From: Candidatus Omnitrophota bacterium
GTDB lineage: Bacteria; Omnitrophota; Gorgyraeia; Gygaellales; Profunditerraquicolaceae
NCBI GenBank assembly: GCA_030650425.1
Contig: JAUSED010000009.1
Span: forward strand, 1 to 32,903
Direction of reading: 5' to 3'
Length of the DNA stretch: 32,903 nucleotides
Shown here: piece after piece, positions 1 through 32,903 of the stretch
Numbering within the stretch: the stretch's first letter is position 1
How the letters are laid out: each line of letters starts with the position of its first letter
The notes under the pieces: generated by a model
Told to the model about the DNA's origin: nothing
Seen by the model: only the letters and a program-made list of their open reading frames with translations
Database searches by the model: none
Program-made: the position numbers and the translations under genes

Positions 1-122
1 GTATGGTTAATGCATTGTAATGCCTCACCTATGCTGTTAGCTTCGGTAAGCCGTTTTATCTCATCAAAAACCTTCTTATCCCCATCGTCCAAATTTATAT
101 TGTTAAAGTCAATCTCTTCCAC
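1..122 (-). CDS. Hypothetical protein, 5' part only (truncated by window edge)
   Basis: A minus-strand frame opens with GTG at 120-122 and stays open to the window edge for 40 codons. An AGGGG-type Shine-Dalgarno sequence lies about six bases upstream, which supports this start. The visible N-terminus is acidic (begins VEEIDFNNINLDDG) and I do not recognise a family. Its upstream region carries the same 18-base repeat as the promoter of the neighbouring response regulator, so the two genes may be co-regulated. It probably belongs to the mobile element. Function cannot be given from 40 residues. Confidence 0.45.
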   Translation of the reverse strand, partial: MEEIDFNNINLDDGDKKVFDEIKRLTEANSIGEALQCINH

Positions 123-184
123 AGTTCACCCCTGTTTTTGAAAACCTGTCAAGATAATTTTTAATCTTTTTTTAAAAATTCCAA

Positions 185-277
185 ATGTGCGAAAGTGCTA
201 CATTATTAAAGTCCCGTTTACATAGGGAATGTGCGTTTTCGCTCAAAAAGTGCTTTCTTTGTAGCATTACCGCACAT
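185..277. repeat. Operator-like repeats ATGTGCG-N4-TGCTACA, left cluster
   Basis: Two 18-base copies of the pattern ATGTGCG-N4-TGCTACA occur here: plus orientation at 185-202 and minus orientation at 260-277. A half-site AATGTGCG lies at 228-235, making an inverted repeat with the CGCACAT of the second copy. A third full copy is at 1158-1175. All copies lie in the two non-coding stretches upstream of minus-strand genes, as expected for a DNA-binding regulator. Iteron or recombination-site roles are not excluded. Confidence 0.5.
219..246 (-). promoter_or_regulatory. Candidate promoter of the truncated left-edge gene
   Basis: On the minus strand TTGAGC (246-241) and TATGTA (224-219) are 16 bases apart. 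A CGCACATT half-site (235-228) sits in the spacer, as it does in the response-regulator promoter. Moderate match to sigma70 consensus; the shared architecture is the main support. Confidence 0.35.
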
Positions 278-344
278 AGGCATTTTTTGCAACTTTTATC
301 TGAACCGGCTTAAGCCAAAAACCCATGTTATACTATGTTAGATT

Positions 345-920
345 TTAAAGAGCAGTTCTTTTGATATAGAGCTTTTTCATCCAGCGGTCAAGGCACCAAC
401 GCGTAATGTTTAATGTCCCTGCTGTTTTCTCTAGGTGCCAGTCACTGCGCCTTAGGGCTTTAAAAATAAGTTCTTTGGCAGCTTGATACAAGGTTTTTCT
501 TAAATCAAGGCCTTTTATCCTTAAGGTGGTTATCTCGATGTCATCAATTGCGCGTTTAATATATTCTTTCACCTTGTGGTAATCGCAGGGTTTTTCAAAC
601 GCAGCATAAGCGCCTAAGCGGATGAGTTCATCGCGGTTATATTCATCCAAGTAGGCCGAGATAATAATTACATGAATATCAGGGAAATTCTTTTTTATAA
701 GCTGGAGAAGCTCAGTACCGCTTAAGTTGGGCATCCTAACATCTAAGAGCACCACATCGTAATATTTGTTTTTCTTGCTAAGAGAAGGGATCACCTGGGT
801 GCTATCGGTGCAGATATCTACTTCAATATCTATCTCTTTCTCATGCTCGAGGCAATGTCTAGCATCCTCAGCGAGCATTTTGTCATCATCAACTATGAGA
901 ATGCCATATTTTGGTTTCAT
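345..920 (-). CDS. Response regulator, receiver domain plus Fis-type HTH
   Basis: A 191-residue two-component response regulator. The receiver domain (about 1-120) shows the acidic cluster D11-D13, the phospho-acceptor D60 in LLDVRMP, S88 and the conserved K110 in FEKP. The C-terminal 55 residues (ALRRSDWHLEKTAGTLNITR onward) form a Fis/NtrC-type helix-turn-helix without an AAA+ module, so it resembles the small PrrA/RegA/ActR type of DNA-binding regulator. I chose ATG at 918-920 because AAAGGAG lies five bases upstream and the first 48 codons of the longer open frame (to 1064) coincide with the riboswitch and terminator. No partner histidine kinase is in the window. Expression should depend on cyclic di-GMP through the leader RNA, and the repeat copies at its promoter suggest autoregulation (inference). 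Confidence 0.85.
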   Translation of the reverse strand: MKPKYGILIVDDDKMLAEDARHCLEHEKEIDIEVDICTDSTQVIPSLSKKNKYYDVVLLDVRMPNLSGTELLQLIKKNFPDIHVIIISAYLDEYNRDELIRLGAYAAFEKPCDYHKVKEYIKRAIDDIEITTLRIKGLDLRKTLYQAAKELIFKALRRSDWHLEKTAGTLNITRWCLDRWMKKLYIKRTAL

Positions 921-938
921 TGAGGCTCCTTTAAAGAC

Positions 939-978
939 AAAAAGCCCCATTCGAATCGGCTTAGCCGAAGAATGGGGC
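939..978 (-). terminator. Intrinsic terminator of the c-di-GMP riboswitch
   Basis: On the minus strand GCCCCATTC (978-970) pairs with GAATGGGGC (952-944), with an inner TCGGC/GCCGA stem, and is followed by five T residues (943-939). It lies between the aptamer and the response-regulator start codon. The 3' arm GAATGGGGC also occurs inside the aptamer (1066-1058), so the 5' arm could pair with either, giving mutually exclusive folds. Confidence 0.8.
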
Positions 979-997
979 ATAAAGGAAAAAAGTTTAA

Positions 998-1090
998 CTT
1001 CGGCAACTGACTGCCTTATCCCGGACTTATACCGGGAGTTAGGCTCTATAGCTTTGCGCCCCATTCTTTCGAATGGTTTGCTATTGTCGT
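998..1090 (-). ncRNA. Cyclic-di-GMP-I (GEMM) riboswitch aptamer
   Basis: The minus-strand leader contains the GEMM-I hallmarks in order: GCAAACC, a CCATTC-GAAA-GAATGG hairpin with a GNRA tetraloop, the GCGCAAAGC joining segment, the GCCTAA / TAAGGCAG tetraloop-receptor side flanking a CCCGG/CCGGG helix, and the closing CAGTTGCCG. This matches the layout of the Vibrio Vc2 aptamer as I know it. It lies about 75-170 bases upstream of the response-regulator ATG, with an intrinsic terminator between. The architecture predicts transcription termination when ligand is bound (OFF switch), since the unbound aptamer strand GAATGGGGC can sequester the terminator 5' arm; the direction is inference. Plus-strand reading frames across this region are shadows. 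Confidence 0.9.
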
Positions 1091-1123
1091 CTTAAACTTT
1101 TATTCGGACCTATTTCTACTTAA

Positions 1124-1152
1124 AGTATACCATATAATGTGCGGAATAACAA
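1124..1152 (-). promoter_or_regulatory. Promoter of the riboswitch/response-regulator transcript
   Basis: TTGTTA (1152-1147) and TATACT (1129-1124) are 17 bases apart on the minus strand, with transcription expected to begin near 1117, about 27 bases before the aptamer. A CGCACATT half-site (1143-1136) lies in the spacer and a full 18-base repeat lies just upstream at 1158-1175, so a bound regulator would sit on the polymerase site. Confidence 0.65.
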
Positions 1153-1176
1153 CGTTATGTAGCAAAACCGCACATT
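1136..1176. repeat. Operator-like inverted repeat at response-regulator promoter
   Basis: AATGTGCGG (1136-1144) and CCGCACATT (1168-1176) form a perfect nine-base inverted repeat. The right half is part of a full 18-base copy (TGTAGCA-N4-CGCACAT, 1158-1175) of the repeat also found at 185-202 and 260-277. AACGTTA is additionally repeated at 1151-1157 and 1181-1187. Confidence 0.55.
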
Positions 1177-1225
1177 AGGTAACGTTAAGCAGAATAAGAA
1201 CTTGTGAAAAAAATATAAATAATAA

Positions 1226-1408
1226 ATGAATAGACTGTATAAATATCTGTTTTCTTTGGTTAAAAGCCATTTTTATGGTACGGTTAATATAACCTTTAAG
1301 AATGGGTTGCCGATAACAATAAAAGAGGAAAGGTCCATAGATACCACTCCCTTTAAAGACGAAATCAAGGGAAAGCTGGGAGATGAATGGCTTGAAAGGA
1401 ATAATTAA
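1226..1408 (+). CDS. Small protein, possibly YezD/DUF2292-like
   Basis: A 60-residue protein, beginning MNRLYKYLFSLV. The core FYGTVNITFKNGLPITIKEE resembles the short beta-rich YezD/DUF2292 family (pattern FGSV-hydrophobic-DGK-hydrophobic-E), whose function is not established; the acidic tail after residue 40 is not typical. There is no clear Shine-Dalgarno sequence before ATG 1226, so the start is uncertain. It lies alone between the divergent response-regulator promoter and the replication module, within the mobile element. Confidence 0.45.
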   Translation: MNRLYKYLFSLVKSHFYGTVNITFKNGLPITIKEERSIDTTPFKDEIKGKLGDEWLERNN

Positions 1409-1444
1409 TTTAATCAGCTATTTACACAGGACTCACAAAAAATC

Positions 1445-1472
1445 TTGACAAGATGAAATTATAGTGTAAAAT
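1445..1472 (+). promoter_or_regulatory. Sigma70-type promoter upstream of small RNA/rep gene
   Basis: A consensus TTGACA (1445-1450) and TAAAAT (1467-1472) are 16 bases apart, with TG just before the -10. Transcription would begin near 1479, about 50 bases before the strong hairpin terminator and 113 bases before the replication gene. Confidence 0.65.
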
Positions 1473-1478
1473 CATTTT

Positions 1479-1580
1479 GTCAGTTAAAAATTAGGAGAAG
1501 TTAGAAACAAACAGCCTTATTAGAAGAACTAAAGGGCTGGTTTCGCGAGTCAAACTCGTGAGGCCAGCCCTTTTTATTTT
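1479..1580 (+). ncRNA. Candidate small RNA or attenuated leader of the rep gene
   Basis: A promoter ending at 1472 and a terminator at 1531-1580 delimit a transcript of roughly 100 nucleotides with no credible open reading frame. Because the terminator ends only 12 bases before the start codon of the O-like replication gene, this is either a free-standing small RNA or an attenuation leader controlling replication. The 5' half is purine-rich (contains TTAGGAGAAGTTAG) and single-stranded in appearance. Confidence 0.35.
1531..1580 (+). terminator. Very strong intrinsic terminator
   Basis: AAAGGGCTGG (1531-1540) pairs perfectly with CCAGCCCTTT (1564-1573). The intervening bases continue the helix with a CGAGT/ACTCG core and G-U pairs, giving about 20 continuous pairs closed by a CAA loop, followed by a T-rich tail TTTTTATTTT (1571-1580). 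Confidence 0.8.
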
Positions 1581-1591
1581 GCCATTTTTCT

Positions 1592-1954
1592 ATGACACAA
1601 ACTATTGTTAAAACTAAGGAGGGTTATACAAAAATCCCTAATAACATCTTACGGGCAATTTACAGGTCGCCTTTTAACGGTACCGAGATCCGGGTTATTT
1701 TTTTTGTAATCAGAATGACCAGCGGCTGGCATAAGGAGAATAAGCTCCTTAGCTACGGCTATATCGCAAAAGAGGCAAACCTCAATAAGCGTAATGTCAG
1801 GAGGGCAATCAACTTGCTTACCCAGTCTAAGATCATCATAAAGAGCAAGGACGGCCGTAAAAACAAACTCGCTTTAAATCAAAATCCTACAACTTGGGAA
1901 CTGTGCAAAACTCAAAAAATCAAGGGGGCTAAATTATCCCTATATAAGGGGTGA
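1592..1954 (+). CDS. Phage O-like replication initiation protein
   Basis: A 120-residue protein. Residues 10-105 match the N-terminal winged-helix domain of phage replication protein O: YTKIPNNIL at the start, a hydrophobic FFVIRMTSGWHKE helix, then KEANLNKRNVRRAINLLTQS as the recognition helix and KIIIKSKDGRKNKLALN as the wing. That domain binds origin iterons and loads the helicase machinery. The C-terminal partner-binding part is missing. Right after this domain the DNA carries origin-like repeats, as in lambda O. The frame stops at 1952-1954, but a one-base shift there would extend it 16 codons (GELAPKDRGEFTPVKN) to 2000, so a frameshift is possible. The terminator ends 12 bases upstream and no Shine-Dalgarno sequence precedes the ATG, so the start is uncertain. 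Confidence 0.7.
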   Translation: MTQTIVKTKEGYTKIPNNILRAIYRSPFNGTEIRVIFFVIRMTSGWHKENKLLSYGYIAKEANLNKRNVRRAINLLTQSKIIIKSKDGRKNKLALNQNPTTWELCKTQKIKGAKLSLYKG

Positions 1955-2032
1955 GTTGGCCCCCAAAGATAGGGGCGAATTTACCCCTGTAAAGAATTAA
2001 AGAAAATATATAAAAAAATAGTAGTAAAGAAA
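1924..2032. other. Candidate replication origin: iteron-like repeats plus AT-rich tract
   Basis: Three GGGG-N8/9-CCC(C) inverted-repeat units occur at 1925-1940, 1948-1963 and 1972-1987, spaced 23 and 24 bases, close to two helical turns. They overlap the 3' end of the O-like gene and are followed directly by about 45 bases of almost pure A/T (1988-2032). Lambda ori has the same plan: iterons within gene O and an adjacent AT-rich unwinding region. Assignment is by analogy. Confidence 0.45.
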
Positions 2033-2039
2033 TGGGGCT

Positions 2040-2240
2040 GTGAATTCTGTGGATAACTCATTTGGTAATGAAAAAAAATTAGAAGAAAAGTCGGAAAAGG
2101 ATTATTCAGAATACCGTCTTAAAAGGCTCTTAGAGATTCTTCTTGAGGCAGATTTGAAGCGGCTAAATGAACTCTGTCAAGCAGAGAAGAACGATAGGAT
2201 ACCTTCTAGCCTAAAAAATAAGTTGACTGATAGCGTATGA
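2040..2240 (+). CDS. Hypothetical small charged protein
   Basis: A 66-residue frame starting with GTG at 2040 (a second in-frame GTG is at 2049). It is rich in Lys and Glu and predicted helical (YSEYRLKRLLEILLEADLKR), with no motif that I recognise. It lies between the replication gene and the excisionase-like gene, with 20 bases to the latter. No convincing Shine-Dalgarno sequence is present. It could be a real accessory protein or chance; position inside a compact plus-strand module favours real. Confidence 0.35.
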   Translation: MNSVDNSFGNEKKLEEKSEKDYSEYRLKRLLEILLEADLKRLNELCQAEKNDRIPSSLKNKLTDSV

Positions 2241-2260
2241 TGATGTAAAATACCTCTATT

Positions 2261-2473
2261 ATGAGATACGCTATGAAGAAGATTGGTAAATTAAAGGTTT
2301 ATTCAGTTACTGAGACAGCTAAGATATTAGGTGTCAGCCGTCAAGGCATTTATCACTGGTTAAAAAAGGGATGGGTTAAAGTTAAACGCGATTTCCGCAA
2401 TCTTCCCGTTTTCACAGAAGAAGATATTAAAAAAATAAATGAATGGCGGAATACATTAAGAGTTGCCAAATAA
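2261..2473 (+). CDS. Excisionase-like HTH DNA-binding protein
   Basis: A 70-residue protein consisting of one MerR/excisionase-type winged helix-turn-helix: YSVTETAKILGVSRQGIYHW (helices 1-2) followed by LKKGWVKVKRDFRNLPVFTE (wing) and a short final helix. This is the fold of HTH_17 recombination directionality factors. It sits 22 bases before the serine recombinase, the expected place for a directionality factor or a repressor of the integrase. Start is ATG 2261, or ATG 2273 (MKKIGKLKV), which would give the more usual length; neither has a strong ribosome binding site. Confidence 0.75.
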   Translation: MRYAMKKIGKLKVYSVTETAKILGVSRQGIYHWLKKGWVKVKRDFRNLPVFTEEDIKKINEWRNTLRVAK

Positions 2474-2495
2474 CAATAAGCCCTTTGGGGTATAA

Positions 2496-4139
2496 ATGAA
2501 AGTAGCAATCTATATACGTGTGAGTACGGAGGAACAGGCAAGAGAGGGGTATTCTATGGAAGTGCAGCGTGAGTATCTTTTAGACCATGCTAAGCGCTTA
2601 GGTTGGGAAGTCTACAAAATTTATTCTGATGACGAAAGCGGGTATGTTCTAGACAGGCCTGCTTTAAAAGAGATGTTCCAAGATGCAAGGGCTAAGAAAT
2701 TTGAATTAATCATTACCTATAAACTTGACCGCTTTAGCAGAAAGTTAAAAGACCTGTTAAATATCGTAGATGAATTGGAAGGCTATGGAGTTGCATATAA
2801 ATCCGCTACCGAGCCTTTTGACACTACTACAAGTGCCGGGAAGCTAATGTTTCAACAGTTAGGGAGCTTTGCGGAATTTGAAAGAAACAGAATAAAAGAA
2901 AGAGTTTTCCCTGGAATGATTAAAGGCGTCCAGCAAGGTAATTGGCAGGGGGCAAGGTATGCTCCTTACGGTTACCATTACAAAAAGGAAAAGAAATTGC
3001 TTGAGGTGGCTCCTGAAGAGTCAGATATTGTGAAGTTGATTTATATGATGTATCTTTCAAATAAGACTACGGGCCAGATTACGGAATATTTATATCTTAA
3101 AGGATACAAAACAAGATCCGGAGGGAAATTTAATTCTGCGCTTGTATGCAAAATGCTTAAAAATCAAATTTATTTAGGAAAACTGATATGGAATCAGCAT
3201 CATTATGATACAAAACAGCATACTAATACCCGAGTTGGTTACAAATATGTTAGAAACGACCCATCGCAAATCGTAGTTGCTCAAGGTAGACACCAACCAA
3301 TAATCTGTCAGGAAGACTTTGATTTAGTGCAGAAAAAATTAAGAGCGAATCGAAAAGGAGTATTGCATAGGCGCAATGTTTTTGAATATCCGCTTACCGG
3401 TATACTCTATTGTGCAAAATGCGGATACAGATATCAAGGAACATCCAGCATTTCCAATCATAGAACAAAGAAAAGAAAGCGCTGGTATAAGTGCTCTTGT
3501 ATGGGGACCTACCACATAAAATGCGATAATCCAAGCGTGAAGGCGGAAGACATTGAGCCAAAAGTTTTTGATATAGTTAAGAAAGTACTCGCTCATAGAG
3601 ATATGGTTAATGGACGTCTCGATGCCTTGGTCAAGGCTAATATATATCATAATAATGCTGATGTGCGCCAGGAATTAGATAAACTAAATGAATTGCTCAA
3701 TGGCAATCTTACTAAGCAAAGTAAGATTAATGATGCCTATATGGATAATCTTATTGGCATCGAGATCTATAAAGACAAAGTATCATTGCTAAGGGAAGAG
3801 GAGAAGCAGATTAAATCTGAGATTGGAAAGTGTAAAATAAGGCTTGTAGAAAAAGAACAATCAGAGGCATATCTTAGAACTCTTAAATTGGCCATTGACA
3901 ACTTCGATGAGACCAAAAAAAAGATTGATATAGTGGAGAAGAAAGAGACGGTAAAACTTATATTCAAGTCCGTAGAAATCAACGGTAGTGCGATAGTGTC
4001 AGTCCGCTTATACCCGCCATTTCAGCAAATGTATGAGGAGGTGTTAAAAGAGTGCAACACATTGAAAAACCAGGAGATAGCAACAAAAACACAGACAGAC
4101 CGAGAAGTGTGTATATTGCAACCTACGGTTGTCAAATGA
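2496..4139 (+). CDS. Large serine recombinase (integrase)
   Basis: A 547-residue large serine recombinase that would catalyse site-specific integration and excision. The N-terminal resolvase domain (1-150) has the catalytic serine in IYIRVSTEEQA (S10) and the arginine motif YKLDRFSRKLKDL; the recombinase domain (about 160-260) contains GKFNSALVCKMLKNQIYLGK; a zinc ribbon at 300-345 has CAKC and a second Cys set (KCSC, KC); a coiled coil covers about 385-490. The final 29 codons overlap miaB in another frame: the end KNQEIATKTQTDREVCILQP is read through DNA that encodes the MiaB N-terminus, so the native C-terminus may have been altered by integration. Genes of this class normally lie next to one attachment site, which here must be at the miaB junction. 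ATG 2496 fits the family's usual N-terminus. Confidence 0.92.
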   Translation: MKVAIYIRVSTEEQAREGYSMEVQREYLLDHAKRLGWEVYKIYSDDESGYVLDRPALKEMFQDARAKKFELIITYKLDRFSRKLKDLLNIVDELEGYGVAYKSATEPFDTTTSAGKLMFQQLGSFAEFERNRIKERVFPGMIKGVQQGNWQGARYAPYGYHYKKEKKLLEVAPEESDIVKLIYMMYLSNKTTGQITEYLYLKGYKTRSGGKFNSALVCKMLKNQIYLGKLIWNQHHYDTKQHTNTRVGYKYVRNDPSQIVVAQGRHQPIICQEDFDLVQKKLRANRKGVLHRRNVFEYPLTGILYCAKCGYRYQGTSSISNHRTKKRKRWYKCSCMGTYHIKCDNPSVKAEDIEPKVFDIVKKVLAHRDMVNGRLDALVKANIYHNNADVRQELDKLNELLNGNLTKQSKINDAYMDNLIGIEIYKDKVSLLREEEKQIKSEIGKCKIRLVEKEQSEAYLRTLKLAIDNFDETKKKIDIVEKKETVKLIFKSVEINGSAIVSVRLYPPFQQMYEEVLKECNTLKNQEIATKTQTDREVCILQPTVVK

Positions 4140-5380
4140 ATGTGCGGGATTCGGAAGTCGTTGCTGGGTTACTCCAAAAATCCGGATACAAGATCTGCGA
4201 TAGTCCCGACAGTGCCGATGTGATTATCTTCAATACCTGCTCAGTGCGTCAGCATGCTGAGGATAAGGTTTGGAGTGAGATTGGGAGATTGGCGAAATCA
4301 AAAAAAATGGGGACAGTCCCCAAAAGGCGGGGACAGTCCCCATTTTTCAAGCCTATAATTGGCTTGATCGGCTGTATGGCTCAGAATTACAAGGAAACGG
4401 CGTTTGAGCGCTCGCCGGATATTGATTTTGTGGTTGGGCCCGCGGACATTGCTAAAATTCCGGATATTCTTGAGAAGCTTTCGCAAAAAAGGGGACAAAA
4501 AAGGGGACAGTCCCCAAAAAAAGGGGACAGTCCCCTTTTTTTTAGTTCCCATTTTTTTGAGAGAAAAATTTGGGAGACGGATAGCGAAATTCGTCCCGAA
4601 GAGATTTATCATACGGGTTTTTATGAGGATAAAGAGCATGCGTTTGTGGTGATCTCCGAAGGCTGCTCTAATTTTTGCTCCTATTGCGTAGTGCCTTATG
4701 TCAGAGGCGCCTTGCGTCACCGTAATTACGAAGATATTTTAAGAGAGATTAACGAGGCAGTGGATAAGGGGATAACGAAGATTACTCTGTTAGGGCAGAA
4801 TGTGAATGCGTATGTGTCTCCTGGAAAAATGGGGACAGTCCCCAAAAGGCGGGGACAGTCCCCATTTTTCCAGCCCCCTTTTTTCATTGAGTTGCTGGAA
4901 TTAGTCAATCGGATTAAAGGGATAAAGGAATTCAGTTTTATTACTTCGCACCCTAAGGATACGTCTGTAGATTTATTTAAGGCAATGGCAGATTTAGAAA
5001 AGCTAAGGAAATACCTGCATCTTCCGGTGCAATCCGGCTCTGACCGGATATTAAAATTGATGAATCGCAATTATACCAGAAAATTCTATTTGGATTTAGC
5101 GGATAATTATCGTAGAATTGTTAATGATGGCGTGTTGACCACGGATGTGATTGTGGGGTTTCCTACGGAGAGCGAAGTGGATTTTCTGGATACGCTTGAT
5201 TTAGTCAAAGATATCCGCTTTAACGCCGCCTATATATTTAAATATTCACCCCGGCCGCACACCGAGGCCGCTAAGATGGCGGATAGGGTTGAGAAGGAAG
5301 AAAAAGAAAAAAGGCACAGGATGATATTAGAACTGCAGAAAGAAATATCAAATAAAGTAAAAAATGAAAAACTTAAATAA
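4052..5380 (+). CDS. miaB: tRNA-2-methylthio-N6-dimethylallyladenosine synthase MiaB
   Basis: A 442-residue radical-SAM methylthiotransferase that converts i6A37 to ms2i6A37 in tRNAs. The UPF0004 domain carries C27 (TYGCQMN), C63 (NTCSVRQ) and C108 (IGCMAQ) for the auxiliary cluster; the radical-SAM cluster is C205, C209, C212 (SEGCSNFCSYC). Three in-frame insertions encoded by GGGGACAGTCCCC repeats (about residues 84-99, 146-166, 259-274; e.g. MGTVPKRRGQSPFF) lie where the family has variable loops, so the core is intact. The protein ends EISNKVKNEKLK, just where the C-terminal TRAM RNA-binding domain should begin, so TRAM is absent. The GTG start at 4052 lies inside the recombinase gene with AGGAGGT nine bases upstream; conserved sequence begins only at VYIATYGC (residue 20), so the first 19 residues probably derive from the mobile element. 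miaA lies two genes downstream and makes its substrate. Confidence 0.93.
   Translation: MQHIEKPGDSNKNTDRPRSVYIATYGCQMNVRDSEVVAGLLQKSGYKICDSPDSADVIIFNTCSVRQHAEDKVWSEIGRLAKSKKMGTVPKRRGQSPFFKPIIGLIGCMAQNYKETAFERSPDIDFVVGPADIAKIPDILEKLSQKRGQKRGQSPKKGDSPLFFSSHFFERKIWETDSEIRPEEIYHTGFYEDKEHAFVVISEGCSNFCSYCVVPYVRGALRHRNYEDILREINEAVDKGITKITLLGQNVNAYVSPGKMGTVPKRRGQSPFFQPPFFIELLELVNRIKGIKEFSFITSHPKDTSVDLFKAMADLEKLRKYLHLPVQSGSDRILKLMNRNYTRKFYLDLADNYRRIVNDGVLTTDVIVGFPTESEVDFLDTLDLVKDIRFNAAYIFKYSPRPHTEAAKMADRVEKEEKEKRHRMILELQKEISNKVKNEKLK
4303..4348 (+). repeat. Palindromic repeat insertion 1 in miaB
   Basis: A 46-base unit with two direct copies of GGGGACAGTCCCC and outer arms AAAAATGGGG / CCCCATTTTT, so the whole unit is also an imperfect palindrome. 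It is translated in frame (KMGTVPKRRGQSPFF) between the first helix and a beta strand of MiaB. Identical, base for base, to 4825-4870. Confidence 0.9.
4485..4543 (+). repeat. Palindromic repeat insertion 2 in miaB
   Basis: A longer, variant unit: one half copy (GGGGAC), then two full GGGGACAGTCCCC copies, flanked by A-runs and ending in a T-run. It is read in frame as KRGQKRGQSPKKGDSP and falls in the linker between the UPF0004 and radical-SAM domains. Confidence 0.9.
4825..4870 (+). repeat. Palindromic repeat insertion 3 in miaB
   Basis: Identical to the 46-base unit at 4303-4348 and translated in the same frame. It follows the LLGQNVNAY motif of the radical-SAM domain at a loop of variable length in the family. 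Confidence 0.9.
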
Positions 5381-6155
5381 GGCCATAAAATTTTGTATTC
5401 TAACTTTTATTTTTACTTTTTTACTTTTTACTTTTACCTCTATTTGCCACGCCTTAAACCTGGATAGTCTCAAAACTAATCTTTTGAAGGGGGATTACAA
5501 GGCGGCTATAGCAGAGGGTGAGAAGCTTATTGCCAAAGATCCGCATTCAGATGAGCTTTATTATCTTTTGGGATTATGCTATTTGAAGGATGGCAATTAC
5601 CTGCGTGCTTCGGATATCTTTGAGGTAATCATCAAAGAATTCAACCGCTCCCGGTTTAAAGAAGAAGCGCTGTTGGGTTTAGGGGATACCTACCTTTTAA
5701 GGGAAGATTTTGAAAAAGCCCGCCAAACTTATCAGGGAATAATTAAGAGAAATTCTGATACTAAACTAAAAGCCCAGATTTATTATCGCTTAAGCGAAAT
5801 TGGTTTTAAAAAAGGGGATGCGGCCCAAGGCCAGGATTATTTGGCTAAGCTAAGAGGGAACTATCCCCAGACCCCGGAAGTAAAGCAAAGCCAGGATATC
5901 TGTCCCGTAGGAAAGAATAATTTTAATTTTTATTATTCCGTTCAAATAGGCTCTTTTTCGAATCCAGTCAATGCTAATAATCTGGTTCAGAAACTATTAG
6001 CCAGCGGTTATCCCGCGTATACCGAAGACTCATCTACGATGGCAGGCGTAAAGGCCTATCGAGTGAGAGTAGGCAAGTTAAAATTTCGCCAAGAAGCCGA
6101 AGACTTAAATAAAAAACTTGCTCAAGAAGGCTATCCCACCAGAATATGCCCGTAA
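5364..6155 (+). CDS. TPR and SPOR domain envelope protein
   Basis: A 263-residue exported protein. Residues 1-30 are a signal peptide (FCILTFIFTFLLFTFTSICHA). Residues 35-175 hold about four TPR helix pairs (GDYKAAIAEGEKLIAKDP, GNYLRASDIFEVIIKEF, EDFEKARQTYQGIIKR, GDAAQGQDYLAKLR). Residues 188-263 are a SPOR domain (YYSVQIGSFSNPVNANNLVQ ... YRVRVGKLKF), the family that binds denuded septal peptidoglycan glycans. It is therefore probably a periplasmic or outer-membrane-associated cell-envelope protein. It overlaps miaB by 17 bases and miaA by 10, so it is translationally coupled within a tRNA-modification operon, with no obvious functional tie. Confidence 0.85.
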   Translation: MKNLNKAIKFCILTFIFTFLLFTFTSICHALNLDSLKTNLLKGDYKAAIAEGEKLIAKDPHSDELYYLLGLCYLKDGNYLRASDIFEVIIKEFNRSRFKEEALLGLGDTYLLREDFEKARQTYQGIIKRNSDTKLKAQIYYRLSEIGFKKGDAAQGQDYLAKLRGNYPQTPEVKQSQDICPVGKNNFNFYYSVQIGSFSNPVNANNLVQKLLASGYPAYTEDSSTMAGVKAYRVRVGKLKFRQEAEDLNKKLAQEGYPTRICP

Positions 6156-7069
6156 GGCCCGCGATTATTTTCATTGTTGGGCCGACTGCCGTGGGTAAAT
6201 CCGCGGTGGCGGTTGAGCTTGCCCGGAAGATCAACGCGGAAATTATCTCGTGCGATTCAATGCAGATTTATAAAGGTATGGATATAATTACCTCTAAGCC
6301 TTCGCTGTTGTTAAGAAAAAAAATAAAACATCATTTAATCGGCTTAGTTTCTCCTGAAAAAGAGTACAACGTTGCTAAATATAGAGAAGAGGCCTTGAAG
6401 CGCGTGGAAAAAATAATTAAAAAAGGGAAGGCCCCGATTTTTTGCGGCGGGACCGGGCTGTATCTTTCTATCCTTATTGACGGTATTTTTAAGGAAAGAG
6501 CGGGGAACCTCGCGCTGCGTAAAAAACTCGGGCTCCAGTTAAAAAAATACGGCCGAAATTACCTATATAAAAAGTTGAAGCGAATTGATAAAAGAGCGGC
6601 GGAAAAAATCCACCCTAATGATACAAAGCGGGTTATCCGGGCGTTGGAAGTTTTTGAGGCTACCGGCAGGCCTATATCCGGATTGCAAATAGAAAGAGAA
6701 GGGATGACTAAGGACTACGATCTAAAAATTTTTTGCTTGAATATGGAAAGAAATACGCTCTACAGAAGAATTGACCGGCGGGTTGACAGCATGTTTAATG
6801 AGGGGTTGCTCAAAGAAGTCAGGAAATTGACCGGAAAGAAGTTAAGCGCGACCAGCAGTTACGCTATTGGAATGAAGGAGTTGGATGGTTATTTTAAAGG
6901 TAACTATGATTTAGAGGAAGCAACGCGCCTGATTAAACGCAATAGCCGCAGGTATGCCAAGAGGCAGTTGAGCTGGTTCAGGAAAGATAAGCGGATTAAA
7001 TGGTTTAAGATTAAGGAAAATGATACGCCAAAGATAATAGCAAGGAGATTATGGAAAGAGCTCTCTTAG
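6146..7069 (+). CDS. miaA: tRNA dimethylallyltransferase MiaA
   Basis: A 307-residue MiaA that transfers a dimethylallyl group from DMAPP to N6 of A37 in tRNAs reading UNN codons, the step before MiaB. The P-loop is GPTAVGKS (residues 12-19), followed by the family motifs SCDSMQIYKGMDI, HHLIG, CGGTGLYL and, in the C-terminal half, ATRLIKRNSRRYAKRQLSWF, the conserved tRNA-binding/catalytic end. Length is normal. The ATG at 6146 lies inside the end of the SPOR gene and leads directly into the P-loop strand. The 3' end overlaps hflX by 19 bases; miaA-hflX adjacency is common (with hfq between in proteobacteria). Confidence 0.96.
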   Translation: MPVRPAIIFIVGPTAVGKSAVAVELARKINAEIISCDSMQIYKGMDIITSKPSLLLRKKIKHHLIGLVSPEKEYNVAKYREEALKRVEKIIKKGKAPIFCGGTGLYLSILIDGIFKERAGNLALRKKLGLQLKKYGRNYLYKKLKRIDKRAAEKIHPNDTKRVIRALEVFEATGRPISGLQIEREGMTKDYDLKIFCLNMERNTLYRRIDRRVDSMFNEGLLKEVRKLTGKKLSATSSYAIGMKELDGYFKGNYDLEEATRLIKRNSRRYAKRQLSWFRKDKRIKWFKIKENDTPKIIARRLWKELS

Positions 7070-8310
7070 TTACTATAGGGTTTAAGCATGGAAAAGAAGA
7101 ATTCGACATGGAAGACTCCGCGCGGGAATTGGAAGAATTGACCGCGGCTTGCGGGGTAGAAGCTGTGGATAATATTAGTTGTATTTGCGAGCAACCTACT
7201 CCTAATCTGCTTATCGGTAAGGGTAAGGCGGAGGAACTGGGCGCGATTGCCCAAGAAGAAAATATCGATACGTTGATTTTTAACCGCGAACTTTCCGGGA
7301 CCCAGCAGCGTAATCTGGAAGAAGTTATCGGAAAGAAGACGGTTGACCGGACCCAACTTATCCTGGATATATTTGCCCGCAGGGCCAAGAGCCCTGAAGG
7401 TAAAATTCAGGTAGAGCTGGCCCAGCTTCAGTATATTATGCCGCGTCTTATAGGGAAAGGTATTATTCTTTCGCGTTTGGGAGGCGGGGTGGGCACGCGC
7501 GGCCCGGGCGAACAAAAACTGGAATTAGACAGGCGCTCGATCCGTAAAAGAATTGACCGCTTAAAAGAAGACTTAACGGGATTAATCCGGCAACGCTTGG
7601 TTATGCGTAAGAAGCGTAAGGATAACGCGGTACCTTTGATCGCTCTGGTTGGTTACACCAGCGCCGGTAAATCCACTCTTATCAATGCTCTCACTAATGC
7701 CGGACAAACTGTATCCGAAAGCCTCTTTACTACACTCGACCCTCTATCCAAAAATCTGCAATTACCTAATGGCGAGAATGTGGTTATCTCCGATACCGTG
7801 GGTTTCTTGCGCGAGCTCCCGCACCATCTTATCGAAGCGTTCAAGGCTACTCTGGAAGAAGCGGTGCAGGCAGACCTTTTGCTCCATGTTTTAGACGCCA
7901 GCCATCCGCAAGTATATGAACATAATCAGGCTGTATTGAAAGTGCTGGAGGAATTAGGAATTAAGCATAAACCTACGATTATCGCTTTGAATAAGATTGA
8001 CCTGTTAGATGATCGAATGTGGTTGGAAAAATTAAAGGAAGATTTTTCTAATTCCGTAGCCATATCCGCGAAATTAAAGACCAACTTCGATCTTTTATTG
8101 GCAAAAGTAGAGGAGAGCTTCAGTGCAAGGATGCTCAAGTTAGAGGTGTTGGTTCCCCATCAACGCATGGACATCATAGATTTATTTTACCGGCAGGGTA
8201 AGGTTAGCGAGATTGAATATTTACAAAAAGGAATAAGGGTTAAAGTTAACTTGCCTAAGATTCTCTCCTCTAAGTTGTTGAATAATGGTGGAATCAAGTT
8301 GATCCGTTAA
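7051..8310 (+). CDS. hflX: Ribosome-associated GTPase HflX
   Basis: A 419-residue HflX. The N-terminal domain (1-185) includes PTPNLLIGKGKAEEL, ELSGTQQRNLEE, QVELAQLQYIMPRL and the glycine-rich GGGVGTRGPGEQKLELDRR. The G domain has G1 GYTSAGKST (about 201-209), G3 DTVGFLRELPHHLI and G4 NKIDLLD. HflX binds and splits stalled 70S ribosomes, especially after heat stress, and it sits immediately upstream of the heat-shock operon. AAGGAG before ATG 7051 supports the start. The C-terminal domain is short but present. Confidence 0.96.
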   Translation: MERALLVTIGFKHGKEEFDMEDSARELEELTAACGVEAVDNISCICEQPTPNLLIGKGKAEELGAIAQEENIDTLIFNRELSGTQQRNLEEVIGKKTVDRTQLILDIFARRAKSPEGKIQVELAQLQYIMPRLIGKGIILSRLGGGVGTRGPGEQKLELDRRSIRKRIDRLKEDLTGLIRQRLVMRKKRKDNAVPLIALVGYTSAGKSTLINALTNAGQTVSESLFTTLDPLSKNLQLPNGENVVISDTVGFLRELPHHLIEAFKATLEEAVQADLLLHVLDASHPQVYEHNQAVLKVLEELGIKHKPTIIALNKIDLLDDRMWLEKLKEDFSNSVAISAKLKTNFDLLLAKVEESFSARMLKLEVLVPHQRMDIIDLFYRQGKVSEIEYLQKGIRVKVNLPKILSSKLLNNGGIKLIR

Positions 8311-8318
8311 TTTTTGGG

Positions 8319-8346
8319 TTGACAAAAAGCAAAATTGTGTTAACAT
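8319..8346 (+). promoter_or_regulatory. Heat-shock operon promoter (sigma70 type)
   Basis: TTGACA (8319-8324) and TAACAT (8341-8346) are 16 bases apart. Expected start near 8353, so the CIRCE operator covers the transcription start. Confidence 0.75.
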
Positions 8347-8352
8347 ATTTTT

Positions 8353-8379
8353 TTAGCATTCTTTGGGGGAGAGTGCTAA
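8353..8379 (+). promoter_or_regulatory. CIRCE operator (HrcA binding site)
   Basis: TTAGCATTC, nine spacer bases, GAGTGCTAA. This is the canonical CIRCE inverted repeat with one mismatch in the left arm. It precedes hrcA itself by 30 bases, so the operon is expected to be autorepressed by HrcA and released on heat or protein-folding stress. Confidence 0.95.
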
Positions 8380-8409
8380 TAGTTAGCTAAAACCCTATTA
8401 GGTGAGCAT

Positions 8410-9150
8410 ATGGCAAGAAATGTTGAGCGTGAAGCTAGGAAAAGGGCGGTTTTGTCCACTACGATTAATAGGTATATCTTAGAAGCTACACCTATTGCTT
8501 CCGAAGAACTTGCCGAGCATTTTGATTTAAGTTCGGCAACCATCAGGAATATCTTTAGCGAGTTGGAGGCTGAGGGGTATTTGACTCATCCTTATACTTC
8601 AGGCGGAAGGATACCTACTGAAAATGGTTACCGTTATTATGTGGATTCACTTCTCTTAGAGTTGCAGCTTATGGATGCGGAGAAAAGTAAAATCATCCGT
8701 GAGTATGAAAAAAAGCTCAAACGGATGGAAGATGTCTTAGAGGAAACCTCCCGGCTTATCGAAGAGACCACGCACTATACTGGAATAGTTTCATTTTTTG
8801 AGTGGCAGGATAGGATGTTTTATAAAGGCCTTAGCCGGATACTGGAACAGCCGGAATTTAAAAATACTGATAAGATGCGGCTATTGATTAAGATCATTGA
8901 AGATAAGCAGTATCTATTGAGGTTGATTAATCGTGATTTTTCGGATAAAGCCCGGGTCTACATCGGACGGGAGATGGATAGCCCGGAGATGGAAGATTGT
9001 TCCTTGGTAGTTTCAGATTACCGTCGGAAAAATAAGCCTCAAGGCAAGCTCGCGGTATTGGGCCCTGTGCGTATGGAGTATAACCGGATTATTCCCGCGT
9101 TGGAGTACATTTCCGATGTGTTAAGTGAAGCGCTGGAGGATTTTGATTAA
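8410..9150 (+). CDS. hrcA: Heat-inducible transcription repressor HrcA (short form)
   Basis: A 246-residue HrcA. The N-terminal winged helix is clear: AVLSTTINRYILEATPIASE, LSSATIRNIFSELEAEGYL and the wing HPYTSGGRIPTENGYRYYVD. The central and C-terminal domains are recognisable (IRILEQPEF-like LSRILEQPEFKN, GPVRMEYNRIIPALEYISDV) but about 90 residues shorter than the usual 330-350, the missing part falling between residues 120 and 145 where the GAF-like domain normally begins. AGGTGAG before ATG 8410 supports the start. It is followed by grpE with a one-base overlap and is controlled by the CIRCE upstream. Confidence 0.93.
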   Translation: MARNVEREARKRAVLSTTINRYILEATPIASEELAEHFDLSSATIRNIFSELEAEGYLTHPYTSGGRIPTENGYRYYVDSLLLELQLMDAEKSKIIREYEKKLKRMEDVLEETSRLIEETTHYTGIVSFFEWQDRMFYKGLSRILEQPEFKNTDKMRLLIKIIEDKQYLLRLINRDFSDKARVYIGREMDSPEMEDCSLVVSDYRRKNKPQGKLAVLGPVRMEYNRIIPALEYISDVLSEALEDFD

Positions 9151-9683
9151 TGAACGAGCCTAAGCAAAATAATAAAGAGGAAAAATCTGTGATCTTGAAG
9201 GAAGCCGAGTACCTAAGTTTAAAGGAAGCAGCGGATAAGGCAAAAGACTTTTCGGAAAAATGCCTGCGCCTGCAGGCTGATTTTGAGAATACGCGTAAAC
9301 GCTTAGAGCGGGAAAAACAGGATTTCGTTAAATTCGCCAACGAAGGCATTATTTTGGAGTTGTTAAATGTTTTGGATGATTTGGAGCGCAGCGTAAGCCT
9401 CGCCGAAACACATAAAGAGGATTTGACGGCGTTCTTAAAAGGGGTAGAAATGATTCTTGCTCACCTTTATGAGATGCTTAAGGAGTATGGGCTTAAGCCG
9501 ATTGAGGCAGAGGGGAAAAAATTCGATCCTCATTTTCATGAAGCTCTGTTACAGATTGAAAATAAGGATTTACCGGAACATACGGTTGTAGAAGAATTAC
9601 AAAAAGGTTATATGTTAAATGATAGGATAATCAGGACAGCCAAAGTCAAGGTGTCCAAGAAACAGGAGGTATCAAATGGCTAA
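9150..9683 (+). CDS. grpE: Nucleotide exchange factor GrpE
   Basis: A 177-residue GrpE, which accelerates ADP release from DnaK. The long N-terminal coiled coil contains [19 protein letters not shown] (the family signature around residue 43-62); the C-terminal beta domain contains [42 protein letters not shown], of which [12 protein letters not shown] is the diagnostic end. The start ATG overlaps the hrcA stop codon by one base and the end overlaps dnaK by eight bases. Confidence 0.96.
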
Positions 9684-11565
9684 AGTTATCGGGATTGATT
9701 TAGGTACATCAAATTCAGCGGCGGCAGTGATGGAAGGTGGAAGGCCGGTAATTATTCCTTCGGCAGAAGGAGCTGGGGTTGCTTCCGGGAAGGCATTCCC
9801 TTCTTATGTTGCCTTTACCAAAGATGGACAGCGCCTGGTCGGTGAGCCGGCAAGAAGGCAGGCAGCGATTAATGCTGAAGGCACGGTTCAGGCGGCCAAG
9901 CGTAAGATGGGCACAGATTTTAAGTTTAAGGTTTTTGGAAAAGAGTATACCCCTCAGCAGATCTCAGCCTTTATTTTACAGAAAATTAAACAGGATGCGG
10001 AAGCCTATTTGGGAGATAAAGTCGAAGAGGTGGTGATCACCTGCCCGGCGTATTTTGATGATAACCAGCGTCAGGCAACCAAGGATGCCGGTGAGATCGC
10101 CGGATTAAAGGTTTTGCGTATTATTAATGAACCCACCGCGGCCTGCCTTGCTTATGGGCTTGAGAAATCCGGCAAAGAACAGAAGATTATGGTTTTTGAT
10201 TTAGGCGGCGGGACGCTGGATGTTACGGTTATGGAGATGGCCCAAGGCGTATTTGAAGTAAAATCTACTTCTGGCGACACGCAGCTGGGCGGAACGGATA
10301 TGGATAAGCTTTTACTTGAATATATCGCCGGACAATTTAAGCGCGAGACCGGCATTGACCTGATGAATGACAAGATGGCCGTGCAGAGGGTGCGTGAAGC
10401 AGCGGAAAAAGCCAAGATTGAATTATCTTCAACCGTAAGCACGGATATCAACCTGCCGTTTATTACGGCGGATGCCAGCGGCCCAAAGCATTTAACGATG
10501 TCGATTACCCGGGCGAAATTAGAAGATCTTATTTCGCCAATCATTGAGCGGTGTAAGCATCCTATGGAGCAGGCGCTTGGCGACGCTAAGCTTACGGCTA
10601 AAGATATTGACCGTATCATTATGGTCGGCGGCCCGACGCGTATGCCTATCGTTCAGAAGTTTGTCGAGGATTATGTAGGCAAGAAGATCGAGCGCGGGGT
10701 TGACCCGATGGAGTGCGTGGCTTTAGGCGCGGCAATCCAGGCGGCGATTATCAAAGGCGATATGAAAGATGTTTTACTTTTGGATGTTACGCCTTTATCC
10801 CTCGGGATTGAAACATTAGGAGGAGTAAATACCAAGTTGATTGAGAGAAATACGACTATTCCGACCAGAAAGAGCCAGATTTTCTCTACGGCGGCGGATA
10901 ATCAGACCGCGGTGACTATCAGGGTCTTACAGGGTGAGCGGCCGATGGCCGATGGCAATGTGGAATTAGGCAGGTTTGATTTAGTAGGGATTCCGGCCGC
11001 GCCGCGCGGAGTTCCGCAGGTAGAAGTCGCTTTTGACATTGACGCCAACGGTATCGTGCATGTCTCGGCGAAAGATTTGGGTACGGGAAAAGAGCAGTCT
11101 ATCCGCATCAGCGCGCCCAAGAAACTTTCGAAAGAGGAAATTGAAAAGATGGTTAAGGACGCGGAGAAATTCGCCTCCGAGGACGCCAAAAAGAAAGAAG
11201 AAATAGAAGTGGTTAACCAAGCGGATAATCTTGTTTACGCCACCGAAAAATCCCTTAAGGATTACGGGGATAAGGTAAGTCAGGCTGAACGCGCGGAGAT
11301 AGAAGCCAAAGCCAATGATTTGAAAGCGGCGATAAAAGATAAGAATGTGGAGAGAATTAAAAAAGGGATGGAAGAGCTGAGCCGCGCCGCGCATAAGCTG
11401 GCCGAAGAGATTTATAAGCAGGCATCGGCCAAACAGCAGAAGACGGAAGAGGGGAAGCAGAAGGCAGAAGGCCCGGGAGAGAGCAAAGAAGAAAATAAAG
11501 AAGATGGCGGTAAAAAAGAAGATATAATTGACGCGGATTTTAAGGAAGAAGACGGCAAGAAATAA
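9676..11565 (+). CDS. dnaK: Chaperone DnaK (Hsp70)
   Basis: A 629-residue Hsp70. The ATPase domain has phosphate-1 [10 protein letters not shown], phosphate-2 [13 protein letters not shown] and adenosine motif [14 protein letters not shown]; the linker [15 protein letters not shown] leads to the substrate-binding domain, and the protein ends in the charged tail [13 protein letters not shown], which resembles the bacterial EEVD-like tail. The N-terminus is of a less common kind: [19 protein letters not shown] in place of the usual NAEGGRTTPSVVAF, and a [21 protein letters not shown] stretch, which I associate with Thermoplasma-type DnaK. AGGAGG before ATG 9676 fixes the start. It partners with the DnaJ and GrpE encoded on either side. 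Confidence 0.97.
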
Positions 11566-12686
11566 TGGCTGTTAAACGTGATTATTATGAAGTATTGGGT
11601 GTGCATAAAAACGCCAGTCTTGATGAAATCAAAAAGACTTATCGCGAGCTGGCTTTAAAATTCCATCCTGACCGCGTGCCTCACGAACAAAAGAAAGAGG
11701 CGGAAGAAAAATTCAAGGATATTTCCGAAGCTTACGCTGTTCTTTCCGACGCTAATAAGCGCGCGTTATACGATCAATACGGTCATTCCGGGATTGACCA
11801 AAAATACGCCCAAGAAGATATCTTTAAGGGGGCGGATTTCAGCAGTGTCTTTCAGGATCTGGGAGAGTATGGGCTTGGCGGCGGCCTCTTTGATGAGATT
11901 TTTAGCGATTTAGGGTATGATTTTTTCGGAGGCAGGTCTTCTCAGGCTTCCGGAGGCGCTCGTCGCAGAGGAAGAGACCTGCAAATTTCTGTCAGTATAA
12001 CCTTGGAAGAAGCAGCTAGCGGCACCGAAAAAACCATTACTGTCCCGCGCTATGAAACTTGTTCTGTTTGTTCAGGGACAGGCGCTAAGCCGGGTACAAG
12101 AAGGATCACTTGTCCTCAATGTAAAGGTTCGGGAAGGACAGTGGTCTCTAAGGGTTTCTTCCAGTTGGCTCAGACCTGCTCCCGTTGCTCGGGACAGGGT
12201 TCAACTATTCAATCCCCTTGTCCTGAATGCCGGGGAGAGGGCAGGGTTAAGGTTACCCGAAAAATCAAGGTTAAGATTCCCGCCGGAGTTGATACCGGTT
12301 CTAACTTGAGGGTGCGCGGCGAAGGAGAAGCAGGCGCGGCTGCCAAGGGGGATTTATACGTAATTATTGAAGTATTGCCGCATTCTATTTTCCAAAGACA
12401 TGATTATAATATTTTAACTGAGGTAAGTATAAGTTTAAGTAAGGCTGTGTTGGGAGGAGACATCATCGTACCCACTCTCAGCGGAAAAGTGGATATGAAA
12501 ATACCTTCCGGTACCCAGAGCGCGAGTATTTTTAGGCTTAGAGGGAAGGGGATACCGGATTTGCATGGCGGGGGCACCGGAGATGAGTTAGTCAGGGTAA
12601 ATGTGGAGGTTCCTACCCGACTGACATCAGATCAACGCAGGCTGATGGAGGAGTTTGCCAGAGTTTCGGGAGAACGGGTAAGGTAG
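11565..12686 (+). CDS. dnaJ: Co-chaperone DnaJ (type I Hsp40)
   Basis: A 373-residue DnaJ with all type I domains: J domain (5-70) with the HPD motif in KFHPDRV; a Gly/Phe-rich region (about 75-140, [18 protein letters not shown]); four zinc-binding CxxCxGxG repeats ([32 protein letters not shown]); and the C-terminal peptide-binding domain ending in [11 protein letters not shown]. It delivers substrate to DnaK and stimulates its ATPase. Its ATG overlaps the dnaK stop by one base. Confidence 0.97.
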
Positions 12687-12704
12687 GATTATAAGGAGAA
12701 TTAA

Positions 12705-12974
12705 ATGCCAACTTATGAATATGAGTGCGTAAATTGCAGCAAGATATTTGACATCTTTCAAAAAATAACGGATAAAGCTCTTGATAAGTGCCCCAAATGC
12801 CATAAAAAGATAAGCAGGCTGATCGGAGGCGGTAGTGGTGTAATTTTCAAAGGTGCAGGATTTTACGCTACTGATTACGCTAAGTCTAAGTCGAAGGGTT
12901 CCTCTTCTAAAGCGCAGCCTGGTTCTTGCTCTAGCCCCAAGGGTGGATGTGGTGGTTGTCCTCACGCCCATTAG
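12705..12974 (+). CDS. FmdB-family zinc ribbon protein
   Basis: An 89-residue protein. Residues 1-42 are the FmdB/CxxC_CXXC_SSSS zinc ribbon: MPTYEYECVNCSKIFDIFQK then CPKCHKKISRLIGG. The middle (GVIFKGAGFYATDY) is the short extension usual in the family. The tail, CSSPKGGCGGCPHAH, is rich in Cys and His and could bind an additional metal. Function is not known; FmdB proteins are named from a regulator of formamidase. AAGGAGAA before ATG 12705. It directly follows dnaJ with 18 bases between, so it may be co-induced with the heat-shock operon. Confidence 0.85.
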   Translation: MPTYEYECVNCSKIFDIFQKITDKALDKCPKCHKKISRLIGGGSGVIFKGAGFYATDYAKSKSKGSSSKAQPGSCSSPKGGCGGCPHAH

Positions 12975-12980
12975 TAAAGA

Positions 12981-14267
12981 ATGATAAAAATTAAGCCATT
13001 TAAGGCGGTCTTTTATAATAAAGATAAGGTGGAAGATTTTTCTTCTGTGGTTTGCCCTCCCTATGACGTGATTTCCCCGTCCGAGCAGGAGTATTACTGC
13101 AATCTTGATCCGTATAATTTTATCCATATTCTTCTGGGGAAAGATATCGCCGGTGAAAATAAGTACGAGCGGGCCGGAGCCCTGTTTAATAACTGGATAA
13201 AAGATAAAATCCTGATTCAGGATATAAAAAGCGCGGTATATTTCTACAGCCAGCAATATAATATTAAAGGAGAAAAAAAGACCCGCTTGGGCTTCATCGC
13301 GCTTTTGGGGTTGAGCGATAAGAGCTCTTCTGTTTTTGGGCATGAGCATACGCGGATAGAGGCTAAGGAAGACAGATTAAAACTTCTCCGTAATGTTAAT
13401 GCTAATTTAAGCCCCATATTTATTGTTTCCAAAGATAATAAGCGCGTTATTCAGCGTGTATTTAGAGAGTATATAAAAGACGCGCCTCCTTTTATCGAGG
13501 CTAAAGATAAAGAGAAAACTATCCATAAGCTTTGGAGGATAGACGCTCCGGAAGCTTTGAATATGATCGAGAGCGGCATGCGGAAAGAAGATGCTTTTAT
13601 CGCTGATGGCCACCATCGCTATGAAGTCTCCTGCGCTTACAGGGACCAGATGAAAGAAAAGCTCGGGGGGCGGTTCTCGGAAGATTCAAGTTTTAATTTT
13701 ACTCTCGCCTATTTTACGAATACCGACCAGCGCTCCCTCTCGATATTGCCTATTCACCGGATGCTTAAGTTGGATAAGCCGCTAGATTGGGGAAGGTTTA
13801 TCCTGGAACTAAAGAAATATTTCGATGTTGAGGAAGTCAAAGATAAGGCGCGTTTTTTCTTTCTTTTGGAAAAAGCCGGACGGTCAGAGCATCTGTTCGG
13901 TATGTATAAAGAAAAAAAATACTGGCTTTTGCGTTTAAAGAATATTAAAATCTTAGATAAGTTGATTAGCGATAAACCTAAGGAATATCGGACCCTGGAT
14001 GTCTCTATTTTGAATCAGATAGTTTTTAAGGATATCTTAGGGTATGATTCGGCTAGTAAAAATAACCTTAAGTACAGCCCTTGCGCGCAGGATTTTATCG
14101 AGGCGCAGGACGCGGATCCTTTAAGCGTCGCCTTTTTCTTAAATCCTGTGAAGATAGAACAGATTATAGCCGTGGCCTTGAATGGTAATAAGATGCCGGC
14201 TAAATCTACCTATTTTTATCCTAAGGTTTTATCCGGTTTGGTGATTAATAAGCACGAGGAGATATAG
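12981..14267 (+). CDS. DUF1015 family protein
   Basis: A 428-residue DUF1015 protein. The N-terminus IKPFKAVFYNKDKVEDFSSVV followed by CPPYDVIS is diagnostic, as is the central AFIADGHHRYEVSCAYRDQM (about 205-225) and the FGHEHTRIEAKEDRLKLLRN segment. The DGHHR motif recalls the ParB/sulfiredoxin-like nucleotide-binding fold of serine kinases, but the biochemical role of DUF1015 is not settled. The start ATG 12981 has only weak AAAGA before it. It is seven bases downstream of the zinc-ribbon gene and four upstream of accD, so it is in the same operon. Confidence 0.88.
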   Translation: MIKIKPFKAVFYNKDKVEDFSSVVCPPYDVISPSEQEYYCNLDPYNFIHILLGKDIAGENKYERAGALFNNWIKDKILIQDIKSAVYFYSQQYNIKGEKKTRLGFIALLGLSDKSSSVFGHEHTRIEAKEDRLKLLRNVNANLSPIFIVSKDNKRVIQRVFREYIKDAPPFIEAKDKEKTIHKLWRIDAPEALNMIESGMRKEDAFIADGHHRYEVSCAYRDQMKEKLGGRFSEDSSFNFTLAYFTNTDQRSLSILPIHRMLKLDKPLDWGRFILELKKYFDVEEVKDKARFFFLLEKAGRSEHLFGMYKEKKYWLLRLKNIKILDKLISDKPKEYRTLDVSILNQIVFKDILGYDSASKNNLKYSPCAQDFIEAQDADPLSVAFFLNPVKIEQIIAVALNGNKMPAKSTYFYPKVLSGLVINKHEEI

Positions 14268-14271
14268 ATAA

Positions 14272-15114
14272 ATGGCGCTCTTCGGTAAGCCAAAGTATAC
14301 GATTTTAAGAGTAAAAAAGAAAGAGATGCCCGAAGGCCTCTGGACTAAATGCGAAGAGTGTTCCGCGACCCTCTATAATAAAACCATTGAAGAGAATCTT
14401 AAGGTCTGTCCTAAATGCGGTTACCATTTTTCTTTAGGCGCGTACGAAAGAATAAATATGCTTTTGGATCAAGACTCATTTTCTGAATTTGATAAAGATA
14501 TGCTTTCCGCGGATCCTCTAAATTTCAAAGGGCCGAAAACATATAAGGATAAGTTAGCCGGTGATCAGCTTGTCACAGGGTTAAAAGACGCTGTTATTTC
14601 AGGCGAAGGCCTCTTGGATAATAAAAAGATAATCGCTGCTGTCACTGATTCGCGTTTCATTATGGGCTCAATGGGTTCAGTAGTCGGAGAGAAGATAACC
14701 CGGGCAATCGAAAACGCGACTAAAAATAAGCTCCCACTGATTATTATTTCCGGTTCAGGAGGAGGAGCAAGGATGTATGAAGGGATGCTTAGTCTTATGC
14801 AGATGTCTAAGACCTGCGCGGCCTTAAGCTACCATCATAAGGCAAAGCTTCCCTTTATTTCCGTGCTTACCAATCCTACGATGGGAGGAGTGATGGCTTC
14901 TTTTGCCGGTGTAGGAGACATTATTCTGGCTGAGCCGCGCGCCCTGATTGGTTTTGCCGGCCCAAGAGTGATTGAACAGACGATCAGGCAAAAACTTCCG
15001 GTTGGTTTCCAGCGATCGGAGTTCTTACTCGAGCATGGCCTTATAGATATGATTGTTCAGCGCAAGAACCTGAAATCTACATTGAGTCAGTTACTTGATT
15101 ATTTACTGCAGTAG
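14272..15114 (+). CDS. accD: Acetyl-CoA carboxylase carboxyltransferase beta subunit
   Basis: A 280-residue AccD, which with AccA transfers carboxyl from biotin to acetyl-CoA to make malonyl-CoA for fatty-acid synthesis. The N-terminal zinc ribbon has C27, C30, C46, C49 (WTKCEECSA / KVCPKCGYHF). The crotonase-fold core contains IISGSGGGARMYEGMLSLMQM (oxyanion glycines), TNPTMGGVMASFAGVGDIIL and GFAGPRVIEQTIRQKLPVGFQ. Length is normal. accA is not in the window. Confidence 0.96.
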   Translation: MALFGKPKYTILRVKKKEMPEGLWTKCEECSATLYNKTIEENLKVCPKCGYHFSLGAYERINMLLDQDSFSEFDKDMLSADPLNFKGPKTYKDKLAGDQLVTGLKDAVISGEGLLDNKKIIAAVTDSRFIMGSMGSVVGEKITRAIENATKNKLPLIIISGSGGGARMYEGMLSLMQMSKTCAALSYHHKAKLPFISVLTNPTMGGVMASFAGVGDIILAEPRALIGFAGPRVIEQTIRQKLPVGFQRSEFLLEHGLIDMIVQRKNLKSTLSQLLDYLLQ

Positions 15115-15125
15115 GAGGATAAAAG

Positions 15126-16229
15126 ATGGCACAGGTCAGTTTAAAAAATGTTTGTAAGATATTTGCCGGGAATGTGAAGGCTGTGGATAACGTGAATATG
15201 GGGATAGAGAATAAGGAATTTATGGTTCTAGTCGGCCCCTCAGGATGCGGAAAATCTACGACCTTAAGAATGATTGCGGGATTAGAAGAAATAAGTTCAG
15301 GAGATATCTATATAGGCAACAAGAAGGTGAATGATGTTCCGGCGAAAGACCGGGATATCGCCATGGTCTTTCAGAATTACGCGCTTTATCCGCATATGAC
15401 TGTTTTCGAGAATATGTCTTTTGGTTTAAGGTTAAGAAAGATACCTAAAGCAGAGATCGCTCAACGGGTGAATGAAGCCGCGGATATTCTAGGGATCAAG
15501 AAATTGCTTCATCGCCGGCCCAAAGAGCTTTCCGGTGGAGAGCGCCAGCGCGTAGCCGTAGGCAGGGCCATAGTTAGAAAACCGATGGTATTTTTATTTG
15601 ACGAACCGCTGAGCAACCTTGATGCTAAGATGCGCGTTCAGATGCGCACAGAAATACATAAACTGCATATCAGGCTTCAGACGACTATAATTTACGTGAC
15701 CCATGACCAGATCGAAGCCATGACTATGGGTGACCGGATCGCCGTAATGAAAGACGGAATATTGCACCAGATAGCCGATCCGATTAGCGTATATGACCAT
15801 CCTAAGAATAAATTTGTCGCCGGTTTTATCGGTTCACCGCCGATGAACTTCATGAAGGGCAGAATAGTTAAGCAGGACGGCCGCCTGTATTTTGATGAAG
15901 GAAAAATCAAGGTGAAACTGGTGGATGATATGCGCAAGGCGCTGAATGCCTATGTGGAACGAGATATTATTTTCGGTATCCGTTCGGAAGATATCTATGA
16001 TAAGCTTTTTGTTTCAGAGGCGCCGCCGGAAAATATCGTCAGGGTAAATTGCGAAGTATATGAGCCGATGGGTTCGGAGGTCTATCTTTATTTAAATACC
16101 GGCAAGCATACTTTCATCGCCCGCGTAGGCGCGCATGACCGGCCTAAAATTAACCAAGAGATGGATCTTGTTTTTGATATGAGCAAGGTTCATTTTTTTG
16201 ATCAAGATAGCGAAGAAACGATAGTCTAA
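15126..16229 (+). CDS. ABC transporter ATPase, MalK/UgpC/MsmX type
   Basis: A 367-residue carbohydrate-importer ATPase. Walker A GPSGCGKST, Q-loop VFQNYALYPHMT, signature LSGGERQRVAVGRA, Walker B MVFLFDEPLSNLDAK and switch histidine VTHDQ are all present within residues 1-235; the C-terminal 130 residues form the OB-fold/TOBE regulatory domain typical of MalK and UgpC (FGIRSEDIY, VEPMGSEVYLYL-like). No permease or binding protein is encoded nearby, so it may serve one or several sugar importers elsewhere, as MsmX does. AGGAGG before ATG 15126. Confidence 0.93.
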   Translation: MAQVSLKNVCKIFAGNVKAVDNVNMGIENKEFMVLVGPSGCGKSTTLRMIAGLEEISSGDIYIGNKKVNDVPAKDRDIAMVFQNYALYPHMTVFENMSFGLRLRKIPKAEIAQRVNEAADILGIKKLLHRRPKELSGGERQRVAVGRAIVRKPMVFLFDEPLSNLDAKMRVQMRTEIHKLHIRLQTTIIYVTHDQIEAMTMGDRIAVMKDGILHQIADPISVYDHPKNKFVAGFIGSPPMNFMKGRIVKQDGRLYFDEGKIKVKLVDDMRKALNAYVERDIIFGIRSEDIYDKLFVSEAPPENIVRVNCEVYEPMGSEVYLYLNTGKHTFIARVGAHDRPKINQEMDLVFDMSKVHFFDQDSEETIV

Positions 16230-16240
16230 CGAAAAAATAT

Positions 16241-17539
16241 ATGCCCAATACTTTAGGGAAATCATTTCCTTTAAAGATAACCGGCTACGCCATTCTCTTC
16301 CTATTATTTTATTTCATTCTGCCTGTTTATCTAGCCGGCCTTTTCCACGCCAACCGTTTAATCCTCCTAATTTTATTCTACTTCGTTAATTCTGTTATCA
16401 TAGCCATCCTTTTCAACAAGAACTCTTCCAAGAATTATGCTTTAGATTCTTCGATCCAGGATATCCAGGAGAAGATGAATCTTCTAACTGTCGAATATCT
16501 AAAAATTCAGGAGAATAATATAGCCCTAAATGAAAAGCGAAGGCGTTACGCCAGCCTGGAGAACCTTCTTGAGGATATAAATCAGAGTTTGGACTTAGAT
16601 ACTGTCGCGGATTCGTTTAGCGAAAGGGTTTTTTCGCTTCTCGGAAATAATAAAGGGGTTTGCGCCTTATATCTGGTGGATAGCCAGACCCAGAGGCTAA
16701 CCATTTTTAAAACCAGGAGGGAAGATCCTGAGTTGGTGATAAAATCCAAAGAAGGGGACATTTTTGATTTTTGGGTCTTAAGGCACGCCAGTCCTTTATT
16801 AATCGAAGACATCAAGAATGACTTCCGCTTTGACCTGGATAAGTTAAAATCAATTGACGCGCGGCCAATCTCTTCACTGATCAGCGCGCCGCTGGTCAGC
16901 GGAAATAAGTTTTTAGGCTTGGTCAGGTTAGATAACCAGATCTCATGGTACTTTTCTCAGGATGACTTAAGATTTTTGACGGCTATCTCGGATTTGGGAG
17001 CGCTTGCTTTAGAGAATAGTGAACTTTTCCAACGGGCTCAGAGCCTTGCCATACATGATGCCCTTACCTTACTCTATACTAAAGGTTACTTTAGCGAACG
17101 CCTGAAAGAAGAGTTTATTCGTTGCGCCCGTCAATCTCTGCCACTCTCCATGCTCATGCTGGATATCGATTTATTCAAGAATTATAACGATAAATTCGGG
17201 CATACCGCCGGAGATATTGTTTTGCGTGAGATAAGCCGAATTATCCGGGATAGCTTAAATAATTTTAGCGCCATCATCAGCCGTTTTGGAGGAGAAGAAT
17301 TTTGCTGCGTCATAGCCGGTATGGAGAAGAATATCGCCGGGTGTATCGCCGAGGGCCTGCGCGAAAAGATAGCCAAAGAAAAGATCATCCTGCGCCGGTT
17401 GGAAAGCCATGTAACTGTATCTATAGGGGTTGCCAGTTTTCCTTTGGATTCCGCTGATGAAGATGAGTTAACTCAACTGGCGGATAAAGCATTGTATAAG
17501 GCAAAACAGATGGGAAGGAACCGAGTATGCTCTATCTAG
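16241..17539 (+). CDS. Membrane GAF-GGDEF diguanylate cyclase
   Basis: A 432-residue predicted diguanylate cyclase. Two transmembrane helices (about 13-34 and 39-58) are followed by a coiled-coil linker (70-110), a GAF sensor domain (about 115-262) and a GGDEF domain (270-432). The active-site loop is GGEEF (350-354), metal and nucleotide residues are in MLMLDIDLFKNYNDKFGHTAGD, and the end ADKALYKAKQMGRN is conserved. There is no RxxD inhibitory site before GGEEF (that position reads within NNFSAIIS), so product feedback is not expected. No Shine-Dalgarno sequence precedes ATG 16241. It overlaps the second GGDEF gene by 13 bases. Confidence 0.9.
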   Translation: MPNTLGKSFPLKITGYAILFLLFYFILPVYLAGLFHANRLILLILFYFVNSVIIAILFNKNSSKNYALDSSIQDIQEKMNLLTVEYLKIQENNIALNEKRRRYASLENLLEDINQSLDLDTVADSFSERVFSLLGNNKGVCALYLVDSQTQRLTIFKTRREDPELVIKSKEGDIFDFWVLRHASPLLIEDIKNDFRFDLDKLKSIDARPISSLISAPLVSGNKFLGLVRLDNQISWYFSQDDLRFLTAISDLGALALENSELFQRAQSLAIHDALTLLYTKGYFSERLKEEFIRCARQSLPLSMLMLDIDLFKNYNDKFGHTAGDIVLREISRIIRDSLNNFSAIISRFGGEEFCCVIAGMEKNIAGCIAEGLREKIAKEKIILRRLESHVTVSIGVASFPLDSADEDELTQLADKALYKAKQMGRNRVCSI

Positions 17540-18516
17540 GGATTTTAATACTATCGGGACTATTTGCCTCTTTGGCCGTAAAAAAGGCATTAAAGGAAGG
17601 CTTACTTAAAAAGGAACAGAGGATTAAAAAGCTGGAATTTGAGTATGCCGAATTAAACGCAGAGAAGTCAAAGTTTATCGGCATTAACCGGGGCTTAGAG
17701 GGAAGCCTTAATGAAACCATTGTCCTTTATAACCTGACTAAAGATATTTGTAAGTCTTTAGACGAAGAAAAAATATTTATTATTTTTAAAGAGCGCATAA
17801 ATGATTATCTTAAAGTGCGGGATTGCCGGTTACTCGCTAAAGACGCGGATTTATCCCTTTATCAAGGGCAAGTCATTTTTCCTTTAGTTATTCAACAGGA
17901 GACCTTGGGTTATTTAGCGGCCAGCGATATTCTTGAACAAGACCAAGAAAAGTTTAGGATTCTCGCGCAGCAGTTTTTAATCGGCGCCAAACGCGCGCAT
18001 CTTTATAAAAGAATGCAGGAATTATCCATTACGGACAGCCTGACCGGGCTCTTTAGCCGCAGGCATTTTCTGGACAGGTTTAAAGAGGAGTTACGGCGTT
18101 CGAAAAAATTTAAATATATGTTTTCTTTTCTGATGGTGGACATCGATAAATTCAAGACTTTTAATGACAAATACGGCCATTTGACGGGAGACGCCATATT
18201 AAGAGAAGTAGCCAAGACCGTTAAAGAAACGATCCGTCAGATTGATTTTGTGGGCAGATACGGAGGAGAAGAACTTTCCGTAATACTGGTTGAAACGAAT
18301 AAAGAGCAGGCGTGTTTTGCCGCTGAGCGTATTCGCCGGGCTATCGAATCAAAAGATATCAAGGTCTATGATGAAGAATTAAAGGTTACCGTAAGCATAG
18401 GCATTGCCACATTTTCTGATGATGGCGCTACCTTAGATGAGCTTATCGAAGGAGCGGATAAGGCCCTCTATATGGCTAAAGAGGCGGGGAGAAATAGGGT
18501 AAAATATTTATCGTAA
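17527..18516 (+). CDS. GGDEF diguanylate cyclase with RxxD I-site
   Basis: A 329-residue predicted diguanylate cyclase. One N-terminal transmembrane segment (about 1-17) is followed by a coiled coil (25-65), a small GAF-like domain (about 70-155) and GGDEF (160-329). The active loop is GGEEL (246-250), a conservative variant of GGEEF. An inhibitory-site RQID (237-240) stands exactly five residues before it, so allosteric inhibition by c-di-GMP is expected, unlike the preceding gene. LMVDIDKFKTFNDKYGHLTGD supplies the metal and GTP contacts. The two genes look like a tandem duplication that has diverged in the sensor and inhibitory parts. Confidence 0.9.
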   Translation: MLYLGILILSGLFASLAVKKALKEGLLKKEQRIKKLEFEYAELNAEKSKFIGINRGLEGSLNETIVLYNLTKDICKSLDEEKIFIIFKERINDYLKVRDCRLLAKDADLSLYQGQVIFPLVIQQETLGYLAASDILEQDQEKFRILAQQFLIGAKRAHLYKRMQELSITDSLTGLFSRRHFLDRFKEELRRSKKFKYMFSFLMVDIDKFKTFNDKYGHLTGDAILREVAKTVKETIRQIDFVGRYGGEELSVILVETNKEQACFAAERIRRAIESKDIKVYDEELKVTVSIGIATFSDDGATLDELIEGADKALYMAKEAGRNRVKYLS

Positions 18517-18521
18517 ATGGC

Positions 18522-18550
18522 TTGTAAATTTAAGGTTTTTGATATAAAAT
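18522..18550 (+). promoter_or_regulatory. Candidate promoter before ROK kinase
   Basis: TTGTAA (18522-18527) and TAAAAT (18545-18550) are 17 bases apart. Transcription would begin only a few bases before ATG 18561, and no Shine-Dalgarno sequence is present, so the message may be nearly leaderless. Confidence 0.45.
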
Positions 18551-18560
18551 ATCTGCTCAT

Positions 18561-19481
18561 ATGAATAAGAAATTTATCATCGGAATTGATTTAGGAGGCA
18601 CTAACCTAAAAGTTGCCCTCCTGGATTTAGATTACAAGATAAAAGATAAAGAAGTTTTAAGCACGCGCTCCTTTATGGAGAAAGGCCAGCTTATCTTAGG
18701 TATTCTTCATTCCATCAACAGATTCATAAAATATAATCATTTAAGCAAGGCAGAAATTCTCGGGGTGGGTTTAGGGTTACCCGGGCCTATTGACGCTAAA
18801 AGCGGGATCGTCCATTTCTTTCCTAATATCCCGGGCTGGAAAGAAGTGCGCTTGAGGGATATTTTAAGGAAGAAACTCGGCCTGCCCGTTTTTTTGGATA
18901 ATGACGCCAAGCTGATGACCCTTGCGGAGCATAAGTTAGGAGCTGCAAAAGGTTTTCAAAACGTTCTCTGTATGACCTTGGGAACAGGTATCGGAGGAGG
19001 ACTGATTATTAATGGCAGGATTTACCGCGGTTTTAATAACGCGGCCGGAGAAATAGGGCATTTGGGGATTAACGAGAACGGATTGGATTGTAATTGCGGT
19101 GCTTCAGGCTGCCTTGAGGCCTATGTAGGTAATCAGAGGGTAATGGCCGAAACCAGAAAAGCCTTTAAGCGCAAGATTACTCCGGAAGAATTAAGTTTAC
19201 TCGCCGCTAAACATAACAGAATGGCGATCGATATCTGGCGTAAGACAGGGAGTCATTTGGGATTTGCCTTGGCTGGAGTAGTTAATTTGTTGAATCTGGA
19301 TGCCATAGTTATAGGTGGAGGGATGGCTAAAGCAGGAGAGGTTTTATTTACTAATATCAATAGCGCGCTCAAGAGACAGGCAATGAGCGTACAGGCTAAG
19401 CGGGTAAAGATACTCAAAGCAAAATTAGCTAATCATGCCGGATTAATCGGCGCTGCGATCATGGTTAAAGAAGGTTTATAG
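18561..19481 (+). CDS. ROK family sugar kinase (glucokinase-like)
   Basis: A 306-residue ROK kinase. The ATP-binding start FIIGIDLGGTNLKVALLD, the acceptor motif GVGLGLPGPIDAKSG, catalytic aspartate in FLDNDAKLMTLAEH, TLGTGIGGGLIINGRIYRG, the zinc-binding GHLGINENGLDCNCGASGCLE (CxCGxxGCxE) and IVIGGGMAKAG are all present. Glucokinase is the commonest activity; N-acetylhexosamine or fructose kinases share these motifs. It lies upstream of a transaldolase-like gene and nucleotide-sugar genes, so a role in feeding hexose phosphate to these pathways is plausible. Confidence 0.9.
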   Translation: MNKKFIIGIDLGGTNLKVALLDLDYKIKDKEVLSTRSFMEKGQLILGILHSINRFIKYNHLSKAEILGVGLGLPGPIDAKSGIVHFFPNIPGWKEVRLRDILRKKLGLPVFLDNDAKLMTLAEHKLGAAKGFQNVLCMTLGTGIGGGLIINGRIYRGFNNAAGEIGHLGINENGLDCNCGASGCLEAYVGNQRVMAETRKAFKRKITPEELSLLAAKHNRMAIDIWRKTGSHLGFALAGVVNLLNLDAIVIGGGMAKAGEVLFTNINSALKRQAMSVQAKRVKILKAKLANHAGLIGAAIMVKEGL

Positions 19482-19482
19482 G

Positions 19483-19578
19483 CACCCGAAGCTGATCGGC
19501 GTTGCTTTGGTGTTGTCCTGGTGGACAAGACACCCGACGCTGATCGGAATTGCGTCGGTGTTGTCCTGGTGGACAAGG
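19483..19578 (+). repeat. Tandem 48-bp units, each with two hairpins, covarying
   Basis: Two adjacent 48-base units (19483-19530 and 19531-19578) differ at six positions. Each has a nine-pair stem with a bulged C (CACCCGAAGC with GCTTTGGTG; CACCCGACGC with GCGTCGGTG) and a six-pair stem TTGTCC/GGACAA with a TGGT loop. One stem difference is a compensatory A-T to C-G change and another is G-U to G-C; the rest are in the loop or at the unit end. The Shine-Dalgarno AAGGAGG of the transaldolase gene begins at 19575, inside the end of unit 2. Confidence 0.75.
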
Positions 19579-19590
19579 AGGTTTTAGCAG

Positions 19591-20235
19591 ATGAAGATTT
19601 TTATTGATACCGCGAATATTAAAGAGATAAAAGAGGCGGTAAACCTTGGGTTGATTGACGGAGTGACTACCAATCCTTCATTAATAGCCAAAGAGAATAG
19701 AGTAGCCTCCGAATTATTGAAAGAGATCTGCGCGCTAGTTTCCGGCCCGATCAGCGCGGAGGTCATTAGTCTCGAAACGGAAGGAATGCTTAAGGAGGCG
19801 CGCGTTCTTGCTCAACTTGCCAAAAATATTGTGGTTAAAATTCCGTTGACTAAGGAAGGATTGAAGGCGGTTAGGGTGCTCTCTAAAGAAGGGGTCAAGA
19901 CTAATGTCACGCTCTGTTTTTCCGCGAATCAGGCAATGCTGGCGGCTAAGGCAGGAGCGGATTATCTCTCTCCTTTTATCGGCAGGTTGGATGATATCAG
20001 CCAAGCAGGAATGGATTTAATCCGTAATATTAAGACGATCTATAATAATTATAGTTTCAAAACCCAGATCATCGTCGCGTCAGTGCGTAATCCTGTTCAT
20101 GTATTGGACGCGGCCCTGATTGGCGCGGATATAGCTACGATTCCCTTTGGTGTAATCGAGCAACTGATCAAGCATCCTCTTACAGATATAGGAATACAAA
20201 GATTCCTTGAGGATTATAAGAAGATTCCTAAATAG
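19591..20235 (+). CDS. Small transaldolase / fructose-6-phosphate aldolase family
   Basis: A 214-residue class I aldolase of the short TalC/FSA family. Key segments are [41 protein letters not shown], the Schiff-base lysine K83 in [41 protein letters not shown] and [18 protein letters not shown]. Members act as transaldolase in the pentose phosphate pathway or as fructose-6-phosphate aldolase; the family cannot be split safely by eye. AAGGAGG nine bases before ATG 19591. It is preceded by a pair of structured repeats and followed with no gap by lptD. Confidence 0.93.
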
Positions 20236-22446
20236 ATGCTGAAAAAAATATTATTTTTTCTCTTAGCCGCAGGAATTTTTTGTTTTCCTTCCAGTATTTT
20301 TGCTGAAAATATCCTGAAAACCGGAGGAAAATCCCAGCCGATGACGATTAACGGTGATACCGTGGAATATTCCGCTGACGCGCAGGATGTAACCGCTTCC
20401 GGCAACGTAGAGATCATTTCAGGAGATTCAAAGCTCACCTGCCAAAAAATTACCGTCAATATGCAAACTAAAGTAGGAGAGGCTACCGGACGGGTGAGGC
20501 TGGAAGATGGCAAGGGTATTATTGAAGGCGAAAAAATAATTTATAATTTCCAAAATAAGACCGGGACGATAATCGACGCTCAATTCAGGGCCAATCCATT
20601 TTTTGGCAGGGCAAGGACAGTTGACAGAGAAAGCGAAAATGAATTTGTGGCTCATTATGGTTATTTTACTACCTGCAGCTTTGACCGGCCGCACTACCGT
20701 ATCGGTTCAAAGCAGATTAACGTTATGCCCAAGCAATTGATTCAAACCAAAGATGACTGTTTGTATATAGGGCCTTTTCCTGTGGCGCAAATTAGCCGTT
20801 TTAACAAAATGTTTGATAAGCCGGTTATGCATGTCAGCGTCCTTCCGGGCAAGCGTAAAGACTGGGGGCCGTTTCTGCTTAGTGAATGGACCTATAACAT
20901 TAATAATTATTTGGATGGCCGGTTCTATATGGATTACCGCGATAACTTGGGTTTAGCTGAAGGGTTAGGGTTAAATTACCTTAACACGCCTGTAGGCAGC
21001 GGAGATTTTAAATACTATTATACCAATGAAAGCTCCCGTAATTATTCCGATACCTCTACGATAGACTTTAAGACTACTTATCAGAGGTATCTTTTACGTT
21101 TGCGCCAGAAGTGGGATATTGACAACCAGACAAACTTAGTCACTCAATTTTATAAAATCGGCGACGACAAAAGAAAATTCGTCGATCAAACCAGCAGTTT
21201 TCTTCAGGAATATTTTTACCGGGAATTTGAAAAGGATGCGCAGCCGCCAAGCTACGCCTTATTCCACCATAGTTTTCCTTATTCGAGTATTGATATCTTG
21301 TTGGATAAGCGGGTTAACCATTGGTTCAGCTCGGTGGATAAATTACCTGAGGTAAAATATACTCTTTCCAGCCTGCAAGTCGGCTCGACCCCGTTTTATT
21401 TTGAGAATAAAACCACTTTTGACACTTTTAATAAAAAACTCACCTTTCCTCCGGATGATGATATTACAGTTTCAAGGCTGGATGCAGTGAATAAACTTTC
21501 TCTACCAATGAAGGTGGCGTTTTTGTGGGTAAATCCTTTCGTTCAGGACGAGCAGACTGTTTATGACAAGGGAGTTAATGATGCAACGCTCCTCATAAGA
21601 ACAGTATTTTCTAGCGGCGTTGATGTAAGTACAAAGTTTTACCATGTTTTTGACGTAAAAAACGATTTTCTGGGTATGGAATTAAACGGTTTAAGGCATG
21701 TGATTACTCCTACTGTCGGGTATGCTTATAATCATAGCCCGACTATTCCTGCCAGCAACTTATATCAGATAGATGGCGTAGACGCTTTAACCTCCAGCAA
21801 CAGGGCTACCTTAGAGCTATCCAATAAATTACAGACTAAACGTCAAGGAATAAGCATAGATTTAGTGGATTTTTTAGTTACGACAAGCTACGCTTTTCAG
21901 CCGCAGTTTGTAAGCGGGAATAAAACAGGGGGAAGCTTTCAGGATGTGCTCTTTAAGCTTAAACTGCTGCCTTACGCCTGGATGAGAATGGAGGGGGATG
22001 TCACCTATCAACATTCCGGAGTTACCTCCGCTGAAAATTTCAATAAATTTAGCCTCGCGAACTATGATCTTGATTTTGATTTCGGTGCGGGATATTCATT
22101 CGGGATTGGCCAACGTTATCAAAGAAAAGGCCAAAACCAGGTGACCGGAAGTTTCAAATGGCAGATTAACCCTAAGTGGAAAGTTTCCGTATATCAAAGA
22201 TATAATTTAAAACCATTTATATCGACAGGCGTGGAAGTCCCCCAGTCTTCGCTTGAGCAGGAGTACGTAATTACAAGAAACCTGCATTGTTGGGATGTAG
22301 AGTTATCATTTAATACTAAAAGATATGATGGTTCAAGCATATTTCTGATTTTTAGGTTAAAGGCATTTCCGGAAAACGAGTTCGGTTATAATCAAAGCTA
22401 TGCTAAGCCCAAATCCGGTTCGGTGAAGCCCGGCATTATAAATTAA
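20236..22446 (+). CDS. lptD: LPS-assembly outer-membrane protein LptD
   Basis: A 736-residue LptD/OstA. Residues 1-23 are a signal peptide (FFLLAAGIFCFPSSIFA). Residues 35-140 are the OstA beta-jellyroll (INGDTVEYSADAQDVTASGN ... GIIEGEKIIYNF), which accepts LPS from LptA; the remainder is the beta-barrel rich in alternating aromatic strands (LLSEWTYNINNYLDGRFYMD, GAGYSFGIGQRYQ). LptD inserts lipopolysaccharide into the outer leaflet, so the organism should be a LPS-bearing diderm. ATG follows the transaldolase stop immediately. It is upstream of nucleotide-sugar genes that could supply the same LPS. Confidence 0.92.
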   Translation: MLKKILFFLLAAGIFCFPSSIFAENILKTGGKSQPMTINGDTVEYSADAQDVTASGNVEIISGDSKLTCQKITVNMQTKVGEATGRVRLEDGKGIIEGEKIIYNFQNKTGTIIDAQFRANPFFGRARTVDRESENEFVAHYGYFTTCSFDRPHYRIGSKQINVMPKQLIQTKDDCLYIGPFPVAQISRFNKMFDKPVMHVSVLPGKRKDWGPFLLSEWTYNINNYLDGRFYMDYRDNLGLAEGLGLNYLNTPVGSGDFKYYYTNESSRNYSDTSTIDFKTTYQRYLLRLRQKWDIDNQTNLVTQFYKIGDDKRKFVDQTSSFLQEYFYREFEKDAQPPSYALFHHSFPYSSIDILLDKRVNHWFSSVDKLPEVKYTLSSLQVGSTPFYFENKTTFDTFNKKLTFPPDDDITVSRLDAVNKLSLPMKVAFLWVNPFVQDEQTVYDKGVNDATLLIRTVFSSGVDVSTKFYHVFDVKNDFLGMELNGLRHVITPTVGYAYNHSPTIPASNLYQIDGVDALTSSNRATLELSNKLQTKRQGISIDLVDFLVTTSYAFQPQFVSGNKTGGSFQDVLFKLKLLPYAWMRMEGDVTYQHSGVTSAENFNKFSLANYDLDFDFGAGYSFGIGQRYQRKGQNQVTGSFKWQINPKWKVSVYQRYNLKPFISTGVEVPQSSLEQEYVITRNLHCWDVELSFNTKRYDGSSIFLIFRLKAFPENEFGYNQSYAKPKSGSVKPGIIN

Positions 22447-22458
22447 TACGGTGAGTTT

Positions 22459-23760
22459 ATGAAAATTGCGATTATCGGTTCTGGTTACGTAGGTTTGGTT
22501 ACCGGCGCCTGCTTCGCCGAGCTGGGCAATCAGGTCATCTGCGCGGATAATGACCAAGGAAAGATCGAGACCCTTAAGAAAGGTTCGCTGCCGTTATATG
22601 AACCGGGCTTAGCAGAATTAATCGCGCGTAATCTCAAGAATAAAAGATTGCAATTCAGCTCAAACATAAAGGATGCGGTCAGGCCTTCCGAAATAATCTT
22701 TATTACGGTAGGCACCCCTGCGCTGGATAACGGAGAGGCCGACCTTACCGGCATAGAAAATGTTGCGCGCGCTATAGCCGTGAATATGGATGGCTATCGG
22801 CTGATCATTGAAAAATCTACTGTGCCGGTAGAAACCGGAGATTGGGTAAGGCAGATTATCGCTACTTATATAAAAGATAAGACGAAATTTGACGTAGCCT
22901 CAAACCCCGAGTTCTTAAGAGAGGGTTCTGCTATAAGTGATTTCATGAATCCCGACAGGATTGTTATCGGGGTGGAGTCAAAGAGGGCCAGGGACCTGCT
23001 CACAGAATTATATAAGCCCTTTAAGGTTCCCTTAGTGGTTACTAATATTAAATCAGCAGAGTTAATCAAGCACGCCTCCAACGCGTTTTTAGCCGCTAAA
23101 ATTTCATTTATTAACGCTGTTTCCCGGATCTGCGATACGGTAGGCGCGGATGTGGAAGAAGTTGCTAAGGGGATGGGGTTAGATAAAAGGATAGGCCTGA
23201 GTTTTTTGAAAGCCGGCATCGGCTACGGAGGATCCTGTTTTCCAAAGGATCTGGATGCCTTTGTGAATATTTCCGAGAAGTTAGGCTATAATTTCAATCT
23301 GCTTAAATCGGTAAGAAGGGTAAACGAGGAGCAGTTGAGTTTTATGCTTAAAAAAATCAAAGATTCATTACGGATCATTAAAGACAAAACTATCGGCGTC
23401 CTGGGCTTGGCTTTTAAGTCCAATACGGATGATATCCGCAATTCTCAGGCCATAGGATTGATTAGGATGTTGGAGTCAGAGGGGGCAAGGATTAAGGCCT
23501 ATGATCCCCAGGCAATGAATAAGGCTAGGGATGTATTAAGCAGGATTACTTTCTGCGCTGATGCGTATTCTGCAGCCCGTTCTTCGGATTGCTTATTAAT
23601 TGCTACAGAATGGGATGAATTTAAAGAACTGGATTTTACTAGGGTCAAGAAGCTGCTTAAGCGGCCGCTGATTATTGACGGCCGGAACCTTTACGAACCG
23701 GAGCGGATGGGTAAATTAGGGTTTACTTATATCAGCGTGGGAAGAAAGAGCGTATCTTAA
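22459..23760 (+). CDS. ugd: UDP-glucose 6-dehydrogenase
   Basis: A 433-residue UDP-glucose dehydrogenase that makes UDP-glucuronate by two NAD-dependent oxidations. The N-terminal Rossmann motif is GSGYVGLVTGACFAELGN; family motifs include FITVGTPALDNGEADL, EKSTVPVETGD, SNPEFLREGSAISDFMNPDR, and the catalytic cysteine is in GIGYGGSCFPKDLDAF. The C-terminal domain has GLAFKSNTDDIRNS. Length and order are standard. GGTGAG precedes ATG 22459. It supplies the substrate for the UDP-xylose synthase three genes downstream. Confidence 0.95.
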   Translation: MKIAIIGSGYVGLVTGACFAELGNQVICADNDQGKIETLKKGSLPLYEPGLAELIARNLKNKRLQFSSNIKDAVRPSEIIFITVGTPALDNGEADLTGIENVARAIAVNMDGYRLIIEKSTVPVETGDWVRQIIATYIKDKTKFDVASNPEFLREGSAISDFMNPDRIVIGVESKRARDLLTELYKPFKVPLVVTNIKSAELIKHASNAFLAAKISFINAVSRICDTVGADVEEVAKGMGLDKRIGLSFLKAGIGYGGSCFPKDLDAFVNISEKLGYNFNLLKSVRRVNEEQLSFMLKKIKDSLRIIKDKTIGVLGLAFKSNTDDIRNSQAIGLIRMLESEGARIKAYDPQAMNKARDVLSRITFCADAYSAARSSDCLLIATEWDEFKELDFTRVKKLLKRPLIIDGRNLYEPERMGKLGFTYISVGRKSVS

Positions 23761-25040
23761 TGCTGTATAGAAATAAGCTAAGAATTGCGGTTGTCGGCTT
23801 AGGGTATGTGGGATTTCCTTTGGCTGTGGAATTTGCCAAGAAAGGAGTTTCGGTCGTTGGGATTGAAATTGACCATGGCCGTCTGGAGCATATCAGGCGC
23901 AAAGAGTCATATATTACCGATGTCCAAACTCGGGAATTAAGGGGTATTTTAGCAAAAGGAAAGTTCAGCGCGACCGCGGATTTCTCCGTGTTGAAAAATT
24001 GCAGCGCGGTTTTGGTCTGCGTTCCCACGCCATTAAAAGGAAAGAACCTGCCGGATATATCTTACATAAAAGACGCGTTTAATTCTATCGCCAAAAATAT
24101 AAAAAAAAGGGCCCTGGTTATTTTAGAGAGCACAACTTATCCGGGGACTACCGAAGAAGAGATACTTCCTATATTCAAGAGGTATAACTTAAAGCACGGA
24201 AGGGATTTTTATCTTTGTTTTTCTCCTGAGAGGATAGATCCGGGGAATAAAAGATTTCCGGTTAATAAAATTCCTAAAGTAGTCGGCGGGATTAACACCC
24301 GGGCTACGCGCATGGCAGTCTCTCTTTATAAGCTGATCATCGATAAGGTTGTGCCTGTTTCGAGCCCCCGGGCAGCTGAAACGGTTAAATTACTAGAGAA
24401 TACCTTTCGCTTGATTAATATCGGCTTAATTGATGAATTGGCGATGATGGCTCATAAGATGAAGATCGATATTTGGGAAGTGGTTAAGGCAGCCTCGACC
24501 AAGCCTTTTGGTTTTATGCCTTTTTATCCCGGGCCGGGAGTAGGCGGGCACTGCATTCCAAAAGACCCGCTTTATTTGCATTGGAAGGCTAAAAGTTTCG
24601 GGTTTAATTCGCGTTTTATCCGGCTGGCTTCGGAAGTGATCAGCTATATGCCTGAATATGTCAGCGTCAGGATTCAGGAAGCTCTTCAGGAACGCGGCCT
24701 GAAAATAAATGGCGCCAGGGTCCTCGTCGTCGGCGTAACTTATAAAAAAGATGTTAGAGATTTACGCAAGTCTCCGGGCATCGATATTATTAAAAACCTT
24801 AAATTAAAAGGAGCCAGAACCTCGTATTTTGATCCTTTTATTCCTTATTTAAAAATTAACGATTTACATCTGCAATCAGTCGCTTTCAACAAAGATATAT
24901 TATCAAAATTTGATTGCGTGGTTATAGCCGCGGATCATTCCAAGATAAACTACAGGTATATATTGAATTACGCGAAGCTTATTTTTGATACCCGGAATGC
25001 GTATAAAGTAATAAATAATAGCAAGGTGGTTAGGCTGTGA
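23760..25040 (+). CDS. Nucleotide sugar dehydrogenase (WbpA/WecC type)
   Basis: A 426-residue UDP-sugar dehydrogenase, paralogous to the preceding gene but of the UDP-N-acetylhexosamine 6-dehydrogenase type. The Rossmann motif is GLGYVGFPLAVEFAKKG; VCVPTPLKGKNLPDISYIKD, ESTTYPGTTEE, FSPERIDPGNKRFP and catalytic cysteine in GPGVGGHCIPKDPLYL follow the WbpA/Cap5O pattern. Likely oxidises UDP-GlcNAc to UDP-GlcNAcA, or UDP-ManNAc; substrate cannot be fixed by eye. Start ATG overlaps the ugd stop by one base; the end overlaps the next gene by four. Confidence 0.9.
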   Translation: MLYRNKLRIAVVGLGYVGFPLAVEFAKKGVSVVGIEIDHGRLEHIRRKESYITDVQTRELRGILAKGKFSATADFSVLKNCSAVLVCVPTPLKGKNLPDISYIKDAFNSIAKNIKKRALVILESTTYPGTTEEEILPIFKRYNLKHGRDFYLCFSPERIDPGNKRFPVNKIPKVVGGINTRATRMAVSLYKLIIDKVVPVSSPRAAETVKLLENTFRLINIGLIDELAMMAHKMKIDIWEVVKAASTKPFGFMPFYPGPGVGGHCIPKDPLYLHWKAKSFGFNSRFIRLASEVISYMPEYVSVRIQEALQERGLKINGARVLVVGVTYKKDVRDLRKSPGIDIIKNLKLKGARTSYFDPFIPYLKINDLHLQSVAFNKDILSKFDCVVIAADHSKINYRYILNYAKLIFDTRNAYKVINNSKVVRL

Positions 25041-25972
25041 GTAAATTTCTGGTGACCGGAGGGGCAGGATTCATCGGTTCACATATCGTAGAGAAATTAG
25101 TCAGTGATAATCACTATGTGCGCGTATTGGATAATTTTTCCAGCGGTAAAATCAGTAACTTAAAATCATTTATTAATAAAATTGATCTGATTAAAGGGGA
25201 TATTCGCTCCAAGGCCCTTTGCTTTAAGGCCGCCAAAGGAATGGATTTTGTTTTACACCAAGCCGCCTTAAGAAGTGTTCCTAAGTCTATGCAGAATCCG
25301 CGAGAATACAATGAAGTCAATATCAATGGGACATTAAATATGCTGGAGGCCGCGAAAGAGAACAGGATTAAACGTTTTGTCTTTGCTTCGTCAAGCTCGG
25401 TTTATGGAGAGGTGAATAGTTTCCCGGAGAAGGAAACATTCCTGCCTAAGCCTATTTCTCCTTACGCCTTAAGTAAATTAGCCGGAGAGCATTACTGCAA
25501 TATTTATAGCACGTGCTATAAATTGTCCGTTATCGCCCTGCGTTATTTCAATGTTTTTGGCCCGCGCCAGTCATTAGACGATGAATACGCTGTGGTCGTT
25601 CCTAAATTCATTAACTGCCTTTTAAAAAACGAGCAGCCGCCGGTTTTCGGAACGGGAAAGCAATCGCGGGATTTTACTTTCATCAGTAATGTGGTGAACG
25701 CGAATCTATTGGCCGCCGGAAACAAGTCCTTAAAATTCGGGGTGTTTAACATTGCCTCGGGGAAAGGCCATACTGTTTTAGAGTTGATTGGGTTATTAAA
25801 CAAGATCTTAAATAAAAGGATAAAACCGGTTTTTTTAAATAAGCGGCCGGGAGATGTGCTTAGGACATTTGCGGATATATCTCAAGCAAAAAAGATTTTA
25901 GGATTTAAGCCAAAAATTAATTTTACGCAGGGGTTAGCGCTGACTGTAGATTACTGGAGGATTAGTGGCTAA
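25037..25972 (+). CDS. NAD-dependent sugar epimerase (WbpP/Gne-like)
   Basis: A 311-residue extended short-chain dehydrogenase. The NAD site is [14 protein letters not shown], the segment [20 protein letters not shown] resembles the WbpP/Gne C4-epimerases acting on UDP-N-acetylated sugars, and the catalytic SSSSVYG with YALSK is intact, as is [10 protein letters not shown]. With the preceding dehydrogenase it would give UDP-GalNAcA from UDP-GlcNAc, a common O-antigen or capsule precursor. GTG start at 25037, AAGGTGG upstream. Confidence 0.88.
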
Positions 25973-26894
25973 ACAAAGAGTAGTTATAACCGGCGGCGCA
26001 GGATTTATCGGTTCGCATCTATGTTTAAAATTGGTCAATTCCGGTTATAGCGTGGTCTGCATTGACAACCTTATTACCGGATGCTTGAATAATCTCAAGA
26101 TTCTGTTAAAAAACAGAAATTTTAGGTTTATCAAACAGGACGTTTGCAATTATATTAAATTAGCAGATAAGATAAGTTTTGTCCTGCATTGCGCCTCTCT
26201 GGCTTCGCCTGAAGACTATCTGCGTTTTCCGATTAAGACGCTTAAGGTTGGTTCTTTAGGGACACATAATGCTTTAGGTTTAGCCAAAGAAAAGAAGGCA
26301 GCCTTTATGTTATTTTCTACCTCTGAGGTGTACGGCGACCCCTTGGTTCATCCTCAAAAAGAAAACTACTGGGGAAATGTAAATACCGTGGGCGTGCGCG
26401 GTTGTTACGACGAATCCAAACGTTTCGCTGAGGCGCTCACCATGGCTTATCACCGGACGCATAAGCTGAATACAAAAATTGTAAGAATATTTAATACCTA
26501 TGGCCCAGGGATGAGGAGCTATGACGGCAGGGTGGTCCCTAATTTTATTAATCAGGCTTTGGATAATCAGCCTTTGACCGTTTACGGTAAAGGAGAGCAG
26601 ACCAGGAGTTTTTGCTATATCGATGATTTAGTTGAAGGTTTATGCCGATTAATGCTCGCCCCGATAAATGAACCGGTTAATTTAGGTAATCCGAATGAAT
26701 TCTCCATTATGCAGTTGGCGAGAATAGTTTTGAAGTTAACCGGCTCCAAAAGTAAAATTATTTTTAAAACCTTACCTCAGGATGACCCCCGTCAGCGCCA
26801 GCCGGATATTTCAAGGGCTAAAAGGCTTCTTAAATGGAGGCCTCAGGTTTCTCTCGAAGAAGGTTTAAGAAAAACCGTTGCCTGGTTTAAATAA
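25965..26894 (+). CDS. uxs: UDP-glucuronate decarboxylase (UDP-xylose synthase)
   Basis: A 309-residue UXS-type SDR that decarboxylates UDP-glucuronate to UDP-xylose. It shows [15 protein letters not shown], the DNLITG signature, [20 protein letters not shown] (the UXS substrate loop, PxDYxxxP), [16 protein letters not shown], the catalytic [31 protein letters not shown], and [13 protein letters not shown]. The GTG start has GGAGG four bases upstream and overlaps the previous gene by eight. Its substrate comes from the ugd gene at the beginning of this operon. Confidence 0.93.
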
Positions 26895-26912
26895 GGATAA
26901 TGGAACCCATTC

Positions 26913-26942
26913 TTGACAATGCGCTTGTTTATATGTTATACT
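26913..26942 (+). promoter_or_regulatory. Sigma70-type promoter for cvpA-dnaG-rpoD group
   Basis: TTGACA (26913-26918) and TATACT (26937-26942) are 18 bases apart, 40 bases before the next start codon. It begins a new transcription unit after the nucleotide-sugar operon; no terminator is visible between. Confidence 0.75.
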
Positions 26943-26982
26943 TTAACGATTTTAGCTTAGCAAATAGAGAAAGGCTAACCCT

Positions 26983-27567
26983 ATGTTATTAAATATCTTA
27001 AAGCAAATAAATTGGGTAGATATTTTAGTCTTGATTTTGGTCGTGCGTACCTGTTTTATTGCCGCGAAATGCGGTTTTCCCATCGAATTATTTAAATTCC
27101 TGGGTACGCTTTCCGCAATCTACTTTTCTTTTCATTATTTCGTTATTTTATCGGATTACATCAGTGACTGGCTGGCTCTAGGCAAGAGGCTCCCTTTAGA
27201 ATTTCTGCAATTCATTATTTTTGTGCTTTTAGCCATAGCCGGATACGCCGCATTTATATTATTGCGCAGTATATTATATAGATTCTTAAAGATGGAAGCG
27301 GTTTCTAGCTTGAATAAATGGGGGGGCTTGATTTTAGGAATAGCCCGGGGCACATTTTTAGCCAGTTTGATTATCTTCGCGATGTTTATTTCAAGTATAG
27401 ATTACCTCAGGAATAGCTCTAAGTCCTCTTATTCGGGAAAGCGGCTGTTTATGCTTGCCCCAGATACTTATGTTTGGTTATGGAATAGCGTCGTATCTAA
27501 GTTTGCGGCAAGTGAAAAATTAAATGATACCATAATTTTAATTGATAAGGAGTTTTTGAACCAATGA
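26983..27567 (+). CDS. CvpA family membrane protein
   Basis: A 194-residue integral membrane protein with about four hydrophobic helices (15-32, 42-62, 76-100 and 115-138). The start NWVDILVLILVVRTCFIAAK and GWKGLI-like GGLILGIARGTFLASLIIFA match the CvpA/colicin V production family, whose members act in envelope homeostasis. AAAGG lies before ATG 26983. It overlaps the NIF3-like gene by four bases. Confidence 0.75.
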   Translation: MLLNILKQINWVDILVLILVVRTCFIAAKCGFPIELFKFLGTLSAIYFSFHYFVILSDYISDWLALGKRLPLEFLQFIIFVLLAIAGYAAFILLRSILYRFLKMEAVSSLNKWGGLILGIARGTFLASLIIFAMFISSIDYLRNSSKSSYSGKRLFMLAPDTYVWLWNSVVSKFAASEKLNDTIILIDKEFLNQ

Positions 27568-28436
27568 AACTATCCCGTTTTTACGACTTAGTGATAAAAT
27601 TTGGCGCTGATCGCGATCCCAGAAAAAATAAAGCCGCAATCAAGTCTTACGCGGATACAGCTATACTTTATGGGTCTGCGGATACGCAGGTCAAGAAAAT
27701 CCTCGTCGGTGTGGATATGGAGGTCGGGGAGCTGCTCTTGGCTGAGAGGATCCGAGAGATGAGCGGCTTGGATTTAGTAGTTGCGCATCATCCCGAAGGG
27801 AGGGGGTACGCGCTTTTACATGAAGTAATGCAGCTGCAAGTCGACCTGTTAAAGCAGGCGGGAGTCAAGGAGGTTGTCGCGCAGAAACTGCTTAATCAAA
27901 GGATGGCTGAGGTAGAAAGAAGAATACTCCCGCAGAATCATACGCGTTCGGTGGATGCGGCCCGGCTGCTAAATATGCCTTATCTGTGTATGCATACGCC
28001 GGCGGATAACCACGTATTTTGTTTCCTTAAGAGCTTGATGGAGGAAAAAAAGCCAAAGCGCGTTGAAGATATAATCAACATTTTATCGGAGATACCGGAA
28101 TATCAGGAAGCTCAAGAATGTATGGTTGGCCCGCGCCTTATTTTAGGTTCCCCAAAGAGGGAAACCGGGAAAATCTTATTTGAAATGACCGGCGGCACAG
28201 AAGGCCCGAAAGAGGTGATGGATAAACTTTATAAAACAGGAGTAAGGACCCTTATTTCTATGCATTTAAGCGATGAGCATTTCAAAAAAGCCAAGGATGC
28301 TAATTTGAATGTTGTAATCGCCGGACACATCTCCAGTGATGTCTTGGGTTTAAATCTTCTTTTGGACAGAATTGAAAAAGAAGAGAGCCTTGAGATAATC
28401 GGGTGTTCAGGTTTCAGAAGGGTAAAGAGGAGCTAA
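27564..28436 (+). CDS. NIF3-like dinuclear metal protein
   Basis: A 290-residue protein that resembles the NIF3/YbgI/YqfO family: KKILVGVDMEVGELLLAERI then VVAHHPEGRG (metal-binding HHP), NHTRSVDAAR, MHTPADNH, and near the end VVIAGHISSDVLGLNLLLDR with a His and Asp that could be ligands. NIF3 proteins form metal-containing toroidal hexamers; YbgI and YqfO relatives have been linked to GTP cyclohydrolase-like or unknown roles. The family match is good at both ends, weaker in the middle. ATGA coupling with cvpA; the stop overlaps dnaG start. Confidence 0.7.
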   Translation: MKLSRFYDLVIKFGADRDPRKNKAAIKSYADTAILYGSADTQVKKILVGVDMEVGELLLAERIREMSGLDLVVAHHPEGRGYALLHEVMQLQVDLLKQAGVKEVVAQKLLNQRMAEVERRILPQNHTRSVDAARLLNMPYLCMHTPADNHVFCFLKSLMEEKKPKRVEDIINILSEIPEYQEAQECMVGPRLILGSPKRETGKILFEMTGGTEGPKEVMDKLYKTGVRTLISMHLSDEHFKKAKDANLNVVIAGHISSDVLGLNLLLDRIEKEESLEIIGCSGFRRVKRS

Positions 28437-30205
28437 TGCCAGGCCACATTCCAGAAAATATATTAGACGATATTTTATCCCGGGTAGATATCGTTGAGAT
28501 TATCGCGGGTTCTCTTCCGCTTAAACGCGCGGGCCGTAATTTTAAAGCCTGCTGTCCGTTTCATCATGAGAAGACAGCGTCTTTTATGGTCTCTCCTGAC
28601 CGCCAGATCTACCATTGTTTTGGTTGCGGAGAATCCGGTAATGCCTTTAAATTTCTTATGCGTTATGAACGGATGGATTTTCCGGAGGCGGTAGAAACCT
28701 TGGCGCAAAAAGCGGGTGTAATTTTACCTAAAGATGAAAGCTATGAGCATCAATCGGGCGGGCAATCCACGCATCTGTATAAAATAAATGAATTAGCCGC
28801 GAATTTCTACGCTCATCATCTAAATTCCAGCGAAGGGCTCAAAGCAAAAGACTATTTGCTCAAACGCGGGATAAAACAGGAAACTATCTCTGCGTTGAAA
28901 TTAGGGCTTGCTCCGGACAAGTGGGATGGATTGATCAGTTACTTAAGATCTAAGTCCATAAGTTTAAACTTATTGGAAAAGGCGGGTCTGGTTATAAATA
29001 AAGACGGGGGAGGTTATTACGATCGATTCAGGAATAGAGTAATTTTTCCTATATTTGATTTAAAAGAGCGGATTCTAGGTTTTGGGGCGCGCGTTTTGGA
29101 TAACAACCTGCCTAAATATGTTAATTCTCCGGAAACACCGGTTTATATCAAGGGTAAAAATTTATACGGGTTTAATCTGGCGAAAGACAGCATAAGGGAT
29201 AGTGATTGCGTGGCGATCGTCGAAGGGTATCTGGATTTTCTCGTTCCCTACCAAGAAGGAGTAAAGAACATTGTAGCTTCATTAGGGACAGCTTTGACTA
29301 TCGAACAGGCAAGGTTATTAAAGAGATATGCCCATAATGTGGTGATGATTTATGACGCGGATACCGCCGGAGAGATGGCCACTTTACGCAGCCTCGATAT
29401 TTTTATCGAAGAAGAGATGAATGTGAGAATAGTCTCTTTGCCTAAGGGATTGGATCCAGATCTCTTTGTGCGTAAGCACGGCGTAGAAGCATTTAAAGAA
29501 ATGATCGTTAAAGCCCAAAATATATTTGATTATAAACTCGGGGTACTAAAATCCCGTTATAATATTAAAGAGATAGATGATTTGGCTAAGGTTTCATCGC
29601 TAATGCTTGAGACAATCGCGAAATTTAAAAATGCGGTATTGAAATCGGAATACCTGAAGAAATTAGCTCAAGGATTAAACATCAAAGAAGAAGCGCTTCT
29701 AGAAGAGATTAAAAAGGTAAAAACGGTAAAAGTTTCTTTAAATCAGCATTCCGCGGGCATAAGGAAAGTTTCTAATGTAAACCCGACGGAAAAATTACTT
29801 ATGTCGCTTATGCTGGAAGAGAATGGTTTGATTAACCGCATCAAAGAGGCCTTGGGCCCTAATGATTTTCAGGATGAGCGGATATCCCGCGTTGTTTCAA
29901 TTATGTTTGATCTGGTAGGTGAAGGTAAAAAAGTAGAGCCGCAGATTCTCATGAATCATTTAGGAGATGATATATCGGAGCTAGTCTGTGAATCCGTATT
30001 CTTACCGCAAGCCCAATCAGACGCGCACAGAGAAAAAGTGGTTACCGATTGTATCCAACGTATGAAAAACGAAAGTATGAAATTGGAAAGAGCCAGGCTG
30101 CATGAACAGATAAAGATTGCCCAGAGCTCAGGAGACAAGGAGCGCCTGGAGATGCTTACCCAGGAATTCCATTCTTTAATTAAAACTAAGGCGGGTAAAT
30201 CATGA
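28436..30205 (+). CDS. dnaG: DNA primase DnaG
   Basis: A 589-residue primase that makes RNA primers for replication. The CHC2 zinc finger has C40, H43, C61, C64 ([12 protein letters not shown] / [13 protein letters not shown]). The RNA polymerase domain holds the N-terminal motif [25 protein letters not shown], the TOPRIM catalytic core [11 protein letters not shown] and [16 protein letters not shown]. The C-terminal helicase-binding region is present. I chose ATG 28436 over the GTG at 28403 because GAGGAG lies four bases upstream, the ATG forms TAATG with the preceding stop, and the family begins at [19 protein letters not shown]. Confidence 0.96.
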
Positions 30206-31731
30206 AAAAGAAGGCATACGCGGCAAAAGATCTGGAGAAAATTATCGCATTAGGTAAACAAAAAGGGTTCCTTACTTACGATGAAGTAAATGACCTCCTT
30301 CCGGAAAACCTCTCATCAAGCGACGATATGGATCATTTATTTGAATTGCTCGGGAATGAAGATATACAAGTCGTGGAAAATGAAGATGATAAGACTCCCG
30401 ATAAAGATAGCGCTATGCTTAAGGAAGACATTCTAAGCGAGCAGTTAAAATCGGAAGAAAGGTTTCTGCCTTTGGATGATCCGGTAAAAATGTACCTTAA
30501 ACAAATGGGTTCGATTTCCCTGCTATCCAGAGAGCATGAAATTGAGTTAGCCAAGAAGATCGAGGATGCCGAAGAGAAATTTAAACGGGCATCTTTAAGC
30601 ACAAGGCTGGTGCGCAATGAAACAGTGGCGATAGCCAACGATATCCTGGAAGGTAAGCTTAACCTTGAAGAAGTGGTAAAAGAAGACCTTAAAATTAAGA
30701 AAGGGAATGTAGCGGCAAAGATCAAAAGGATCCTTAAAAAACTGAAGAGGTCGCGCAGCGAATCTGCCACGATCAGTTTACTTTTAGACCTTAATTTTGT
30801 TACTTCGGTAGTAGAGGCAGCCGTTCGAAAACTTAACCGTCTGGTAAAAGAGCTGGAGCAGATTAAGCGTAAAGAGGGACACGACCGGTCAAGGAAACAA
30901 ATTATATTAAAAGAGCTTGGTGAACCGGTGAATAAGATTAAAGAACAGATGAAACTGATCAGATCAACTAATCTTAAATTTAACCGCTGTAAGAAAAAAT
31001 TAGTCGAAGCAAATTTAAGGCTGGTTGTGAGTATAGCCAAGAAATATACCAATAGAGGGCTTTCTTTCTTGGATCTTATTCAGGAGGGAAATATCGGACT
31101 TATGCGCGCGGTAGAGAAATTTGAGTACAAAAGGGGTTATAAATTTTCTACCTACGCTACCTGGTGGATTAGGCAGGCAATTACCCGTTCTATAGCTGAT
31201 CAGGCGCGCACGATCAGGATTCCCGTGCATATGACTGAAACAATCAATAAAATTATCCGTTTTTCCCGTGTTTTTGTTCAGGAGAACGGACGCGAACCTT
31301 TGCCTGAAGAGATAGCTTATAAGATGCGCCTTCCGCAGGAGAAGGTCAAAACAATATTAAAAATCGCCCAGGAGCCCATATCTTTGCAGATGCCTATCGG
31401 TGATGAAGGAGATACGCATTTCGGAGATTTTATTCAGGATAAGAAAGCTGTTTCGCCGGCGAATGAGACCGTCCGTTCAATGCTTAAAGACGAGATGAAT
31501 TCCGCTTTAGGTACGCTTACGGAGAGAGAAAAGAAAATATTAGTCTTACGTTTTGGGATTCAAGACGGTTCAAGCCGCACACTGGAAGAGGTTGGTAATG
31601 TTTTTAGAGTCACCCGCGAAAGGGTGAGGCAGATAGAGGCTAAGGCCCTAAAGAAATTACGCCATCCTACGCGATCAAGGCGGTTACGTACTTTCCTGGA
31701 TATGACCCTTGCGCACCAAAGAGAATACTAA
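30202..31731 (+). CDS. rpoD: Housekeeping sigma factor RpoD (sigma70)
   Basis: A 509-residue primary sigma factor. The N-terminus (1-80) has the sigma-1.1-type helices; region 1.2 is [26 protein letters not shown]; region 2 carries [64 protein letters not shown] in standard order, shown here by its key parts RLVVSIA and FLDLIQEGN; region 4 has [15 protein letters not shown] and [25 protein letters not shown] overlap with dnaG gives the widespread dnaG-rpoD operon. It should recognise the TTGACA/TATAAT-type promoters seen in this window. Confidence 0.97.
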
Positions 31732-31771
31732 TCTTCTCAATCCTGCTTTAAATCTTAGAGAGTTCCTTGAG

Positions 31772-31795
31772 TTTAGCAACTTTTATCTTGCTAAA
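31772..31795 (+). terminator. Inverted repeat after rpoD, weak terminator or operator
   Basis: TTTAGCAA (31772-31779) and TTGCTAAA (31788-31795) are a perfect eight-base inverted repeat separated by eight bases, 41 bases after the rpoD stop. It is AT-rich, lacks a T-run, and its right arm is the -35 box of the tRNA promoter, so an operator role is also possible. Confidence 0.3.
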
Positions 31796-31816
31796 AACCC
31801 CATAAAATAGTAATAT
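31788..31816 (+). promoter_or_regulatory. Promoter of the tRNA-Met/tRNA-Val unit
   Basis: TTGCTA (31788-31793) and TAATAT (31811-31816) are 17 bases apart; the expected start near 31823 is about 12 bases before the first tRNA. Confidence 0.55.
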
Positions 31817-31834
31817 ATTATGTTAAGTTATTTG

Positions 31835-31906
31835 GGGCCCATAGCTCAGCGGTAGAGCAGAAGACTCATAATCTTTTGGTCCGGGGTCCGAATCCCTGTG
31901 GGCCCA
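31835..31906 (+). tRNA. tRNA-Met (CAT), elongator type
   Basis: A 72-base cloverleaf: acceptor GGGCCCA/TGGGCCC, D stem GCTC/GAGC, anticodon stem GAAGA/TCTTT with loop CTCATAA (anticodon CAT), T stem CGGGG/CCCTG with loop TCCGAAT instead of the usual TTCGAAT. The anticodon stem lacks the three G-C pairs of initiator tRNA, so it is elongator tRNA-Met or a lysidine-modified tRNA-Ile2. The discriminator is A; CCA is not encoded. Confidence 0.93.
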
Positions 31907-31915
31907 GCTAATATA

Positions 31916-31989
31916 GGGCGATTAGCTCAGCTGGTTAGAGCGCTACATTCACATTGTAGAGGTCATAGGTTCAAGTCCTATATCGCCCA
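31916..31989 (+). tRNA. tRNA-Val (CAC)
   Basis: A 74-base cloverleaf: acceptor GGGCGAT/ATCGCCC, D stem GCTC/GAGC with AGCTGGTTA loop, anticodon stem CTACA/TGTAG with loop TTCACAT (anticodon CAC, reads GTG), T stem ATAGG/CCTAT with loop TTCAAGT. Discriminator A, no encoded CCA. Nine bases after the tRNA-Met, probably co-transcribed. Confidence 0.95.
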
Positions 31990-32015
31990 CATAAAAAAAC
32001 TAGAAGGAGTAGAAA

Positions 32016-32741
32016 TTGACAGAGGTTAATCTGAAGTCACAATTGGGTAATTTAGTGAAATTACAGGCAGTGGATAGTGAAATATACTCTTTGCGTGCTG
32101 AGAAATCCATTAAGCCGGAAGAGATAAAAATAATGGAAACGGCTTTCGAAGCAAAAAAAACACATTTAGCCGAATTAGATAAAAAATCATTGGATTTACA
32201 GAAACAGAGGAAGGATAAAGAATTAGAGCTAGTGGCAAAAGACGAGGGAATCAAAAAATTACAGGGCCAGCTCTTTAGCCTTAAAACGAATAAAGAATAC
32301 CAAACTATGCTGCAGCAGATACAGGATGCCAAGGCTGATTCGTCGGTTATCGAGGATAAGGTGCTGGAACTTTTCGATAAGACTGACGAAGTCAAAAATG
32401 AGGCGGAAAGGGAAAAACAAAAGCTTAAAGAAGAAGAGAAGATATTTTTAGTCGAAAAGAAAAGGATCGACGATAGGGTTAAAGAGATAGATGACCGCCT
32501 CGCCCAGCTGGAAGCACAGAGGAAGCAGGTTTTACCGGATATTGACCCTAAGGTTTTAAGTCAATACGAAAGGATTTTAACTAACCGTGACGGTTTGGCT
32601 ATCGTTACCGTTAAGGGAAATTCCTGCGGAGGTTGTAATATGTATGTACCTCCTCAAGTTATAAATTTGATTAAGATGTATGAGCATATCATTACCTGCG
32701 AGATGTGCAATCGGATATTGTATATTGATGAAGGAGCTTGA
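32016..32741 (+). CDS. Coiled-coil protein with C-terminal C4 zinc ribbon
   Basis: A 241-residue protein. Residues 10-180 form one long charged coiled coil (KSLDLQKQRKDKELELVAKD and similar heptads), then VLSQYERILTNRDGLAIVTV leads into a C-terminal zinc ribbon with CGGC and CEMC (about C204, C207, C228, C231). This is the C4-type zinc-ribbon/CT398-like family (zf-RING_7), widespread and often found next to RNase HI-like genes; a nucleic-acid role is inferred. TTG start at 32016 with AAGGAG six bases upstream. Confidence 0.85.
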   Translation: MTEVNLKSQLGNLVKLQAVDSEIYSLRAEKSIKPEEIKIMETAFEAKKTHLAELDKKSLDLQKQRKDKELELVAKDEGIKKLQGQLFSLKTNKEYQTMLQQIQDAKADSSVIEDKVLELFDKTDEVKNEAEREKQKLKEEEKIFLVEKKRIDDRVKEIDDRLAQLEAQRKQVLPDIDPKVLSQYERILTNRDGLAIVTVKGNSCGGCNMYVPPQVINLIKMYEHIITCEMCNRILYIDEGA

Positions 32742-32903
32742 AATTTATATTGATGGCGCCTCAAAAGGAAATCCCGGGCCTAGCGGTATTGGAGTAGTTA
32801 TTTGCCGGGGCGAGGTTACGATCAAGAATATTTCCAGCTTTATTGGCCACGCCACCAACAACATTGCCGAGTATATGGCTTTGATCTGCGCGCTTCAGGA
32901 AGC
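32728..32903 (+). CDS. RNase HI-like protein, 5' part (cut by window edge)
   Basis: The first 58 codons of a ribonuclease H-fold protein. Visible catalytic features are YIDGASKGNPGPSGIGVVI (first aspartate at residue 9) and NNIAEYMALICAL (catalytic glutamate). RNase HI cleaves RNA in RNA-DNA hybrids; this short Gly-rich version resembles the compact YpdQ/Rnh-like group. The ATG overlaps the upstream zinc-ribbon gene by 14 bases. The rest lies outside the window. Confidence 0.85.
   Translation, partial: MKELEIYIDGASKGNPGPSGIGVVICRGEVTIKNISSFIGHATNNIAEYMALICALQE

Follow-up and report, generated by a model that had tools for sequence, protein, structure and literature searches.

A probable GEMM-I OFF riboswitch for a receiver-Fis response regulator on a miaB-integrated mobile element of Omnitrophota

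We analysed a 32,903-nucleotide stretch of DNA from an uncultured Candidatus Omnitrophota bacterium (the window; contig JAUSED010000009.1 of assembly GCA_030650425.1), in which the minus-strand leader at about 1117–921 contains a genuine GEMM-I riboswitch of a well-known kind. The aptamer is followed by an intrinsic terminator and the gene of a receiver-Fis response regulator, and all of these are on a mobile element integrated at miaB. We consider it likely that the leader is a transcriptional OFF switch for this regulator, with c-di-GMP as the most likely ligand.

The aptamer and the response regulator gene

The leader, its gene and the adjoining features are listed by their window coordinates:

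999–1092, minus strand: GEMM-I (c-di-GMP-I, RF01051) aptamer, by covariance model, with A20 by model alignment
990–1099, minus strand: outer P1 extension, in which AAGTTTAA (1099–1092) pairs with TTAAACTT (997–990) over 8 bp
345–920, minus strand: response regulator of 191 aa, with a receiver domain (PF00072, E 1.6e-21) and a C-terminal Fis-type HTH_8 domain (PF02954)
1–121, minus strand: beginning of a small downstream ORF that is truncated at the end of the contig (98 aa in the related element L064, interrupted in L062 and L063)
1124–1152, minus strand: probable promoter of the regulator transcript, with -35 TTGTTA (1152–1147), a 17 nt spacer and an extended -10 TATACT (1129–1124)
1138–1176: operator-like repeat over the promoter region, ATGTGCGGTTTTGCTACA (minus strand, 1175–1158) with a partial second copy TGTGCGGAA (plus strand, from 1138)
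185–277: further repeat copies downstream of the regulator gene, on the plus strand at 186 and 230 and on the minus strand at 276

The initial annotation, which was made from the sequence alone, had placed a GEMM-I aptamer at 998–1090 of the minus strand and proposed a covariance-model search as the check. The Rfam c-di-GMP-I model (RF01051) matches 1092–999 of that strand with 74.4 bits (E 5e-13), above the gathering score of 35 bits and over all 87 model positions (1–87). The features of the class are present in the model alignment, including a P2 hairpin closed by a GNRA tetraloop (CCATTC-GAAA-GAATGG), the equivalent of A47 in GCAAAG, and the equivalent of C92 in the 3′ segment TGCCGAA. The outer P1 extension is kept in the sister elements (7–8 of 8 pairs in four sequences), and the leader as a whole folds with z = -5.3 relative to shuffled sequences.

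The gene at 920–345 encodes a response regulator, as had been annotated. Its PF02954 match is just above the cut-off (22.7 vs 22 bits), and in an alignment of six homologues both D60, the probable phosphoacceptor, and K110 are invariant. The ATG is at 920 and is preceded by a Shine-Dalgarno sequence, AGGAG, at 930–926. The promoter annotated upstream of the aptamer is less secure; as a pattern alone it is not significant (11 found vs 8.6 expected), and what argues for it is that the sequence of the site is largely kept in sister elements L062 and L064. Repeats of the form ATGTGCGNNNNNGCTACA, overlooked in the initial annotation, flank the regulator gene on both sides, with one copy next to the promoter and several beyond the regulator stop codon, and are kept in related elements. 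In the 1.8-Mb assembly the exact sequence TGTGCGNNNNNGCTACA has three occurrences, each of them within the element, and there are no exact copies of the repeat elsewhere. We propose that these repeats may be binding sites for the regulator itself.

The regulator is 79–85% identical in five other Omnitrophota records (JAHKAP010000026, JAHJAO010000042, JAJYOP010000027, Ca. Velamenicoccus archaeovorus LiM, and UBA6210). A GEMM-I aptamer lies directly upstream of it in the first three of these, with scores of 71–77 bits, and the sister elements L062, L063 and L064 have the same order of aptamer, terminator and response regulator. GEMM-I is absent from the regulator leaders of LiM and UBA6210, even at a relaxed threshold, and a degraded copy in these leaders, which we considered, is unsupported at that threshold; genome-wide, LiM has sub-threshold GEMM-I matches only. 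Because LiM and UBA6210 keep the regulator without the riboswitch, the riboswitch is dispensable for the element. The leaders of these two (L065 and L066) lack the promoter-side repeat as well as the aptamer, and a short hairpin and a T run precede the regulator there.

Ligand specificity and position 20

The initial annotation named c-di-GMP as the ligand, and while the riboswitch class stands, that assignment is weakened by a single base in the aptamer. By model alignment the window reads AAUAGCAAACC where the family consensus is AAaGGCAAACC, and the A in question sits immediately 5′ of the P2-closing pair and 27 nt before the A47 equivalent. We take this to be the position of G20 in Vc2, so that the window has A rather than G at position 20, as do aptamers of the GEMM-Ib type. 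The mapping agrees with the numbering of the Geobacter structure, in which A14 precedes a P2 starting at C15, and which has A41 and C75 (PMC6274999). Since this position is a selectivity factor rather than a class-defining one (PMC9262584), membership in RF01051 holds whichever ligand is bound. In the GEMM-Ib riboswitch of Gmet_0970 an A20G change switches selectivity from cGAMP to c-di-GMP (PMC6456294), and a class I GEMM riboswitch with G20A binds cGAMP (PMC6274999, PMC7288161) and has been crystallised with it (PMC6274999).

The A20 therefore leaves room for relaxed or 3′,3′-cGAMP specificity, and a GEMM-Ib-like switch that senses 3′,3′-cGAMP, or both cyclic dinucleotides, with an expression platform working alike, is a real alternative that we nonetheless rate as unlikely. 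It fits with this reading that the other three GEMM-I copies of the same genome and all three sister elements have G20, such that A20 is probably derived. Several observations point the other way. The P2-closing pair of the window is G-C as in Vc2, and not C-G as in the Geobacter structure (PMC6274999). Only two of about 90 clade GEMM-I aptamers sampled have A20 (a count from two samples, with about three aptamers unreadable by pattern), and there is therefore no clade-level cGAMP system to cite. The second of the two is L159 (G030:C22:13217-13327), the only other A20 aptamer in the clade sample. The host part of the window contains two GGDEF genes, in keeping with the two diguanylate cyclases annotated there, and there are eight GGDEF matches in the host, where every readable NDxxGHxxGD motif has the standard Asp of diguanylate cyclases. 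A search of the 94% complete host genome for cGAMP-producing enzymes, limited to PF00990 and PF18144, thus found neither a Hypr GGDEF (with Ser for this Asp) among the readable motifs nor a SMODS CD-NTase, and for this reason c-di-GMP stays the likeliest ligand.

It seems to us a distant prospect that a single G20A change has moved the riboswitch of this element from c-di-GMP towards 3′,3′-cGAMP. If it had, the regulator would answer another signal than in the G20 sister elements, one that might come from Hypr cyclases or from anti-phage-defence cyclic dinucleotides in other hosts.

Terminator and competing pairings

The switch is proposed to involve two further features of the leader:

939–978, minus strand: intrinsic terminator, with 5′ arm GCCCCATTC (978–970), 3′ arm GAATGGGGC (952–944) and U tract (943–939)
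1058–1066, minus strand: switching strand b, GAATGGGGC, the P2 3′ strand, able to pair instead with the terminator 5′ arm

Both a terminator downstream of the aptamer and a nine-base identity between the two had been annotated, and both are borne out. The terminator hairpin alone folds with -24.1 kcal/mol (z = -5.7 vs shuffles), its loop holding an inner stem, and the nine bases are present at 1066–1058 as well as at 952–944, with their complement at 978–970. The relevant strands are four, namely a (CCATTC, the P2 5′ strand), b (the P2 3′ strand), c (the terminator 5′ arm) and d (the terminator 3′ arm), where a:b forms P2 and c:d the terminator, and the alternative pairings b:c and a:d are possible. 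The a:d pairing, which is the reciprocal of b:c, was overlooked in the initial annotation. With G-U pairs allowed, the b:c complement is 12 nt long and spans the entire terminator 5′ arm; a complement of this length is equalled anywhere downstream in 18 of 1000 shuffles.

The expression platform can thus form mutually exclusive structures in silico, as the initial annotation had supposed. The optimum fold of the full-length leader without ligand contains b:c and a:d (-66.7 kcal/mol, vs -62.5 kcal/mol for P2 plus terminator). When successive prefixes are folded, P2 is intact until the c arm has been made, the probability of b:c is then near 1.0 until d has been made, and at the U tract the two states are near balance, about 1 kcal/mol apart in programs that leave out tertiary contacts and pausing. 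From this order (aptamer, antiterminator, terminator) and from the fold energies, a ligand that holds P2 would favour termination, in agreement with the direction predicted earlier, and we infer an OFF direction in vivo on the same energies.

In the mechanism that we favour, P1, P2 and P3 would stay folded when ligand is bound, keeping strand b within P2, such that the c:d hairpin would form and transcription would terminate. Without ligand, c (GCCCCATTC) would invade P2 as soon as it is transcribed and the b:c antiterminator would be made before d exists; once made, d could pair with the freed P2 5′ strand and lock the read-through state. The regulator would in turn target the repeats, both those overlapping its own promoter region and those between the regulator and the next gene.

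The sister elements vary in these pairings. Both terminator arms have changed together in L062–L064 (C-G to U-A), and the altered c arm can still pair with b, through a G-U pair, over 7–9 nt, a complement that in an ungapped comparison is no longer than chance allows. Without ligand, P2 plus terminator is favoured in L062 (-46.7 vs -42.8) and L063 (-53.4 vs -47.7), whereas in L064 the b:c fold is the optimum as in the window, and so the set point would differ among the copies.

These departures in the sisters bear on a rival explanation, in which the sharing of nine bases would be coincidental, with the terminator serving as an ordinary attenuator and switching taking place through P1 or at translation. 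The short b:c complements of the sisters and the folding of L062 and L063 to aptamer plus terminator without ligand are what one would expect of it, but it leaves unaccounted for the 12 nt pairing in the window with its coverage of the whole 5′ arm, the preference of both the window and L064 for b:c in the apo state, and the 11 nt P2-3′-strand complements in two other clade GEMM-I leaders (L003 and L031), which are among the few of comparable length. The Shine-Dalgarno sequence is also free, downstream of the terminator, and we regard this explanation as quite improbable. We think it very doubtful that A20 and drift have left a decaying, insensitive aptamer, with the antiterminator fixing a constitutive level of regulator expression. 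It is true that A20 is unique among the sister elements and that the aptamer is already gone from LiM and UBA6210 (with a regulator of 79% identity there), but the window aptamer retains its remaining conserved positions, both stems, the tetraloop and the outer helix, its score is as high as those of the G20 sisters (74.4 vs 71–77 bits), and the antiterminator of the window is the longest of the set.

The mobile element and its integration at miaB

The remainder of the element extends rightwards to miaB and includes the following:

1226–1408, plus strand: conserved small ORF, 60 aa, 52–63% identical in L062, L064 and L066
1592–1954, plus strand: phage replication protein O-like, N-terminal domain (PF04492, E 5e-17; TIGR01610)
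2040–2240, plus strand: small conserved ORF, 66 aa, 60% identical over 42 aa with L066
2261–2473, plus strand: excisionase-like small protein of HTH_17/MerR type, from domain searches and conservation
2496–4139, plus strand: large serine recombinase (integrase), specific for the 5′ end of miaB
4121–4140, plus strand: att core ACCTACGGTTGTCAAATGAA, within miaB codons TYGCQMN and with the integrase stop codon inside it

This is a real integrated mobile element with a serine integrase, in line with the initial annotation. The large serine recombinase lies at one end and adjoins a site-specific att in a host gene, and in about ten related genomes a homologue of the recombinase borders miaB at these very codons (94% identical in G010, 82% in UBA6210, and 45–53% in further genomes of the family). 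The empty site is represented in four genomes of the same genus (G001, G003, G004 and G005), in which miaB is present without the recombinase. The homology between the recombinase ends of LiM and UBA6210 stops at CATCGGTTG, and we place the crossover there for that reason; in LiM it is a different recombinase, about 19 kb distant, that borders miaB. The far end of the element, with any second att site (attR), lies off the contig, which stops at window position 1, and the assembly has a single att core. We note that a family of large serine recombinases of the clade (L095–L104) is found repeatedly at the miaB codons TYGCQMN, where miaB appears to gain a new start from the recombinase end. A search of IMG/VR viral contigs found no relative of the regulator, and a 26% match was all that it gave for the integrase.

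The suggestion that the element reads the c-di-GMP level of its host is plausible, but it would not be a special property, as GEMM-I is present in 58 of the 59 clade relatives searched.

A second leader and very long reading frames

A second putative attenuator lies on the other strand:

1445–1578, plus strand: second leader, with promoter TTGACA/TAAAAT (1445–1472), an antiterminator-like hairpin (about 1512–1539) and an overlapping terminator (1531–1573, plus T run)

This leader precedes the replication, excision and integration operon of the element. Its 28-nt hairpin, CAGYCYTATT(N)GAARA(A/G)C...GGGCTG, overlaps the 5′ arm of the strong terminator, so that the two are mutually exclusive. Over the five elements compared (the window, L062, L064, L065 and L066) the hairpin pairs in every cell (100%; 31–74% in slid controls), despite sequence changes. 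No Rfam family matches above threshold, and a scan of the viral contig collection for this attenuator found nothing. The hairpin has the look of an antiterminator that would respond to a protein or another ligand.

Very long open reading frames are a further feature of these genomes. In LiM and UBA6210 one adjoins the element on the regulator side. The genome to which the window belongs (G000) has on contig C6 an open frame that reaches at least 57,099 codons and runs off the contig start (L077–L079). This frame includes GGDEF-like matches, and a second giant frame has its tail at C2:1-9260 (L083). We considered whether the giant ORF beside the element in LiM may be cargo; in the genome of the window, the homologue of the 313-aa neighbour lies elsewhere, on C2.

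Relationship to known systems

There are precedents both for GEMM-I control of response regulators and for GEMM-I on mobile DNA. GEMM-I OFF switches with terminators are already known, one example being Cd1 (PMC9262584). The Cd1/Cdi-1-3 switches of Clostridioides difficile belong to the same aptamer class as that of the window, likewise use a terminator and have the OFF direction predicted here, and in both cases the antiterminator requires that the ligand-binding fold be temporarily lost (PMC9262584, PMC6200980). They differ in that the window uses as its switching strand the P2 3′ strand, whose sequence recurs in the terminator 3′ arm, and in that the window has A and not G at the selectivity position. 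This A is shared with the Geobacter GEMM-Ib aptamers for 3′,3′-cGAMP, from which the window departs in its P2-closing pair, which is as in c-di-GMP aptamers, in having a host where a Hypr cyclase was not found, and in having clade relatives with G20. In C. difficile, the response regulators CD630_32650 and CD630_32670 likewise have DNA-binding domains and are under c-di-GMP riboswitch control (PMC6200980), but these belong to C. difficile operons, whereas the receiver-Fis protein of the window is encoded on an integrated element. GEMM-I aptamers are also present on the conjugative plasmid pILYOP02 (L117) and on two phage-labelled contigs (L115 and L116); these elements are unrelated to that of the window, and in pILYOP02 the aptamer is followed by an HD-domain phosphohydrolase gene rather than a response regulator.

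Given these precedents, the parts worth testing are the change to A20 and the association with an integrating element, which is conserved. The window offers a compact example of a second-messenger riboswitch, its regulator and an integrase for the miaB 5′ end, together on an element found across Omnitrophota, and it allows one to ask whether such an element couples its regulator to the cyclic-dinucleotide levels of the host. Elements that have G20, have A20 or lack the aptamer altogether make up a natural series in which to follow how a riboswitch alters its specificity or disappears.
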